From NCBI GenBank assembly GCA_024278275.1, contig JAJRTN010000071.1, positions 1-62,344 on the forward strand: DNA of 62,344 nt, given 5' to 3'. Made by a program: the position numbers and the translations under genes. Shown here in pieces: positions 1 through 62,344 of this stretch; positions within the stretch are counted from its first letter, which is position 1; the number at the start of each line of letters is the position of its first letter. Origin of the DNA: Candidatus Hydrogenedentota bacterium. GTDB taxonomy: Bacteria > Hydrogenedentota > Hydrogenedentia > Hydrogenedentales > JAJRTN01. Below the pieces are notes generated by a model. The model ran no database searches, was not told the origin of the DNA, and worked only from the letters and a program-made list of their open reading frames with translations.

Positions 1-158
1 AGGGAGACGCCGCCCACGGTCATGGCCACGAGAGCGCTGGCGGCCGCGCCAAGAAGGAAGCGGTAGAGCCCGGCTTCCAGGGCGGGCAAACGCCACGAAG
101 CGGGCGCCGGCAAACGTCCGACGGCGAACACCGAGAGCAGTATCAAGAGCAGGGTCAT
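1..158 (-). CDS. Partial membrane protein, N-terminal part only
   Basis: Only the first 52 or so codons lie in the window and the C-terminus runs off the left edge. The ATG at 158-156 is preceded by a good ribosome site (GGGGAGG). The visible protein begins MTLLLILLSVFAVGRL, a hydrophobic segment. A second hydrophobic stretch (LLGAAASALVAMTVGG) follows at about residues 35-50, so it is probably an integral membrane protein. The family cannot be named from this fragment. It is divergent from the htrA-like gene on the plus strand. Confidence 0.6.
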   Translation of the reverse strand, partial: MTLLLILLSVFAVGRLPAPASWRLPALEAGLYRFLLGAAASALVAMTVGGVS

Positions 159-291
159 GGGGCCTCCCCGTAAGCATCCATGGCCGCCACGATATCACGC
201 CCCAACCCGTCACTTCACGGGCGCGGGGCTTCCAAAGGGTCTCCAGGAGAAGCATCCGTAACCGGCTTTTCGGTGGTGAGGTCATATGGAC

Positions 292-297
292 TATACT
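292..297 (+). promoter_or_regulatory. Possible -10 element for the htrA-like gene
   Basis: TATACT lies about 48 bases upstream of the proposed TTG start at 345. The hexamer 17 bases further upstream (TTCGGT) is a poor -35 match, so this is a weak call based on the -10 element alone. Confidence 0.3.
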
Positions 298-344
298 GGG
301 TCCCCTTTGGAGTGAAAGCCTGGAACCGGAAAAGGAGCCGTGTT

Positions 345-1049
345 TTGCATAATAAGTTGATTCGGACGCGCCACGGGGCGCTCTTTATCCTGGTGGGTCT
401 GGCCTTTCCGCTGGCAGGATGTGTCACGATGGGCGGCGGGGCGCAATCCGCCGTGCTGCGCGCCAAGGACAAGGTCGCTCCCGCGCTGGTGCATATTCGG
501 CCCGTGAAGGAAGTGTTCTCCCGGGGCGAACGCCAGGAAGTATCGTTGATCGGCAGCGGTTTTCTGATTTCGCCCGATGGTTACGTGGTGACCAACGAAC
601 ATGTGGCGGGCCAAAGCGAGATGGTGAAGTGCGTGCTGAGTGACAAAACCCAGGTTGACGCGGAGGTGGTGGGTACCGACCCCTATACGGACCTGGCGGT
701 GTTGAAGCTGCGCGTGGACCGGCAACTGCCTCATGTCTCCTTCGGTTCCTCGGCGGCCCTCGAGGCGGGGGACATGGTTCTGGCCCTGGGCAGCCCCCAG
801 GGCTTGGCGCGTTCCGTGTCGCTGGGTATCGTCAGCGTGACCGACCGCTACCTGGAGGATTCCCGTCTCCGGCTTGCCCCGTATAACAATTGGATCCAGA
901 CGGACGCGGCCATCAACCCCGGTAACAGCGGCGGTCCCCTGGTGAACCTTCGGGGGGAGGTGGTGGGCGTGAACGCCCGGGTTCTGCGCGGCGCGGAAAA
1001 CGTGGGTTTCGCCATTCCCTCCGACGTGGCCCGCGAGGTGGTCGAATAG
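345..1049 (+). CDS. HtrA/DegP-like trypsin-family serine protease, lipoprotein, protease-domain part (ends at in-frame TAG)
   Basis: This is the first part of an HtrA-type envelope protease that degrades or holds misfolded proteins. I chose the TTG at 345 because AAAGGAG sits 7 bases upstream. That start gives a lipoprotein signal with lipobox LAGC (Cys26). The catalytic triad is intact: His86 (NEHVAG), Asp116 (YTDLAVLK) and Ser195 (GNSGGP). An upstream ATG at 180 would add 55 unlikely residues. The reading frame ends at TAG 1047-1049, but the same frame stays open without a gap into the PDZ region (1104-1739). The codons right after TAG read IIATGRVRRSHLGLQ, the normal HtrA junction between protease and PDZ1. 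The gene is therefore one htrA interrupted by an amber codon, by mutation, sequence error or readthrough. Confidence 0.85.
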   Translation: MHNKLIRTRHGALFILVGLAFPLAGCVTMGGGAQSAVLRAKDKVAPALVHIRPVKEVFSRGERQEVSLIGSGFLISPDGYVVTNEHVAGQSEMVKCVLSDKTQVDAEVVGTDPYTDLAVLKLRVDRQLPHVSFGSSAALEAGDMVLALGSPQGLARSVSLGIVSVTDRYLEDSRLRLAPYNNWIQTDAAINPGNSGGPLVNLRGEVVGVNARVLRGAENVGFAIPSDVAREVVE

Positions 1050-1103
1050 ATTATCGCCACGGGCCGTGTACGGCGAAGCCACCTTGGCCTTCAACTTCAG
1101 CAG

Positions 1104-1739
1104 ATGATGGCCCGTACCGACGATCCCGGCCGGGAGGGCGTGATCATCGCCGGGGTACAGCCCCTGTCACCGGCCGTGGCGGCGGGCATACGGCCCGGCG
1201 ACACGCTCCTCGCCGTGAATGGATCCCCAACCAACGCCCGCTTCGAGGAGGACCTGCCCGCGGTGCGCAAGCTGATAGCGGATCTGCCCATCGGCGAGGA
1301 GGCCACCCTTGTCCTTCTCCGCGGAACGGAACAGATCATTGTTCACGCACGCACGGAGGAGCTGAGTCAGCTTAAAGGCGATCAGCTCGAGTTCACGGAA
1401 TGGGCGTTCACGGCCTCGAGCCTGACCCCGGAGATCGTGCAGCGCGCGCGCCTCGACTCGAATCACGGCGTATGGGTGTCCGGCGTACAACCCGGGGGCA
1501 CGGCCGCCCAGGCCGGCTTGCGCACGGGCGACATCATTCTGTGGGTGGACCAGAAGAACGTGGAGAACCTGTCCCAGTTCCGGCGCACCTACGAGGAACT
1601 GGTGGCCTCGGCCAAGCTCCGCGTCCTTCTCTACGTGAAGCAGGGCGCCCTTACCCGTTTCGTTCTCGTTAAGCAGGACGGGAACGGCGTCACCGTGGAA
1701 AATGCGCCGAGCGAAGGAGATTCGTCCCATGCTGAGTAG
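1104..1739 (+). CDS. HtrA-like protease, C-terminal PDZ part (same frame, after the TAG)
   Basis: This is the continuation of the gene at 345-1049 in the identical frame; the open frame begins right after TAG 1049, and the ATG at 1104 is only the first available start. It encodes two PDZ-like modules. The first contains GVQPLSPAVAAGIRPGDTLL and the second GVQPGGTAAQAGLRTGDIIL, both typical PDZ substrate-binding segments of HtrA proteases. It has no signal peptide of its own and no clear ribosome site, so it is unlikely to be a separate functional gene. Its 3' end overlaps the start of the next gene (ATG 1729), which suggests translational coupling within an operon. Confidence 0.75.
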   Translation: MMARTDDPGREGVIIAGVQPLSPAVAAGIRPGDTLLAVNGSPTNARFEEDLPAVRKLIADLPIGEEATLVLLRGTEQIIVHARTEELSQLKGDQLEFTEWAFTASSLTPEIVQRARLDSNHGVWVSGVQPGGTAAQAGLRTGDIILWVDQKNVENLSQFRRTYEELVASAKLRVLLYVKQGALTRFVLVKQDGNGVTVENAPSEGDSSHAE

Positions 1740-3111
1740 TTTGATAGTCCTTGCCGCGCTCACGACGCAGACCGCCGCCGCCCCGGGCCTTTCCCAGGCC
1801 GTGCTCAAGGGCGCCTATGAGCAGGTCACCCCCGCCATGTGCCTCGTTCGCTACTCCAGCGAGATCACGAATCCCGCCAGCGGCCAGGTTTCCCGGCGTG
1901 ACAGCAGCGCCGTGGGCCTGCTGGTCTCAGCCGACGGACTCGTCATGGCCCATGGACACATGGTACTCGACAACGCACGGCCTTTCAGCATCACGGTCAC
2001 CGTGGGCTGGGGCGAGGATGAAAAGGAATACGACGCGGTTCTCTTGCGGAAACCGGATGACATCAACGTGGTCTTCCTGCGCATCGAAGGCGCGGATCAT
2101 CCCCCTTTCCCCTATGTCCGCTTCGCGCGGGAAACCGCTTTGGACGTGGGGTCCCCCGTGGCCCTTTTCGGGGTGCTCCCCGAGGCCCTGGACAATGTGC
2201 GCGCACTGCGCGTGGCCTATGTCGGCGCGATACTCCAAAAACCCCGCACCACCTACTGCCTCGACGCGCCGGTCAGTTTCGGCTACGTGGGTGGTCCCGT
2301 GATCAACAGCCGGGGCCGGGTCGTGGGCGTTCTCGGATTCGATCTCAGCCCCGGTGAAGGCGGCGAGTTGCATACCCGCAGCGGCTACCCCCTTATCTAC
2401 CAGGCCGCCCTGTTCCGCAAGTATATCGCCAACCCGCCGGGCGACAAGGCGGTGGACGACAAGACGCCCGACGCGTGGCTTGGGGTTTACACCCAGCCCC
2501 TCACGGAAGACCTGGCCGCCTACTGGGGTTTGCGCGACGAAGGCGGCCTGGTGGTGAGCACGGTGGTGGCGGGTTCTCCGGCGCGGGCGGCCGGTCTCCT
2601 TTCGGGCGACGTGATCACCGCCTTCGACGGCACCCCCATCAAGGCCCGGGTCGACCGGGACGTGATGGCCTTCACCAAGCTGGTCCGGGATACGGGACCG
2701 GGCAAGCAGGTTAATATCAGGGTTCTGCGGAACGGCGAACCCAAAACCATTACCGTTGAACTGGGCATACGGCCCCCGTCGAGCCGCGATGCCGGTGAAT
2801 ATGAGGACAAGGTCCTGGGGCTTACCGCCCGGGAAATCACCACGGACGTGCGCATCGCCCTCAACCTGCCCGAGGATGTGAAAGGCGTGATTGTTCGCCG
2901 CGTGAAGTCAGGCGGTTCGGCGCAACTGGCCCGCATACGGCCCGGCGTGATCATCCTCTCCGTAGGCGATTACGGTATCGAGAGCCTGGACGACCTTAAA
3001 GCGGCCGTGGCCAAGCTCGCCGAAACCAAGCCGAAAGAGGTGTCCATTTTCGCCCGTTTCGGCCCGGGCACGGGTTTCTTTCGTCTCGAACCACGCTGGA
3101 ACGACAAGTAG
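1729..3111 (+). CDS. HtrA-like PDZ protein with degenerate active site (probable pseudoprotease)
   Basis: This 460-residue exported protein starts at ATG 1729, with GAAGGAGA upstream and a short signal peptide (MLSSLIVLAALTTQTAAA). Residues about 20-220 have the trypsin-like fold of HtrA proteins, but the Ser loop GNSGGP is replaced by GYVGGP, with Val187 where the nucleophile should be. Histidines (75, 77) and aspartates (110, 111) remain near the other triad positions. Two PDZ domains follow (GSPARAAGLLSGDVITAF and a second ending near GVIILSVGDYGIESLDDL). It overlaps the 3' end of the active-protease gene by 11 bases. It probably acts as a chaperone-like or regulatory partner rather than a protease; that role is inference. 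Confidence 0.8.
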   Translation: MLSSLIVLAALTTQTAAAPGLSQAVLKGAYEQVTPAMCLVRYSSEITNPASGQVSRRDSSAVGLLVSADGLVMAHGHMVLDNARPFSITVTVGWGEDEKEYDAVLLRKPDDINVVFLRIEGADHPPFPYVRFARETALDVGSPVALFGVLPEALDNVRALRVAYVGAILQKPRTTYCLDAPVSFGYVGGPVINSRGRVVGVLGFDLSPGEGGELHTRSGYPLIYQAALFRKYIANPPGDKAVDDKTPDAWLGVYTQPLTEDLAAYWGLRDEGGLVVSTVVAGSPARAAGLLSGDVITAFDGTPIKARVDRDVMAFTKLVRDTGPGKQVNIRVLRNGEPKTITVELGIRPPSSRDAGEYEDKVLGLTAREITTDVRIALNLPEDVKGVIVRRVKSGGSAQLARIRPGVIILSVGDYGIESLDDLKAAVAKLAETKPKEVSIFARFGPGTGFFRLEPRWNDK

Positions 3112-3140
3112 GCATGCCGCAAGCGTTATGGGGCAGCTTG

Positions 3141-3193
3141 AACCTGACCCGGCGCAGCCGGAATCATCTCCGCGGAGAACCGTGGTTCCGAAG
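3141..3193. repeat. Dispersed intergenic repeats (two short families)
   Basis: Bases 3141-3165 (AACCTGACCCGGCGCAGCCG and following) match the reverse complement of 24938-24962 with a few differences. Bases 3174-3193, GGAGAACCGTGGTTCCGAAG, recur exactly at 44201-44220 and centre on the palindrome GAACCGTGGTTC. The position is between convergent genes. Confidence 0.7.
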
Positions 3194-3196
3194 CAT

Positions 3197-3262
3197 GGTG
3201 GGCCTTGGCCCACCATGGCCCCCTTTCCAAGGGAGGCTGTTTCGTCGTCAGGGTTTCAGTCC
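3197..3262. repeat. Mosaic palindromic repeat copy (GGTGGGCCTTGGCCCACC type)
   Basis: The perfect palindrome GGTGGGCCTTGGCCCACC lies at 3197-3214, with three more paired bases on each side. The downstream 48 bases (3215-3262) are closely similar to the spacer at 13924-13971. The second palindrome present in the 13.9 kb copy is missing here, so this looks like a truncated element. The position is just beyond the PDZ protein stop and before the convergent HD-GYP gene. Confidence 0.75.
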
Positions 3263-3308
3263 AGGCGGTTCTTCGACTTGCCGGGAACGGCCTTTTTGCC
3301 AATGGCGC

Positions 3309-5042
3309 TTACGGCGTCGGAGCGGCGGGCGTGGGACTGTAGCCGCCGCTGGCGCTGACCCGTTCCCCGAAATAGGCGTCGTTCTTGAACCCAAGGCGAA
3401 TGGTGCGGTGACACACGTGGCACTCGAAGGTGTCGCCGACCTCCTTATCCTCCGGCGTGCGGATATGGGTGCTGCAGAAAGGGCAGGCCACGCTCTTCTC
3501 GTCCGTGGCGTAGTAATCCTGCAGAACCTGGTCTATCTTGCCGCCCCGGTAAGCCTTGAGCAACGCATCCACGACCTCCGGGTCGAACTGGGTGCCCCGG
3601 CCTTCCTCGATGATGCTGATTCCTTTCTCGGCGGGAAATCCCTTGCGGTAGGGACGGTTGCTGGTGAGGGCGTCGAAGGTATCGGCCACGGCGACCACGC
3701 GGCCCTCGATGGGAATCTTGTCGCCCGCCAGCTTGTAGGGGTAGCCCTTTCCATCCCAACGTTCGTGATGGTAGAGGCAGTAGGGGATGAGGGGATGGAG
3801 GAACTTGATGTCCCGCATCATTTCGGCGCCCCGCTCGGGGTGTACCTTGATCTGCTCGTACTCCTCGTCGGTGAGCTTGCTGGCCTTGAGCAGGATGCCG
3901 TCGGGCACGGCGATCTTGCCCACGTCATGGAGCACCACGCCCATGCGGACTTCTTCGAGCTTCTCTTCCGTCCAGCCCATCTCGCGGGCGATGGCCAGGG
4001 TGAAGTTGGTCACACGCCAGGTGTGGCCCACCGTGTAGTGATCGCGCATTTCCACGGCGTTGGCCAGACCGATAAGCATGTCATTATAGGCCCGCTTCTG
4101 ACCTTCCCAGAATTGGACGTTGCGGATGGCCGTGGCGGCGCCCCCCGCCAGGGCCACCAACAGCTCCAGGTCGCCGGTAACGAAGGCGTTGGTGGTACCC
4201 CGTGTATCGACATAGATGACGCCCAGGCAAAGATCCTGGTGCGTAAGCGGCACGCACATGGCGGAGGAGATGTTCTGCGAGAAAATACTGGCCCCGGCCT
4301 CGAAGCGCGCATCGCCCGCGGCATCGTAGGTAATCACCGCCTCCCCCTTTTCGAGGGCCCGGTTCACGATGGTTTGACTGATGGTGATGTCCTGGTCCTG
4401 CTGACCGGACTTGATGTACTCCGTGACCAGCTCGCCCGTGTCCTCGTCTTTCAGGATGATCACACCGTTGTGGGCGTGGACCAGGGTGAAGATCTGGTCC
4501 ATGGTCTTTTCCAGAAGCCGCTTGAGGTTCTGCTCGCTGCTAATCGTGCGGAGCGCCTCGTAGACCGCCTGAAGACGCTCCTGCGTCTGCCGAAGCTGGT
4601 CCTCCGTGGCCGTGCTTTTGGGTGCCGCGAAAAAGGTCTCGTACACGTTGGCCGCATCGGCCGATTCAACGCGTTCATCCCCGCTTGCCGCAGCGAAACG
4701 CACCCCGCTGTCGCTCTTAACCGCGGGGGGCGCGGGGGTCTCGGAGGGTACCGCCGTGGACTCGAAGCGAAGCTCCTGCGTGCCCATGCGAATCACGTCA
4801 CCGTGGGAAAGCTTGTATTCCAGAACCCGCCGATCCCCCACGAACGTGCCATTGCCGCTGCCCAAATCCCGCAGAATCGTGCCTTTGTCGCTCTGTTCAA
4901 TCAGTGCGTGCTTACGCGAGATCTGAAGGTCGTCCAGATGCAAATCGCTGTCGGGATTCCGGCCAATGGTAAGCCGGCCATCTATGGGGTATTCCCGTTC
5001 CCGCAGGGGCCCGGTAAGAACCACCAGTTTCTCCTCGCTCAT
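3309..5042 (-). CDS. FHA-GAF-HD-GYP signalling protein with C-terminal Cys4 zinc ribbon
   Basis: This 577-residue cytoplasmic protein starts at ATG 5042, with GAGGAG 7 bases upstream. Residues about 1-90 form an FHA phosphothreonine-binding domain (IGRNPDSDLHLDD, ISRKHALIE, GSGNGTFVG). A helical linker and a GAF sensor domain follow at about 165-320. An HD-GYP domain follows with HDVGKIAVPD and HHERWDGKGYP, the signatures of cyclic-di-GMP phosphodiesterases. The C-terminus has two Cys pairs (CPFC and CHVC), probably a zinc ribbon. The expected role is to link Ser/Thr phosphorylation and a small ligand to c-di-GMP breakdown. The exopolysaccharide operon lies divergently next door, a plausible c-di-GMP target, but that link is inference. 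Confidence 0.88.
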   Translation of the reverse strand: MSEEKLVVLTGPLREREYPIDGRLTIGRNPDSDLHLDDLQISRKHALIEQSDKGTILRDLGSGNGTFVGDRRVLEYKLSHGDVIRMGTQELRFESTAVPSETPAPPAVKSDSGVRFAAASGDERVESADAANVYETFFAAPKSTATEDQLRQTQERLQAVYEALRTISSEQNLKRLLEKTMDQIFTLVHAHNGVIILKDEDTGELVTEYIKSGQQDQDITISQTIVNRALEKGEAVITYDAAGDARFEAGASIFSQNISSAMCVPLTHQDLCLGVIYVDTRGTTNAFVTGDLELLVALAGGAATAIRNVQFWEGQKRAYNDMLIGLANAVEMRDHYTVGHTWRVTNFTLAIAREMGWTEEKLEEVRMGVVLHDVGKIAVPDGILLKASKLTDEEYEQIKVHPERGAEMMRDIKFLHPLIPYCLYHHERWDGKGYPYKLAGDKIPIEGRVVAVADTFDALTSNRPYRKGFPAEKGISIIEEGRGTQFDPEVVDALLKAYRGGKIDQVLQDYYATDEKSVACPFCSTHIRTPEDKEVGDTFECHVCHRTIRLGFKNDAYFGERVSASGGYSPTPAAPTP

Positions 5043-5173
5043 GGGGCATCTCCTCGCTGTACCTTCGTGCGGGCCTTCCACGGGGAACGGGTGCGACCCT
5101 CTTCAAACCATCTTATAGCATGAATAGCCCTTGAAGCCAAATCATGCCCTTGGCAAAAGGTTTTTGCCGCCGG

Positions 5174-5347
5174 GAAATTCCGTGCAGATGGTCACGAAAA
5201 CATGCTTGCCCCACCTTCCCGTCACCGTCGTCCCCCGGCGAAGGCGAAGCTCCATGATAATGTATCCGCGGATGGCGCAGATGAACGCCGATTCTCCCGT
5301 TCCCACGCAGGGCGTGAAAAAGGGCGAAGGGTGGGCCTTGGCCCACC
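5174..5347. repeat. Composite intergenic repeat block in the 5.1-5.7 kb gap
   Basis: There are three parts. Bases 5174-5201 (ending ATGGTCACGAAAAC) recur at 45099-45124 and, inverted, at 62071-62096. Bases 5228-5316 match the reverse complement of 14002-14090. Bases 5330-5347 are the palindrome GGTGGGCCTTGGCCCACC. The last two parts, with 13 bases between them, form a unit of about 120 bp whose inverted copy is 13973-14090. I see no gene in 5082-5428. Confidence 0.75.
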
Positions 5348-5428
5348 CTGCTTCACCATGGAGCGCCCTGTTGGCGCGGAACACGTGCTGCCAACGGGCC
5401 TGCAGGAGTACACCCCCACCGCCAAATG

Positions 5429-5457
5429 TTGACACTTCGGCAGTACTCGTCTAAAAT
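5429..5457 (+). promoter_or_regulatory. Strong sigma70-type promoter of the exopolysaccharide operon
   Basis: TTGACA (5429-5434), a 17-base spacer and TAAAAT (5452-5457) make an almost consensus promoter. The nearest downstream gene on this strand is the ExeA-like ATPase at 5734, so transcription would produce a leader of about 270 bases. No other promoter of this quality is seen before the operon. Confidence 0.75.
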
Positions 5458-5459
5458 GA

Positions 5460-5489
5460 GGAATACGGGGATGGCATATCCCGTATTCC
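5460..5489 (+). promoter_or_regulatory. Hairpin at the very start of the operon leader
   Basis: The arms GGAATACGGG (5460-5469) and CCCGTATTCC (5480-5489) pair perfectly over 10 bp around a 10-base loop. This begins right at the expected transcription start, so the mRNA would open with a stable 5' stem. It could protect the 5' end or be part of a longer regulatory leader. The rest of the leader (5490-5733) holds a T-rich run near 5610-5620 and no recognised riboswitch. Confidence 0.5.
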
Positions 5490-5733
5490 GCCCATCCTCG
5501 GCACGGCAAAGACGAAGCGTGTTCGTTTTTGCTTTGAAGCGTTGGCGAATCACCGGTGTTCCATCAGTGGATGGAAGACCGAGCGGTTTGCCGTGCGTCG
5601 GCATGGTTGGTGTATTTTTTTCTTGGGCCAAACAGGGACGTGCAGACCCGGCGGTTTCGGCCCGTGGCTCTCACGGAAAAGGCGGTGTTGCCGGCCCGGT
5701 GGGCGGTAATGCCGGCCTCTCCAGGCGGCACGC

Positions 5734-6750
5734 ATGGACGAAACGCAAGCACATATCGAGTTCCTCGGCCTCCGTGAACAACCTTTCGCGCCCACGGCCG
5801 ATCCTGTTTATTTCTATGCGACTCGCGAGCACAAGGAGTGCCTGTTCCGCCTGTGGAACAGCATTGATTCGGGCCATGGCATTGCCGTGGTATTGGGCAA
5901 CTACGGCACGGGAAAAACCACGCTGCTGCGCAAGCTCATCACCGGCATGGCCGCTGATCCCGAGCGATACCACGCGGCGGTAATCGGCTCCCCCATCCCT
6001 TCGTGGACGAGCTTCGCCCTGCTTGAGAACATCGTCGCCCAGTTTGGCTTGCGCCCTTCGACCCCGTCTTACGTGGCCTACATGGATGCCCTGAACCGGC
6101 ACCTGCTGGCCAACCGAAACCGTATCTGCACCCTTATTATCGACGATGCCCAGAACCTGAACAAACGGGGACAGCTTGAACTCTTGCGGCTGGTGCAGAA
6201 CCTGGAGACCCAACAGCGAAAATTGCTCAACCTGGTGCTGTTCTCGCAGCTTGAGTGGGCGGAGGTGTTGCGCGCCGCGCCGAATTTCCATCAGCGCGTA
6301 AACCTCACCTATACGCTTGGCGCCATCCAGTTTGAGGAAACCCGCCAGTTTATCGCGTTCCGGCTGATGCAGGCGGGCGCGCGCGAGGACGAAGGCCCCA
6401 CCTTCGAGGAAGGCGCCCTTCGCGCCATACATGCCTATGCCGAGGGTATCCCCCGTGTCATCGTGACCCTGTGCCGTAACAGCCTCCTGGTGGCCTCACA
6501 GCTTCGGGAGCGGGTCATCACGGCGGACATGGTGCTTCACACCATCGACAAAACCACCTTGCCCGACCCCGAGAAACGGGTCCGGGTCGTAGCGGCCATC
6601 GCCGAGCATGCCGTGTCCGCCGACGGACAACGGGTTCAGACCCCCGCCGGGGAGGATCCGGGGTCACTGGACGCGCGCGCGCGTGATCAACGCGCGGCGC
6701 GTATACTGCTCCAGGCCGGACGTGAAAACCAAAGCGTGGAATCAGCATGA
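5734..6750 (+). CDS. ExeA/GspA-type AAA ATPase of the exopolysaccharide locus
   Basis: This 338-residue cytoplasmic AAA+ ATPase has Walker A GNYGTGKTT at about residues 53-61 and Walker B LIIDDAQNL near 133-141. The opening (HIEFLGLREQPFAPTADP) is typical of the ExeA family. Such ATPases occur in type II secretion and in exosortase-type polysaccharide loci, where they are thought to help place outer-membrane complexes. It is the first gene of the operon and its stop overlaps the next start (ATGA at 6747-6750). The next-but-one gene encodes a secretin-like pore, which fits an assembly role. No peptidoglycan-binding domain is seen C-terminally. Confidence 0.85.
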   Translation: MDETQAHIEFLGLREQPFAPTADPVYFYATREHKECLFRLWNSIDSGHGIAVVLGNYGTGKTTLLRKLITGMAADPERYHAAVIGSPIPSWTSFALLENIVAQFGLRPSTPSYVAYMDALNRHLLANRNRICTLIIDDAQNLNKRGQLELLRLVQNLETQQRKLLNLVLFSQLEWAEVLRAAPNFHQRVNLTYTLGAIQFEETRQFIAFRLMQAGAREDEGPTFEEGALRAIHAYAEGIPRVIVTLCRNSLLVASQLRERVITADMVLHTIDKTTLPDPEKRVRVVAAIAEHAVSADGQRVQTPAGEDPGSLDARARDQRAARILLQAGRENQSVESA

Positions 6751-7250
6751 GCGCCGAGGAAGCACAAGACAACGCCGCCCGGCAACTTGACGGCCCGGTA
6801 TCAAACGAACCCGATGCCATCGAAGGGAAGTTGATGGACCGCATCGGGCCGGATGCCCGGCTTGACAGCGGGATTCCCGAGGATCAGCGTGGGGGAGACC
6901 TCGATTTCGTGGAGATGAGCGGCATCACGCTTTCACCCCCCCTGCCCGACCCCAGCCCCGCCGACGCACCGTCCCCGAACGCGAATGATCCCCTTGGCTT
7001 TTACGAGGCCGGTGTGATCGACGTGGACGGGGCCATGGAGGCTGCCGCGGAAAAGACGGATCTATCCCCCGGAAAAATGCGTTCGCCGTCGGCCGACTCT
7101 TTCCGCGAAATCGCCGAAGGCCTGTCCGAACAGAACTTTGCCGGCGCGAAAACATCCACCGTCGAACCCGACGGCTCGCCGTCCTTACCGCGAACACCGG
7201 ACGCCCCCCCCTTCCCGCGACGCGGCCCGACGAGCGCAACGAGAACGTAG
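6747..7250 (+). CDS. Acidic/proline-rich N-terminal part of a membrane TPR protein (frame broken at a C8 run)
   Basis: The start overlaps the stop of the ExeA-like gene (ATGA). The first 150 or so residues are acidic, disordered and cytoplasmic in character. At 7204-7211 there is a run of eight C. Beyond it this frame turns into Arg-rich nonsense and stops at TAG 7250, while the -1 frame continues with the same acidic, Glu/Pro-rich composition (ATASASPIEKENEATEAAPE) into the gene at 7388-8581. The two pieces are therefore one gene of about 610 codons with one base lost at the C run. This may be an assembly error, phase variation or slippage. Confidence 0.75.
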   Translation: MSAEEAQDNAARQLDGPVSNEPDAIEGKLMDRIGPDARLDSGIPEDQRGGDLDFVEMSGITLSPPLPDPSPADAPSPNANDPLGFYEAGVIDVDGAMEAAAEKTDLSPGKMRSPSADSFREIAEGLSEQNFAGAKTSTVEPDGSPSLPRTPDAPPFPRRGPTSATRT

Positions 7251-7387
7251 CAGAGAGCACCCCAGAGGCAACGGCATCCGCTTCGCCCATCGAAAAGGAG
7301 AACGAGGCGACGGAGGCCGCACCGGAGGCCGGCGAACCGGACCTGGATGATTACCTGGACACGGTTGTTCCGGAGACGCCCCGCGGG

Positions 7388-8581
7388 ATGGAGAACCCCG
7401 CCGAAGCGCCCGCGACCGAAGGACGCCATGACGCCGAGGTTTCCGTCACTCCGGCCGCCGACACGCAATTAGCCGAGGTGGAGCAGCTCCTGCAGGCATT
7501 GGAGACGCAGCCGCGGGAGATTGAGCCCCCCGGGAGCCGCGAGGTTCCGCAAACGCTTTCGAATGAACCGCCCGGCTCATCGCCCGACGAAGAAGAAGAG
7601 AAGCCTGAACTTCACCATGAATTGAGGAGCCGTCCCGCCCGGCACCGCTCTCGACGGCATGGAACCCGCCGCAGACGGCGGGCCATCCGGTGGACCATTT
7701 ACGCGGTATTGTTCGTGCTCATCATCGCGGGCGGCGGTTTGGGCGGTTCCTACGGATACCGACATTTCCTGAAGCCCGTCATGGGCAAGCCGGAGGCGCT
7801 TCTTCAGGAGGCGCGGGTATTGTCCGGTAAAGGCCGGTTTGCCGACGCGGCCGACCGGTTTCTTCTCTACGCGGAACGGGTGCCCGATGGACTGGCGCGG
7901 CCCGATGCCCTCTTCAACGCCGCGTGCGCGTTGCAGCGGACGGAGGGGGCCGGCACCGCGACGGAACGGCAGGCGCGTCTGCACCGGGCGCTCGCGGTCT
8001 TCGAACAGTTCATAAAGGACTATCCTGATCACGTCAAGCGGAGGCGCGCCGAGATTTTGTCCGGCGTGGTGCTCATGGAGCTGGACGAGTATGATCGCGC
8101 CACGGAGGTGCTGCGAGACGCGCTGGCCCGGGCCGAGGACAAGCTGTCACAACTTCCCATCCTGCGAACATTGGCGCGGGTCCATGCCCAAGCGGGTCAG
8201 TACGAGCAGGCGGAATCCATGTATCTTCAGGCGGCCGTGCTGTCCCAAAACCTCACGCCCGAGGTGGATTACGACGAGTTGGGGCAACTCTTTCACGCCC
8301 TGGCCCGGATGGCGCCGAATGAAACGGAACGACAGGCGCGGCTCGAAAAGGCAGTGGAATACCTGACCCGCGCCGCGGAAACCCGCGGGATTTCCCCCGA
8401 TTACCGGGACGACCTGAAGGAACGGATTGCCATGTTGAAGGAGCCCATCGCGCCGTCGCGTGACCCTGCCGGGAAAACAACGGCGCCAGGGGCGAACGAA
8501 GCCCCCGGCATGGGTGCAGGATACGGCGGCAAAACCAATCCGGCAAAGGAAACACAACCGCCTGAAACGCCCGTGCAGTAA
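7388..8581 (+). CDS. Transmembrane TPR protein of the exopolysaccharide locus (C-terminal part after frameshift)
   Basis: This frame is open from about 7205, and the ATG at 7388 is only its first available start; the true protein begins at 6747. It has an acidic linker, an Arg-rich stop-transfer segment, and one transmembrane helix (IYAVLFVLIIAGGGLGGSYG, about residues 100-119). A periplasmic part of about 270 residues follows, built of TPR-like helix pairs (for example DALFNAACALQ, EILSGVVLMELDEYDRA, ARVHAQAGQYEQAESMYLQA). The C-terminal 50 residues are low-complexity. Between an ExeA-like ATPase and a secretin, such a protein could bridge the inner membrane to the pore in the periplasm; this is inference from architecture and position. 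Confidence 0.75.
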   Translation: MENPAEAPATEGRHDAEVSVTPAADTQLAEVEQLLQALETQPREIEPPGSREVPQTLSNEPPGSSPDEEEEKPELHHELRSRPARHRSRRHGTRRRRRAIRWTIYAVLFVLIIAGGGLGGSYGYRHFLKPVMGKPEALLQEARVLSGKGRFADAADRFLLYAERVPDGLARPDALFNAACALQRTEGAGTATERQARLHRALAVFEQFIKDYPDHVKRRRAEILSGVVLMELDEYDRATEVLRDALARAEDKLSQLPILRTLARVHAQAGQYEQAESMYLQAAVLSQNLTPEVDYDELGQLFHALARMAPNETERQARLEKAVEYLTRAAETRGISPDYRDDLKERIAMLKEPIAPSRDPAGKTTAPGANEAPGMGAGYGGKTNPAKETQPPETPVQ

Positions 8582-8644
8582 GGTGCGCAAGAACGCCTGG
8601 TGTCGAAGCGGGGCGTTTTCGCGCGGTCCGGGAGACCAAAGAAG

Positions 8645-10114
8645 ATGAAACATGGATCGTATGCGGTGTGGCGGGCCATGGCCGCGTTGCTGTTGGCCTG
8701 TCCAGCCATGGCCCAGTTGACAAAAGACGCCCCTTTTCAACCGGGGGACGTGGTATTTGTCCATGTGCAGCGTGAGCCGGAGTTATCGGTCACCACACAA
8801 ATCGACGAAAATGGAAATATCGCCATACCACGCATCGGCAACGTGACCATAAGCGGCCTGTCGGCGGGGGAAGCAGGCGCCCGCGTCGCCACGGCCCTTA
8901 CCACCTACCTGAAACACCCCCGCGTGACAGTCTCTCGAAGCATGGCGGGCTCATTTTCATCGAACACGCCCCGGGCGGACAACATGAAGACACGGGTGGT
9001 GCCACTCCAGAACTCCAACGCCGAGGTGCTTTTCAACGCCCTTAACGGCATGTCCACCCAAGGCGGAAGCATCGGTTTCGATCCCGACACCAACTCGCTT
9101 ATCATCACCGACACCGAGGCGACCTTGTCGGAAATGCTCGCGGTGGTGGATACACTGGACAGCATGCAGAGCCAGGTGACCCAGGTGCGTATCGAAGCGA
9201 AAATCGTCGAGGTCGAAAAGGGCGCGATCAAGGAAGTGGGCATACGCTGGTTTGCGCAGGGAAACGAAGCCTCGGGAGGCTATGTTCCGGGGGCCCGCCA
9301 GTCCGCCCGGGTCAATTCCGTCCGCGGTTTCAGCGACCCCACCTACAATGAGCAGTTGGATTCCGGCGATTTCCGAAACAATACCGTCGCGAGACGCCGC
9401 TTCGTGGATGAAAACAACTTCGACCGGCGTCTTCAAGTACCGATCCAGATACCGGGACCCGGCCAGTTTTTCTTCGGCTATGCCAACAGCGGCATCGATT
9501 TGGGCGCCATGATCGATGCCCTCGCCGCGGACAACAAGGCGGAAGTTCTGGCCGCGCCCTATACCGTCACGGTGAACCACAAACCGGCGCACATCGAAAT
9601 GACCGAGAAGTTTCCCTTCAGTGAATTGGGAACGGCGGGCCTGTCGAGTTTTACAACGACCCGCTTCGTTGACGTGGGGATCACCCTCGATGTGTTGCCC
9701 CATGTGCGGCGGGACCCCACCGGCGAGCGGTATATCCAGGTGGAACTGGAGCCGGAAGTTTCCACGGCCACGTCGGTCGTGAACGGCGTGCCCGTCCGGT
9801 CCGTGCGGCGCAGCAAGGGCACGCAGAATGTTCGGAGCGGACAAACGATTGTTATTGGCGGGATCATTCAGAGCGACACCCGGGACGTGGTGCAGAAGGT
9901 GCCCGGATTGGGCCGGATTCCCCTGCTCGGAAGCCTCTTCAAGCATACCGAGAAAAGCCGGGGCACACGGGAACTGATGATCTTCGTCACGCCCACGGCG
10001 CTTGATCGCCCGGAGGATATCCACTGGAACCGCATGCTGGATCTGCCCAACATCGAAGCACGCGTGGACCTTCTCAAGCCGCTCGACACCCCGGTTGAGA
10101 CCCGCAAGGAGTAG
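8645..10114 (+). CDS. Hybrid outer-membrane pore: Wza-like export domain fused to a secretin
   Basis: This 489-residue protein starts at ATG 8645 (GGGAG upstream) with a signal peptide ending PAMA-Q at about residue 23. Residues about 30-105 resemble the polysaccharide-export domain of Wza/GumB proteins (FQPGDVVFVHVQREPELSVT, NGNIAIPRIGNVTISGLSAG). A secretin N-domain follows (NAEVLFNALNGMSTQ, DPDTNSLIITD, VRIEAKIVEVEKGAIKEVGI). The C-terminal secretin barrel region runs from about 305 to 470 (VGITLDVLPHV, IVIGGIIQSDTRDVVQKVPG, IPLLGSLFK, ELMIFVTP). Normally these are two separate pore families; here the Wza entry domain feeds a secretin barrel. The operon with Wzc-like and Wzy-like genes argues for polysaccharide rather than protein export. 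Confidence 0.85.
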   Translation: MKHGSYAVWRAMAALLLACPAMAQLTKDAPFQPGDVVFVHVQREPELSVTTQIDENGNIAIPRIGNVTISGLSAGEAGARVATALTTYLKHPRVTVSRSMAGSFSSNTPRADNMKTRVVPLQNSNAEVLFNALNGMSTQGGSIGFDPDTNSLIITDTEATLSEMLAVVDTLDSMQSQVTQVRIEAKIVEVEKGAIKEVGIRWFAQGNEASGGYVPGARQSARVNSVRGFSDPTYNEQLDSGDFRNNTVARRRFVDENNFDRRLQVPIQIPGPGQFFFGYANSGIDLGAMIDALAADNKAEVLAAPYTVTVNHKPAHIEMTEKFPFSELGTAGLSSFTTTRFVDVGITLDVLPHVRRDPTGERYIQVELEPEVSTATSVVNGVPVRSVRRSKGTQNVRSGQTIVIGGIIQSDTRDVVQKVPGLGRIPLLGSLFKHTEKSRGTRELMIFVTPTALDRPEDIHWNRMLDLPNIEARVDLLKPLDTPVETRKE

Positions 10115-10121
10115 GCGCGCC

Positions 10122-12380
10122 ATGGCGCTTGAGATACCCAAAGTCGTACAGACGGAGCGGCCCCAGCCGGAGGGAAACCAGTTCCGCTTTCTCATCAACC
10201 TGGTTTTCGGCTACTGGCGGATCATCTCGCTGAGCATGATGGCGGGCGCGCTGATTTTCTGCCTCATCGCGTTTTACCTCAAGCGGGCGCCGGAACGCAC
10301 CTGGACCACCTACGCGGACCTGGAAGTGCGGCAGACGCCATGGGACAGCGAAATCCTGCGCAATCTCCGGGAGGTGCGCGTGCTTCCCGCTTCCGCCGAG
10401 GAATTGGTGCGGGCCGAAAACGAGGAGGCGGTCGCCCAAGACGTGGTCGAAGCGCTCATAGAACGGGACCTGGCCGAGGGCGGCCCCTACAGCATCCTGG
10501 TGACCAAGGAGGAGGTTCGCGACAAGGCGGCGGAGGTGATGGAGAAGCTCCGCATCGAGGCCGTGCCCAACTCGCCTTTCATCCGCATCACCGCCGAGGG
10601 CTGTGCCAGCGCCGCCGAAGCGGAGGATCTCGCGGAATTCGGCGCCCGCGTGTTCTTGCGCCGAAACCGGAATCTACACCTCGAAGAAGGCCGGGAGGCA
10701 CACAAGTTCATCAAGGCCCGCCTTGAGCAATTGCAGGAGCAGCTCTCCCGCGCCGAAATCGCCGAATGGAAATACAAGAAAGAGGTGGGCTTCCGCGCTT
10801 ACGGCGACGTGGGCGAGGAACTGGCCAAAATGGAACGGGACATGGCGGAAGTAAATGCCATGAAAGAAAGCCTCACCACCAAGCTGGCGGAGCTGAACGC
10901 GGAGCTGGAGACCAACCGGAAACAGTTTCCCGAGTCCCTGGGGAATGTGACCGACAATGTGGTGGACACGCTGATTGACGATCTGGATGAATTGCTCCAG
11001 GAAAAGCTTTCCATGAGCACCTACCGCACCCCCGAACACTGGGAAATGGTGGCCCTGGAAGAGCGAATCGTCGAAAAACAGCAAGCCATCCTGGAGGCCG
11101 AACAGCAGGCGGACACCGGAATACCCGGCGGCAGCGATATGTGGCGGCGGCGCAAAGCCCTGCGGGAGGAGGAAATCAAGCTGCGGGTGCAACTCACGGC
11201 CCAGGAGATTCGTGCCCAGGCGTTGCGCAGGCAGTTCGAGGACATGGTCCCCCGAATCCCGGACCTCGCCGAGAAGAAATTGCAGGCCGACAAGCTGGCG
11301 CAGGAAACGCAACGCATCCGCAAGGAGTTCGACACGCTCTTTGAACAGGAGTGGGAACTGCGCAGCATACTGGGCCGGGGCACGGGACAACTCGAACGGT
11401 ACCGTTCGGTGAAGGCCGCGGCCTTCGTCGATTTCGGCATGGTGGGCGGACGGTTCTGGGCGGCCCTTGCCATTGGCCTGGCCGCGGGCGGATTCATCTC
11501 CCTCATGCTGGTCCTCATGTGGGAGGTAAACGACACCTCGATCCGCAGCATCGAGGACGTGAACCAGTACCTGGGACTGGAGGTGCTCGGCACCATCCCC
11601 CAGATGCGCTTCGGCAAGCCCCGTTTGGGAAAACGCCGACGCGCCACCTACGTTACCACCGTGGACGAAGAACAAATCGATGCCTGCATCGTCACGCAAC
11701 ACGACCCTAAATCCCCCGTGTCCGAGGCCTACCGAACCCTGCGGACCAATTTCCAATTCGCCACCCTCAATCTGAAACCCCGCACCGTCATGGTCACCAG
11801 CGCGGTGCCCGGGGAAGGAAAATCCACCACGGCGGTGAATCTGGCGGTCACCATGGCCGACCGCGGCCTTCGGGTGCTCATTGTCGACACCGACTTGCGG
11901 CGGCCCAACGTACATCGTGTACTGCGCATGGAACGCGGCCCCGGCCTGGCCGACCTCCTGCGCGAGGGCCTCGACATCCACGCCGTGGTGCGTCCCACGC
12001 GCGTGGACAACCTCCACATGATCTCCAGTGGTCGCGTGCCGCCCAATCCCTCGGAACTGATCGGCTCGGACCGCATGGCCGAGGTCATGGAGCAACTGGG
12101 GAAGGACTTCGACCTGGTCATTTGCGACGCACCCTCGGTGCTCGTGGTGACGGACCCGGTGCTTCTGGCGACCCACGTGGACACCTGCATCATGGTGGTA
12201 ACGGCCAACTTCGCGCGCCGCGAGACCATCATGCGGGCCAACAAGCTGTTGCAGACCGCCAACGTGAACATTGCCGGCGTGGTGGTGAACGCCCTCGAAA
12301 CGACACGACGCAACTATTACTACTACTACTATTACTATGAAGACGGCGGCGCGCGAACCCGGAAATGGTATCACCTCTAA
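10122..12380 (+). CDS. Wzc-like polysaccharide co-polymerase and BY-type tyrosine kinase
   Basis: This 752-residue protein starts at ATG 10122, with AAGGAG upstream and 7 bases after the previous stop. It has an N-terminal Wzz-type part with a first transmembrane helix at about residues 30-53, a long periplasmic coiled coil (about 190-420) and a second helix near 445-470 (ALAIGLAAGGFISLMLVLMW). A cytoplasmic bacterial tyrosine kinase follows: Walker A SAVPGEGKSTT, Walker A' VDTDLRRPN and Walker B LVICDAP. The C-terminus has eight consecutive tyrosines (codons 12315-12338), the autophosphorylation tail of this family. Such kinases control chain length and export of capsule or exopolysaccharide by cycling phosphorylation. 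No cognate phosphatase is seen in the window. Confidence 0.92.
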   Translation: MALEIPKVVQTERPQPEGNQFRFLINLVFGYWRIISLSMMAGALIFCLIAFYLKRAPERTWTTYADLEVRQTPWDSEILRNLREVRVLPASAEELVRAENEEAVAQDVVEALIERDLAEGGPYSILVTKEEVRDKAAEVMEKLRIEAVPNSPFIRITAEGCASAAEAEDLAEFGARVFLRRNRNLHLEEGREAHKFIKARLEQLQEQLSRAEIAEWKYKKEVGFRAYGDVGEELAKMERDMAEVNAMKESLTTKLAELNAELETNRKQFPESLGNVTDNVVDTLIDDLDELLQEKLSMSTYRTPEHWEMVALEERIVEKQQAILEAEQQADTGIPGGSDMWRRRKALREEEIKLRVQLTAQEIRAQALRRQFEDMVPRIPDLAEKKLQADKLAQETQRIRKEFDTLFEQEWELRSILGRGTGQLERYRSVKAAAFVDFGMVGGRFWAALAIGLAAGGFISLMLVLMWEVNDTSIRSIEDVNQYLGLEVLGTIPQMRFGKPRLGKRRRATYVTTVDEEQIDACIVTQHDPKSPVSEAYRTLRTNFQFATLNLKPRTVMVTSAVPGEGKSTTAVNLAVTMADRGLRVLIVDTDLRRPNVHRVLRMERGPGLADLLREGLDIHAVVRPTRVDNLHMISSGRVPPNPSELIGSDRMAEVMEQLGKDFDLVICDAPSVLVVTDPVLLATHVDTCIMVVTANFARRETIMRANKLLQTANVNIAGVVVNALETTRRNYYYYYYYYEDGGARTRKWYHL
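12315..12338 (+). repeat. Run of eight Tyr codons (TAT/TAC) in the kinase tail
   Basis: Eight successive TAT or TAC codons encode the tyrosine cluster. Mixed codon use shows that the amino-acid run is selected rather than produced by simple triplet slippage. The run is followed by an acidic pair (ED) and a short basic end (RTRKWYHL). Confidence 0.9.
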
Positions 12381-12414
12381 TGGCGGCGTGATGCCGGGAG
12401 TGAAACGAGGCTAA

Positions 12415-13905
12415 GTGGCCCTATTCCGTTCAGAGCGGGGCATCGGTCGAGGCGAGGTCGCCGAAAGTCGTTTGGAGGCGCCCCTGTTCGCCGGCTTCAT
12501 GCTGGTCTGCGGCATGATCCTGGCCGCCCAGCATTTCTACCTGGGCAACCAGAGTATCACCTTTGCCCTGGCGGTCAGCCTGCTCGTCTTCGGCGCCACC
12601 GTGGTACGCGTCGAGTATGGCCTCTACGTGCTCATCATAGCCATGCTCCTTTCCCCCGAAATCGATGCGGGAACCGCCATTTCGGGCGAGCGAAACCTCA
12701 ACATCCGCTACGACGACGTACTTATTATCGTCATCTTCCTGGGCGTCATGGTGAAACTCTCTTTCGAAGGCCGTCTTTCCCTGTGGCAACCCAGCCCGAT
12801 CAACGCCGGCATTGCCACCTACTATGCCCTGTGCGTTCTGTCCACCCTCTTGGCCTGTCAGCGGGGCCTGGGCGCCTGGGACGGCCGGTCGGCCTGCTTC
12901 ATCATGCTGAAGATGCTTGAGTTCTACCTGCTCTTTTTCCTCGTCGGTCACGCCACGCGCGACCTCCGGGACGTGAAAAAAATCCTGGTCCTGCTCTTCG
13001 GCGTGGCCCTCGTCGTCAGCCTCTACGGCATATACAGCATCGGCGCCACGCCCCGCGTGAGCGCGCCTTTCGAGAAGGGAGGCACCGAGCCCAACACGCT
13101 GGGCGGCTACCTGGTTATCATCATCTGTCTGTGCGTGGCCCTTTGGACCCAGGCGCCCCGGCTTTGGAGAAAACTTCTTCTCCTCGCCATTGGCGGCATC
13201 ACTTTCGTGCCTTTTCTCTACACCTTGTCCCGGGCCTCCTACCTGGCCCTCGCCGTGGGTATCGCAACCATTGCCGTGATCAGCCGTAACCTGATCATTG
13301 CCGCGGTCATGGTATTGGTGCTGGCCTTCTCTCCCATTCTGATGCCCAAGGAGGTCAAGGAACGCGTGGCATACACCATTCAGCACCAGAGCGGCTACGA
13401 GGTGGCGAACACGGGTATCTCCGTGGACAAATCGACGGCGGAACGTTTCCAGGTTTGGCGCAAGGTGAAATACATTCTCGGCCGGGGTCCCGTTCTCGCC
13501 GCGCTGGGCGGCGGCGTGTCGTGGGAGTCCGTGCTGGACAGCCAGTATGCACGGGTTATTCTCGAAACAGGCCTGTTGGGACTGGCCGCGTTCTTGTTCC
13601 TCCAATTCACTGTTCTGCGCACCACGCGAAACGCCTACCGTTGGACGGAGGACTGGCTGAGCCGCGGCATCGCCATGGGCACCTTCGCCGCAACCCTGGC
13701 CCTGATGGTCCACTCCGTGGGCACCATCTCCTTCCTCATCGTCCGGATCATGGAGCCTTACTGGTTGCTTGTGGCCCTGTGCGTCAATATCCGTAACATG
13801 GCCCTGGCACACCACTGGGCACGCGCACGCGCCGAAAACGCCCGCGGGGAAAGCGAAACGCCGGCACCCCGACCGCCATTCCCACAAACGGATGTGTCGA
13901 TTTAG
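12415..13905 (+). CDS. O-antigen polymerase/ligase-like membrane protein (Wzy/WaaL family)
   Basis: This 496-residue inner-membrane protein starts at GTG 12415 and is built of about ten to twelve hydrophobic helices. It has the long periplasmic loop typical of O-antigen polymerases and ligases (about residues 300-385). The Wzy_C-type segment FLYTLSRASYLALAVGI precedes the loop, and LGRGPVLAALGGGVSWESVL lies within it. It would join or polymerise undecaprenyl-linked repeat units at the periplasmic face. It is the last gene of the operon after the Wzc-like kinase; its TAG stop directly touches a palindromic repeat at 13906, and no T-rich terminator follows. Glycosyltransferase and flippase genes for this pathway are not in the operon. 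Confidence 0.85.
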   Translation: MALFRSERGIGRGEVAESRLEAPLFAGFMLVCGMILAAQHFYLGNQSITFALAVSLLVFGATVVRVEYGLYVLIIAMLLSPEIDAGTAISGERNLNIRYDDVLIIVIFLGVMVKLSFEGRLSLWQPSPINAGIATYYALCVLSTLLACQRGLGAWDGRSACFIMLKMLEFYLLFFLVGHATRDLRDVKKILVLLFGVALVVSLYGIYSIGATPRVSAPFEKGGTEPNTLGGYLVIIICLCVALWTQAPRLWRKLLLLAIGGITFVPFLYTLSRASYLALAVGIATIAVISRNLIIAAVMVLVLAFSPILMPKEVKERVAYTIQHQSGYEVANTGISVDKSTAERFQVWRKVKYILGRGPVLAALGGGVSWESVLDSQYARVILETGLLGLAAFLFLQFTVLRTTRNAYRWTEDWLSRGIAMGTFAATLALMVHSVGTISFLIVRIMEPYWLLVALCVNIRNMALAHHWARARAENARGESETPAPRPPFPQTDVSI

Positions 13906-13990
13906 GGTGGGCCTTGGCCCACCATGGCCCCTTTTCCAAGGGAGACGGTTTCGTCGTCAAGGTTTCCGTCTTGGTGGGCCAAGGCCCACC
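13906..13990. repeat. Complete mosaic repeat: two inverted palindromes with spacer
   Basis: GGTGGGCCTTGGCCCACC (13906-13923) and its inverse GGTGGGCCAAGGCCCACC (13973-13990) flank a 49-base spacer related to 3215-3262. The pair could fold into a long stem. The layout resembles bacterial interspersed mosaic elements. Other copies or fragments lie at 3197, 5330, 39002-39081 and 42230. Confidence 0.85.
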
Positions 13991-14001
13991 CGCACTACCC
14001 C

Positions 14002-14090
14002 CACACCCTGCGTGGGAACGGGAGAATCGGCGTTCATTTGCGCCATCTGCGGATACACTATCATGGAGTCCCGCGTTCCCGGGGATGACG
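14002..14090. repeat. Inverted copy of the 5228-5316 repeat
   Basis: Read on the minus strand, this segment matches 5228-5316 through the shared core GATGGCGCA, GAACGCCGATTCTCCCGTTC and CCACGCAGG. It sits 11 bases after a palindrome, mirroring the layout at 5.2-5.35 kb. The remaining bases to 14217 show no gene. Confidence 0.8.
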
Positions 14091-14217
14091 GTTTGGGGAA
14101 CACTAGCGGTCGGTCCCTGTCTTGATGCAGCATTGCGGGTTACAGAACGGGGCACGGCCACTCCCGGCGGGACATAAGCCTGCGAGGCGTGCCGGCCGGC
14201 CCTCGTAAACGGTTCCG

Positions 14218-15330
14218 TCAGGCGCAAGCCCGAATATGATCCCGAATGGCGGCAATCACCTCGTCCTGTTGAGCCGTGGTCAGCTCGGGATAAACCGGCA
14301 GGGCCAGGACTTCACCACACGCACGGTCGGCCTCGGGGCAAGCGGCATGGCGGCAATCGAGGTGGGCGAAGCACTTCTGCCGGTGCAGGGGCTTCGGGTA
14401 AAAGACCCCGCACCCAATACCCCGGGACTGAAGAAGCGTCAGCGCTTCATCACGGCGCGGCAGACGAATGACATACTGATGCCACACGGGATCGCCAAAG
14501 TCCGCGACCGTGGGCAAAACAACACCGGGCAGACCGCCAAGTTGTTCATCGTAGTACGTGCGAACCTCGCCCCGCCGCGCGTTCCAACCGTCGAGGTAAG
14601 GCAGTTTCACGCGCAGCACGGCCGCCTGCAGGGCGTGAAGGTGACTGTTCACGCCCACCTCGTCATGATGGTATTGCGTGACGGATCCGTGGCAGCGGAG
14701 GACGCGGGCGGTTTGGGCCAGTTGTGCGTCGTTGGTGATGATCATGCCCCCTTCACCCGCCGCGCCAAGATTTTTCGTGGGGTAGAAACTGAGCGCACCC
14801 GCCATGCCCAGGGTGCAGGCGCTACGGCCCTTGTATTTCGCGCCAACGGCTTGGGCGGCATCCTCGACCACGACAACGCCGTGTTTGCGGCCGACTTCCA
14901 GAATGGGATCCATGTCCACGCATTGGCCGAAAACATGCACCGGGAGGATGGCCCGTGTTTTCCCGGTGATCGCGCGCTCCACCAGGCCTGTATCAAGGTT
15001 GAACGTATCCGGTTCGATATCGACGAAAACGGGCACCGCGCCCACGTTTACAATCGCACCGGCGGTGGCGAAGAAGGTGAAAGGCGTGGTGATCACCTCG
15101 TCACCCGGCTGCACCCCCACGGCGCGCAGCATGATCAGGAGGGCGTCCGTCCCCGAGGCCATGGCAATACCGTGATCCGCGCCCAAGTAGGCCGCCATGG
15201 CGGCTTCAAATCCCTCCACCACCGGGCCGCCCCGAAATTGCTGGGCGTTAAAGATCTCCGCCACGGCGGCATCCACTTCATCTTTAATTTTTGCGTACTG
15301 GGCCTTCAGGTCCAGCATGGGTACGGCCAT
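14218..15330 (-). CDS. DegT/DnrJ/EryC1 family PLP-dependent sugar aminotransferase
   Basis: This 370-residue fold-type I aminotransferase makes amino sugars for surface polysaccharides from keto-sugar nucleotides. The PLP lysine lies in SFYPTKNLGAAGEGG and the cofactor-stacking segment is VVEDAAQAVGAKYKG. SGTDALLIMLRAVG and GDEVITTPFTFFATA are standard family motifs. ATG 15330 is preferred, with AAGGAAGG upstream, over a GTG three codons earlier. The length and opening (MLDLKAQYAKIKDEV) fit the WbpE/WlbC-like branch, but the exact substrate cannot be read. It converges on the exopolysaccharide operon and may supply a sugar for it. Confidence 0.9.
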   Translation of the reverse strand: MAVPMLDLKAQYAKIKDEVDAAVAEIFNAQQFRGGPVVEGFEAAMAAYLGADHGIAMASGTDALLIMLRAVGVQPGDEVITTPFTFFATAGAIVNVGAVPVFVDIEPDTFNLDTGLVERAITGKTRAILPVHVFGQCVDMDPILEVGRKHGVVVVEDAAQAVGAKYKGRSACTLGMAGALSFYPTKNLGAAGEGGMIITNDAQLAQTARVLRCHGSVTQYHHDEVGVNSHLHALQAAVLRVKLPYLDGWNARRGEVRTYYDEQLGGLPGVVLPTVADFGDPVWHQYVIRLPRRDEALTLLQSRGIGCGVFYPKPLHRQKCFAHLDCRHAACPEADRACGEVLALPVYPELTTAQQDEVIAAIRDHIRACA

Positions 15331-15388
15331 GGTCAGCACAATCCTTCCTTATGGCGGATTCCGGCGCGGAACAACGTGGTCGGGCTCC

Positions 15389-15532
15389 CTAGAACCGATG
15401 CAGCTCCCACGAGAAATCCAGGCCGAAAAAGGCGAAGAATCCTTCGAGAGGTCGAAGGATAAACGCCCAGATGATGTTGAGAAACAGGCAATCCAACGTA
15501 CCCGGACGGTCACAGACAACATAGTCGTTCAT
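15389..15532 (-). CDS. Small protein of 47 residues, hydrophobic, unknown function
   Basis: This reading frame starts at ATG 15532, with a perfect AGGAGG nine bases upstream, and ends at TAG 15391-15389. The protein is MNDYVVCDRPGTLDCL followed by a largely hydrophobic middle (FLNIIWAFILRP and EGFFAFFGLDFSW) and ends in ELHRF. It has two Cys (7 and 15) and many aromatics. It could be a small membrane-associated peptide. It lies between the PfkB kinase and the aminotransferase in the same direction. I recognise no family; the ribosome site is the main support. Confidence 0.55.
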   Translation of the reverse strand: MNDYVVCDRPGTLDCLFLNIIWAFILRPLEGFFAFFGLDFSWELHRF

Positions 15533-15621
15533 ACCAACCTACCTCCTGTTTCGGCGTTCAACACGCAAGCACCGTCTACCGCCTAAGCCTAGCGCGAAAC
15601 CGTGCCCAGTGCAAATGGCCT

Positions 15622-16614
15622 TCACGAGACCGCGTCCATCTCCGCACGCACCCGTTCCCAGGCGGCTGCGCCAAGATGCGCTCCCACCTCTTGAACCACC
15701 TCGCCGCCAAGGCGCGCCCCGAGGCGGCCGCAGGCGGGAAGCGCGTATCCATGAAGATGACCGTAGAGAAAACCGGCGGCCCAGAAATCGCCGGCCGCCG
15801 TGCTGTCCACCACCCGGTCCACGCGAAGGGCTTCGACAAAACACGTTTCACCGCTCTCCTTGAGATAAGCGCCCGCCGGACCGACCTTGACCGCCGCCAC
15901 GCGGCACAAATCGCCCAGGGCTTCGAGCGCGGCTTCCGGATCATCCCGACCCAAAAAGGCCGCGGCCTCATCTTCGTTGGCGAAGACGGCGTCCACGTAA
16001 CGTTCCAGCAGGCCCGCGAGACCGGCGCCCGCGGCACGCACCACCTCGAAGGATCCCAAGTCCAGGCTCACCGTGCAGCCGGCGCTTTTCGCCGCGGTCA
16101 ACACGCTTTCAGCCAAGGCGGGATTAAAGAGCAGGTAGCCCTCCACATGGGCATGGGAACACCCCGAGAAGTCCGCCGTTGAAACCTCGTCCGGGTCCAG
16201 CAGCGCCGCCGCGCCCAAATCCGTTCGCAGCGTGCGTTCGGAATCCGGCGTGATCAAGCTGAGGCAGCGGGCCGTTGGCGACGCATCGGTGGACTTGAAA
16301 CGACCACAATCACCGCCGACAGCCGCGAAAGCCGAACGATAGCGCCGGCCCATCGCGTCCTCGCCCAGTTTTCCAAGAAAGGCCGCCGGCAAACCCATCC
16401 GGGCCAGGGCAAAGATGGTATTGGCCGCCGACCCGCCGGGCGCCTGATCAGGCGGCGTGTCGAGACGACCCACCAGCGCGGCCATGTCACCGGGACCAAC
16501 GAGCTCCATGCCGCCTTTCGCGCCGGGAATGGCCTCGACCAGCGCGTCGGGGACTTGGGCCAGCAGGTCCATAATGGGAGAACCGACACCGATAACTTTA
16601 GTTGCAGGGGACAA
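15622..16614 (-). CDS. PfkB-family carbohydrate/nucleoside kinase (adenosine-kinase-like)
   Basis: This protein of about 330 residues transfers phosphate to a sugar or nucleoside. The PfkB signatures are present: an N-terminal GGSAANTIFALARMG and a C-terminal DSTAAGDFWAAGFLYG, in which the Asp of AAGD is the catalytic base. The opening KVIGVGSPIMDLLAQVP is typical of the adenosine-kinase-like subgroup. I chose TTG 16614 because GGGAG stands 7 bases upstream and the length then fits the family. An ATG at 16686 would add 24 residues with no homology signal. It lies downstream of cimA, separated by 380 bases of repeats. Confidence 0.85.
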   Translation of the reverse strand: MSPATKVIGVGSPIMDLLAQVPDALVEAIPGAKGGMELVGPGDMAALVGRLDTPPDQAPGGSAANTIFALARMGLPAAFLGKLGEDAMGRRYRSAFAAVGGDCGRFKSTDASPTARCLSLITPDSERTLRTDLGAAALLDPDEVSTADFSGCSHAHVEGYLLFNPALAESVLTAAKSAGCTVSLDLGSFEVVRAAGAGLAGLLERYVDAVFANEDEAAAFLGRDDPEAALEALGDLCRVAAVKVGPAGAYLKESGETCFVEALRVDRVVDSTAAGDFWAAGFLYGHLHGYALPACGRLGARLGGEVVQEVGAHLGAAAWERVRAEMDAVS

Positions 16615-16821
16615 TGGAAACTCCCGGAACGCCCGAAGCGGAAAAAGCACGGGCCCTTGTTGGCAATCAACCGAGACAACCGTCATGGACACGCCCCGCC
16701 CCCGACAGACATGTCTGTCCCTGATCCTATCACGCCGTGTACGCGAATGCACGTCCGCGAACCACCCACCCGCCCCCCGGCCGGAACCAGGCGTCGCGAC
16801 TGCCCGCCACGCCACGAACAA

Positions 16822-16972
16822 CCGTCATCCCCGCGAAGGCGAGGCTCCATGGGTTGGAGGGAATGGCCTTGCCCTTTCCCGTGGATGGCCGCTTTCGCGG
16901 GCATGATGGAAGGGGTGGATGCCCGCCCCCGTAATACCGGCTTATGAAAAGCGTGAACAGCTACCGCTTTTC
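16822..16972. repeat. Intergenic repeats and a hairpin between cimA and the PfkB gene
   Basis: Bases 16822-16851 carry the TCATCCCCGCGAAGGCG-type repeat also seen near 5229, 14080, 44256, 45047 and 62024. Its inverse (CGCTTTCGCGGGCATGATGG) follows at about 16890-16909. CCTTGCCCTTTCCCGTGG near 16869-16886 recurs inverted near 45172-45189. A hairpin with arms GAAAAGCG (16946-16953) and CGCTTTTC (16965-16972) lies just downstream of the cimA stop and could be a weak terminator. No gene is seen in 16687-16993. Confidence 0.6.
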
Positions 16973-16993
16973 GCCCACTCTTTGGCGGACTTG

Positions 16994-18589
16994 CTAAGCC
17001 TCCCCTGGTTCCTTGCTATTGGACCGGGTGCGGAAGATTTTGTATTCGATACTGTCGAGGAGAGCCACGTAGGAGGCCTCGATGATGTTGCCCGATACGC
17101 CGACCGTGTTCCAGGAGGCGACGGCGTCGCTGGATTCGATGAGTACGCGGGTCTTGGCCTGGGTGGCCAGTTTGCCGTCGAGAATGCGCACCTTGTAGTC
17201 TTCGAGATGGACGTCGCGCACCTCGGGGTAAGTACCTTCGAGGGCCTTGCGCAGGGCGTTGTTCAGGGCGTCCACGGGACCGGCGCCCTCGGCCACGGTG
17301 AAGACCTGTTCGCCGTCGGGCAGGTTCATTTTCACGATGGCCTCCGATATGAGATCACCCTTTTCGTGACTCACGCGCACACGGAAACTTTCGGTGGTGA
17401 AGAAGGAGGCGCATTCGCCCCGCGCCTTGCGCATGAGCATTTCAAGGGAGGCGTCGGCGCCCTCGAACTCGTAACCCTCGTTCTCCAACCCCTTCACCCG
17501 GGCCAGCACGGCGCTTGTCGCGGGGTCGTCCCGTTCGAGGGTGATGCCCAATTCCGCGGCCTTCTGGATCACGCTCGACCGGCCGGACATTTCGCTCACG
17601 GCGATAAGGGTCCGGTTCCCCACCAGCTCGGGGTTCACGTGCTCGTAGCTTACTTTCAGCTTTCGCACCGCGTCGGCGTGCATGCCGCCCTTGTGGGTGA
17701 AGGCGTTGCGGCCCACGTAGGGCGCGTGATCCCGGGGCGTCACGTTGGCCAACTCCGCCACCAGGTGCGACGTGGAGGACAGGCGTTCGAGCTGGGCCGG
17801 CGTCACCACGTCGAAACCCATCTTGAGTTGGAGGTTGGCGATCACGGTGCAGAGGTTCGCGTTCCCCGTGCGTTCGCCGTAGCCGTTGACGGTGCCCTGC
17901 ACGTGGGCCGCGCCTTCAAGGACCGCGGCCAGGGTGTTCGCCACCGCGCAGCCGCTGTCGTTATGCGTATGGATCCCGATGACGGCGTCGGGCAGGGCTT
18001 CGCACACGGCGCGGGTGGCCGCGGCGATCTGGTGGGGCAGTCCCCCGCCGTTCGTTTCGCACAACACCAGTGCCTCGGCCCCGGCGTCCAGGCCCCGGCG
18101 AAGCACTTCCAGCGCGTAGGCGCTGTCGTCGTTATAACCGTCGAAGAAATGTTCGGCGTCCAGGATGACCCGGCGGCCTTCCGCCTTAAGAAAGGCCACC
18201 GATTCGGAAACCAGGTCCAGGTTCTCTTCGAGACTGACCCGCAGGATTTCCTTGGCGTGAACGCCCCAGGTCTTGGCAAAGATGGTGACCACTTCCGTGC
18301 CCGCGCTCACCAGGGCCTTCAGGTTCGCGTCGTCTTCCACCGCCGATTTGGGGTGGCGCGTGCTGCCGAAGGCCGCCATCCGGGCGTGCTTCAGGTCCAT
18401 GTCCCGCGCCCGTGCGAAAAGTTCCACCGCCTTCGGGTTCGACCCGGGCTGACCGCCCTCGATATAGGACACGCCCAGCGCGTCCAGCGCCGCCACCACC
18501 CGAAGCTGGTCATCGGACGAGAACTTCACGTTCGGCCCCTGGGCGCCATCGCGCAGGGTGGTGTCGTAGATTTCAATTCGCCGTGTCAT
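16994..18589 (-). CDS. cimA: (R)-citramalate synthase
   Basis: This 531-residue enzyme condenses pyruvate and acetyl-CoA to citramalate, the first step of the threonine-independent route to isoleucine. It has the DRE-TIM metallolyase barrel with YDTTLRDGAQGPNV at residues 7-20, the metal ligands HTHNDSGCAVANT, and NGYGERTGNANL. A C-terminal LeuA-dimer regulatory domain occupies roughly 395-510 and would bind isoleucine. Length and motifs match the long citramalate synthase family rather than 2-isopropylmalate synthase. Its start overlaps the stop of apgM by four bases (18586-18589), so the two are co-transcribed. Confidence 0.93.
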   Translation of the reverse strand: MTRRIEIYDTTLRDGAQGPNVKFSSDDQLRVVAALDALGVSYIEGGQPGSNPKAVELFARARDMDLKHARMAAFGSTRHPKSAVEDDANLKALVSAGTEVVTIFAKTWGVHAKEILRVSLEENLDLVSESVAFLKAEGRRVILDAEHFFDGYNDDSAYALEVLRRGLDAGAEALVLCETNGGGLPHQIAAATRAVCEALPDAVIGIHTHNDSGCAVANTLAAVLEGAAHVQGTVNGYGERTGNANLCTVIANLQLKMGFDVVTPAQLERLSSTSHLVAELANVTPRDHAPYVGRNAFTHKGGMHADAVRKLKVSYEHVNPELVGNRTLIAVSEMSGRSSVIQKAAELGITLERDDPATSAVLARVKGLENEGYEFEGADASLEMLMRKARGECASFFTTESFRVRVSHEKGDLISEAIVKMNLPDGEQVFTVAEGAGPVDALNNALRKALEGTYPEVRDVHLEDYKVRILDGKLATQAKTRVLIESSDAVASWNTVGVSGNIIEASYVALLDSIEYKIFRTRSNSKEPGEA

Positions 18590-19848
18590 CTTATGGGGTC
18601 TCCAGCGTTATCATGATTCCGGGCAAGCCAGTCCGGCGTGGCGTCGCGCAACATGCTTTCCACCAGGCGGTAGCCGTCGCTGACCAGGATACCCGAGGCC
18701 TGGGCGGCGCGCTCGGTGTAGGCCGCCTGTCCGTTGGCCGGCACGCCGGGGCCGCAGAGAACAAAAGGCACCGGACCGCCCGCGTGGGTCTTGGTGCTGA
18801 TCAGGGTGAAGTGATCCGGCGCGGCCAGCACGCGGCAGTCGCCGTGGTTCTCGGCCCACGTCAGGCAGGGGCCGACCACTTCGCGGTCGAAATCCTCAAT
18901 CGCCTGTATTTTAAGATCCGCCCGCCCCTGGTGCGCCGTCTCGTCGGGCGCCTCGATATGAACATACACGAAGTCATGCGTACTCAGCGCCCCGAGCGCG
19001 GCGGCGACTTTTCCCGCGTAGTCCGTGTCCAGCCAGCCCGTGGCGCCGGGAACGTTCAGCACCTCAAGGCCGGCGCATAGACCAATGCCTTTCACGAGAT
19101 CCACCGCCGACACCACCGCGCCGGTGAGGCCGAACTTCCGCTCATAGGGTTCCATGGAAGGGGCCTTGCCCTGTCCCCACAGCCAGATGGAAGTGGCGGG
19201 CGGATCGCCCTTCGCGATGCGCGCCCGGTTCACGGGATGATCGGCGAGTACGTCACGGGAGCGCCGGATCAACTCGTGAACAATAGACTCCCCTTTCCCC
19301 CGGGGCAGATAGGGGTCGGCCTCTTGACCGGTAATGTTGTGGGGCGGCTCGCATTGCAACGCCACAAGCTGGTCGAGTGACGCCGAGGCGGAAGCGCGGA
19401 CGATGGTAAGGTGGCGGTAGCTGACGCCGGAATGGAAAACCAGCGGAAAGTCCGCGCCGAGTTTTTCCTGGAGCGTGGCGATCAGCGCCGCACCTTCCCC
19501 GGTACTGATGTGGCCCGCCGTGAAGTCGCGCATCTTGCCGTCTTCAAGCGTCACCAGGTTGCAGCGGAAGGCGACCTCGTCGTCGGCCAGGTGAATCCCC
19601 TGGCTCACCGCCTCGATGGCCGCGCGACCCCGAAACGCACGCCGGGGATCGTAGCCGAAAAGCGACAGGTTCCCCACGTCGCTCCCGGGCGGGAGGCCGT
19701 CGGGGATCGGACAGAATTGGCCCACTGTCCCCCGTGACGCCATACGGTCCAGGTTCGGCGTGCGTGCCGCCTCGATGGGCGTGCGGCCCTCCAGCTCGAC
19801 CAGGGGTTCGTCGGCCATGCCATCCCCCAGCAGGATCATGTATTTCAC
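18586..19848 (-). CDS. apgM: 2,3-bisphosphoglycerate-independent phosphoglycerate mutase, archaeal type
   Basis: This 420-residue alkaline-phosphatase-superfamily enzyme interconverts 3- and 2-phosphoglycerate in glycolysis. The metal-binding opening VKYMILLGDGMADEPL, the segment SDVGNLSLFGYDP and the C-terminal APDHFTLISTKTHAGG are characteristic of the aPGM branch. I chose GTG 19848 because GGAGGTG lies just upstream and the family normally starts at this point. An in-frame start at 19914 would add 22 unrelated residues. It is the first gene of an apgM-cimA unit. Confidence 0.92.
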   Translation of the reverse strand: MKYMILLGDGMADEPLVELEGRTPIEAARTPNLDRMASRGTVGQFCPIPDGLPPGSDVGNLSLFGYDPRRAFRGRAAIEAVSQGIHLADDEVAFRCNLVTLEDGKMRDFTAGHISTGEGAALIATLQEKLGADFPLVFHSGVSYRHLTIVRASASASLDQLVALQCEPPHNITGQEADPYLPRGKGESIVHELIRRSRDVLADHPVNRARIAKGDPPATSIWLWGQGKAPSMEPYERKFGLTGAVVSAVDLVKGIGLCAGLEVLNVPGATGWLDTDYAGKVAAALGALSTHDFVYVHIEAPDETAHQGRADLKIQAIEDFDREVVGPCLTWAENHGDCRVLAAPDHFTLISTKTHAGGPVPFVLCGPGVPANGQAAYTERAAQASGILVSDGYRLVESMLRDATPDWLARNHDNAGDPIR

Positions 19849-19904
19849 AAAGCACCTCCAGACGCGGAACCTGGGAACCTTGCGCAAGGCCCCACGGGTA
19901 TGAA

Positions 19905-19933
19905 ACGATAGCACAGCGGGCTGGTTGAATCAA
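19905..19933 (-). promoter_or_regulatory. Probable promoter of apgM-cimA
   Basis: On the minus strand TTGATT (19933-19928), a 17-base spacer and TATCGT (19910-19905) lie 57 bases upstream of the GTG start. Between promoter and start is the perfect palindrome CCTTGCGCAAGG (19878-19889), which could be an operator in the leader. Confidence 0.5.
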
Positions 19934-20010
19934 GATTATGTGCTTGATACAAAAGAAGTTGGAGCGATTCACCCGGGACGAATGCCTGGTCCGGCAGCGC
20001 TTTATAAACC

Positions 20011-20679
20011 ATGAATAATACGAATAGATCGAACAGGGAAGCGAAAAAACGGGGGGGCGTGCTGGAAACCGCGAGGGCCCTTCTGGCGTCGGATGGCCTG
20101 TCACTGACGGACGATGGGGTGGCGCGGTTGCGGGAACACGCGGACCTGGTGGCCCGGTGGAATGACTATGCCTCGCTGGTTTCCCGGCGGGATGGGGCCG
20201 TGCTGCTGGAGCGGCATACCGTGGACGCCCTGAGTTTGGCCCCTTGGGTGCGTCGGCTGGGCGGAGAAAAGGCGCGGCTCCTCGATATCGGCAGCGGAGG
20301 CGGTTTCCCGGCCCTTCCGCTGAAGATCGTGCTTCCCGAACTCCGGCTGACCCTGGTGGAACGGTCGGCAAAGAAGGTGGGGGTGCTCCGTCGCATGCTG
20401 GTAGCCCTGGAGATGGCCGGCGTGGAGTTGATACAGGGGGTTTTCCCGGGAGACGCGGCCGGATTGGCGCCGGACCTGCTTACGGCCCGTGCCGTGGAGC
20501 GCCCCACGGTACTCTGGCGGGGGCTGGCGGATTACCTGCGGGCGGGGCAGGTTTTTCTGTGTCAGACGGGGGACACGTCCATGGCGGATCCGGCGGTGTT
20601 CCACGTGGAACACGTGGAAGATGACTGGACCCGGCGGGGGCTTCGCCGGGGCGTGCTGGACCTCATACGTCGCCGGTAA
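20011..20679 (+). CDS. rsmG: 16S rRNA (guanine-N7)-methyltransferase RsmG (GidB)
   Basis: This 222-residue SAM-dependent methyltransferase modifies G527 of 16S rRNA. The SAM-binding motif is LLDIGSGGGFPALPLKI, followed by LTLVERSAKKVGVLRRM and LLTARAVERP, all standard RsmG elements. No clear ribosome site precedes ATG 20011, and the first 15 residues are non-conserved, so the start may lie slightly downstream. In many bacteria rsmG sits beside mnmG and parAB at the origin. Here mnmG is 22 kb away and parAB is absent from the window, but a parS-like site lies inside the 3' end of this gene and another just after it. Confidence 0.93.
   Translation: MNNTNRSNREAKKRGGVLETARALLASDGLSLTDDGVARLREHADLVARWNDYASLVSRRDGAVLLERHTVDALSLAPWVRRLGGEKARLLDIGSGGGFPALPLKIVLPELRLTLVERSAKKVGVLRRMLVALEMAGVELIQGVFPGDAAGLAPDLLTARAVERPTVLWRGLADYLRAGQVFLCQTGDTSMADPAVFHVEHVEDDWTRRGLRRGVLDLIRRR
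20597..20612. promoter_or_regulatory. parS-like ParB binding site inside rsmG
   Basis: TGTTCCACGTGGAACA is a perfect 16-bp palindrome and agrees with the ParB-binding consensus known from many bacteria (TGTTNCACGTGNAACA type). It is embedded in the coding sequence (residues reading VFHVEH). A second site lies 77 bases further on. Confidence 0.8.
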
Positions 20680-20688
20680 GCCCGCGAC

Positions 20689-20702
20689 GTTCCACGTGGA
20701 AC
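20689..20702. promoter_or_regulatory. Second parS-like site just after rsmG
   Basis: GTTCCACGTGGAAC is the 14-bp core of the same palindrome, located in the short gap between the rsmG stop and the convergent transporter gene. Two cores within about 100 bp support a real centromere-like cluster rather than chance. Confidence 0.72.
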
Positions 20703-20717
20703 CTCAGTGCGGCGCCC

Positions 20718-22391
20718 CTAACCCTTCATGCCGGTGAGGGTCACACCCTGGATGAAATGGCGCTGGGCCGCGAAAAACAGGGCGATCACGGGCAGGGTCA
20801 TCAGCACGGAAGCCGCCATCATGATCTCCTGCCGCCCCAGGGCGCCCATGGTGGCGTGCAGGGAAAACAGCCCGAGGCTCAAGGGGTACAACTCCTGGTC
20901 CGTAATAAAGATCAGCGGGCCCATGAAGTCGTTCCATACCGCCATGAACGTAAAAATCGCGATGGCCGCCAGGGCGGGTTTGATCAGCGGCAGAATAATA
21001 CGCCCGTAAATACCCGGATACCCGCATCCGTCAATCCGGGCGCTGTCCTCCAGGTCACGGGGAATACCCTTCATGAATTGACGCAGCAGGAAAATGTAGA
21101 AGGCGTTTCCAAAAAACGCGGGCACCCACAGCGGAAGGAGCGTGTTGTACCATCCCAGGCTCTTGTAAATCAGGAACACGGGAATCAGCGTAACCTGGGG
21201 CGGCAACATGAGCGTGGCCAGCACCACCAGGAAACAGGCGTCCCGCCCCGGCCACCGCAACCGTGAAAAGGCAAAGGCAATCAGGGAGGAAGACAGGATC
21301 TGGCCGAAAATGTTCAGGGTCACCAGGATCATGCTGTTGCGCACATAGCCCCACAGCGGCACCATGCGCAGCACTTCCCGGTAATTGAAAAGCAGCTTGT
21401 TCGCCAGGGCCATGAGCGGACTGGACGCCTCGTAGCGCAAGGTCAGGCGCATGGAAGCCGGCGTGTCATAGTCGCTCGTCCCCGCTTCCCGCAATACAAG
21501 CCACGTTCGCACCATGGCGGCCCTGTCCTCCTCCGAGGCGACCTGCCAGGTGGTTTCCTGCCAGCCCCGCCCCCCGGTATAGGCCGGGGTCTCGGAACGC
21601 CACCGCTTTCCGCCCATCTCCACCTCCAGCCAGATGCGATGCCACGTACCATCGACATGGTTCATAAACCGGACTTTTTTCACGTTCTCCACGGCCATGG
21701 CCAGGGGCATCTCGGCCCGCAGGGTAAAATCGGCTTCGTCCTTGAACGTGTAATGCAGTTCTTGCGCCTGCCGACGCAACCCCTCTTTGCGCGGCACGAT
21801 CTTCACGTTTCCCGACACCACCCGCCAGGGAATGTCCAGCACCTTCCCGAAATGTTCCTGGCTTGAATCCCAGCCATACACATAGATATCGGCCAAGGCA
21901 ACCCGACGGTAAACCCGGTTGAAGGCGTTCCGGACCATGTCGGCGTCCAGTTGACCGGCGAACCAGGCAACCACCTCCTGGACAGGCCTGCTGAAAAGGT
22001 CGTGCGGCGCGCGCCGCAAGAGTTCCGCGAAGACCGCCTCCGCGATCTCCGGTTGTTCAAGGTACGCCCGGTAGAAATACGGCAATTCGTCCGCCATGGC
22101 CCGCACCCGCTTTTCCAGTCCCGCCTGAACGGGTCCCCGCGCCGCAACCCAGGCCTCATCCGCGACGGTTACCGGCTGTTCAGGCTTCTCGTTGTACCGG
22201 AGGGCGATGTAAGGCGACGAAGCCCTGAAGGCGGGCGCGGGCGGGAGCCAGCGCGGCGGGTACAGTTCATCCGGGGCCTTCGCGCTCGAACTGGCCAGCC
22301 ACACGAACGGCGCGGAGAAGAGAACGGCGCCCGCCAGGAGTACCGCGTGCAGTATCGTTCTGTTTATACCCTTAATTACCGTGCGATTCAT
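20718..22391 (-). CDS. Sugar ABC transporter permease (MalG/CUT1 type) with large extra-cytoplasmic insertion
   Basis: This 557-residue inner-membrane permease has a first helix at about residues 14-34 (ILHAVLLAGAVLFSAPFVWL). The C-terminal 230 residues are a normal MalG-like permease core with the ATPase-contact loop EDSARIDGCGYPGIYGRIILPLIKP and the family end QGVTLTGMKG. Between them is a soluble insertion of roughly 270 residues (about 40-320), absent from ordinary MalG proteins of about 280 residues. It would face the periplasm. The gene starts 3 bases after the stop of the fused partner (22395), so they form a tight operon. No ABC ATPase gene is nearby; a shared MsmK/MalK-type ATPase elsewhere is likely. 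Confidence 0.85.
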   Translation of the reverse strand: MNRTVIKGINRTILHAVLLAGAVLFSAPFVWLASSSAKAPDELYPPRWLPPAPAFRASSPYIALRYNEKPEQPVTVADEAWVAARGPVQAGLEKRVRAMADELPYFYRAYLEQPEIAEAVFAELLRRAPHDLFSRPVQEVVAWFAGQLDADMVRNAFNRVYRRVALADIYVYGWDSSQEHFGKVLDIPWRVVSGNVKIVPRKEGLRRQAQELHYTFKDEADFTLRAEMPLAMAVENVKKVRFMNHVDGTWHRIWLEVEMGGKRWRSETPAYTGGRGWQETTWQVASEEDRAAMVRTWLVLREAGTSDYDTPASMRLTLRYEASSPLMALANKLLFNYREVLRMVPLWGYVRNSMILVTLNIFGQILSSSLIAFAFSRLRWPGRDACFLVVLATLMLPPQVTLIPVFLIYKSLGWYNTLLPLWVPAFFGNAFYIFLLRQFMKGIPRDLEDSARIDGCGYPGIYGRIILPLIKPALAAIAIFTFMAVWNDFMGPLIFITDQELYPLSLGLFSLHATMGALGRQEIMMAASVLMTLPVIALFFAAQRHFIQGVTLTGMKG

Positions 22392-22394
22392 CGA

Positions 22395-24824
22395 TTACTC
22401 CGACTCATAGTAAACGAGATTTCGGGCCATGCGGAACTGTATCAAGGTCAGGGCGAGGATGATGGCGAAGAGCACCCAGGCCATGGCCGACGCATACCCC
22501 ATCTTCATGTAGCGGAAGCCGTTGTTAAAGAGGTAGAAGGCGTAAAAAAGGGTCGAATCGACCGGTCCGCCCCGGGTCATGATATAGGCCTGCGTGAAGA
22601 TCTGGAAGGTGCCGATAAAACCCATCACCATGTTGAAGAGAATATAGGGACTCAGCATGGGCAGGGTCACGTTGAAAAACTTGCGGAACGGTCCCGCGCC
22701 GTCCAGGGCGGCCGCTTCATAGAGATGTTTCGGGATGCCCTCCAGCCCGGCCAGCCAGACGATCATGCTGGCGCCCGCGCCCCACAACCCCATGAGGATG
22801 AGCGAAGGCTTGGACCACGCTTCACTTTGCAGCCACGTCGGCCCCTCGATGCCCACCTTTGCCAACAAGGCGTTCAGAATACCCTCGTTCGGGTTGAAAA
22901 TCCACAGCCACAAAATGGACGCCGCCACGGCCGGCATAATGGCCGGCAGGTAGAACAGGGTGCGGTAAACCGCCATCCCCCGCACCTCGAAGTTCAGGAG
23001 CAGGGCGATCCCCAGCCCCAGGGCCATGCCCAGGGGAATGCCAATGCCCATGTAGACCGTGTTCCACAGGGATTTATAGAACAGCGGGTCGCCACCGAAC
23101 ATGGTCAGGTAATGGTGGAGCCCCACGAATTTCGGCGGTGACAGCACGTCGTACTCGCAGAGACTGATATACAAAGAGAAAATCAGCGGCCCGCCCCCGA
23201 AGACCAGGAAACCGAAAAACCACGGCGAAGCGAAGAGGTAGCCCGCGTAGTACTCGCGCCGGAAATAGCCCCGGGCCGTCACCTTCCGCCGGAAGTACCA
23301 CACCATCCCCACGCAGGCCGCCAGCACCAGGACCAGGTAGACGATCCCCACGGGGAGGAAACTCACCTCGGGATAGCCCTTGGGCTTCAGGATGTGATCC
23401 AACTCCCGCTGCACCACGGCCGCACTGCGTTCGCAGGCCAGCCGGGCGTTTTCCATCACGTCATTGCTGAAACGCTTGTAGATGCCGTTCTCCATGGCGC
23501 GCACCTGTTCGTTCCACAGCAGTTGCCCCACCGGCGTCACCGGGCGGTACTTCGATGCCGGCATGATGTCCACGAAGACCCGCATGGCGTTCTTGTAGGT
23601 GTCCTCCACCGTGGGATCGCTGTAGAGGTAGTGCTCCATGCCCCACTTCGTGATATCCACCTGGCTGCTCATCATGGGCGCGTAAACCCCGCCCGACGAC
23701 AGGACGGTCTGGGCCTGGGCCGTATTGCGAATCGCGTACGCCCGTTTCGACACCAGGTACTTGATCAACTCCCACGCCTCTTCCGGGTGACGCGCCCCGC
23801 TGGGAATCACGTAGGCCCAGCCGCCACACCAGCCAAAGCGCGGTTTTCCCTCGGGTGCGGGGGCCGCCGTCACCCCGAAGCGTAACGAACGCCGCGTGTT
23901 GGCAATGGTGTTAATGAAAAAATTGCCGTCGATCCGCATGGCCACCTTCCCCGAAACAAAGGGATCCAGATCGCCCGTCTGCAAGCTGCTCTGGAAGGCC
24001 GCCACCGCCTGCGCGCCCCCCATGATGTCATAGATTTCCGTCATAAAGGCAAGGGCCTCAACGACTTCCGGAGAATCGAGGGTGCAAGTCGTGCCATCCT
24101 CGCTCATGAACTTGCCCCCATTCAGCCAGCCATAAATGTAAAGCCAGGAATTCCCGTAATTCGGGATAAACCCGACCTGCTTCAATTTCCCCTTCTCGTC
24201 AAACACGGTCATGATCCGCGCCGCGTCCTTCAGTTGCGCCCAGGTTCTTGGCGGACCCACCTTCGCCGGATCCCTGGGATCCACGCAACCCGCCGCGATC
24301 AATTCATCGGCGTACTTATCCAGGATGTCCTGGTTGTAATACATGGCCCGGTTATCCGTGTCCGAGGCCACGGCAAACAATTCCCCCCGGTAGTTCGATT
24401 CGTTCCAGCAGGGCGCAAAAAAACGTTCCTTATGAATGGTGTAGGGATCATCCGGTCGTTCCCGCAGGTCCCGCTCATAGAAGGCCTGCAACGACATGAA
24501 AGCCCCGCGGGCGGCCCATTCCCCCACGGCGAAGCGGTCGAACCACACCACGTCCGGGGGATCCCCTCCCGCCACCGCACACAACAGGCGCTGCGGGTCG
24601 TCCGTCTTATTGATGCTCGCGCTTTGCCCCATGATGACCCGCAACCGGGGCGTGCCGTCCGCACCATCGTGAAGCGCTTCAAAATCACGCAACAAATCCA
24701 GCGACAGCACGTCCTGCTCGTTTCCCCAAAAATGAAGGGTCACCTCCTTTTCCCGCCCCCATGCAGTCGAAACACAGCACGCCAGGCAAACACACCACGA
24801 AAAGACAAACAACGACCGGGCCAC
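22395..24824 (-). CDS. Fused solute-binding protein and MalF-type sugar permease
   Basis: This 809-residue protein begins with a signal peptide (GTG start 24824, AAAGGAA upstream). Residues about 25-465 form an extracellular sugar-binding protein of the CUT1 type (VTLHFWGNEQDVLSLDLL, GDPPDVVWFDRFAVGEWA, GKVAMRIDGNFF, GGWAYVIPSGARHPEEAW). A transmembrane linker follows near 480-500, then a complete MalF-like permease with the contact loop EAAALDGAGPFRKFFNVTLP. Substrate-binding domain and permease are usually separate proteins in sugar importers. The fusion tethers one receptor to each transporter. The substrate is unknown; the neighbour permease carries a second periplasmic domain. Confidence 0.88.
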   Translation of the reverse strand: MARSLFVFSWCVCLACCVSTAWGREKEVTLHFWGNEQDVLSLDLLRDFEALHDGADGTPRLRVIMGQSASINKTDDPQRLLCAVAGGDPPDVVWFDRFAVGEWAARGAFMSLQAFYERDLRERPDDPYTIHKERFFAPCWNESNYRGELFAVASDTDNRAMYYNQDILDKYADELIAAGCVDPRDPAKVGPPRTWAQLKDAARIMTVFDEKGKLKQVGFIPNYGNSWLYIYGWLNGGKFMSEDGTTCTLDSPEVVEALAFMTEIYDIMGGAQAVAAFQSSLQTGDLDPFVSGKVAMRIDGNFFINTIANTRRSLRFGVTAAPAPEGKPRFGWCGGWAYVIPSGARHPEEAWELIKYLVSKRAYAIRNTAQAQTVLSSGGVYAPMMSSQVDITKWGMEHYLYSDPTVEDTYKNAMRVFVDIMPASKYRPVTPVGQLLWNEQVRAMENGIYKRFSNDVMENARLACERSAAVVQRELDHILKPKGYPEVSFLPVGIVYLVLVLAACVGMVWYFRRKVTARGYFRREYYAGYLFASPWFFGFLVFGGGPLIFSLYISLCEYDVLSPPKFVGLHHYLTMFGGDPLFYKSLWNTVYMGIGIPLGMALGLGIALLLNFEVRGMAVYRTLFYLPAIMPAVAASILWLWIFNPNEGILNALLAKVGIEGPTWLQSEAWSKPSLILMGLWGAGASMIVWLAGLEGIPKHLYEAAALDGAGPFRKFFNVTLPMLSPYILFNMVMGFIGTFQIFTQAYIMTRGGPVDSTLFYAFYLFNNGFRYMKMGYASAMAWVLFAIILALTLIQFRMARNLVYYESE

Positions 24825-24937
24825 AAGCAGTTCCTTTCGGAAAACGCCAAAAACACAGACTCCCCACCATTGCCTATGGAATCACAAACGGCGCGTGCCA
24901 GTCAAACACCGGCAGCACGGCAGCGGTAGCGATTCTT

Positions 24938-24962
24938 GGTTCCGGCTATGCCGGGTCAGGTT
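24938..24962. repeat. Copy of the CCGGCTATGCCGGGTCAGG repeat
   Basis: GGTTCCGGCTATGCCGGGTC and the following five bases match the reverse complement of 3141-3165. It contains the imperfect stem CCGGC/GCCGG. It overlaps the glycosyltransferase stop by a few bases. Bases 24825-24937 hold no recognised gene. Confidence 0.6.
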
Positions 24963-26080
24963 GAGAGGGCGTCGTAAACCGCTTTCACTTCCCGCGCCTG
25001 GTGCTCGAGGGAATAGCGGGATACGGCCTTTTCGCGTGCGGCCCGTCCCATCCGAATCCGCGCCGCACGATCGGTCACGAGGCGCTTCAAAGCGTCGTGC
25101 AGTCCCCCGGCGGAGCCGTCGCAAACCAGGCCGTCCTGCTCATGTGTGACGATTTCACGGAGCATTCCACAGTCAGCCACCACCACGGGTTTGGCCATGG
25201 CCATGAGTTCGCGTGCGGCGCGGCAGGTGCCGTCGCTTCCGGGCACGAGAAAAACCCCCGCGTCGAGTCCGCGGAGCATGCCCACGTAGTTTTCCCCCTC
25301 GATATAGCCGGAGAAGTGGACCTGTTTCTCCAGTCCCGCATCGCGCACGGGCCGATAGGCCACCTGCTCTTTCTTGGTTCCCCGCCCCACGATGATAAGA
25401 TGAACATGGGGAAACGCGTCCACCAGCCCGCGCAAGGCCTGGAACAGGTCCTCGAAGCGCCGGTGGGTTTGCATGCGCGCCACAATTCCCACCACGAACG
25501 CATCCCGCGGTAGATTGAGCCAGCGCCGGCCGTCGGGGGTGTCCCGCGCCGGATCGAAGCGGTGGGTGTCCACGGCATTGGGGATGACCCGCATTTTCGA
25601 CGGCGTCACCCCGTGTACCCGTGCGTCGTGGTCCCGTGCGATGCACGACGGTTCAATGAGCATGGCGGTATGACGGAGGAGCCGTGCGTTGCGCCCCCCC
25701 TGGGGGAGGCCCTCGCCATGATAGTTGGAGCGGACCACCGGGATGCCCCGTTTCATCGCCGGGGCGAGGGCAATCTCATGGTCGTTGTCGAGGTGGCAAT
25801 GGATGATGTCCACCGGCCGGGCGTCGAGATACCGAGCCAAGGCGCGCCGGGCCAGGAAATTGCGGAGGGGCTGTCGATGCTTATGCAGCCCCAAGCCGGT
25901 CACGGGATCGACCCCCCTGTCCCGGGCCGTTTCCACCACCTTGTTTACGTTTCGGCCGGAGCCGGCGGCGCAGGCGAAATCCGTTTCCACCTCCAAATCG
26001 CGCAGGCTGACACAAAGATTCAGCGCCGGTTCCGCGGGGCCGGTCCATTTGCTGTTGCTGAAAAGGTGGAGCACTCTCAT
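24956..26080 (-). CDS. Family 4 glycosyltransferase (GT-B fold)
   Basis: This 374-residue protein transfers a sugar from a nucleotide donor, probably to a lipid-linked or surface glycan acceptor. The N-terminal Rossmann half opens MRVLHLFSNSKWTGPAEPAL with a glycine/proline loop typical of GT4. The C-terminal half carries VGIVARMQTHRRFEDLFQAL, LIIVGRGTKKEQV and the donor-binding segment GSDGTCRAARELMAMAKPVV, where the usual first Glu of the EX7E motif is not obvious. Its start overlaps the smc stop by four bases (26077-26080), so it is translated with smc, an unusual partnership that is probably positional rather than functional. Confidence 0.88.
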   Translation of the reverse strand: MRVLHLFSNSKWTGPAEPALNLCVSLRDLEVETDFACAAGSGRNVNKVVETARDRGVDPVTGLGLHKHRQPLRNFLARRALARYLDARPVDIIHCHLDNDHEIALAPAMKRGIPVVRSNYHGEGLPQGGRNARLLRHTAMLIEPSCIARDHDARVHGVTPSKMRVIPNAVDTHRFDPARDTPDGRRWLNLPRDAFVVGIVARMQTHRRFEDLFQALRGLVDAFPHVHLIIVGRGTKKEQVAYRPVRDAGLEKQVHFSGYIEGENYVGMLRGLDAGVFLVPGSDGTCRAARELMAMAKPVVVADCGMLREIVTHEQDGLVCDGSAGGLHDALKRLVTDRAARIRMGRAAREKAVSRYSLEHQAREVKAVYDALST

Positions 26081-29000
26081 GCCGCGTCGTCGGTATCCGC
26101 CACCTCATCCAATCGCACCGACACCAGTTGGGACACGCCCCGTTCCTGCTGGGTCACCCCGAAAAGGGCGTCCGCATGGGCCATGGTCTGTTTGCTGTGC
26201 GTGATGATAATGAATTGGCTGCGGTCCGTGAAATCATCCACCAGCGCCAGAAACCTTCCGATGTTGGCGTCATCCAGGGGAGCGTCCACCTCGTCCAGCA
26301 CACAGAACGGACTGGGCTTGGCGTTGAAGATGCTGAACAGCAAGGCGATGGCCGTCATGGCCTGCTCGCCGCCGGAGAGAAGGGAAATGCCCTGGGGTTT
26401 CTTGCCCGGGGGGCGTGCCTCGATCTCGATGCCGCTCTCCAGCGGGTCGTCCTCGTCCAGCAGGTAGATGCGCGCCTGTCCGCCGTTGAAGAGACGGCGG
26501 AAGTAGTTTTTGAAACACTCGCTCACATCACGGAAGGTCTCCATGAACATGGCGCGAATGGTTTCATCGATGCGGTCGACCACGGACAGGAGGGCGCCGT
26601 GGGCCTTTCGCAGGTCTGCCTCCTGGGATTCGAGGAATTGGTCCCGCGCTTCGAGGGCCTCGTACTCCTCGATGGCCATGAGGTTCACCGTGCCCAGCCG
26701 TTGCAGGGACTTGCGGTGCTCGGCGATCAGTTTTTCCCGGTCCGGCTCATCATACTCGTCGGTGCCCACCTCCTCCTCCGTGAGGGCGCCGAGGGCCAGG
26801 TTGTATTCCGTGAGAATACGCTCCTCGTAATATGCCACCCGGTCCTCGCGATGGGTGAGGTCCAGTTCGAGCTGATGCACTTCTTTCTGGGCCTTCGCGT
26901 TTTCCTCGCGCAGACGCTTCAGTTCCTCGCCCAGCCGGGTCACCTCGTCGACAATGGTCTGCTGTTCCCGTTGTACCTCCAGCACCTTTCCGTGAGCCTC
27001 TTCCCGCGTTTCCGAGAGGGCCTTCGCCCGCTCCACGCTGTCGGCGATATCCGCCTCGTGCTCCCGCTGAAGGATCTTCAGGTTTTCCACCTGTTCCAGG
27101 CGTCGTTCCGCTTCTTCGAGCGCTTCACGGTGGGCGTGCTCCTCGCGCAAACGGTTGCGTTCGGCCTCCTCCATGCTTTGGGTCAGCCCGGCCAGGCGCA
27201 CGCGCACATCGGCGAGTTCATCCCCACATTTCGACACATCCTGCCGCGCCTGGGCGGCCGCGGCCTGCAGGCCCGCGATCTCCTCCCGGAAACGTTCCTC
27301 GTCGCCCGCCATGGCCTCCAGGCGCTCCCGGGCCGCCGCACGGCGCCGTTCCAGCTCCTCCCGTTGCGTGGCGAGGGCGTCATGGCTCCGGCCAAGCTGA
27401 TCGCCCGCGTTGGTCAGGGTTTCAAGTTCGGTGGTGAGCCGGGCGACGGTCACGCCGGTTTCGTTGAGCCGGTCGCGAAGGGCCGATTCCTCCGCCTCCA
27501 GCGAGGCCACGTCCCCGGCCAGCGTTTTGATGGTGTCCGTCAGTTGGGCGGCTTCCACCGTGAGGGTGCCCAGCCGCTTTTCCGCGGCACTCACCTTCGT
27601 CTCCAACTCGTCGATCTCCGCGCTCCGCCCAAGAAGGCCGCGGCTCTGGTGCTTCGTGCGGCCGCCCGTGATGGCGCCGGCCGTCGAAACCACTTCCCCA
27701 TCCAACGTCACCAACCGGGGAAAGCGCCGTTCCGAACGGGCAATACGAACGGCGTCGTCGATGGTCTCCACGATGACGGTGTTGAAAAGCAGGTACTCCA
27801 CGGCGGGCGCGATTTGCGCGTCGAACTGGGCGTGGTTGATGGCGCGCCCAATCACCCCCGCATGGTTGCGCAGGGCGTCCGCGTCGTCGCGGGACCCGGG
27901 GCGGATAGTATCAAGAGGGAGAAAGGTGACGCGGCCCGCGTTGTTCTGTTTCAGGAAACGGATCGCCGCCTTGGCCGACTCCGCCCGCGACACCACCACG
28001 TTGTTGATGTTGCCGCCCAGGGCGGCTTCCATGGCCCGCTCGTATTCTTTCTCCGTCGAAATGAGATCGCCCACGGGACCGATCACGCCGTCGGCCTCGG
28101 CCATATTGTGCTGCTTGGCCTTCATAACGGCCCGCACGCCCACCGCGAAACCTTCGTAACTGTCACGCAATTCCCGCAGGGAGTTGAGGCGCGCCTCCTG
28201 GCTGCTCTTGGTCTCGCGCAGGTTCTGCCATTCTTCGTTGAGTTTCTGAATGCGCGTATTCAACTCGCCGCGCCGTTGCTGCGCCGCCTGGCGCTTCTCC
28301 ACCGTCTCCGTCAGCTTTGCCTGGTAGCCCGCCTGTTCCTCCTGTACACGCCGTAAACCGGCACTCAACTCCTCCTGCCGGGCACCCTGATCTTTTCGGC
28401 GGTCCTGGATCCCCGACAACTGGGTGTCGATATTGGCCAGGCTGACCGACACGGTTTCCAATTCCGTTTCGGCGCGGTTGCGCGCGTTCATGCTTTCCAC
28501 CGAACGGCGGCGCGAAACCTCCAGGGCCTCGTCGGCCTTTGCCACGGTCTCCGCCAGCGTGGCGTACTCCCTCTGCTTCTCGTCGAGCGCTTTTTGCGCC
28601 GCCAGGATTTCCTCCTGGATCGCCGTGGTGTGTTCGCCCGTCCGGCCCTGGTCGGAGCGGATGGATTCCGCCCGCTCTTTCAGCGCTTCATGTTCCTTCA
28701 GCGCCTCTTCCTGGCGATCCCTGCAGAACTCGATCTCCTTCCGAAGCAGGGCGATCCGGCTCTCCAGCCGCTCCATCTCCGTGTCGATCTCGTGTTCGCC
28801 GTCGCGCCGCTCCATGAGGGCACGCTCCAGGACAATGCGCTTGAGGTTCAACTCCTCCAGCCGCGCTTCATGGGTGGTCGTTTCGGCGGACGACTTTTCA
28901 AAAACCTCCCGCGCCCGGTTGAAGCGCTCCCGGAAATCCTCGATCTGGCCCGTCAACTCGTTGTAATGAAGCCAGGCGTTGCGGATTTCCAGGACCCGAA

Positions 29001-29664
29001 GCGTTTCCGTTAACTCGCGGTGACGGATGGCCGCCGTCACCTGGCGCTTGAGGGAGCGCATCTGCCGCTTCACCTCGGCGATGATGTCGCTCAGACGCAG
29101 CAGGTTCTGCTCCGCCGCGTCGAGCTTGCGCATGGCCACCCGCTTGCGCGACTTGTACTTGATGATCCCCGCGGCTTCCTCGAAGAGGTAGCGCCGGTCC
29201 TCGGGTTTCGAGCTGAGCACCAGGTCAATTTTACCCTGCCCGATGAGGGAGTAGGCGTTGGTGCCGATGCCCGTGTCCATGAACACTTCCTGCACATCCC
29301 GCAGCCGGCAGGGCGCCTTGTTGATGAGGTATTCGCTCTCTCCCGAGCGGTATACGCGGCGCGTTACCTGGACCTCGGCGAAATCCAGGGGCAGCCGCGA
29401 ATCGGCGTTGTCGAAGACCAGCGTCACCTCGGCCATGCCCATGGGCGGCCGCTGTTCGCTGCCGTTGAAGATCACGTCCTGCATGTGGGAGCCGCGAAGG
29501 GCCTTGGCGCTTTGCTCGCCCAGGCTCCAGCGCAGGGCGTCCAGGATATTGCTCTTGCCGCAGCCGTTGGGTCCGACAATGGCCGTGATCCCCGGCTCCA
29601 GGTTCACCTGGGTTTTGTCCGCGAAAGACTTGAAGCCCAGCATCTCGATTTGTTTGAAGTACAT
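26077..29664 (-). CDS. smc: Chromosome segregation ATPase SMC
   Basis: This is a full-length 1195-residue SMC protein of the bacterial condensin. The N-terminal Walker A is GPNGCGKSNILDAL (residues 32-45). Two long coiled-coil arms (about 170-500 and 680-1000) flank a hinge at roughly 515-670, which includes DGVIGPVGDLI, GNINNVVVSRAESAKAAI and GRVTFLPLDTI. The C-terminal head has the signature LLSGGEQAMTAIALLFSIF and Walker B PFCVLDEVDAPLDDAN. It compacts and segregates the chromosome, usually with ScpA/ScpB, which are not in the window. SMC is loaded at parS sites by ParB in many bacteria, which fits the parS-like sites 5.4 kb away. It lies between ymdB and a glycosyltransferase. Confidence 0.96.
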   Translation of the reverse strand: MYFKQIEMLGFKSFADKTQVNLEPGITAIVGPNGCGKSNILDALRWSLGEQSAKALRGSHMQDVIFNGSEQRPPMGMAEVTLVFDNADSRLPLDFAEVQVTRRVYRSGESEYLINKAPCRLRDVQEVFMDTGIGTNAYSLIGQGKIDLVLSSKPEDRRYLFEEAAGIIKYKSRKRVAMRKLDAAEQNLLRLSDIIAEVKRQMRSLKRQVTAAIRHRELTETLRVLEIRNAWLHYNELTGQIEDFRERFNRAREVFEKSSAETTTHEARLEELNLKRIVLERALMERRDGEHEIDTEMERLESRIALLRKEIEFCRDRQEEALKEHEALKERAESIRSDQGRTGEHTTAIQEEILAAQKALDEKQREYATLAETVAKADEALEVSRRRSVESMNARNRAETELETVSVSLANIDTQLSGIQDRRKDQGARQEELSAGLRRVQEEQAGYQAKLTETVEKRQAAQQRRGELNTRIQKLNEEWQNLRETKSSQEARLNSLRELRDSYEGFAVGVRAVMKAKQHNMAEADGVIGPVGDLISTEKEYERAMEAALGGNINNVVVSRAESAKAAIRFLKQNNAGRVTFLPLDTIRPGSRDDADALRNHAGVIGRAINHAQFDAQIAPAVEYLLFNTVIVETIDDAVRIARSERRFPRLVTLDGEVVSTAGAITGGRTKHQSRGLLGRSAEIDELETKVSAAEKRLGTLTVEAAQLTDTIKTLAGDVASLEAEESALRDRLNETGVTVARLTTELETLTNAGDQLGRSHDALATQREELERRRAAARERLEAMAGDEERFREEIAGLQAAAAQARQDVSKCGDELADVRVRLAGLTQSMEEAERNRLREEHAHREALEEAERRLEQVENLKILQREHEADIADSVERAKALSETREEAHGKVLEVQREQQTIVDEVTRLGEELKRLREENAKAQKEVHQLELDLTHREDRVAYYEERILTEYNLALGALTEEEVGTDEYDEPDREKLIAEHRKSLQRLGTVNLMAIEEYEALEARDQFLESQEADLRKAHGALLSVVDRIDETIRAMFMETFRDVSECFKNYFRRLFNGGQARIYLLDEDDPLESGIEIEARPPGKKPQGISLLSGGEQAMTAIALLFSIFNAKPSPFCVLDEVDAPLDDANIGRFLALVDDFTDRSQFIIITHSKQTMAHADALFGVTQQERGVSQLVSVRLDEVADTDDAA

Positions 29665-29689
29665 GGATGATTATCGACTCGTCACCCCC

Positions 29690-30487
29690 CTATTGGGGCG
29701 TGCTGCTGTTTTCCCGCTGCAAAATGTGCTCGATACGCTTTGCGCGGCCCGTCGTGTCGTCCAGCTCGATCAGCGCCGCGCAGAATTGGATCGGGCCGCC
29801 GGCCACCTCGAAGCGTCCGGGCAATCCCGTGAGAAAGCGATTCAACACAATATCACGGTTCGTACCGATAACGGAATGCATGGGACCACACATGCCCACG
29901 TCGGTGATATAGGCCGTTCCCTTCGGCATCACCCAGGCGTCCGCCGTGGGCACGTGCGTGTGGGTTCCCAGCACGACGCTGACCCGGCCGTCCAGGTGCC
30001 AGCCCATGGCCACCTTTTCCGAGGTGGCCTCCGCGTGAATGTCCACCAGTACACAGGGCGTTTCCCGGCGCAACCACGCCACCGCCTTGTCCGTGGCCGC
30101 GAAAGGACAATTGTTGGGCTCCATGTATACACGACCCAGGGCGTTCACCAGGCCCACCTTACGGCCATCGGCCAGGGGAATCAACATGGCGCCCCGTCCC
30201 GGCAGGCCCTCGGGATAATTGACGGGACGAACAATGTCCGTCATCCCGTCGATGGCGGAGAGCAACGCCTTCTTGCGCCAGGCGTGGTTGCCCAGGGTGA
30301 AGGCCCGGACACCCAGGTCCCGAAGTTCGTTCAGGATTTCAGGCGTGGCACCCAGGCCGCCCGCGGCGTTTTCCGCGTTGGCCGCCACCAGGTCAAACCC
30401 GTGGGTTTCGCGCAACGCCGGCAGCCACCGGGCCACCGCCCGCCGGCCCGGGCGGCCGACTATGTCACCAATGAATAGAATCTTCAC
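29690..30487 (-). CDS. ymdB: YmdB-family metallophosphoesterase
   Basis: This 265-residue binuclear-metal phosphoesterase belongs to the family known in Bacillus to hydrolyse 2',3'-cyclic nucleotides and to influence biofilm and motility switching. Motifs in order are MKILFIGDIVGRPGRRAV, AANAENAAGGLG, FTLGNHAWRK, DIHAEATSEKVAMG and GTHTHVPTADAWVMPKGTAY. All metal ligands expected from the family appear present. It is directly downstream of rny, the same order as in Firmicutes, and 25 bases upstream of smc. YmdB partners with RNase Y in Bacillus; whether it does here is unknown. Confidence 0.92.
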   Translation of the reverse strand: MKILFIGDIVGRPGRRAVARWLPALRETHGFDLVAANAENAAGGLGATPEILNELRDLGVRAFTLGNHAWRKKALLSAIDGMTDIVRPVNYPEGLPGRGAMLIPLADGRKVGLVNALGRVYMEPNNCPFAATDKAVAWLRRETPCVLVDIHAEATSEKVAMGWHLDGRVSVVLGTHTHVPTADAWVMPKGTAYITDVGMCGPMHSVIGTNRDIVLNRFLTGLPGRFEVAGGPIQFCAALIELDDTTGRAKRIEHILQRENSSTPQ

Positions 30488-30616
30488 GTGGGTATCCCGT
30501 TATTCACGGAAGGTCAGGGGGCCGACCGGCATCCATGCCGCCGGAGACGGGCAATCCTGGTACACCCGGTAGCGGCGCCAAGGCACACAAAGCCGTACGG
30601 TCACACCACGGGCGGG

Positions 30617-32185
30617 CTATTTCGCAATTTCCACGGAGCGTGTTTCCCGCACCACCGTAACACGAATCTGGCCGGGGTAGGTCATTTCGGCCTCGACCTT
30701 TCGCGCCACGTCGCGGGCCAGGGTCGCCGCCTCCGCGTCGCTCACCCGGTTGGGCTCGACCACCAGCCGCACCTCGCGGCCCGCCTGGATGGCGTAGGCC
30801 TTTTCCACGCCCGGGAAGCCGTTGGAGATCTCCTCCAACTGCTCCAAGCGCTTGATGTAGTGCTGCATCGTTTCCGACCGCGCGCCCGGACGGGACGCGG
30901 ACATGGCGTCGGCGGCCTGCACGATGACGGCCGTGATGGTGTTCATGGGCATCTCGCCATGGTGGGCGCCCACGGCATTGGCGATGATCTCGTTCTCCCC
31001 GTGGCGCTTGGCGATATCATGGCCCAGCACCGCGTGGGATCCCTCCACCTCGTGGGTAAGCGCCTTGCCCATGTCGTGAATCAGGCCCGCCCGCTTCGCT
31101 TCCTGGATGTTCGTGCCCAATTCCGCCGCCATCAGCCCCGAAAGATGGCAAACTTCGAGCGAATGGCGCAACACGTTCTGGCCGTATGAAGTACGATAAC
31201 TCAGCCGGCCCATGAGCCGCACGATCTCGGGGTGGAGCCCGTGGACGTCGGCCTCCAGGCAGGCGTCTTCGCCGCGCTCCTTGATGGTCTTCTCCATCTC
31301 CTCGGTGACCTTCTCCACCATTTCCTCGATGCGGGCGGGGTGAATGCGTCCATCCTGGATCAGACGTTCGAGGGTGATACGGGCAACCTGGCGGCGGATT
31401 GGATCAAAACCGGAAAGAATCACCGCCTCCGGCGTGTCGTCGATGATGACGTTGATGCCCGTGGCGTTTTCAAGGGCGCGGATGTTGCGGCCTTCCCGCC
31501 CGATAATCCGGCCCTTCATCTCGTCGCTGGGCAGGTTCACCACCGATACCGTGGTCTCGGCCACGTGATCCGAGGCGCAGCGGCTGACGGCCTCGCCGAT
31601 AATCCAACGGGCCTTTTTCTCCGCCTGTTCACGCAACTCGTCTTCCGTGCGCTTCAGTTGGAGCGCGCAGTCCCGCTTCACTTCGTTCTCAAGCTGGATG
31701 AAAAGGTCACGCCGCGCCTGGTCCGCCGTCAGCCCGGAAATGGCCTCCAGGCGCTCCGTCTGCCGGGCCTCGAGGGCGCTCAGCTTTTCGGCCTCCGCCT
31801 CAAGCTGTTTCTCGCGCTTGATAAGCGCGCGCTCCTGGGCGTTCAATTCGAGGGTCGCCTTGTCCAACGCCTGCGCCCGCGTGTCAAGCCCCTCCTCCTT
31901 CGCCATGAGGCGCTTCTCGTAACCGGCGACTTCCTTGCGCTGTTCCCGCGCTTCCGCTTCCATCCTGGCGCGCAGGTCGATCTCAAGTTCCTTAACCCGT
32001 GTCTGTGCTTCCTTCTGAATGGATGCCGCTTCGCGTTCCGCGTTGGAAATCGTCTGGGCCGCTTCGCGCCGGGACCGGCTGAGCAGACTCTTGCCGCGTA
32101 TACTCGCGGTGACAATACATACGACCCAACCCAAAGCGAAGCCCACACCGGTCCCCAACAGGGCCAGTTGGATATTCTCTGGCAT
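30617..32185 (-). CDS. rny: Ribonuclease Y
   Basis: This 522-residue membrane-anchored endoribonuclease initiates mRNA decay. ATG 32185 has GGGAGG 9 bases upstream, and the N-terminal transmembrane helix ([19 protein letters not shown]) then starts near residue 6, as in the family. A long coiled coil (about 30-200), a KH RNA-binding domain ([20 protein letters not shown]) and an HD nuclease domain ([20 protein letters not shown], then NAVGAHHGE) follow. The nearest strong promoter is at 32459-32487, which leaves a leader of about 265 bases. It heads the rny-ymdB-smc-glycosyltransferase run. Confidence 0.95.
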
Positions 32186-32303
32186 AAATGGAGCCTCCCT
32201 CCCAAAACGGGCACCTTGCCCGTGCCTAACCAATGTCAAGCAGGGCGGGCGGGAAGGAACGTGAAGGTGGGATCAGCGCGTTAGATGAATACCACGATCC
32301 CTT

Positions 32304-32324
32304 CGACGGCCCGGGGGGCCGTCG
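32304..32324 (-). promoter_or_regulatory. Stable GC hairpin in the rny leader
   Basis: CGACGGCCC (32304-32312) and GGGCCGTCG (32316-32324) pair over 9 bp around a 3-base loop. No T-run follows on either strand, so it is not a simple terminator. It lies between the rny promoter and the rny start and could affect mRNA stability. Confidence 0.5.
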
Positions 32325-32458
32325 AGTGGCGTTAAGCGGTTGATAGTCAACGAGTTCATCATATTCAAACGCCTCGATGAGGCACGTGCTGAGCTGACGC
32401 TCCAAATTGCATTCCTGCCCCGGCCTGCTGCTGGATACACCATGTACCGAGTGGATAC

Positions 32459-32487
32459 ATTATAGGGAGCCGGCGGTTGGAAGTCAA
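32459..32487 (-). promoter_or_regulatory. Strong sigma70-type promoter upstream of rny
   Basis: On the minus strand TTGACT (32487-32482), a 17-base spacer and TATAAT (32464-32459) make a nearly perfect promoter. It points toward rny, whose start is 273 bases downstream. Bases 32186-32653 otherwise hold no gene that I can support. Confidence 0.75.
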
Positions 32488-32653
32488 CGGGCCGAATGTG
32501 CTGCTTTTACTGGAAACCGCCTTTTCGCCAACGGCGCCATCGGTTTTCAACAGCAATCCGGCGCTCGTTTCCTGTATTATCACACGGTATTCAACCTTCT
32601 CGGAAAACAGACTCCCGGGCGTATCGCCGCACGGGGGGGAAGGAGTGTTACCC

Positions 32654-33565
32654 ATGCCATTCGATGCGAACACGAAACTGACCCGGGAGAACGTCAAGGA
32701 CCTTCCGCCGCTCTGTACCGACGGGGCGTGGGGAACGGAGATGGCCAAACGCGGCGCGGCACCCGGACAGATGTGCGACACGTGGAACGTGGACGCGCCG
32801 GACAAGGTTTTCGAGGTGGCCAAGGCCTACGTGGACGCGGGGGCCCAAGTCATCCTGACCAACACCTTTAACAGCAACCGCGTCGTGCTGGCCAAGCACA
32901 ACATTGCGGGCGATGCCTTCGCCCTGTCCAAGGCGGGCGCGGAACTGAGCAAGCGGGCCGCGGCGGGCCGGGCCTATGTCTTTGGCTCCATCGGCCCCTG
33001 CGGAAAAATGGTCATGATGGGCGAAATCACGCCGGAGGAAGTGGAGGAGGCCGCGGCGGAACAGGCGAAGGCCCTCGCCGAGGGCGGCGTGGACGCCATC
33101 GTGGTGGAGACCCAGAGCGATCTCATGGAGGCCGAGGCGATGCTCCAGGGCGTGGCCGCCGCGGTGAACATTCCCTACGGCACGACCTTCACCTTCGACG
33201 CGGGCGCGAACAACGATATGACCATGATGGGCGTGTCCATTCCGCAGGTTTACGAATTGGCCCAACGGACGGGATGCAGCTTCGCCGGCGCGAATTGCGG
33301 CGCGGGCATCGAGAGCTTCGTCCACATTGCGGAAGGGTTCACCGCCTGCGGCACGGACATTCCGATCTGGGTGAAGGGCAACGCGGGCCAACCCGTCATC
33401 GACGACGACGGGCAGGCGGTCTACCAGGCCCCGCCCGAGCTGTACGCCGATTGCGTCGAGCCCCTGCTGGCGGCGGGCGCCAGGTTCATCGGCGGATGCT
33501 GCGGCTCCGCGCCGGTGCATATCCGGGCCATGGCCGCGAAAATGGCAGCATTAAGAGGTACCTGA
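32654..33565 (+). CDS. Homocysteine S-methyltransferase domain protein (MetH N-terminal-like)
   Basis: This 303-residue TIM-barrel protein starts at ATG 32654, with AAGGAG upstream. It resembles the homocysteine-binding module of cobalamin-dependent methionine synthase: TDGAWGTEMAKRG, ILTNTFNSNRVVLAKH, a first zinc-ligand segment GANCGAG and the pair GGCCGS. These Cys residues bind zinc that activates homocysteine or another thiol. No cobalamin or folate domain is present, so it must work with separate partners. The UroD-like protein immediately downstream (43-base gap) is a plausible one, as in corrinoid methyl-transfer systems. Confidence 0.85.
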   Translation: MPFDANTKLTRENVKDLPPLCTDGAWGTEMAKRGAAPGQMCDTWNVDAPDKVFEVAKAYVDAGAQVILTNTFNSNRVVLAKHNIAGDAFALSKAGAELSKRAAAGRAYVFGSIGPCGKMVMMGEITPEEVEEAAAEQAKALAEGGVDAIVVETQSDLMEAEAMLQGVAAAVNIPYGTTFTFDAGANNDMTMMGVSIPQVYELAQRTGCSFAGANCGAGIESFVHIAEGFTACGTDIPIWVKGNAGQPVIDDDGQAVYQAPPELYADCVEPLLAAGARFIGGCCGSAPVHIRAMAAKMAALRGT

Positions 33566-33608
33566 GGGCCTTTGATTTCCGGCTTGACCGGGTTAGGAGC
33601 ATTTCACC

Positions 33609-34679
33609 ATGAGTTCCATGAGTACCCGCGAACGATTTCAACGGATGTACGCGCACCGCGAAGCGGACCGTGTGCCCATTCTCGATTCGCCCTGGGCATC
33701 CACCATCGAGCGATGGCATCGCGAGGGCATGCCCGGGGGCGTGAACTACGTGGACTATTTTGACCTGGACCATGTATTTTCCATCAGCGCGGACAACAGT
33801 CCCCGTTACGAAGCGAAGACCATCGAGGAAACCGATGCCTACAGCATCACCACCACGCCCTGGGGCGCCACGCTGAAGAACTGGAAACACGCCGGGGGCG
33901 TACCAGAATTTCTCGATTTCACCATTGTGGACCGTCCCTCGTGGGAAGCCGCCAAAGCCCGCATGCAGCCCGACCGTGACCGCATCGACTGGAATCATCT
34001 TGGGCAACACTACCGGCGCAGCCGCGAACGGGGCGACTGGATTGTCGCCCACCTGTGGTTCGGCTTCGACGTGACCCATTCGTGGATGGTGGGCACGGAA
34101 CGCCTGCTCATGGCCCTCATGACCGACCCCGAGTGGTGCGTGGATATTTTCGAGACCCATCTTGACCTGCACATCCAGCTCATGGACATGATCTGGGACG
34201 CGGGCTATCATTTCGATTGCATCACCTGGCCCGACGACATGGGCTTCAAAGGCACCCAGTTCTTCTCCGTCGATATGTACCGCGAGTTGCTCAAGCCCGT
34301 CCACAAGAAGGCCATTGACTGGGCGCACGCGAAGGGCGCGTTGGCCCATCTCCATTCCTGCGGCGACGTGAACCCCCTCGTTCCCGACCTCATCGACGCG
34401 GGCTTCGACGGCTTGAACCCCCTGGAAGTGAAGGCCGGCATGGCCCCCGTGGCCCTCAAGCGCCAATACGGCGACAAGCTCCTGTTCCACGGCGGGGTGA
34501 ACGCCGTGCTGTGGAACGACCTGGAGGCCATCGAAGCCGAGATGAAGACTGTCGTCCCCGCCATGAAAGAACACGGCGGCTACATCTTCGCCTCCGACCA
34601 CTCCGTGCCCGAAAGCGTAAGCCTCGAAAACTTCCGCCGCATCACCGACCTGGCGAAGTCGCTGGGATCGTACGCATAG
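33609..34679 (+). CDS. Uroporphyrinogen decarboxylase-family protein, MtaA/methyltransferase-like
   Basis: This 356-residue UroD-fold TIM barrel is probably not a heme enzyme. The segment ALAHLHSCGDV carries the His and Cys of the zinc site found in MtaA/MtbA/CmuA methylcobamide:thiol methyltransferases. DYFDLDHVFSISADNSPRYE and LLFHGGVNAVLWND also fit this group. In such systems it moves a methyl group between a corrinoid protein and a thiol. No corrinoid protein is encoded next to it, so the acceptor is unknown. It lies directly after a MetH-like homocysteine methyltransferase. A second UroD-like gene is at 47699. Confidence 0.82.
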   Translation: MSSMSTRERFQRMYAHREADRVPILDSPWASTIERWHREGMPGGVNYVDYFDLDHVFSISADNSPRYEAKTIEETDAYSITTTPWGATLKNWKHAGGVPEFLDFTIVDRPSWEAAKARMQPDRDRIDWNHLGQHYRRSRERGDWIVAHLWFGFDVTHSWMVGTERLLMALMTDPEWCVDIFETHLDLHIQLMDMIWDAGYHFDCITWPDDMGFKGTQFFSVDMYRELLKPVHKKAIDWAHAKGALAHLHSCGDVNPLVPDLIDAGFDGLNPLEVKAGMAPVALKRQYGDKLLFHGGVNAVLWNDLEAIEAEMKTVVPAMKEHGGYIFASDHSVPESVSLENFRRITDLAKSLGSYA

Positions 34680-34697
34680 CAACCGTTCGCGGTACGA

Positions 34698-34720
34698 AGA
34701 AGAGGCTTCCAGCCGCTTCT
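34698..34720. repeat. Hairpin-forming dispersed repeat
   Basis: AGAAGAGGCTTCCAGCCGCT plus TCT recurs at 44227-44249. Arms AGAAG/CTTCT and GGCT/AGCC can pair around TCC. It lies between the UroD-like gene and the glycosidase-like gene. Confidence 0.6.
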
Positions 34721-34795
34721 GCATTGGACGTCGGCGCGCTGAAGCGCACCCTGCGGTTCTTAATTGTTCCGTTGAGAAAAAGGGAGATAGATCTC

Positions 34796-37700
34796 ATGCG
34801 ATTTGTTTTTTGTTTCGCGGCCGCGGGACTTCTCATGCTCCAGGCCCATGGCGAAGCGCCCCGACGGGCGCTTGTTTTCGCAGGGGACCAGCCGGGCGCC
34901 GACCAGGCGCTGGGTGATCAACTCCTGGCCGACCTGCGTGCCGAAAACTACGAGGCGTCCCGGGTGTCCGTGGAAGCGCTCTGCGACGCGGCTTCCCTGC
35001 CGGGCGCGTGCGACCTGCTGGTACTGGCCGATTCCGCCACCCTGCCCGCGCGGAGCATGGCTTCCATCGAGGCTTACCTGCGGGGCGGCGGCGATATTAT
35101 AGCCCTGAACGCGCCCCTGTGGGCCTCGCCACGCATCTTCGTGGATGGCGCGTGGACCACGCGGGAAGCCTGGGGGCGTGACCACGCGGGCGACCCGCCG
35201 GAACACGTCATGCTGTCCTTCGCCCCGGGCGCGGTGGACCGCTGGGAACGGTCCGCCTTTCGCGCCGACCGCGAGGAACACCACGAGACCGTGGCGGACG
35301 GCCCCGCGCCCGGCCAGCGGGCGCTCCACGTCACCCTTCCGGTAATGGATGGCTGGGATACGTGCGGCCAGTCCTTCCCGGAATCGCCCTACCCCGAGGG
35401 CCGCACCCTCACGGTCTTCAGCGCGAAAGGCAGTCCGGGCACCAGGCGACTCTCCATCGAATGGCAGGAGCGCGACGGATCGCGTTGGATAGCGGTGGTG
35501 CCCCTGGGCCTGGAATGGCGGCGCTACATCCTTAGCCCCGCGGATTTCAAGTTCTGGGAAAGTGTTCCCGCCCGTGCGAATACGCGATTCCAGCCCCGAA
35601 ACGCCGCCCGCGTCATGTTCGGCCTCTCCCAGAGCCACACGGGAAGCGCCCAGGGGCCCCAGGAATACTGGGTGGGACCCGTGGGCTGTGAAGGCCCCTC
35701 GGGACGCTATGACGATGTGCGCATGGCCGGCGACCTGCCCAGGCTCGACACCCTTTCGCCGGGATACAAGTTCTATGACGTGACCAATGCCACGGAATTG
35801 TACGCGAACTCATCACGGGCCGCCGTTCCCCAACACCTTCGAAGCTCCCATCCGCGCCCGCAGGCCGCCGGTTATGCCAAGGGCCGTGACTGGCGCTGGT
35901 CGCCCCTGCTGGTGGCGAAGGGCGGCAACGGTGTTTCCGGCGCCCCGGCGACGCTGATGTGCCACGCCGACGGACCCTATCGCGGGGGGATGTGGGCCGC
36001 CTTCAGCATCGGCGAAGGCAAGTGGTATTCCGGATTGTTTTTTCGCGATCTCTTCGGGCGTGTGGCGGCGCGAATGGGGAATCGTGTGGTTCTGATCGAT
36101 GGCGGGGCGGCGTTCTATACCTACTTTGAGGACCAGCCCGTGGTGTTGGGCGCTCGAATCGCGAACCTCTCCACGCGTTCCATCCCGTCCGTGTCCGTCC
36201 GGGTTTCCCTTTCGGACGCGACCGGGGCAACACTCCTCTCCGAGCAACGCTGGAAGATTGTTCTTGGCCCCGGCGAGGTCCGGGATCTGCACTACACCGC
36301 CCTGCCCTCCCTGCCCGAAAGCGGTGGGATTGCCGAAGTGGACGTTTTCACCGGTGACCGGCGGATTGACCAGGCGCGCCACGAGGTTTACCTGTGGAAG
36401 CCGAAGGCGGAGAAACATTTTATCACCACGAAAAACGGGGCATTCCAGTTGGACGGCAAGCGGTGGCGGCCCCACGGCGTGAACTACATGCCGTCCTCCG
36501 GTATTGCCACCGAGGATTGGGGCTACTTCGAACACTGGATTGGCGCGCGTGCCTATGACCCCGTGGTTATTCAACGCGACCTGGAACGGGTGAAAGACCT
36601 CGGTCTTAACGCGGTCAGCATCTTTATCTATCGCGAGAGCATGGAGGCCCAGAACCTGCTGGATCTGCTGCGCCGCATCGACGCGCTGGGCCTCAAGGCG
36701 AACCTTTCGCTCCGCCCCGGCACCCCCATGGACTTCCAGTGGGATGCCATGCGCGCCATGATCGAGTACTACCGCCTGTGGGACCATGATGAAGTGTTCG
36801 CCTATGACCTGGCCTGGGAGCCCTGGTTCGGCGCCCCGGAACAGGCAGGAACGCGGAACGAATGGAAGACATGGGTCATTGAACGCTATGGCAGTATCGC
36901 CCAGGCCGAGGCCGACTGGTCCTATCCCATTCCCCGCGACGACAGCGGACAGGTGACCTCCCCACCGCCCGCCTGCCAGTCGAAGGACGGCCCGCATCGC
37001 GTCATGATGGCGGCCTACCGGCGCTTTGTGGATACCATTGTCGGCGCCCGCTACCGCGAGGCCCGGCGGCTGGCGCGCACCCTGGACCAAAACCATGCCG
37101 TCAGTTTCCGCATGACTATCGCGGGCGATCCGACGACGCATTGGCTTCCGAACATCCCCTACGATTTCGGCGCCCTCGGCGCGGCGGTGGATATCCTGGA
37201 GCCGGAGGGGTATGGCCGAATCGGCGATTGGGAAAAGGTGAAACCCGGGTTCTTCACCCACAGCTACGCCCGCTGGGCCCGTTCCGCACTACCCATGATC
37301 TGGGCCGAGGCGGGCCTCCATGCCTGGGACATGGCGGCCATGGATTCCACCCCGGTCCAACTCGGCAGGCAAGCGGATTTCTACGATGACTTCTACCGCA
37401 TGATGGTGGAAAGCGGGGCTGACGGCATCTTCTGGTGGTGGTATCCCGGCGGTTTCCGTGCCAACGAAAACAGCGATTACGGCATCATCAACCCCGACGG
37501 CACCGACCGGCCCGTTTCCAGGGTCATCCGCGAATGGGGACCGAAGCTCATCAACGGTCCCGATCCCAGGCCAATCACCACGTGGCTCGAAATGAAGCGC
37601 GATTATTACGGCGACGGCCTGCCCGGAATCTACAGCGACCTGGAGCAGGCGTACTGGGCCGCCATCGACGCGGGCGAGACCCCCGGCCTGCGTACCGCCG

Positions 37701-38068
37701 GCACGGGAACCACCTCCGCCGATTGCCCGCTCATTGCCGTGGGGGGCAATCCCTGCAACGGCCACAACCCGCCCATGTACCTGGACGGCTATTTCGATTC
37801 GGTCGCCTTCGACCAACAGGCGAAGGTGTTGCGCTTGACCCTGACCAACACGGCCGAGGCCACCTGGCGGGCCGAGGGCGAAGGAGCCGTCCGCGTGATC
37901 GATACCAACGGCACCGTGATCACCAAACTGCCCCACGACGTCGCCCGCCATGAAACGGTCACCCTCGAAGTGCCCTGGCACCGGGCGGCGCCACGCAAGT
38001 TGACCCTGGAGGCGGCGGGCCGGGTCCGCTTCGGGCCGGTCGTCGCCGTGCCCTCAGAGGAGGGGTAA
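34796..38068 (+). CDS. Large exported glycoside-hydrolase-like protein
   Basis: This 1090-residue protein starts at ATG 34796 (AGGGAGAT upstream) with a signal peptide (MRFVFCFAAAGLLMLQAHG). Residues about 20-130 look like a ThuA/glutamine-amidotransferase-like domain (RRALVFAGDQPGADQAL, YLRGGGDIIALNAPLW). Beta-rich carbohydrate-binding-like regions follow. A (beta/alpha)8 barrel starts near residue 560 (RPHGVNYMPSSGIA). Candidate catalytic glutamates are Glu675 (DLAWEPWFG) and Glu838 (MIWAEAGLHAW), in the order and spacing expected for clan GH-A retaining enzymes such as GH5 or GH42. A final beta domain closes the protein. The substrate is not deducible. It probably releases sugars outside the cytoplasm for the downstream epimerase, NagB-like and PIG-L proteins. 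Confidence 0.8.
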   Translation: MRFVFCFAAAGLLMLQAHGEAPRRALVFAGDQPGADQALGDQLLADLRAENYEASRVSVEALCDAASLPGACDLLVLADSATLPARSMASIEAYLRGGGDIIALNAPLWASPRIFVDGAWTTREAWGRDHAGDPPEHVMLSFAPGAVDRWERSAFRADREEHHETVADGPAPGQRALHVTLPVMDGWDTCGQSFPESPYPEGRTLTVFSAKGSPGTRRLSIEWQERDGSRWIAVVPLGLEWRRYILSPADFKFWESVPARANTRFQPRNAARVMFGLSQSHTGSAQGPQEYWVGPVGCEGPSGRYDDVRMAGDLPRLDTLSPGYKFYDVTNATELYANSSRAAVPQHLRSSHPRPQAAGYAKGRDWRWSPLLVAKGGNGVSGAPATLMCHADGPYRGGMWAAFSIGEGKWYSGLFFRDLFGRVAARMGNRVVLIDGGAAFYTYFEDQPVVLGARIANLSTRSIPSVSVRVSLSDATGATLLSEQRWKIVLGPGEVRDLHYTALPSLPESGGIAEVDVFTGDRRIDQARHEVYLWKPKAEKHFITTKNGAFQLDGKRWRPHGVNYMPSSGIATEDWGYFEHWIGARAYDPVVIQRDLERVKDLGLNAVSIFIYRESMEAQNLLDLLRRIDALGLKANLSLRPGTPMDFQWDAMRAMIEYYRLWDHDEVFAYDLAWEPWFGAPEQAGTRNEWKTWVIERYGSIAQAEADWSYPIPRDDSGQVTSPPPACQSKDGPHRVMMAAYRRFVDTIVGARYREARRLARTLDQNHAVSFRMTIAGDPTTHWLPNIPYDFGALGAAVDILEPEGYGRIGDWEKVKPGFFTHSYARWARSALPMIWAEAGLHAWDMAAMDSTPVQLGRQADFYDDFYRMMVESGADGIFWWWYPGGFRANENSDYGIINPDGTDRPVSRVIREWGPKLINGPDPRPITTWLEMKRDYYGDGLPGIYSDLEQAYWAAIDAGETPGLRTAGTGTTSADCPLIAVGGNPCNGHNPPMYLDGYFDSVAFDQQAKVLRLTLTNTAEATWRAEGEGAVRVIDTNGTVITKLPHDVARHETVTLEVPWHRAAPRKLTLEAAGRVRFGPVVAVPSEEG

Positions 38069-38109
38069 CCCTTCACGGGCGTTGTTGAGGTTACAGAGGA
38101 GGCAAACCC

Positions 38110-38964
38110 ATGCGGATCCTGGTCACCGGCGGCAGCGGCAACGTGGGGCGCGTGGTGTTGCGGGAACTGGGCGCCGCGGGACACGTGGTGCGTTCCTTCG
38201 ACACCACGGTCAGCGTATCGGAGGGGGTGGATTCGGTGGTGGGCGACATCCGCGATCCGGAGGCGGTGCTCGACGCCGTGCGCGGCATGGACGCCATCGT
38301 CCACCTGGCCGCCATCCCCGCGTTCAAACCGGGCATCCCCGCCCACGACTTCATGGAGGTCAACGTGGTGGGCACGTCGAACGTGCTGGAAGCGGCCGCC
38401 GCCGAGGCGGTGGGCAAGGTCGTCTTCGCCGGTAGCGATTCCGCCCTGGGCTTCGTTTTTGCCACCCATCCCCACGCGCCGGACTACCTGCCCATCGACG
38501 AGGACCATCCGTTGCGCCCGCAGGACCCCTATGGCCTGAGCAAGCTCCTGGGGGAGGAACTCTGCCGCGCCGCCACCCGTCGCCACGGGATGGAAACGGT
38601 TTGCCTGCGCTTCTGCTGGGTCTGGTTCGAGGATACCTATGCGAACCACGCCGCCATCACGGCCATGCCCATGGAAGAACTGCGCAAGGGACTCTGGGGG
38701 TACGTGGACGTGCGCGACGCGGCCCGGGCCTGCCGCCTGGCCGTGGAGCGGCCCGTGACGCCCGGCAGCGAAAGCCTCTTCATTACCGCCGACGACACCT
38801 ACCTGGAGCGGCCCTCCCCCGAATTGATCGCGAAGGCCTACCCCGGCGTGCCCCTGGACGAATCTTACTTCGCCGCCGCCCCGCACCGAAGCCTCTTCAA
38901 CACGGCCCGGGCGGCCCGGGCACTGGGCTACGCGCCGCGGTACCACTGGCGTGAAATCGTGTAG
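38110..38964 (+). CDS. NAD-dependent epimerase/dehydratase (extended SDR)
   Basis: This 284-residue protein starts at ATG 38110 behind GAGGAGG. The Rossmann motif GGSGNVGRVVLREL is at residues 7-20. VVGDIRDPEAVLDAVRGMDA and VHLAAIPAFKPG follow, and the catalytic YxxxK is in PYGLSKLLGEEL. It would epimerise, dehydrate or oxidise a sugar or sugar nucleotide in the cytoplasm. It follows the glycosidase-like gene by 41 bases, so they are probably one operon. The exact substrate is unknown. Confidence 0.85.
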   Translation: MRILVTGGSGNVGRVVLRELGAAGHVVRSFDTTVSVSEGVDSVVGDIRDPEAVLDAVRGMDAIVHLAAIPAFKPGIPAHDFMEVNVVGTSNVLEAAAAEAVGKVVFAGSDSALGFVFATHPHAPDYLPIDEDHPLRPQDPYGLSKLLGEELCRAATRRHGMETVCLRFCWVWFEDTYANHAAITAMPMEELRKGLWGYVDVRDAARACRLAVERPVTPGSESLFITADDTYLERPSPELIAKAYPGVPLDESYFAAAPHRSLFNTARAARALGYAPRYHWREIV

Positions 38965-39001
38965 CTTTCCTGCTACCATGCGGGCCGTCGCCATTCCGTA
39001 G

Positions 39002-39081
39002 GGTGGGCCTTGGCCCAACTATGACCTTCGTTTGGAGCGGTGCCTGCTTCATTATTAAGGTTTGGTGGGCCAAGGCCCACC
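39002..39081. repeat. Mosaic palindromic repeat pair, diverged spacer
   Basis: GGTGGGCCTTGGCCCAAC (39002-39019, one base off the palindrome) and GGTGGGCCAAGGCCCACC (39064-39081) face each other across 44 bases. The spacer differs from that at 13924-13971, so the palindrome ends are the conserved part. Confidence 0.75.
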
Positions 39082-39124
39082 CTACGAACTACGAATACGT
39101 CCATTTTCCAAGGAGGAATCAACC

Positions 39125-40057
39125 ATGCGTAAACGAAGCGTTATCGCCCCGGACTGGTGGGACTATACCACCCTCGACGACGACCTGCTGGCGGACGCCG
39201 CGCGGCTCACACCCGGGGATATGCTTCAGCTTTCCCGCGAGGGTTTCCAGGTGGTCTTTTACGACACCCTGGAAGACTTCTATCTCGCCGAGGCCCTGGA
39301 ATACATTGACGCCTGGCGGCAGTCCACCCCCGACAATCCCGTCGGCATCTGCGGCCCCATCGGCCCCACGGAACAGTTGCCGCTCGTGGCGCGTCTCGTC
39401 AACGCCCTCGACCTGAACCTGGCCGAACACAACGCCCATTTCTGGGGCATGGACGAGTGGGTTATCGACGGACAGGCCGTGGGAGAAGATCATCCCCTGT
39501 CTTTCCGCAAGGCCGACATGGCGTTATGTTTCAACCGCATCCGGCCCGAACTGCGCATACCCGAGGCGAACCTTCATTTCCCCGGCGGCGACCTCGCGGG
39601 CTACTCCGCTTCCTTCGACACGGTCCGGTGCGCCGTGATGCAGGGCGGCCAGGGCGACGTGAAGCACTGGGCCTTCAATGACCCCCTCAAGCGGGAAGGC
39701 GACTACGCCGACGTGCCCCCCACGCCCGAGGTGTTCCGCAAGCTCGGCACCCGCGTGGTGGATCTCCATCCCGTCACCATCATGCAGAACGCCCGCACCT
39801 CCGGCGGCGGCGTGGTTTCCGAAGTACCCACGCAGGCCATCACCGTGGGCCCCGTGGAAACCTGGAAGGCCGGCAAGGTCTCCATCTGGCAGGCGGGCAC
39901 CCACGACAACCCCTTCGGTATGCGCCTCACCGCGCTCATGATCTCGAAGGGCATCGCCGATGCCGCCGTTCCCATGAGTCTCCTGGCGGACCATCCCGAC
40001 GTTCAGTTCAACTACTATCGCCCCGGTATTGGCTCGTGCGACGTGGAGATGCACTGA
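39125..40057 (+). CDS. NagB/glucosamine-6-phosphate deaminase-like protein
   Basis: This 310-residue sugar-phosphate isomerase-fold protein starts at ATG 39125, with AAGGAGG upstream. Family marks are GMDEWVIDG (compare the MDEY segment of NagB), [14 protein letters not shown] (compare the GHIAFNEP active-site loop) and [11 protein letters not shown] near the C-terminal lid. It is likely to isomerise and deaminate an amino-sugar phosphate, but several active-site positions differ from standard NagB, so the substrate may differ. Three bases separate it from the PIG-L deacetylase gene, the pairing expected for N-acetylated amino sugars. Confidence 0.8.
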
Positions 40058-40060
40058 CCC

Positions 40061-40864
40061 ATGACGAAGGACCGCAACACGGTGATGGCCATCGCGGCCC
40101 ATCCCGACGATATCGAGTTCATGATGGCGGGCACGCTCATCCTGCTGAAACAGCGCGGCTGGGACGTGCATTACATGAACATCGCCAACGGCTGCTGCGG
40201 CACGGACAAGGAAGCGCCCGAAGTGATCGCCGCCACGCGACGCACGGAGGCCATGAACGCCTGCGCGCGCCTGGGCGCCACCTTTCACGAAAGCCTGGTG
40301 GACGACTTGGCCATCTACCACACGCCGAAGCTGGTGGCGCGGCTCACGGCCATCATCCGCGAGGTAAAGCCCCGTGTCCTGCTCGTCCAGTCCCCCAGTG
40401 ACTACATGGAAGACCATATGAACGCCTGCCGCGTGGCCGTCACCGCCGCCTTCTCCCGGGGCATACGCAATGCCCTTTGCGAACCGCCCCGTCCGCCGGT
40501 GATGCACGACATGACGGTGTATCATGCCCAACCCCACGGCCTGCGCGACCCGCTGCGTCGTTTGATTCGTGCCGGTCAGTACGTGGATATCACCGCCGTG
40601 ATCGATAAAAAGCGCGCCCTTCTCGCCGAGCACCGCAGCCAGAAGGAATGGCTCGACGTCAGCCAGGGCCTCGACGCCTACCTTGACGCGATGACCGAAA
40701 TGTCCGCCCAAATGGGTCGTATGTCGGCAACCTTTGAATACGCCGAAGGTTGGCGCCGCCACCATCACCCCGGCTTTTGCGGGGAGAACGACGATCCCCT
40801 CACCGACGCGCTCGGCGGATTGTGCCGAATCAATACGGAGTACGAGCGGATGCTTGACGCTTGA
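40061..40864 (+). CDS. PIG-L/LmbE-family zinc deacetylase
   Basis: This 267-residue metal-dependent N-deacetylase contains the zinc motif AHPDDIEF at residues 13-20 and the later His in DYMEDHMNA, both typical of the family that acts on GlcNAc-containing molecules. It begins 3 bases after the NagB-like stop and is probably translationally coupled. Together they could convert an N-acetyl amino sugar to a keto-sugar phosphate. It is cytoplasmic, with no signal peptide. A paralogue with a different neighbourhood is at 52704. Confidence 0.87.
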   Translation: MTKDRNTVMAIAAHPDDIEFMMAGTLILLKQRGWDVHYMNIANGCCGTDKEAPEVIAATRRTEAMNACARLGATFHESLVDDLAIYHTPKLVARLTAIIREVKPRVLLVQSPSDYMEDHMNACRVAVTAAFSRGIRNALCEPPRPPVMHDMTVYHAQPHGLRDPLRRLIRAGQYVDITAVIDKKRALLAEHRSQKEWLDVSQGLDAYLDAMTEMSAQMGRMSATFEYAEGWRRHHHPGFCGENDDPLTDALGGLCRINTEYERMLDA

Positions 40865-40879
40865 ATTGCCGTGGACGCT

Positions 40880-41464
40880 TCATCGTTCCTCCCCGAAACC
40901 ATAGAGTTTCAGCAAGGCCTCGTGCCGCTTGAGTGAACCGCGCCGCTCCGGGGCGGTGCGGTGGGCGATGATCCGCGCGGTGGGCGCGCCCGCCCAAACC
41001 TCGTTTTCGCCGATATCGCGGTTGACCACGCTCCCGGGAATCACCACCGCGCCGTCGCCGATGGTAACACCCGGCATCACGTAGCAGTGCGGCCCGAGGA
41101 AGCAGCCTTTTCCGATGCGGATCGGCTTGATGATGGGGGGGGAAACGCGCCAATGATCCTCCGTGTAAAACCAGTGGTTAAGATCGCGGAGGACACAATA
41201 GGGGGCGACATAGGTTTCGTCACCGATGCGCACTTCCTGGTTAGCGTGAATCATGGCATAGTCGCCCAATTCAACCCCGTCGCCCAGCACAATGGCGCCT
41301 TCGCGATGGGTGCGCAGAAGCACATTGCCGCCGATGACACACCCGGCCCCCAGTTCGACATGTCCCTTGATCTCAATGGGGCCTTCGGGAAGACGGCAGC
41401 CGGGACCCAGTCGCGCGAATTGGCGCCGCAGACGCGCCATGCGCCATTTCGAGATGAAGCTCAT
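40880..41464 (-). CDS. Left-handed beta-helix acetyltransferase (hexapeptide repeat)
   Basis: This protein of about 194 residues starts at ATG 41464. After a short basic helix, hexapeptide repeats run through the protein (IEIKGHVELGAGCVIGGNVL, IVLGDGVELGDYAMI, IRIGKGCFLGPHCYVMPGVT). HANQEVRIGDETYVAPYCVL precedes a loop with aromatic residues (DLNHWFYTEDHW). The end GAPTARIIAHR is the usual cap of such trimeric O- or N-acyltransferases. It probably acetylates a sugar of a surface glycan. An upstream extension to 41833 is open but lacks similarity and overlaps the divergent gene. Confidence 0.85.
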   Translation of the reverse strand: MSFISKWRMARLRRQFARLGPGCRLPEGPIEIKGHVELGAGCVIGGNVLLRTHREGAIVLGDGVELGDYAMIHANQEVRIGDETYVAPYCVLRDLNHWFYTEDHWRVSPPIIKPIRIGKGCFLGPHCYVMPGVTIGDGAVVIPGSVVNRDIGENEVWAGAPTARIIAHRTAPERRGSLKRHEALLKLYGFGEER

Positions 41465-41510
41465 AATACCTGGTTCCCCGTTGCCCGCGAATTTCTCGTT
41501 GGAAGGGCGC

Positions 41511-41597
41511 ATTATAGCGTACCGAACGGAAACAAGTGGAGCATGAAAAGGGGAGGCCCAAACGCTTTGCTCCAGGCTCGTGTAATCCGTGTATAAT
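41511..41597. promoter_or_regulatory. Divergent -10 elements between acetyltransferase and sulfotransferase-like genes
   Basis: TATAAT on the minus strand (41516-41511) lies 47 bases upstream of the acetyltransferase start. TATAAT on the plus strand (41592-41597) lies 44 bases upstream of the sulfotransferase-like start. Neither has a good -35 at standard spacing, so these are -10-based calls. Confidence 0.45.
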
Positions 41598-41640
41598 ACC
41601 GCGCCTTTTGGCCCCCAACTTCCGCGACAGAAAGCCCACC

Positions 41641-42222
41641 ATGAGCGAGACAGTGAAAAACGAAGTGATTGTGGTATCCGGTCTGCCCCGTTCGGGCACG
41701 TCCATGATGATGAAAATGCTCGATGCCGCCGGCCTGCCCATCCTGACCGACAAAATCCGCGCAGCGGATGAGGACAACCCCAAAGGCTACCATGAATTCG
41801 AGCGGGTGAAAAAACTGCGCGAAGATAAAGCATGGCTCCCCGAAGCCGTGGGAAAGGTCGTTAAAATTATCTCCTTCCTCCTGCTGGAAGTGCCCGAGGA
41901 ATATCACTACAAGGTGATCTTTATGCGGCGTGCCGTCCCGGAGGTGCTCAAGTCACAGCGTCAAATGCTTATCCGCCGGGGCGAGGACCCCGACACCACG
42001 GACGATGCCCGCATGGCCGGGCTTTACGAAAAACACCTCAAGCAGGTGTATGCATGGATAGAAAAACGGCCGAGCGTGGACGTGGTCTATGTGAACCACC
42101 GCGACGCCATTGAAAAACCGCGGGAGGTGGCCCACGGGGTGAACGCATTCCTGGGCGGCGGCCTCGACGAGGACGTCATGGCCGCCGTGGTGGATCCATC
42201 CCTGTACCGTCAGCGGGTCTGA
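41641..42222 (+). CDS. Sulfotransferase-family P-loop protein
   Basis: This 193-residue protein starts at ATG 41641. The N-terminal 5'-phosphosulfate loop GLPRSGTSMMMKML (about residues 14-27) and the mid-region FMRRAVPEVLKSQRQML (3'-phosphate-binding Arg/Ser) match short bacterial sulfotransferases. It would transfer sulfate from PAPS to a sugar or other acceptor, or act as a related nucleotide-binding protein. It is shorter than most sulfotransferases of about 280 residues, but the ends look natural. Its neighbour, a sugar acetyltransferase, suggests glycan decoration. Confidence 0.75.
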   Translation: MSETVKNEVIVVSGLPRSGTSMMMKMLDAAGLPILTDKIRAADEDNPKGYHEFERVKKLREDKAWLPEAVGKVVKIISFLLLEVPEEYHYKVIFMRRAVPEVLKSQRQMLIRRGEDPDTTDDARMAGLYEKHLKQVYAWIEKRPSVDVVYVNHRDAIEKPREVAHGVNAFLGGGLDEDVMAAVVDPSLYRQRV

Positions 42223-42229
42223 GGATTCC

Positions 42230-42243
42230 GGCCAAGGCCCACC
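42230..42243. repeat. Half copy of the mosaic palindrome
   Basis: GGCCAAGGCCCACC is the right part of GGTGGGCCAAGGCCCACC, lacking the first four bases. It fills the gap between convergent genes and touches the mnmG stop. Confidence 0.6.
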
Positions 42244-44130
42244 CTACTTATAACCCGTCTTTCCCGCGGCCTTCTGTCGGCGCAGCTTTTCCACGTGGAT
42301 ATGCAACACCGCCACGTCACCGGCGCGAACACCGGAAACGCGGGAGGCCTGCCCCAGGTTCACGGGCCGGATCTGCTTGAGCCGGTCGCGGGTCTCGCGG
42401 GGCAGGCCGGGGATGGCCTCATAGTCCAGATCTTCGGGAAAGCGCAGATTCTCCGCCTTGCGAAAACGTTCCAGGTCCCGTTCCTGCCGCTCGATGTAGC
42501 CCCGGTACTTGACGCGAATCTCCACCTGCTCCGCCGCCTCGAAGGTCAAAGGCCGGGGGGGCGGCGAGAAGGTCCACACGTCCTCCAGGGACACGCCGGG
42601 CCGGCGTAACACCTGCGCGGCGGGACAGGCCTGGTCCATGGCGGCCTGGCCCCGGTCGTGCAGCATGTGGTTCACCGCGTCGGACGGCGGGATGAGGGTG
42701 GCATTCAGCCGCGCCAGTTCGCGGCCCACCGCATCCTCTTTCTCCCGCACCTTGCGCTGCAAGTCATCGTTGGCGAAACCATGCTTCGCCAGGCGCGCGT
42801 CGGCATTGTCGTGGCGCAGGAGAAGGCGATACTCCGCGCGCGAGGTGAAGAGCCGGTACGGCTCGATAACCCCCCGCGTGACGATATCGTCCACCATCAC
42901 GCCCAGGTAGGCCTCGCTCCGGGCAATGTAGAGCGGAGCGCGGCCCTCGATTTGGCGCACCGCGTTTATTGCGGCGAAGATACCCTGGGCGGCGGCCTCC
43001 TCGTAACCCGACGTGCCGTTAATCTGTCCCGCGTGATACAGGCCCCGCACCCGCTTCGTTTCGAGGGTCGGCTTCAATTGCGTGGGCGGCACGAAGTCAT
43101 ACTCCACCGCGTAACCGGGCCGGATGATCTCGGCCTCTTCGAGACCGGGCACCGTGTGCAGGTATTGGCGCTGTACGTCTTCGGGAAGGCTCGTGGAAAG
43201 CCCGTTGACATAGACCTCGGAGGTCATGAGGCCCTCCGGTTCCAGGAAGATTCGATGGCCTTCCCGGTCGGGAAAGCGCATCACCTTGTCTTCAATGCTC
43301 GGACAATAGCGCGGCCCGATGCCTTCGATCCTGCCTGAAAACAGGGGGGATTGGTCCAGGTTCGCTCGAATGACCGCGTGGGTGCGGGCATTACTGTAGG
43401 TAATCCAGCACGACACGCGATTGGGGTTGAAGCCATCGATGGGCGTGGAGAAGGAAAAAGGGCGCGGGTCCGCGTCGCCCCGCTGTTCTTCCAGGCCGTC
43501 GACGTTGATACTGCGCCGGTGGATGCGCGGCACCGTGCCGGTCTTCATGCGCCCCACCTCGAAGCCCAGCTTGCGGTAGGTCCCGGGCAGCGCATCGGCC
43601 GGCCCGTCTCCCCCGCGCCCGCCCTCGATGGTGGTCATGCCGAAATGGAGCCGGCCGCCGAGAAAAGTACCCGTGCAGACGATGACGGCGCGGCAGGTGA
43701 TTTCATCCCCCACGTCGGTCACGATACCGCAAACCCGGTCGTCCCGGATAAGCAGGTCCGCCACCTCACCCTGCTTGAGGGTCAGGTGGGGCGTGTCCTC
43801 GCAAACACGCTTCATGTCCAGTTGGTACATGACACGGTCGGCCTGGGCGCGGGGCGAATGAACAGCGGGACCTTTCGACCGGTTCAGCATCTTGAACTGG
43901 ATTCCCGTCCGGTCGATGCAGCGCCCCATCTCCCCGCCGAGAGCGTCAATCTCGCGAACCAGTTGCCCCTTGGCGATGCCGCCGATGGCGGGGTTGCACG
44001 ACATCTTGCCGATGTCGTCGAGTTTCATCGTGATGAGCAGCGTGGAACGCCCCATGCGGGCGCAACCGAGGGCCGCTTCGATGCCGGCATGACCGGCGCC
44101 GATCACGACGACATCAATATCCGTGGCCAT
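42244..44130 (-). CDS. mnmG: tRNA uridine-5-carboxymethylaminomethyl modification enzyme MnmG (GidA)
   Basis: This 628-residue FAD-dependent enzyme works with MnmE to modify U34 of certain tRNAs. The FAD-binding [17 protein letters not shown] is at residues 11-27, [20 protein letters not shown] at about 46-65, and [19 protein letters not shown] further on; the C-terminal tRNA-binding helical domain is complete. Length and motifs fit the family well. In many bacteria mnmG is beside rsmG at the origin; here rsmG is 22 kb away but in the same origin-proximal segment. Confidence 0.95.
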
Positions 44131-44200
44131 AAGGGTGGGTATCCGTGTTAAAGCCGGGAAACAACATTGCGCGACAGTCTCTTGGAGCGTCCGTCTCCAT

Positions 44201-44273
44201 GGAGAACCGTGGTTCCGAAGAAACGCAGAAGAGGCTTCCAGCCGCTTCTACATTATCATCCCCGCGAAAGCGG
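44201..44273. repeat. Three dispersed repeats in tandem
   Basis: GGAGAACCGTGGTTCCGAAG (44201-44220) recurs at 3174-3193. The 44227-44249 hairpin recurs at 34698-34720. TCATCCCCGCGAAAGCGGAT (about 44254-44273) belongs to the CCCGCGAAGGCGGG family. They fill the gap between mnmG and the FmdB-like gene. Confidence 0.65.
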
Positions 44274-44278
44274 ATCCC

Positions 44279-44572
44279 TCACCCCGGCGACAAGTGGTCC
44301 GGTCCCTTCCCCGTGCGCTTTTCATAGTTCCCCTTTCCATTGCGCACGTATTTCGTGAAGCCCAGCCGGCTCAAGTTTTTCTCATCCAGCCGCTGCTTCT
44401 GAATCCGCTCATGACTGCTCCCCGCGATATGGGCTGCGTGAAATACCCGCACTACCTTCTCTCCCGTATCCGGGTGGAATTCCAACGGGGGATCGCTCAT
44501 GGCATGGGCATGCTCGAAGACCTCGCCCTCCGAGCCATCATCGTGGATAACCTGGTAGGTGTAGATCGGCAT
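44279..44572 (-). CDS. FmdB-like small protein lacking the zinc-ribbon cysteines
   Basis: This 97-residue protein opens MPIYTYQVIHDDGSEGEVFE, similar to FmdB-family zinc ribbons (MPxYxYxC), but contains no Cys at all. PLEFHPDTGEKVVRVFHAAH is the other recognisable family segment. The C-terminal part is basic and includes LGFTKYVRNGKGNYEKRTGK. Its function is unknown; FmdB proteins have been proposed as regulators. A TATAAT on the minus strand (44656-44651) lies about 80 bases upstream. It is divergent from a small XRE regulator. Confidence 0.7.
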   Translation of the reverse strand: MPIYTYQVIHDDGSEGEVFEHAHAMSDPPLEFHPDTGEKVVRVFHAAHIAGSSHERIQKQRLDEKNLSRLGFTKYVRNGKGNYEKRTGKGPDHLSPG

Positions 44573-44699
44573 GGGTACATACTCCTGACTTGCAATCCCG
44601 AAGCGATTTCGTCTTTTCGACCCTCATTCGGTCCGTCGTGGTTTTGACGTATTATAGCGCGGCCGCGAAGTTGTGTGCATCCAAGACAGGAATTAATCA

Positions 44700-44728
44700 T
44701 TGACAAATAGTGTTGCAAATACTAAAAT
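44700..44728 (+). promoter_or_regulatory. Strong promoter placing transcription start at the XRE start codon
   Basis: TTGACA (44700-44705), 17 bases and TAAAAT (44723-44728) are near consensus. The ATG at 44735 begins 7 bases after the -10 hexamer, which is the usual transcription start distance, and no ribosome site fits in between. The mRNA is therefore probably leaderless. Confidence 0.7.
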
Positions 44729-44734
44729 ATCCTC

Positions 44735-44923
44735 ATGGCCAACGAAATGATACTTCGAAATCGGGTGCGAGAGCTGCGGTCCCGGCTGAATTTGCGCCAG
44801 TCCGACCTGGCGCGTGAGGTGGATGTAACCCGGCAAACGATTTTGGCTATCGAGAAAGGCCGCCTCAACCCATCCGTGATGGTAAGCCTGAAGATCGCCC
44901 GGGTTCTGCGCGAGCCGGCATGA
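44735..44923 (+). CDS. Small XRE/Cro-CI-family DNA-binding regulator (frame continues past TGA)
   Basis: The 62-residue product is almost entirely a helix-turn-helix domain: RNRVRELRSRLNLRQSDLAR, EVDVTRQTILAIEKGRLNPS. It resembles the YgzD-like small XRE regulators, which usually carry a few more residues after the last helix. After TGA 44921-44923 the same frame stays open to 45019 and reads YVFYLERREDAASTAMKPLE, a tail compatible with the family. The gene may thus be truncated by a nonsense change. It is transcribed from its own leaderless promoter, divergent from the FmdB-like gene, and has no obvious target operon. Confidence 0.75.
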   Translation: MANEMILRNRVRELRSRLNLRQSDLAREVDVTRQTILAIEKGRLNPSVMVSLKIARVLREPA

Positions 44924-45019
44924 TATGTTTTCTATCTCGAACGACGGGAAGACGCGGCCTCGACTGCCATGAAGCCCCTGGAACACGAATTGATCAATGC
45001 GGGTTGTGAAGCAAGCTGA

Positions 45020-45656
45020 CCGCATGCCTTAATCCGCCGGCCTGTTATCCCCGCGAAGGGGGCCCGTTCAATCCGCGCTACCGTAGTCCCCTGCCCGTGA
45101 AGTTCGGTACCCATGGTCACGAAAGTGGGTCTTTGCCCCGCCCTTCCGCCATTCCCGCGCACGCGTGAACCCACGGGAAAGGGCAAGGGGTTGTCCGTAT
45201 CATGGACCCCCTTGTTCGTGGGCGTGACGGCTGGGCAGGCGTGAACGGTTACCCCCATCCCGCCGCCGGGTATGGCCACGGACTTCCCTTTACCCTGCGC
45301 GAGGTGCGATACTCCCGGGAAAAAGCGCTCATGGCGGAACATGCCGCGAAGCTGGCCGGCGGCGGACGACGTGTTCGGGGTGAACGGCGGCCTGTCATCC
45401 GGCCGGTTCGCCGCGACAGGCGGCGGCGGTTTCCGACCGTCGTCCGGCAGGCACGCACACGGACGCCCTGGTCAAAAGCGACTGTCTTTGTTCCGGCACC
45501 GGGTCTGCCGCGGGGTGGAAATGGTGGTGTCGCCCGGGGGCGGCAGCACGGCCCAATCGACAGGATAAACAATCCGGCGCGATGCGCGCCGTACAATACG
45601 GGGCGACGTTCGCCCTGGAAAATCTCAAGTATCCAGGCATGGAAGGAACGGAACGA
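45020..45656. other. 637-bp stretch with repeats and no supported gene
   Basis: It holds the TTATCCCCGCGAAGG-type repeat (about 45046-45060), the ATGGTCACGAAA repeat (45099-45124) and a segment near 45172-45189 inverted relative to 16869-16886. Open frames here are Arg-rich and lack ribosome sites. Upstream of the SDR gene, a perfect palindrome (arms CGGCGCG/CGCGCCG, 45575-45591) abuts a TACAAT -10-like element (45592-45597), a possible operator-promoter. Confidence 0.45.
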
Positions 45657-46484
45657 ATGAGTGAGCAAGGCTGGCTGAAACTTGAAGGCAAGGTGGCGGT
45701 GGTAACGGGCGCGGCCGCGGGCATTGGGCGTGCGACGGCGGAGTCCCTCGCGGCCGTGGGCGTGAACGTGGTCGTGGCCGACATCAATGAAGCGTCCGGG
45801 GTGAAGGTGTCGGAAGACCTGGCGGCCCGCTTTGGCGGCAAACATATTTTCACAAGCTGCAACGTGACCCGCAAAGACAGCGTGGATGCCATGGTGAAGG
45901 CCGCCGTGGACACTTTCGGCCACGTCGATATCCTGGTCAACAACGCGGGCATTCTCATTCCCCGCCTGCTGGTGGATCCCGCGGGGAAGGAAGAACTGAC
46001 CGAAGAAATCCTCGAAAAGATGCTGGCCATCAACATTAAGGGCATGTTTCTCGTGGCCCAGGCCGTGGCCCGGCAGATGCTGAGGCAGGCGAGCAGGGGC
46101 GTCATCGTCAACATGACCTCCGAATCGAGCCTCGAAGGCTCCGAAGGCCAGAGCGTCTACGCCGCCACCAAGGCCGCCGGTTACAACATGACCCGGTCGT
46201 GGGCCAAGGAACTGGGCAAGCAGGGGATCCGCGTCGTGGGCATCGCGCCGGGCATCATGGAAGCAACGGAATTGCGCAGCGAAGAATACGAACGCGCCCT
46301 GGCCTACACCCGCGGCATCAGCGTCGAGACCCTGCGTGCCAGCTACGAGAAGGTTTCCATCCCCCTGGGCCGGCCGGGTTTCCTCCGCGAAGTGGCCGAT
46401 ACCATCTGCTTCCTGGCCTCCGAACGGGGCGGCTACATTCACGGCACCACGGTATGCGTGTCGGGCGGCAAGTCGCGGGGGTAG
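45657..46484 (+). CDS. Short-chain dehydrogenase/reductase (polyol or sugar dehydrogenase-like)
   Basis: This 275-residue classical SDR starts at ATG 45657, with GGAAGGAACGG upstream. The NAD-binding TGAAAGIGRATAESL is near residues 17-31, NNAG is in ILVNNAGILIPR, and the catalytic Ser and YxxxK are in NMTSESSLEGSEGQSVYAATKAA (split here into NMTSESS and SVYAATK). An inserted loop RSEEYERALAYTRGIS before the C-terminus is typical of sorbitol-6-phosphate dehydrogenase-like members. It is followed 48 bases later by a zinc sorbitol dehydrogenase-like gene, which suggests polyol oxidation. Confidence 0.85.
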   Translation: MSEQGWLKLEGKVAVVTGAAAGIGRATAESLAAVGVNVVVADINEASGVKVSEDLAARFGGKHIFTSCNVTRKDSVDAMVKAAVDTFGHVDILVNNAGILIPRLLVDPAGKEELTEEILEKMLAINIKGMFLVAQAVARQMLRQASRGVIVNMTSESSLEGSEGQSVYAATKAAGYNMTRSWAKELGKQGIRVVGIAPGIMEATELRSEEYERALAYTRGISVETLRASYEKVSIPLGRPGFLREVADTICFLASERGGYIHGTTVCVSGGKSRG

Positions 46485-46532
46485 AACAACACGGGCGTTG
46501 CGCCCCGGACGCCGAACACAAAGGAGACCACC

Positions 46533-47564
46533 ATGAAGGTAATGCGTTGGCACGCGCCGCGTGACATGCGGCTGGAAGAGGCCCCGGATCCCACGCCCCG
46601 GCCACACGAGGCGCTGATCAGGATTGAATCCGTCGGGGTCTGCGGCTCCGACATGCACTACTTCCTTGAAGGAGGCATCGGCAACAGCACGCTCGACCGG
46701 CCCACCATTCTCGGCCACGAATACGCGGGCCGCGTGGTGGCCGTGGGCGAGAAGGCCGACGCCGATCTCGTGGGCAAGCGCGTGGCCGTGGAACCGGGCA
46801 TTCCCTGCATGCAATGCGAGTCGTGCCGGACCGGGCATTACAACGTGTGCCCCGACATTTTCTTCCCCGGCGGCCCCGGGTCGGACGGCGCCCTCAGCGA
46901 GTTCTACACGGTCCACGCGGATTACTGCTACCCCGTGCCCGAGGACATGCCGGCGGACGTGGCGGCCATGGTCGAGCCCCTCGCCATCGCCATCCACACG
47001 GTGCGCCTCGGGCAGTTGGCGCCCGGATGCACCGCGGCCGTCTTCGGCCTGGGGCCCGTGGGCCTGCTCGTCTCCAAGGTGGCCAGTCTTTCCGGCGCCT
47101 TTACCATCTACGGCAGCGATCTCCACGACTACCGCGTGGCCGCCGGTGCCGATTGGGGGGTTGACAAGGCCTGGAACGGAAAGACCGACGACGTGGTGGC
47201 GCGGATCATGGAAGAGACCGGCGGCCGCGGCGTCGATGTCGCCTTCGACTGCTCCAACGGTCCCGACGCCCTTTCCGCCGCCGTCACCGTGGCACGTTGC
47301 GCGGGGCGGGTGACCATCGTGGGCATCTCCGGCCAGGAGGTGGACCACTTCCCCGCGAGCCAGGCCCGGCGAAAGGAGCTTACCCTGCAATGGGTGCGCC
47401 GCCTCAAGGACACCTACCCCGCGGCGCTGGAAATGATCACCAGCGGCCGCATCGACGTACGCCCCATGCTCACCCACTCCTTCCCCCTGGAGAAGACCAT
47501 GGAAGCCTTCGACATCGTGGCAGGCTACAAGGAGAACGTGTTGAAGGCCTCGATAGACCAGTAG
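46533..47564 (+). CDS. Zinc-dependent medium-chain dehydrogenase, sorbitol/xylitol dehydrogenase-like
   Basis: This 343-residue MDR enzyme starts behind AAAGGAG. The catalytic zinc ligands are in VGVCGSDMHYF (Cys) and TILGHEYAGRV (His-Glu). The structural zinc Cys4 lobe is CMQCESCRTGHYNVC. The Rossmann fold is at VFGLGPVGLLVSKVA. It oxidises a polyol to a ketose with NAD in the cytoplasm; the closest functional group is sorbitol/xylitol/L-iditol dehydrogenase. It forms a pair with the upstream SDR. Confidence 0.88.
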   Translation: MKVMRWHAPRDMRLEEAPDPTPRPHEALIRIESVGVCGSDMHYFLEGGIGNSTLDRPTILGHEYAGRVVAVGEKADADLVGKRVAVEPGIPCMQCESCRTGHYNVCPDIFFPGGPGSDGALSEFYTVHADYCYPVPEDMPADVAAMVEPLAIAIHTVRLGQLAPGCTAAVFGLGPVGLLVSKVASLSGAFTIYGSDLHDYRVAAGADWGVDKAWNGKTDDVVARIMEETGGRGVDVAFDCSNGPDALSAAVTVARCAGRVTIVGISGQEVDHFPASQARRKELTLQWVRRLKDTYPAALEMITSGRIDVRPMLTHSFPLEKTMEAFDIVAGYKENVLKASIDQ

Positions 47565-47698
47565 GGCTTTTGGACAAGAATCCTCGTCCATAACGTCCAC
47601 TCCGTCTATTCCTTATTTCGGCGCATGCCCATTGGCCGGGGCACGGGGTATTGTGGTATATCTACGGACCATGCGCAATGCCCGGAAGGAGTCCGCCC

Positions 47699-48964
47699 AT
47701 GCCACAGCTTGAAGAAGCCCGGCTTTTCAGCCTGCCCGACCACCTCGATAAGGATTTCTCCGATCACAACGCGGAAAGCGCCGCGCTCTGGAAGGCTTAT
47801 GAGGCGCGAAGCAACGAGCGGATACCCGTTCGTTTCAATTGCAACCCGCGCATCCTCATGCTGGATCCGAAGTACAATCTTCGGGGATTGGCCTATGAGG
47901 AATACATGACGGATCCGGCGGTCATGTCGCAGGCGGTCCTGGAATGGCAGTACTTCACCCGTTTCATTTTGCCGGGAGACCAGGAAAAGGGCCTTCCCGA
48001 CGAGTGGATGATGGGCATCGACTTTGAAAACTCCTACGATGCCGCGTGGTTCGGTTGTCCCGTACATTACCGCGATGGACAGGTGCCTGATACCACGCCC
48101 ATTCTGAACGACGACAACAAGCGGATGCTCTTCGACCGTGGCGTCCCGGAGCCCTTCGCGGGGGAATGGGCGGAGCGCGCCCTCGCCATTCTTGACTTTC
48201 AGGATAAGAAGCGTGGGCAGGGCTGGGACTTTCTGGGCGTGCCCGTGGGTAAATCGAGCATCGTTCCGTTCGTTGGCTGTGATGGCGTCTTCACCATCGC
48301 GGCAAACCTGCGGGGGGCCACCGAACTGTTCCTCGACCTTTTGTCCGACCCGGACTATATCCAGGAATTGCTCGAATACATCCTGGTTTCGGTCACGGAA
48401 CGGATGACGGCCTGGAAGGAAAAACTGGGGCTGCCCGTCAAGACCGATGGTTTCGGCAGCGCCGACGACAGCATAGAGGCGCTTTCGGTGGAGCAATACA
48501 TCGAGCATATCCTGCCCTTCCATCGCCGTCTCTACGATACCTTCGGCACGAAAAAAAACCGCGCCATTCACCTTTGCGGCAACGCGCAGCGCCACTTCAA
48601 ACTTTTACACGATGAACTGGGCATCATGAGTTTCGACACGGGGTTCCCCGTGGATTTCGGCGCGTTCCGGCGCGACCTGGGGCCGGACGTTCAGGTTTCC
48701 GGCGGCCCCTCCGTGCCGTTTTTTCTGCAGGACGATGCCGCACTGATGGAAGGTGAAGTCGAGCGCATTCTGCGTTCCGGCATTCTGGAGGGGGGCCGGT
48801 TCATCTTGCAGGAAGGCAACAACCTGCCGCCCCGCGCCCGGCTGGAAATGTGCGAGGCGGTTCACCGGACCGGCAAACGCCTGGGCATTGTTCCCCGTCA
48901 GCGGCCGGAACCCCGTCGGACGGCGAGGGATAAAGAAGAAAATGACTCTCAAGTCTCCAGGTGA
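47699..48964 (+). CDS. Second UroD-family methyltransferase-like protein
   Basis: This 421-residue UroD-fold protein starts at ATG 47699 (GGAAGGAG upstream). The metal-site segment AIHLCGNAQRHF (HxCG type) and SGGPSVPFF are visible. It is longer than the homologue at 33609 and only distantly related to it. Such proteins form large paralogous sets in some uncultured bacteria; methyl transfer from corrinoid proteins or demethylation is the usual guess. The last 23 bases overlap the next gene start, so translation is coupled to a lipoprotein gene, an odd pairing. Confidence 0.75.
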   Translation: MPQLEEARLFSLPDHLDKDFSDHNAESAALWKAYEARSNERIPVRFNCNPRILMLDPKYNLRGLAYEEYMTDPAVMSQAVLEWQYFTRFILPGDQEKGLPDEWMMGIDFENSYDAAWFGCPVHYRDGQVPDTTPILNDDNKRMLFDRGVPEPFAGEWAERALAILDFQDKKRGQGWDFLGVPVGKSSIVPFVGCDGVFTIAANLRGATELFLDLLSDPDYIQELLEYILVSVTERMTAWKEKLGLPVKTDGFGSADDSIEALSVEQYIEHILPFHRRLYDTFGTKKNRAIHLCGNAQRHFKLLHDELGIMSFDTGFPVDFGAFRRDLGPDVQVSGGPSVPFFLQDDAALMEGEVERILRSGILEGGRFILQEGNNLPPRARLEMCEAVHRTGKRLGIVPRQRPEPRRTARDKEENDSQVSR

Positions 48965-50147
48965 TTCCGAGGGCGGTTTGCCGGCCCATGCGCGTTTTGC
49001 CGGCCGGCACGGACCGGCCGTCTTGTTTCTGCTCGTTGCGGCGGGGCTCCTGGCGTCGTGTGCAACCGTGCCGAAGAACGACGTTCCGCAGGGTTTCGCG
49101 GGGGTGGTGATACCCGGCACGGAGACGGCCGCCGGGGCCGGAGCGCCTCCGCGACACACGTCAAAGGCGGAGAGGGCCGAAAAAACTCCACAACGCACGT
49201 CGAAACCGAAGAAGGCCGGCACCCCGCGCCGTGCCACGGCGCCGCGCAAAACCACGGTGACCCTTGCCCAAGGCGAACGCAGCCTCTTCGAGACCATCCG
49301 AAGCGTGGGAAAATCTTTCGGCGGCAACCTGGTGGCCATGCGCGGTATCGGCCAGAAAATCGTGCCGCCCCTTTCGCTGCACAAAACGCCCTACCGCCGC
49401 TACGCGGAGGCCCTGGCCCGGGGAACGGGCGTGATGCTTCACCGTGCCGGCCCCTACTACTTCCTTTATCCCGATGAGCGGTACGCACCGCTGCTTGACT
49501 TGAGCCTGGCCGGTCAACTCCCGCCACGTTACGACGAAATGCGGCTCTCGTTGGCCCTGGGCGACGGCACGCGGCTCTTTAACGCTCTCGCCATGATCTC
49601 GAACAGCCTGGGCGTGTCCCTCGTGGCGGACAATGCCGTGGCCGATGCGCGTTGCGGCGAAATGGTACTGACGGACGTCTCCTTGCGTGTCTGCCTGGAA
49701 GCCCTGCTTCAGTCCGCCCGTATCCAACCCGGGGGAATTACCGTCCACCGTGGAACTTCCTACGTCTTTTTCGCCATGCGCGGCCGGACACGGCCCGACA
49801 CCTATCTCATCGGCCCGGAACCGGCGCCGGGGACCCCGCTTGCCGAGGCGTTCGTCCGCGAGACACACCTGGCAATGCCGCGCCGGGTGCCCCGTGGGGC
49901 GGCCATGCCCGTTTACGAGGGCGCGGTGAGCCTGGGCGGCGTGCTGAACGCGCTGTCTTCCCAGTTGGGCTTTCCCGTCGAGGCCCGGGGCGATGCGGCC
50001 CAACTGCCCGTCAACCCTTTCGTTCTTCACGGGGTGAGCGCCCGCGAGGCGCTCGACCTGCTCGTGGGGCAGTGGCTCACCGATGAATACGGCTATTCCG
50101 TGGAGGGCGCGGGCGTGGTCATCCACGCGGTGCAGCCGACCGGATAG
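48942..50147 (+). CDS. Lipoprotein with three STN/secretin-N-like repeats
   Basis: This 401-residue protein starts at ATG 48942 and overlaps the previous gene. A lipoprotein signal ends LLVAAGLLASC, followed by a basic, disordered stretch. Three modules then repeat the pattern hydrophobic helix, beta strand, PxxL/LTDVS and helix. They open LFETIRSVGKSFGGNLV, LFNALAMISNSLGVSLVA and LGGVLNALSSQLGFPVEA. They end in beta strands (PYYFLYP, TSYVFFA, GVVIHAV). This matches the STN/secretin short N-terminal domain, but no pore-forming secretin or receptor barrel follows. It may act as a periplasmic adaptor for a secretin or TonB system; tonB-exbB is encoded right next to it in convergent orientation. 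Confidence 0.7.
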   Translation: MTLKSPGDSEGGLPAHARFAGRHGPAVLFLLVAAGLLASCATVPKNDVPQGFAGVVIPGTETAAGAGAPPRHTSKAERAEKTPQRTSKPKKAGTPRRATAPRKTTVTLAQGERSLFETIRSVGKSFGGNLVAMRGIGQKIVPPLSLHKTPYRRYAEALARGTGVMLHRAGPYYFLYPDERYAPLLDLSLAGQLPPRYDEMRLSLALGDGTRLFNALAMISNSLGVSLVADNAVADARCGEMVLTDVSLRVCLEALLQSARIQPGGITVHRGTSYVFFAMRGRTRPDTYLIGPEPAPGTPLAEAFVRETHLAMPRRVPRGAAMPVYEGAVSLGGVLNALSSQLGFPVEARGDAAQLPVNPFVLHGVSAREALDLLVGQWLTDEYGYSVEGAGVVIHAVQPTG

Positions 50148-50226
50148 CCCCCAATGTTGCATAAGGGTATCAGCCGACCGTTGCCCCCGCCTACCGGCAC
50201 AAATCCATGCAACGAGAGACTAACCT

Positions 50227-50841
50227 TTACCGCATCGCTTGCAGTTTCACGATGAAACTCGTGGCGCGGTCCTGCATCTCCACCGCCAGATCCTCCACGC
50301 GCTTCATGAAGATCCCGTGCAAGGCAAGGGCCGGAATGGCCACGCACAAACCCGCCACCGTGGTGATGAGCGCCTTGGAAATGCCGTCGGAAAGCACCTG
50401 CGGATCGCCGAGGCCCCGGGCGGTGATGGCGTTGAACACGGTCACCATTCCCAGCACCGTTCCCAAGAGCCCGATGAGCGGACTGATGCCCGCGATAATC
50501 TCCAGGATGGTCAGGCCCCGTTCCAGCCGTCCCACCTGGGTCCGGCCCACGGCGTGCATGGTCTCGATGGCCTGCGCGTGATCCAGGTGGCGTGTCTCGA
50601 TGATCTCCCGCACAATGCGGGCAAAGGCCCCTCGCGCCCGGCAGCAGGCCAGCACGGCATTGTCGGGGGAGGTGTTTTCGTCATACCCATCCACCAGGCT
50701 GATGACACGGGGGTCCATCACGTTGCGCCGGCGCAGTGCGATGGCCCGCTCGATAATAAGCGCGACCGCGACCAGTGAGCAGATGGCGAGGGGTATCATG
50801 GGCCAGCCCCCCTGTTTCAGCATGGCGAGGGTCTCAAACAT
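50227..50841 (-). CDS. exbB: ExbB/TolQ/MotA-family proton channel protein
   Basis: This 204-residue inner-membrane protein has three helices: about 15-35 (MIPLAICSLVAVALIIERAI), about 110-135 (GISPLIGLLGTVLGMVTVF) and about 155-180 (ALITTVAGLCVAIPALAL). These with the cytoplasmic loop define the family. It would conduct protons with an ExbD-type partner to energise TonB. It is 18 bases downstream of the tonB-like gene. No exbD is encoded in the window, so the partner must be elsewhere or replaced. Confidence 0.88.
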   Translation of the reverse strand: MFETLAMLKQGGWPMIPLAICSLVAVALIIERAIALRRRNVMDPRVISLVDGYDENTSPDNAVLACCRARGAFARIVREIIETRHLDHAQAIETMHAVGRTQVGRLERGLTILEIIAGISPLIGLLGTVLGMVTVFNAITARGLGDPQVLSDGISKALITTVAGLCVAIPALALHGIFMKRVEDLAVEMQDRATSFIVKLQAMR

Positions 50842-50859
50842 GACATTCCTTTCCGAAGG

Positions 50860-51438
50860 CTAGAGAAAGCTGAAGGTCCAGCGTATCTCAAGGTTCTTGT
50901 TGCGGTACATATTGGGGACAATAAAAGGAAAGGGATCGAAGGGCGCCGCCCGTTCAATGGCTTCCCGGCACAAGGCCGCGTACACGCGGTCCCGGGGAAG
51001 ACCGACCACTTTCGCGCTCAGCAGACGACCGTCGGGCGCGATGGTGCAATCCACCTCCGCCACCGTCCTGGCCGTACCTGAATACCGTGTAATCAACGCC
51101 CGGTTCCACTCCCGTTCCACCTTGCCGCGCACGGTTTTCATGTAGGGCGCCAGCGCGTCCTGGATCGCCGCGTAGTTCGTGAAGCCCACGCTTTTCACCG
51201 CGTCATGCAGACGGCCGCGCGAGACGGCGGGCGTGTTGGCCACGGGGGCCGGCGGCGCGGGCGTCTGCGCGGTCCGCACGGGTGCGACGGGCGTTTCCAC
51301 GGGGGACGGTTCCGGCCCGGCCTTCGACGGAGGCGCCCTTAACACCGTGGCCTTCCTGGGCGGAGGAGGACCTTCGTCCCGGACCTCGTCTCGGCGCGTT
51401 TTTGGGGGCGCCGGTTTGCTTGAAACGGGCACGGGCAC
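50860..51438 (-). CDS. TonB-like protein, C-terminal part (after in-frame TAG)
   Basis: This is the same frame as 51511-51783, open from 51510 on. It contains the proline-rich periplasmic spacer (APPKTRRDEVRDEGPPPP, ETPVAPVRTAQTPAPPAPV) and a TonB_C-type domain at the end. That end includes REWNRALITRYSG, AEVDCTIAPDGRLLSAKVVG, YAALCREAIERAAPFDPFP and the final IRWTFSFL. This domain contacts outer-membrane receptors. As a free-standing product starting at 51438 it would have no membrane anchor, so the interrupted full-length gene (51783-50860, about 307 codons) is the biologically sensible unit. Confidence 0.75.
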   Translation of the reverse strand: MPVPVSSKPAPPKTRRDEVRDEGPPPPRKATVLRAPPSKAGPEPSPVETPVAPVRTAQTPAPPAPVANTPAVSRGRLHDAVKSVGFTNYAAIQDALAPYMKTVRGKVEREWNRALITRYSGTARTVAEVDCTIAPDGRLLSAKVVGLPRDRVYAALCREAIERAAPFDPFPFIVPNMYRNKNLEIRWTFSFL

Positions 51439-51510
51439 GGGCGTGGCCGAAGGTTGGGCCAGGGCAATGGAATCCAGCGTGGCTTCTTCCTCGAAACGCG
51501 GTCCGGGGTC

Positions 51511-51783
51511 CTAGCCCCGGCGCAACTCCGCGTCCGCGGCCAGGGAATCGGCGTCCGAAATGAGATTGGTGTCCGTTGGCGCCACTTTACTCGGCCGGAT
51601 CACGTCCACCAGCTGGCGGTTGGCCCTGGGCCGGGGAGGGACAAGGTTCAGCACCACCGGGTCCGGGATCGCGTCAGCTCCCGGGAGCTCGTTCCGGCTC
51701 CCGGTCGCCCAGGGGAAGAGCACCAGCAGATGAATCACCACGGAGCACACCGCGGCGAAACGCATGCGACCGCGCTCGCTCAT
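51511..51783 (-). CDS. TonB-like protein, N-terminal membrane anchor part (ends at in-frame TAG)
   Basis: The first 90 residues of the TonB-like gene have a short basic start (MSERGRM), one transmembrane helix (RFAAVCSVVIHLLVLFPWAT) and the start of the periplasmic linker. TAG at 51513-51511 stops it inside the linker, and the downstream frame continues with the proline-rich region and TonB C-terminal domain. The codon context is GGC TAG GAC, one C-to-T change from GGC CAG GAC. Confidence 0.75.
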   Translation of the reverse strand: MSERGRMRFAAVCSVVIHLLVLFPWATGSRNELPGADAIPDPVVLNLVPPRPRANRQLVDVIRPSKVAPTDTNLISDADSLAADAELRRG

Positions 51784-52026
51784 GGGGGAAAAGTTCCCGG
51801 TAATGTGTCCGCAATGATGGTGGGCATGTTCGCTTTTCGCCAGGAATAAAACGGCTGGTTGGCGTGATCCTAACAGATCGGCGCGGCACGCCGTAACCTC
51901 GCCGTCCGAACCGGGGCCTTCGCCTTGCGGCGTCGCGGGCGATTATGGTTTGATCCGGGGGTGTGTAAAGATGCGCCGCTGGAGTGCGAAGCGTCCTTCT
52001 TTGGACGGGACAGGAGTAGGGTCATC

Positions 52027-52707
52027 ATGGGTAAATGGATTGTCGCCCTGGCACTGGGCGTTTGGGTCATGGCGTGCAGCGCGGACAAGTTTGTCACGGT
52101 GGAGGAAAAGGCGAACATGACCACGGTGATGGAAAAAGGCACGCCCGTGAAGGCCGTGATGACCATCGGCGACGTGGAGGGAAAAACCTCCGTCAACGCG
52201 ACCATTCCGAAGGAGTTGCGCGGCGCGCGGGTGGTGGTGGATGAACTCGGCACGCGCAGCAACGAGATTCTCGCCATGTGTACGGTGGATCTCAAGCCGC
52301 CCTACCCCGACACCCTGGAGGCCACGTTCACCATTCGCTGCAAGAAGCAATTCAAGAAACGCCCCGTCGCGGCGCGGGCCACCATATACCGGGAATTCGC
52401 CGAGGGCGACCGGGAGGAAATCGGCGCGTTTCACACGGTGCTGGGCGCCAACAGCATGCGCTATCGTCCCGAAGAGTGGCTGATTGATCCCAAACTCCAG
52501 TTTCGTTGCGACGTACTCGCCGGGCTGAACACGGTGCCGGAGACCATGTTGATCTACGCCGAGATGGAAGTGCTGCTCATGCCGGAGGGCACGGACGAAA
52601 ACACGTTGGACCCCATGGCCGCCACGGTGGTGGACCCGGCCGATAAGTCGGTCATATCGAGCAATCCCCTTCGTATCAACTTTGCCGGGGAGCAGGGCAC
52701 GCCATGA
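52027..52707 (+). CDS. Lipoprotein of unknown function
   Basis: This 226-residue protein starts at ATG 52027 (AGGAG upstream) with a lipoprotein signal ending VWVMAC at about residue 17. The mature part is mostly beta-rich (TVEEKANMTTVMEKG, KAVMTIGDVEGKTSVNATIP, ATFTIRCKKQFKKRPVAARA). I recognise no family. Its stop overlaps the start of the PIG-L gene (ATGA, 52704-52707). It is divergent from tonB. Confidence 0.65.
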   Translation: MGKWIVALALGVWVMACSADKFVTVEEKANMTTVMEKGTPVKAVMTIGDVEGKTSVNATIPKELRGARVVVDELGTRSNEILAMCTVDLKPPYPDTLEATFTIRCKKQFKKRPVAARATIYREFAEGDREEIGAFHTVLGANSMRYRPEEWLIDPKLQFRCDVLAGLNTVPETMLIYAEMEVLLMPEGTDENTLDPMAATVVDPADKSVISSNPLRINFAGEQGTP

Positions 52708-53519
52708 ATATCGTCTGCTTCGGGGCGCACCCCGATGATGCCGAGTTTTACGCGGGCGGCACGATGGTGAAGTGGGCGCGCCGGGGGCATCGCGTCCTGG
52801 CCGTGTCCCTGACCAACGGCGATATCGGCCACCACGAGATCACCGGCGAGGCCCTCGCCGCGCGGCGCGCGGAAGAAACGAAACGGGCCGCGGCCCTGGG
52901 GGGCTACGATTGCCGCATACTCGATCACCACGACGGGGCGTTGCTGAACACCCTCGAACTGCGCCGGGAAGTGGCCGGGATTATCCGCGAAGCGGAAGCG
53001 GACCTGGTGCTTTCCCACCGGCCCTATGACTACCATCCCGATCACCGTTACACGGCGATGGCGGTGCAGGACGCGGCCTTCATGGTCACCGTGCCGGGCT
53101 TCTGTCCCGAGGTGCCGGCGTTGCGGCACAACCCGGCGTTCATGTACATGATGGACGGATTCACCAGGCCCGTCCCCTTTCAGCCCGATATCGTGGTGGC
53201 GGTGGACGACGTGATGGACGTGAAATGGGCCATGCTCGACGCCATGGAATCCCAAGTGTACGAATGGCTGCCCTGGCTGGAAGGGAAGCTGGCGCAGGTG
53301 CCCGAGGATCCCGCGGCCCGTTGGGATTTCATGGTGACCATGTGGGAGCCCTGGTTCCGCGCCGCGGGCGGCCAGGCCAGGAAAATCCTGGAATCCCACT
53401 ATGGCGCACGGCGCGCGGCACGTATCCGCTATACCGAGAGCTTCGAATTGTGCGAGTACGGGCATCGGCCAGGCCCCGAAGCGTTGCGTTCCCTCTTCCC
53501 CGTGCCCGCGGAGGATTGA
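52704..53519 (+). CDS. PIG-L/LmbE-family deacetylase, second copy
   Basis: This 271-residue metal-dependent deacetylase has zinc motif AHPDDAEF at residues 8-15 and a third ligand in YHPDHRYTA. ALAARRAEETKRAAALGG is a common family segment. The C-terminal half is longer than in BshB-type enzymes and includes aromatic-rich WFRAAGGQARKILESHYGAR. It is cytoplasmic and translationally coupled to an upstream lipoprotein, so the substrate might be an envelope glycan precursor; this is inference only. Confidence 0.87.
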   Translation: MNIVCFGAHPDDAEFYAGGTMVKWARRGHRVLAVSLTNGDIGHHEITGEALAARRAEETKRAAALGGYDCRILDHHDGALLNTLELRREVAGIIREAEADLVLSHRPYDYHPDHRYTAMAVQDAAFMVTVPGFCPEVPALRHNPAFMYMMDGFTRPVPFQPDIVVAVDDVMDVKWAMLDAMESQVYEWLPWLEGKLAQVPEDPAARWDFMVTMWEPWFRAAGGQARKILESHYGARRAARIRYTESFELCEYGHRPGPEALRSLFPVPAED

Positions 53520-53533
53520 CCCGGAGAAATGCC

Positions 53534-54217
53534 ATGCACCGTTTCATCGTGATGGCCGCCGTGCTGATGGTGTTGCCCCCCTTCGGCCTTGGTGCGCAGG
53601 AAGAACTCCGCGTACCCGTCGTGGAATCCACGGGCAAGGCCACGGTTTACGCGCCCCCTGCGACCGTCAGCTTCTGGCTCCACCGCACGGCCCGGGAAGC
53701 AAGCATGGAGGGGAGCATGGCGCGCGCCCAGGCCCTCGAAAAAGAAGTGCGGGCCGCCTTGACCGAGAACGAGCTGTCGCCGCTGCTGGTGGAAGCCATT
53801 GCCCCGGCCGTTATTCATCTCACGGACAACATGGTGATCGCGTCGCTTCATCTCCAGTTCAGCATGACGCCTTACGCGAGCCCCCGTTCGGGACCCGGCC
53901 AGTTCGCTAGGCTCTGCGCCCTGGTCGCCAACATGGCGAAGGCCCTCGAATGCGAAGCGCAGGGCCCCCTGTTGGAGGCCGGCGATGAATCAGCGATGAT
54001 CAAAGCCGCCACCATTCAGGCCACGGAGAACGCCTATCTTCCCGCGTCGGGCGTGGCCCAAGCGTTGAAAAGCACCATCTACGCCGTCGATACCGTGGTG
54101 GTGGACGAAGTGCGGTGGAACAAACCGCTCCGTTCAGAGGCGGTGGAGCCCAACCTGCGGCAGGTTTCCTGCACGGTCACGGTGCGGGTGACCTATTCGC
54201 TCGGGAGCAGGGGCTGA
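53534..54217 (+). CDS. SIMPL-domain (DUF541) exported protein
   Basis: This 227-residue protein starts at ATG 53534 (CCGGAGAAATGCC upstream) with a signal peptide (MAAVLMVLPPFGLGAQEE). The mature part opens VPVVESTGKATVYAPPATVS, the typical SIMPL/DUF541 start. An Ala-rich helix (EGSMARAQALEKEVRAAL) and beta strands follow, ending SCTVTVRVTYSL. Such proteins lie in the periplasm and their role is poorly known. It follows the PIG-L gene by 14 bases. Confidence 0.8.
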   Translation: MHRFIVMAAVLMVLPPFGLGAQEELRVPVVESTGKATVYAPPATVSFWLHRTAREASMEGSMARAQALEKEVRAALTENELSPLLVEAIAPAVIHLTDNMVIASLHLQFSMTPYASPRSGPGQFARLCALVANMAKALECEAQGPLLEAGDESAMIKAATIQATENAYLPASGVAQALKSTIYAVDTVVVDEVRWNKPLRSEAVEPNLRQVSCTVTVRVTYSLGSRG

Positions 54218-54277
54218 GGGGCAACAAAGGAACACGGACAAGGCGCGTGGCGGGTAGGGACAAGTACGCGGCCCTCC

Positions 54278-55576
54278 TCAGAAAAAATACTTGCCGAAGA
54301 AGCCGCCGATCCCTTTGACGACCGTGCCAATCAATCCGCGGCGAGGTTCTATCCGGCCGGCCCTGGCGGCGGCCCGGTATTCCAGCCCATGGCGAACAAC
54401 CCCCACGGCGGAGACCCAGGCGGGCGCATTCACGGGTTGGGGCAACACTTCAATACCGTCGGGCAGCCCCACGCGGGCGTTGCTCTGAAAGAGTGCCGAT
54501 GTCAACAGCGTCTGGTTGCGAATCGCCGCGGCGCCGCCGGTGAGCACCAGTCCGCGTACAAGGTTCTTCATCAGGCCCCGCGAATGGAGGTGCTGGCGTA
54601 CCTTCGTCATTAGTTCTTCCATGCGGCCATAGACGATCATATCGAGTTCGCCCCGTTCCACAATGGACGGTGCCCCGCGCACGGCGGAGTTCAATTTGAT
54701 ATGGGCGGAGCGGCCGCTTTCCTCGGGAGAGCGGGGAGGCGTTTCCTTCTCCTCCTCGCCACCCAGGTGTTCATGGATCATCTCCTCGGAAATACCATAT
54801 TCAAGCACCAGCTCGTTGGCCTCCTCAAAGGAAACCTGCAAACCCGCCGCCACGTCGCGCGTAAGGTGGAAACCGCCCCACTCGAAAGAGTGGGTGGCCA
54901 CGATACGGCGGTCGCGGTAGATGGCCATGCCCGTGGTGGTGCGGCCCATGTCGAGCACGGCAACGCCCAAATCGAGGTCTTCCGGTGTGAGGCAGCCCAA
55001 ACCGGCGGCCAGGGGCGTGTAGACCACATCCTCGAGATCCTTCCCCTGTGACTCGACACACGATACGAGGTTGTCTTCGATCACGTTGGGCAGGAGCGCG
55101 AAATGCACGCGGGTTTTCAGGATGCTGCCACGAATGCCGATGGGATCGCTTACGCGAAGATCATCGACATACCATTCCTGCGAGGTGATGGACGAGACGA
55201 CCCGTTTCCCGGGGGAGAGGATGCCGCGGCTGGCAAGATCCAGCGCCTCTTCCATGTGGATGCGTTCCGCCAGTCCCTTTTCCAGCTTGACCGTACCTTC
55301 ACGGATATAGGTGTCCACGCTTTTGCCGTTGATGCCGCAAAAAACGGCGCCCGGCCGCGTACCCGCTTCCTTTTCCGCGGCGGAAAGGGCCCGTTTCAGG
55401 GCCATCCGGGCCGCGCCGAGATCCTGGATTACCCCCTGGGCGATGCAGCCCCGGCTCGGTGCCGCGCCGTGCCCCAATACCTGGATGGCGCCGTCGTTCC
55501 GCCGCCGTGCGATGAGCACCCGAACTTCCTGTGAACCGAAGTCCACCGCGCTGACAATTTCGCCTTTTCTGCCCAA
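54278..55576 (-). CDS. ftsA: Cell-division protein FtsA-like actin-fold ATPase
   Basis: This 432-residue protein starts at TTG 55576. The N-terminal phosphate loop is SAVDFGSQEVRVLI, the 1C-subdomain region (GVFCGINGKSVDT, written here as AVFCGINGKSV) follows, the second phosphate loop is VAVLDMGRTTTGMAIY (a variant of the usual DIGGGTT) and the adenosine motif is GLVLTGGAAAIRN. The C-terminal end IGTVVKGIGGFFGKYFF is a clear amphipathic membrane-targeting helix, as in FtsA. It would anchor FtsZ at the division site. No ftsZ follows; the next gene downstream is convergent. An actin-like paralogue with another role is possible. Confidence 0.82.
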   Translation of the reverse strand: MGRKGEIVSAVDFGSQEVRVLIARRRNDGAIQVLGHGAAPSRGCIAQGVIQDLGAARMALKRALSAAEKEAGTRPGAVFCGINGKSVDTYIREGTVKLEKGLAERIHMEEALDLASRGILSPGKRVVSSITSQEWYVDDLRVSDPIGIRGSILKTRVHFALLPNVIEDNLVSCVESQGKDLEDVVYTPLAAGLGCLTPEDLDLGVAVLDMGRTTTGMAIYRDRRIVATHSFEWGGFHLTRDVAAGLQVSFEEANELVLEYGISEEMIHEHLGGEEEKETPPRSPEESGRSAHIKLNSAVRGAPSIVERGELDMIVYGRMEELMTKVRQHLHSRGLMKNLVRGLVLTGGAAAIRNQTLLTSALFQSNARVGLPDGIEVLPQPVNAPAWVSAVGVVRHGLEYRAAARAGRIEPRRGLIGTVVKGIGGFFGKYFF

Positions 55577-55671
55577 GATCGTGTGTTCGCTTTCCGTGGT
55601 GGGATAAACCGGGCACCCGGTGCCGGCGGGCCTGCCCGAGAAAGGTCTGGATTACGTCCCTCTTTCTTCGT

Positions 55672-56301
55672 TTACGCGGGGCGCTCTTCGGCGGACGGCT
55701 CCTCGGCTCCCTCGCCCACGGGGGCCGCATCGTCCGTGACCCCCGCTTCTTCATGCTCCGGCGTAGCGGTGGCGTCCATGTCCGTCACAGCACTGATGGT
55801 TCGCCGGATACCCTCCACCGATTCACGACGCGCGGCCAGTTCACGCTCAGCGTCGGCAATTTCCACCTGGTGCCGCTCGCGGGCCTTGCGAAGCGTCGCC
55901 AAACGCTGCTCCTCCTCGGCCACGGCGGCTCGGCACGCTTCCTCCTGCTGGGCCAACGCCTCGATATCCGTTTGCAGACGGCTCTCGGTCGCCGCCGCTT
56001 CGTCCATCTCCGTCTCAATGGCCGCGGCCTGCTCCTGTTGCGCGTCACGGCGTTCGCACAGCGCGCGAATCTGTTCCTCAAGATCCGCGATGACACCCTG
56101 AACTTCCTCAAGCCGCCCACGCAGGCCATCAATCTCTTCGCGCTTGGCCAGGAACTCGTCTTGCCGTTGTCCCACCTGCTCTTCCGCCGACTCCAGGCGT
56201 TCATGGGTTCCGGCCACCGCGTTCTCGGCGTGCGCGATGGCCTCATCCGCTTCGGCCAAACGCTCCTCCGCGGCACGCAATTGCTCACGGGCGCGGTCCA
56301 C
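55672..56301 (-). CDS. Coiled-coil C-terminal part of an interrupted acidic protein
   Basis: The frame continues directly from the gene at 56302-57669 after TAG 56304-56302. About 190 residues of near-continuous heptads follow (VDRAREQLRAAEERLAEADE, RLEEVQGVIADLEEQI, ATLRKARERHQVEIADAERE), then an acidic tail (EHEEAGVTDDAAPVGEGAEE). There is no ribosome site at the first in-frame ATG (56299), so it is not a convincing separate gene. It resembles the coiled-coil regulators found near cell-division genes, but no specific family is recognised. Confidence 0.65.
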   Translation of the reverse strand: MDRAREQLRAAEERLAEADEAIAHAENAVAGTHERLESAEEQVGQRQDEFLAKREEIDGLRGRLEEVQGVIADLEEQIRALCERRDAQQEQAAAIETEMDEAAATESRLQTDIEALAQQEEACRAAVAEEEQRLATLRKARERHQVEIADAERELAARRESVEGIRRTISAVTDMDATATPEHEEAGVTDDAAPVGEGAEEPSAEERPA

Positions 56302-57669
56302 CTAGAGGTCCGCCATTTGCGCCGCCAATTCAAGGGCCATCACCTTGGCATCCGCCACGTCGCCCCGGACAAAAGCGGACTTGGCGTGGTGTAACAGCGC
56401 CTCCGGCGTACCCTCTTCCGGCACAGGCTCGGGTTCCAGCGCGGGTTCGGGTTCCAGCGCGGGTTCGGGTTCCAGCGCGGGCGTCATTTCCCCGGAAGCC
56501 GATTCTTCCGCCATTTCTTCGGGAACTGTTTCGGTGACCAGCGGTTCGTCGGCAGTGAGGGGGGCATCGGCCAAAGGCGCCACCAAAGGCGCCTCATCGG
56601 ACGCATCCTCCATTTCAGCCCCGGCCAACTCCTCGGTAAGCGACGGAATAATCCCCATACCGAGTTCTTCCTCGCCGTTCCCTTCCTCCGCCTCATCCAT
56701 GGGTGCGTCGAAAGGCGATGGCTCCTCGTCTTTCTCTTCGGTCCCGGCGCTTTCGTCATGTTCCTCACCGGCGTCAAGCGCTTCGACCGTCTCGCCCAAG
56801 TCGGCCGAAGAATCCAGGAGATCGTCGAAACGCTCTCCATCGCCGTCGTCGGATACCTGGCCCGAATCGTCCTCGTCCCCTTCCTCGATGGCGAACACGT
56901 GATCCGGCGTGACTTCCACCGGGGGTTCCTCCGAATATACGAATCCGTCGTCCTCCCCATCGGATTGGGGCATCTCGAAAGGCGAGCTTTCCTCAAGGGA
57001 TTCACCTTCATCCCCAAGCGCCTTCCCGGCATCCTCCTCCTCCGCCGTCGCGTCCGGAGCAATCTCGATCGGCGTCTCGTTCGGCGCAGCACTACTGTCG
57101 CATACCAGTTCCAGGCCCAAGCCCTCGAGTTCAACCAGCGCGCTTTCGTAACGGCCACGCCACTTCTGCATTACACCCGAGCGGACATTGTCCACAATCA
57201 GGTCACCCACCATGAGACACAGGATCTCATAGCTGTCCTGCAGGAAAGGGACACACGCCGCGGCACGGCCGCTGTTCTCATAAGTCTGGAGAATTCGCGC
57301 CGTATCCGTCAACGCTTCCCGGACATCACCCCAGTTCTCATCCAGGGCAATCTCGATCCCCGTGATCAGTTGGTTCATACACTCGTCGCACCATTCTTCC
57401 TGGGGCGCGCCGCCTTCCGCACGTGCCACCTGCCGCTGAAATCGGCCTAAAGCCGTCAGCAGGCGTTGGGTAGGGTCGATGGTAACCTGTTCCTCTTCCG
57501 GGGGGGTCATGGGTTCCTCCTCCCGCGCGGCCTCAAGCAAGGCATCGCGCTCCTCGGTAACAACCGCGCCCGGACCGGGCGTCTCACAGGCGACGGCAGC
57601 CCCGGGTCGTTCGCCCAGCAGACGACGGCCCGCGGCGGCCCAATTCCGGGTTCTCCGTCCGAATCGCAC
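56302..57669 (-). CDS. Acidic low-complexity protein with N-terminal helical domain (ends at in-frame TAG)
   Basis: This is the N-terminal portion of a gene of about 665 codons. I chose GTG 57669 because GGAGGTGAT lies just upstream, an excellent ribosome site. Residues about 75-185 look helical and folded, with conserved-looking Cys and Trp (EEWCDECMNQLITGIEIALD, LQDSYEILCLMVGDLIVDNV, MQKWRGRYESALVELEGLG). The next 230 residues are strongly acidic. A repeat of ALEPEP (three copies, 18-bp units at 56431-56480) precedes a short helical end reading HHAKSAFVRGDVADAKVMAL. TAG at 56304-56302 then interrupts the frame before a coiled coil. Its function is unknown; it lies between dnaN and ftsA. Confidence 0.72.
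   Translation of the reverse strand: MRFGRRTRNWAAAGRRLLGERPGAAVACETPGPGAVVTEERDALLEAAREEEPMTPPEEEQVTIDPTQRLLTALGRFQRQVARAEGGAPQEEWCDECMNQLITGIEIALDENWGDVREALTDTARILQTYENSGRAAACVPFLQDSYEILCLMVGDLIVDNVRSGVMQKWRGRYESALVELEGLGLELVCDSSAAPNETPIEIAPDATAEEEDAGKALGDEGESLEESSPFEMPQSDGEDDGFVYSEEPPVEVTPDHVFAIEEGDEDDSGQVSDDGDGERFDDLLDSSADLGETVEALDAGEEHDESAGTEEKDEEPSPFDAPMDEAEEGNGEEELGMGIIPSLTEELAGAEMEDASDEAPLVAPLADAPLTADEPLVTETVPEEMAEESASGEMTPALEPEPALEPEPALEPEPVPEEGTPEALLHHAKSAFVRGDVADAKVMALELAAQMADL
56431..56480 (-). repeat. Three tandem 18-bp units coding ALEPEP
   Basis: GGGTTCCAGCGC begins at 56431, 56449 and 56467 (period 18). The in-frame product is a proline/glutamate repeat in the acidic linker. 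Copy-number change would keep the frame. Confidence 0.85.
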
Positions 57670-57690
57670 CTTTATCACCTCCGCCCACCG

Positions 57691-57719
57691 ATTGTAGCAT
57701 AGTTGCAAGACGGAGACAA
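57691..57719 (-). promoter_or_regulatory. Promoter of the acidic coiled-coil gene
   Basis: TTGTCT (57719-57714), 17 bases and TACAAT (57696-57691) on the minus strand lie 21 bases upstream of the GTG start. A TG precedes the -10 with one base between, an extended -10 (TGCTACAAT). Confidence 0.6.
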
Positions 57720-58116
57720 TACATATTGTGGTTAATGGATATGATTATTGACATAAAGTACAAAATAGCGTAGTTCCAGAGCGGAAATCCGCGGAGAAAG
57801 GTCAGGGAGTTGCCCCTGTCACGGATTTGATACATTCAACCGCGGATGTTCAGAGATCCCCCCCATGCTTTTATCCGCCAATGACGCACCCCCCCCGCCA
57901 CGCCCCTCATCGCGTGATGGGCGTACGACACAGAACCCATGATGTCCCCATACCGGAGGGGCAAACTGAACAGCGTACGCTGATATAAGCCCTGTTCTGT
58001 GCAACTTCCGAGCCATCACCGCCGCACCGGGAACGGCACCTGGATGTTCTTACTGCCCCCGGTTCCGTTTTATCGCTGCCAACGATCCCGATACATCATT
58101 AATGACAGGAATATGA
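57720..58116. other. 397-bp gap downstream of dnaN without a supported gene
   Basis: Short C-runs, an isolated TTGACA at 57748-57753 without a matching -10, and several short imperfect inverted repeats are present. I see no clear terminator, tRNA or coding frame. It separates dnaN from the coiled-coil gene in the same direction. Confidence 0.4.
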
Positions 58117-59223
58117 TCAGACCCTGATCGGCATGACAACATTCACGAACGTATCTTCGGGAGCTTCCGTGAAAGGCTTGATAACACCCGGACTCATGGC
58201 GTCTTTCAATACAAGACAAACTTTTTCCGTTTCAATATGGCGTAAAACGTCATACACAAATCCAGGGTTGAACGCGATATCCACGGGTTCACCCGTATAA
58301 TCCGCCGGCAATTCTTCTTCGTACTCACCCACCTCCGGTGTCACCACCTTGAGGGTAAGCAACCCTTCCTTGAGTCCGATACGAACGGAATTGAACTTTT
58401 CATTGGTCATGGTGCGGGTACGCCGTATGGCCTCCGTGAAGCTGACACAGTCCAGCAAGGCCTCCTTGTCGTGCTTTTTGGGAATCACCATGTTGTAATT
58501 CGGAAAATTGCCCTCGATAAGGGCCGAAACAAGTCTTACATGGTCAAACTCGAAAGCAGCCTGGCTCTCGTCGAGGATCACGTGGACTTCCTCGTCGTCG
58601 CCCAACAAGTGTTCCAGCTCCTGAATCATTTTCGAGGGAATGATGACCTTATTGGATGCTTCCGGGGGGATCCCCTCCGTTTCGAGCGCCAGGCTCATGC
58701 GGCGTCCATCGGTGGCCACCACCGTGAGACGTCCATCGGCTATTTCAAGAAGCAGACCGGTGAGATTGTAACGGGCCTGGTCCGTGCAAATGGCAAACGA
58801 TGTCTTTTCAAAGAGTTTTTTCAAGGTGTTTTGCTTGAAGGTCAAGGGCGTCATACCCTCGAAACTCCGGACGGGAGGAAACTCATCCGGCGCCATGCTG
58901 TAAAGACGGGTCTCGATCTTGCCACAGGTCAGCTCGATAATGTTGTTATCTTTCAGGTGCAGCGTTATATCCTGGTTGGGCAATTCGGACAGCATGGAGG
59001 AAAGATGCTGACAGGACACGGTGAGCGCCCCAGGTTCCTCCACGGTACTGTCGACAGTACATTCGATACTTACCTTCAGGTCGGTGGCAGCCAGGCGAAT
59101 GGCGCTGTCTTTCGTTTCGATCAGGATGTGCGAAAGAATGGGAAGTGCCGATTTTGCGGAAACCACGGTTTTGACCTTGTTTACCGTGTCCAGCAGGTCG
59201 TTGCGTGGGATGGTGATTCTCAT
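58117..59223 (-). CDS. dnaN: DNA polymerase III beta subunit (sliding clamp)
   Basis: This 368-residue protein forms the ring clamp that tethers DNA polymerase III. It opens MRITIPRNDLLDTVNKVKTV, and three clamp domains follow (TVSCQHLSSMLSELPNQDIT, PIGS-like LALETEGIPPEASNKVIIPS, and the C-terminal end FTEAPEDTFVNVVMPIRV). GGAGAGG stands 5 bases upstream of the ATG. Length and order fit the family. In most bacteria dnaN follows dnaA; here the upstream region is a 726-bp non-coding stretch with DnaA boxes and then a pilus ATPase gene. Confidence 0.96.
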   Translation of the reverse strand: MRITIPRNDLLDTVNKVKTVVSAKSALPILSHILIETKDSAIRLAATDLKVSIECTVDSTVEEPGALTVSCQHLSSMLSELPNQDITLHLKDNNIIELTCGKIETRLYSMAPDEFPPVRSFEGMTPLTFKQNTLKKLFEKTSFAICTDQARYNLTGLLLEIADGRLTVVATDGRRMSLALETEGIPPEASNKVIIPSKMIQELEHLLGDDEEVHVILDESQAAFEFDHVRLVSALIEGNFPNYNMVIPKKHDKEALLDCVSFTEAIRRTRTMTNEKFNSVRIGLKEGLLTLKVVTPEVGEYEEELPADYTGEPVDIAFNPGFVYDVLRHIETEKVCLVLKDAMSPGVIKPFTEAPEDTFVNVVMPIRV

Positions 59224-59545
59224 TCTATCCTCTCCGTTAGGGGTGTGAAAAAGTCATGCCTGTTTTGAGAAGTTTTTTTATATCTAAACCAAGTCATCGT
59301 AGTAATAGGTGCCTGATAATTGGGGAAACAGGTGATAAGTACTTTTCAGCACCCGACTTAGGGTCTTGATAAAGTGTTTATGAAGGATCTGTTTTTTCCC
59401 CGGGTTTTCACATCTGACTCCCTGTGCGGGTGACGCGCATGGAAATGAATGTCGTTTCGTGGAAAACGGTTGTCTTTTGTCCAGAGAACAGCCGATTGTG
59501 GTACACAGGAAATAAGGGATGCTTGTTCCACGCTTTAATCTGAAC

Positions 59546-59554
59546 TTATCCACA
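59546..59554 (+). promoter_or_regulatory. DnaA box
   Basis: This is a perfect TTATCCACA nonamer within the dnaN-pilB gap. Confidence 0.7.
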
Positions 59555-59827
59555 AGGCTTGATTCGTTGATACGTAAGCATTTGCGATGAAATTTCCGAG
59601 CCCTTTCCCCCGCTCGTGGAACATTTTCGAAGCGGGCTGTCACACCGAAATCAAGGATAATGATGTTTACCGTAACATGCTACTGTCCAAGGACTTAACA
59701 ACTTGCGATAAATGACGGGCACAGGCTTGTCGGCCTCTGTAAATCATTATCCATCAATTACTTGGGCTTTATCCGGCATATTGTGCGAGGATGAGCGCCA
59801 TCGGGTAAACGAGGACTTCTACACAAC

Positions 59828-59836
59828 TTATCCACA
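59828..59836 (+). promoter_or_regulatory. DnaA box
   Basis: This is a second perfect TTATCCACA, same orientation, 282 bases from the first. A one-mismatch inverted box follows at 59913-59921. Confidence 0.7.
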
Positions 59837-59949
59837 ACCCTGAACAGGGACGCATACACCCACAAACCCTCGATTCGCCGTCATGCTATCAAAGCGCCGG
59901 GGCAAACGCAACTGTGGACAACGATGTTATGGGGAAAATCGCGCCGATT

Positions 59950-61911
59950 TCAGGTGCGAATGACGCGCAGGAACTCTTCGGCGTTAACAATGCCCTGTTT
60001 GACCTTTTCGCGGCATCGCATGGCCATGGTCTTGAGTTTTGCCGTTTGGGCGATCTTGTCGGGTGGCGTGTTATCGGCGATGAGTTTTCGTATGGGCGCC
60101 GTCACCTCGATAATCTCGAAGATGCCGGTTCTGCCTTTGTTTCCGGTGTGATAACATTCTTCGCAACCCGCCCCCCGGTAGAGTTTCTTGACCGTTGTCG
60201 GCATGCCGATGGATTTGAGGAGCGCGGCGTTGGGTGTATAGGACTCGCGGCAGTTGGGGCAGATGGTCCGCACCAGGCGCTGTGCCACGATGGCGGTGAG
60301 GGCGCTGGAAAGCAGGTAGCTGGGCACATCCATGTTGCGTAGCGTGCTGATGGCTTCAGGCGCGTCGTTGGTATGAAGCGTGCTGAACACCAGGTGACCG
60401 GTCATGGCGGCGCGGGTGGCGATTCGGGCGGTTTCAGCATCGCGAATCTCGCCAACCAGGAGAACGTCGATGTCCTGGCGCAGGGAAGCACGGAGGGTAT
60501 TGGCGAAGGTAAGATCGATATCCGGGTCGATTTGAACCTGGTTGATGCCGGAAAGTTGGTATTCCACCGGATCCTCCAGGGTGACAATGGAATCGGTCAT
60601 GACATTTTTTTGGTTCAGACAGGCATAGAGGGTGGTTGTTTTGCCGCTGCCCGTGGGACCGGTGACCAGGATCATGCCGTAGGGCGTATCAAGCAGCCTT
60701 ATTAAGCGCGTAACATCGGTTTTTTCCAGGCCCAGGTCTTTGATCCCCGAAAGAACGGAGCTCTGATCCAGCAGCCGCAGGACCACCCGTTCCCCGAGAA
60801 AGGTGGGCAAGGTGGCCACCCGGATATCATACTCGGCGTCACCGATTTCCGTGCTGATATGCCCGTCCTGGGGATGGCGGGTTTCCGTGATATCGAGATC
60901 GGAGAGAATCTTCACGCGCGACACCACCGCCGTTTCCATATTTTCCGGGATACTCATCACATCGTGAAGGATGCCGTCAATACGATATCGAACGCGCATT
61001 TCCGGTTCCTGCGGGTCGAGATGAATGTCCGTGGCGCCCGAATTAACGGCGCCCTCGATGATGGTGGAAACCATTTTCATCACGGAAGCGCCATGGGCCT
61101 GCTGTGCAATCTCCTCAAACCGGACAGCTTCGGCGTCGGTATCGTCATAGATGGCCACGTTCTGAATCTCCCTATCCTGCCGTTTTGGGGCGGTTGTTTT
61201 TCCGGCTTTTTTTACTGCGTCAAGCGTCACGGGTTTAGGCGCGGGTTTGGGTTTGGATGGTTTTACATCGCTTGTGCCCAGGCGGCGATAACGTTGACGG
61301 ATTTCCTCGCGAATATCTTCGCAGGCGGTGAGCATGGCATGCACGCGAAGCCCCAGGATAACGCCCACCGAGGTAAGCCGGCCTTTGACCTGTGGCCCGG
61401 TGACCAACACGGTCAACCGGTCCCCTTCAATTTCAACGGGGATCATTCCGTTTTTCAGGGCGATGCTTTCCGGAACGGCCTCCAGGGCCTGGGGGGAACT
61501 GGGCGTTTCGTCGATGGCGGAGAAGTCCATCTCGTACTGCATGCTGAGTCCCCGGGCGATGGCTTCGCGGCTGGCATGGCCGTGGCTTTCGAGGATGTTG
61601 CCCAGCAGGCGTCCCGTTCGCTTCTGTTCTTTCAGGGCTTCCTTGAGCTGTGCCTCGGAGATAACCCCCATTTCGACCAGGTTCTCTCCGAGGGAGTGGT
61701 GTTCTTTACGTTTGGATCGGGGATGAAACTCGTGTCTCAGGCCATCTTCCACCATGGCGAATGAGATTTTCCCGGTTTGGATGAGTTGCCGGTACCACGG
61801 GGTTCCGGATTTTGACTCACGCTCCCGGGCTTTTTTGAGATCTTCCTGCGTGATCAGGTCCTGTTTTACCAGTTCCTCTCCCGCGTCAACACTGTGATCT
61901 TTGGCCTTCAT
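59950..61911 (-). CDS. pilB: PilB/GspE-type secretion and type IV pilus assembly ATPase
   Basis: This 653-residue cytoplasmic ATPase starts at ATG 61911 (GGGAGGCG upstream). Two N-terminal MshEN-like modules occur (GEELVKQDLITQEDLKKARE, GENLVEMGVISEAQLKEALK); such modules can bind c-di-GMP in related ATPases. The ATPase core has Walker A GPTGSGKTTTLYACL, the Asp box TLEDPVEYQLSGINQVQI, Walker B DVLLVGEIRDAETA and the His box LVFSTLHTNDAPEA. A zinc site (CPNC and CEEC) follows near 555-595. It could drive pilus extension or type II secretion; no other pilus gene is in the window, so pilB versus gspE is uncertain. Confidence 0.9.
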   Translation of the reverse strand: MKAKDHSVDAGEELVKQDLITQEDLKKARERESKSGTPWYRQLIQTGKISFAMVEDGLRHEFHPRSKRKEHHSLGENLVEMGVISEAQLKEALKEQKRTGRLLGNILESHGHASREAIARGLSMQYEMDFSAIDETPSSPQALEAVPESIALKNGMIPVEIEGDRLTVLVTGPQVKGRLTSVGVILGLRVHAMLTACEDIREEIRQRYRRLGTSDVKPSKPKPAPKPVTLDAVKKAGKTTAPKRQDREIQNVAIYDDTDAEAVRFEEIAQQAHGASVMKMVSTIIEGAVNSGATDIHLDPQEPEMRVRYRIDGILHDVMSIPENMETAVVSRVKILSDLDITETRHPQDGHISTEIGDAEYDIRVATLPTFLGERVVLRLLDQSSVLSGIKDLGLEKTDVTRLIRLLDTPYGMILVTGPTGSGKTTTLYACLNQKNVMTDSIVTLEDPVEYQLSGINQVQIDPDIDLTFANTLRASLRQDIDVLLVGEIRDAETARIATRAAMTGHLVFSTLHTNDAPEAISTLRNMDVPSYLLSSALTAIVAQRLVRTICPNCRESYTPNAALLKSIGMPTTVKKLYRGAGCEECYHTGNKGRTGIFEIIEVTAPIRKLIADNTPPDKIAQTAKLKTMAMRCREKVKQGIVNAEEFLRVIRT

Positions 61912-61953
61912 GTGCAGGCGCCTCCCATGGGCTGTTTAAGCAAGGTGCGTATC

Positions 61954-61982
61954 ATTATAAAAGTACGCTAAGCAAATGGCAA
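61954..61982 (-). promoter_or_regulatory. Promoter of the PilB-like ATPase gene
   Basis: TTGCCA (61982-61977), 17 bases and TATAAT (61959-61954) on the minus strand lie 43 bases before the ATG. Confidence 0.7.
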
Positions 61983-62022
61983 TTGTTGGCGGCGTCTTTT
62001 TTTCACCGATTATCGACGTTAC

Positions 62023-62096
62023 CGTCATTCCCGCGAAGGCGGGGCTCCACGGGGCGGGAGCATGCACCTGTTTTCGTGACCATTCGTGCGGAACTT
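62023..62096. repeat. Dispersed repeats at the right end
   Basis: CGTCATTCCCGCGAAGGCGG (from 62023) belongs to the CCCGCGAAGGCGGG family. Bases 62071-62096 are the inverted form of 5174-5201 and 45099-45124. Confidence 0.65.
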
Positions 62097-62186
62097 CGTT
62101 GCCAAGAGATGAACGGCCTCAACGCAACAACAAATGGATGGCGCAGCATGAAAAGTTTCGCTTTTTATAAGACCTTCTTGAGACTA

Positions 62187-62279
62187 AGAGGGTGTTTGCA
62201 AAGTGTAGTTTAGGCTAACCCTCTGCCGCAAGAGACTGCCACCCCTTTCATCTGCCCGGCTTTGCCGGGCTTTCTTCTT
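62187..62279 (+). terminator. Hairpin followed by rho-independent terminator (possible small RNA end)
   Basis: A stem of AGAGGGT (62187-62193) and ACCCTCT (62218-62224) is followed by a terminator: arms GCCCGGC (62254-62260) and GCCGGGC (62264-62270), loop TTT, then TTTCTTCTT. No protein gene on the plus strand ends here, so the terminator may close a short non-coding transcript. I could not place its promoter with confidence. Confidence 0.6.
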
Positions 62280-62306
62280 GACTTTTAAGTATAGCGTATA
62301 TAACAT
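62278..62306 (+). promoter_or_regulatory. Promoter for the gene starting at 62338
   Basis: TTGACT (62278-62283), 17 bases and TAACAT (62301-62306) precede an AAAGGAG ribosome site at about 62324-62330. The -35 element overlaps the end of the terminator. Confidence 0.55.
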
Positions 62307-62337
62307 ATGCTCTACTTAATGCGAAAGGAGAATACCC

Positions 62338-62344
62338 ATGAATG
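62338..62344 (+). CDS. Start of a gene cut by the window end
   Basis: The ATG at 62338 follows AAAGGAG by 7 bases and a good promoter. Only two codons are visible, so no function can be given. Confidence 0.55.

Follow-up and report, generated by a model that had tools for sequence, protein, structure and literature searches.

Folded proteins, pili and filamentous phage are known to leave the cell through secretins, and sugar polymers through OPX proteins. On the basis of sequence alone, a gene at positions 8645-10114 (forward strand) of a contig from a Candidatus Hydrogenedentota bacterium, analyzed here over its whole 62,344 nucleotides and referred to as the window, had been proposed to join a Wza-type export domain to a full secretin core. 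The gene is the third in an operon that encodes, in order, an ExeA-like ATPase, a membrane TPR protein, the fusion, a Wzc-type protein and a Wzy-like protein. The operon probably specifies an envelope-spanning polysaccharide exporter with the OPX-secretin fusion as its outer-membrane channel, although the export of a glycan is inferred.

The 489-residue fusion has a signal peptide, after which Pfam analysis identified a Poly_export domain corresponding to Wza D1 (PF02563, residues 28-97, positions 8726-8935, E 1.1e-16, 61.2 bits against a cut-off of 28), a secretin N1 domain (Secretin_N, PF03958, residues 116-177, positions 8990-9175, E 1.4e-12) and a full secretin core (PF00263, residues 292-451, positions 9518-9997, E 1.8e-38), and no STN, N0 or SLBB domain. 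In NCBIfam, residues 111-459 matched GspD- and PilQ-type models, and the first 100 residues matched two polysaccharide models, EpsE and pepcterm_export. Sequence searches of the PDB matched the core to secretins; with the N-terminal domain alone as the query, 9n9a, a polysaccharide export protein, was matched at 1.3e-08 and E. coli Wza at 3e-04. The AlphaFold prediction, which was made for a monomer only, had block-mean pLDDT values of about 88-96 for D1, 80-95 for N1 and 77-92 for the core, and residues 199-284 were unresolved. Foldseek aligned the modeled core with the GspD, PilQ and InvG structures (E about 1e-15) and the modeled N-terminus with the Myxococcus Class-3 OPX protein WzaB (9n9a) at an rmsd of 1.1 A over 70 columns with 36% identity, and also with Wza. 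The coordinates and domain order given by the sequence-only reading were right. A lipobox (LLAC) was considered in the signal peptide, but those of the relatives mostly resemble signal peptidase I substrates.

It could be argued that the profile has mislabeled a normal N0 domain of a secretin, since N0 and Poly_export are both small alpha/beta domains found at the same position, and the N0-N1-N2 structure of XcpQ appeared lower in the Foldseek match list. This explanation was rejected as scarcely credible in view of the strong Poly_export match, the close superposition on the WzaB crystal structure and the concordance of the homologues: all 22 aligned relatives of the fusion, which are 42-57% identical to the window protein, contain the same three domains and no others, with SLBB absent at E 0.01 and STN/N0 likewise absent. 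Moreover, nine ordinary secretins scanned in the same way all matched STN and/or N0 at their N-termini. The assumption that the domain is not N0, on which the original proposal depended, was thus borne out. In the ordinary secretin L084, N0 spans residues 34-97 and N1 residues 116-177; the OPX domain of the fusion, at residues 28-97 ahead of an N1 domain at 116-177, therefore occupies the place of N0.

In the published description, every OPX protein carries one or more SLBB domains after its Poly_export domain, and the family is divided into three classes by the Poly_export, SLBB, Wza_C and GfcC domains (Saidi et al., PMC9603273). As far as can be judged from its sequence, the fusion is a hybrid of the OPX and secretin families. 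It meets the Poly_export and co-polymerase-neighbor criteria for an OPX protein and, without SLBB, fails the published definition; it meets the core (PF00263) and N1-type (PF03958) criteria for the secretin superfamily and lacks the N0/STN domain of GspD- and PilQ-type secretins. It resembles the OPX proteins of Classes 1-3 (E. coli Wza, KpsD and M. xanthus WzaB/EpsY) in the Poly_export D1 fold and in its Wzc-type co-polymerase and Wzy-like neighbors, but SLBB, GfcC and Wza_C are all missing and the remainder of the chain is secretin N1 and barrel. Similarly, it resembles GspD, PilQ and InvG in its N1 domain, complete core and predicted fold, but has Poly_export in place of N0 and is encoded without secretion or pilus partners.

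Three mechanisms of export across the outer membrane are recognized, namely Wza-like proteins, composite OPX/beta-barrel translocons and synthase barrels (PMC9601211). Like the composite EpsY/EpsX translocon, the fusion combines an OPX D1 domain with a beta-barrel for the outer membrane and is paired with a Wzc-type protein; however, EpsY/EpsX is made of two proteins, the barrel being a separate single chain of 18 strands (PMC9601211, PMC9603273), whereas the fusion is one chain with a barrel of the oligomeric secretin type. A separate 18-stranded barrel gene, as membership in the composite type would require, is not found beside the fusion gene, and Pfam scans of the operon genes detected no barrel family, nor was there any further conserved operon gene. 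By analogy, the fusion may work most like a one-chain composite OPX/barrel translocon, for which there are no functional data.

The fusion was found, at full length or as contig-end fragments, in 28 of the 68 Hydrogenedentota whole genomes, representing 21 genera and 6 families by hand count. The relatives are about 42-58% identical to the window protein, and in a tree of 93 secretins the fusions formed one clade with a long stem and 100/100 support. These three results ruled out an assembly chimera or a chance fusion. In 26 loci of relatives searched by tblastn with the window proteins, the ATPase-TPR-fusion-Wzc-Wzy order was unbroken wherever the contig reached, as was the position of the Wzc-type gene immediately 3' of the fusion; the complete row of five genes was present in 14 relatives, and the remaining loci were interrupted by contig ends. 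The search for the same gene order, which had been suggested as a check, was thus positive, and every readable operon neighbor in the 26 loci was of a glycan type, so that the hybrid does not accompany type II secretion genes there.

Outside the phylum, a two-domain profile of Poly_export and N1 had no match at E 1e-20 in five other phyla, represented by 1,543 genomes (384 Omnitrophota, 396 Acidobacteriota, 379 Myxococcota, 85 Poribacteria and 299 Pseudomonadota), with Planctomycetota and Verrucomicrobiota not specifically sampled, and none in 22 further genomes. No place covering both Poly_export and N1 was found among 72,556 plasmid records, and Poly_export was undetected in the best other-phylum secretins (the best 80 loci) of a GTDB-wide scan of 84,980 species with secretin-core motifs. 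The larger of these searches scored only the best candidates per genome, and no search included a positive control; each group takes its phylum name from the record title of the locus through which it was reached.

The first operon gene (5734-6750, forward strand) encodes a cytoplasmic ExeA-like AAA ATPase (AAA_22, E 1.1e-17), which is also first in the relatives (56-74% identity), and overlaps the next ORF by 4 bases. The nearest NCBIfam model was that of the XrtA-associated ATPase (TIGR03015, E 6.9e-46, below cut-off), and no PDB relative was found by sequence search. Pfam and NCBIfam scans and transmembrane prediction indicated neither a peptidoglycan-binding domain nor a transmembrane segment, and the protein is therefore closer to the ATPases of exopolysaccharide/exosortase loci than to ExeA of type II secretion. 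An ExeA-type ATPase and a membrane TPR protein are indeed encoded upstream of the fusion, as previously noted, but their description as secretion-system-like was overstated.

The membrane-anchored TPR protein, the conserved second operon gene, is encoded at 7388-8581 (forward strand; TPR_12, E 5.6e-09), with a transmembrane segment at about residues 100-118 and TPRs at about 170-330. The earlier reading needs the correction that this gene is split in the window: the ORF at 6747-7250 (forward strand) encodes the N-terminal cytoplasmic part, and the two ORFs correspond to a single gene of about 600-850 aa in relatives (one ORF in L042, L044, L045 and L046), with a long N-terminal part ahead of the transmembrane segment. 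The frame of the TPR part is open upstream of 7388, and the two frames diverge near a run of eight C at 7204-7211, which suggests an assembly error or a real frameshift; these and programmed slippage could not be distinguished from the data.

The gene at 10122-12380 (forward strand), 7 bases downstream of the fusion, encodes a Wzc-type polysaccharide co-polymerase with a C-terminal BY-kinase (TIGR01007, 182.5 bits, cut-off 108) and a C-terminal tyrosine cluster that is conserved in all aligned relatives. Two transmembrane segments are separated by about 395 residues, and solved Wzc structures were matched at E of about 1e-32 to 1e-34. The last gene (12415-13905, forward strand) encodes a polytopic membrane protein with about 13 hydrophobic segments that resembles Wzy/O-antigen ligase (TIGR03097, E 1.7e-09), and 16 of 19 relatives matched PF04932. 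TIGR01007 was the only NCBIfam model to exceed its cut-off in the operon. The presence of Wzc-like and Wzy-like genes downstream was thereby confirmed, the latter, on sequence evidence, as a member of the O-antigen ligase/polymerase superfamily in which ligase and polymerase were not distinguished. The Wzy-like protein could be a ligase rather than a polymerase, which would count against polysaccharide export, as does the absence of Wzx and glycosyltransferase genes from the operon.

It is possible, though unlikely, that the operon instead encodes a machine for glycoprotein secretion. The Wzy-like protein would then be a protein O-oligosaccharide ligase, its glycosylated products would leave through the secretin, and the Poly_export domain would contact the Wzc-type protein. 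Proteins are the normal cargo of secretins, the top score of the Wzy-like protein was to a putative O-glycosylation ligase (TIGR03097), and ligases do occur within the Wzy/WaaL superfamily; on the other hand, the Wzc-type BY-kinase and OPX D1 belong to the chain-length and export machinery of polymer pathways, and the operon contains no GspC, GspE/F or pseudopilin genes, with GspD and PilQ encoded elsewhere in the genome.

PilMNOP genes are also missing from the operon, which consequently has none of the neighbors expected of type II secretion or a type IV pilus. Nevertheless, in about ten relative loci a gene for a PilT/PilU-family ATPase lies downstream of the operon on the opposite strand and convergent with it (for example, L044:14714-16237 and L040:4379-6013); this gene is absent beside the window operon. 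A pilus link is not excluded by these data and remains open, and the neighbor counts against polysaccharide export. Under such a link, a type IV pilus or other filament would use the fusion as an alternative pore, the Wzc-type kinase would regulate it and Poly_export would merely stand in for N0. The nearest outgroup of the fusions in the tree, although weakly placed, is secretin L147, which lies in a possible pilus-type gene row whose neighbors were not subjected to domain tests. We consider this explanation improbable, given the strand of the PilT-like gene, its absence at the window operon, the separate PilQ-type secretin in the genome and the lack of any pilin or PilC gene seen in the operon.

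In the relative loci, no other neighbor recurred as widely as the PilT/PilU-family gene and a gene for an FHA-GAF-HD-GYP-like regulator (Pfam HD_5, FHA and GAF), which is divergent upstream of the window operon (3309-5081, reverse strand) and in the same place in 14 relative loci. Its role in regulation of the operon is only suggested. A sigma-70-like promoter candidate upstream of the operon (TTGACA-17-TAAAAT, 5429-5457, forward strand, 11/12 matches) is weak, and shuffled sequence yielded equally many such sites.

A classic Wza or type II secretion system had been thought possibly missing from this genome, which proved incorrect. Poly_export was found in two genes, the fusion and one on contig C125 whose 450-aa product has a lipoprotein-type signal; a Wzc-type gene of its own comes next, making a classical Wza-Wzc pair. 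Seven secretin matches were found, one of which is the fusion. The secretin on contig C138 is PilQ-type, at least one is a GspD (contig C1, exceeding the GspD cut-off, with GspF over cut-off nearby), and a second secretin on C1 and those on C71 and C124 had no firm assignment. Replacement of a lost Wza or type II secretion system by the fusion was ruled out, since both kinds of pore are present. The hybrid is thus an additional machine, and its operon is, next to the separate Wza-Wzc pair, a second system resembling an exporter, with a pore of its own. XrtA/PEP-CTERM exopolysaccharide loci also have an ExeA-like ATPase, a BY-kinase and an O-ligase-like protein, but no exosortase lies beside the fusion operon; the exosortase of this genome is on contig C125 near the classical Wza-Wzc pair, which ruled out the operon as part of an exosortase locus, and several fusion-bearing genomes had no exosortase or only weak matches.

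Two of the unassigned secretin loci are unusual. On contig C124, two adjacent small secretin-core proteins of 345 and 392 aa (L064:8853-11062) were aligned by NCBIfam with only the C-terminal part of GspD. The secretin on contig C71, which is cut by the contig end (L065:16104-17837), has glycine/serine-rich repeats at its N-terminus, GGSSGGFGGSSGGF, and a very long branch in the tree.

Polysaccharide export by the fusion operon is favored by the domains, the WzaB- and secretin-like model, the N0 position of the OPX domain, the gene order in 26 loci, the genuine Wzc-type BY-kinase, the separate PilQ and GspD genes, and the presence of Wzx-family flippases elsewhere in the genome. In the mechanism that we propose, a Wzx encoded elsewhere would flip the repeat units, and the Wzy-like protein would polymerize them with Wzc in control. 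As in Wza, the D1 ring of the fusion would dock on the periplasmic region of Wzc; this contact would replace the one between N0 and the inner-membrane platform in type II secretion. The chain would then cross the N1 ring and exit by the gated barrel of the secretin, with the TPR/ATPase pair probably assembling, energizing or regulating (gating) the pore. Ring formation and polymer transport by the fusion are inferred and have no experimental support. In OPX proteins, SLBB is believed to line the path of the polymer, and its absence here counts against export. Wza and Wzc are octameric and secretins usually have 12-15 subunits, a possible symmetry mismatch that remains to be reconciled. The earlier notion of a distinct glycan-export machine with a secretin exit is accordingly supported by domains, model and operon, with the export step still an inference.

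An OPX-secretin fusion was not described in the literature searched, which did not include preprints and most subscription papers. The word "secretin" does not occur in the texts of PMC9603273 and PMC9601211, and since no secretin model was used in the searches of these surveys, their hits could include such fusions unnoticed. On balance, we favor a further outer-membrane route for polysaccharide, next to synthase barrels, composite OPX/beta-barrel pores and the alpha-helical pores of the Wza type, in which the secretin barrel of a single-chain fusion exports the glycan and a Wzc-type co-polymerase docks on OPX D1 in place of N0. Provided that it functions as its parts suggest, this route is absent from those published surveys, and it would give the OPX scheme a further class and add an export system to a phylum that is known chiefly through metagenomes. 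The natural, conserved fusion suggests that N0 and OPX D1 can act as exchangeable docking modules that choose which inner-membrane machine is served, and raises the questions of whether polysaccharide can cross a secretin and how an octameric Wzc is matched to a pore with the symmetry of a secretin.

Elsewhere in the window, a trypsin-PDZ (HtrA-like) protease gene at 180-1739 is broken by an in-frame TAG at 1047-1049, and a second trypsin-PDZ gene lies at 1702-3111. A dispersed palindromic repeat with the core GGTGGGCCTTGGCCCACC had 11 matches against 0.05 expected, at 3178-3268, 5234-5350, 13887-14084 and 39002-39081. The repeat is thus present on both sides of the operon, which is bracketed by inverted 83-nt arms at 5234-5316 and 14002-14084; it is absent from the loci of relatives and was also found on contig C138 of the same genome.
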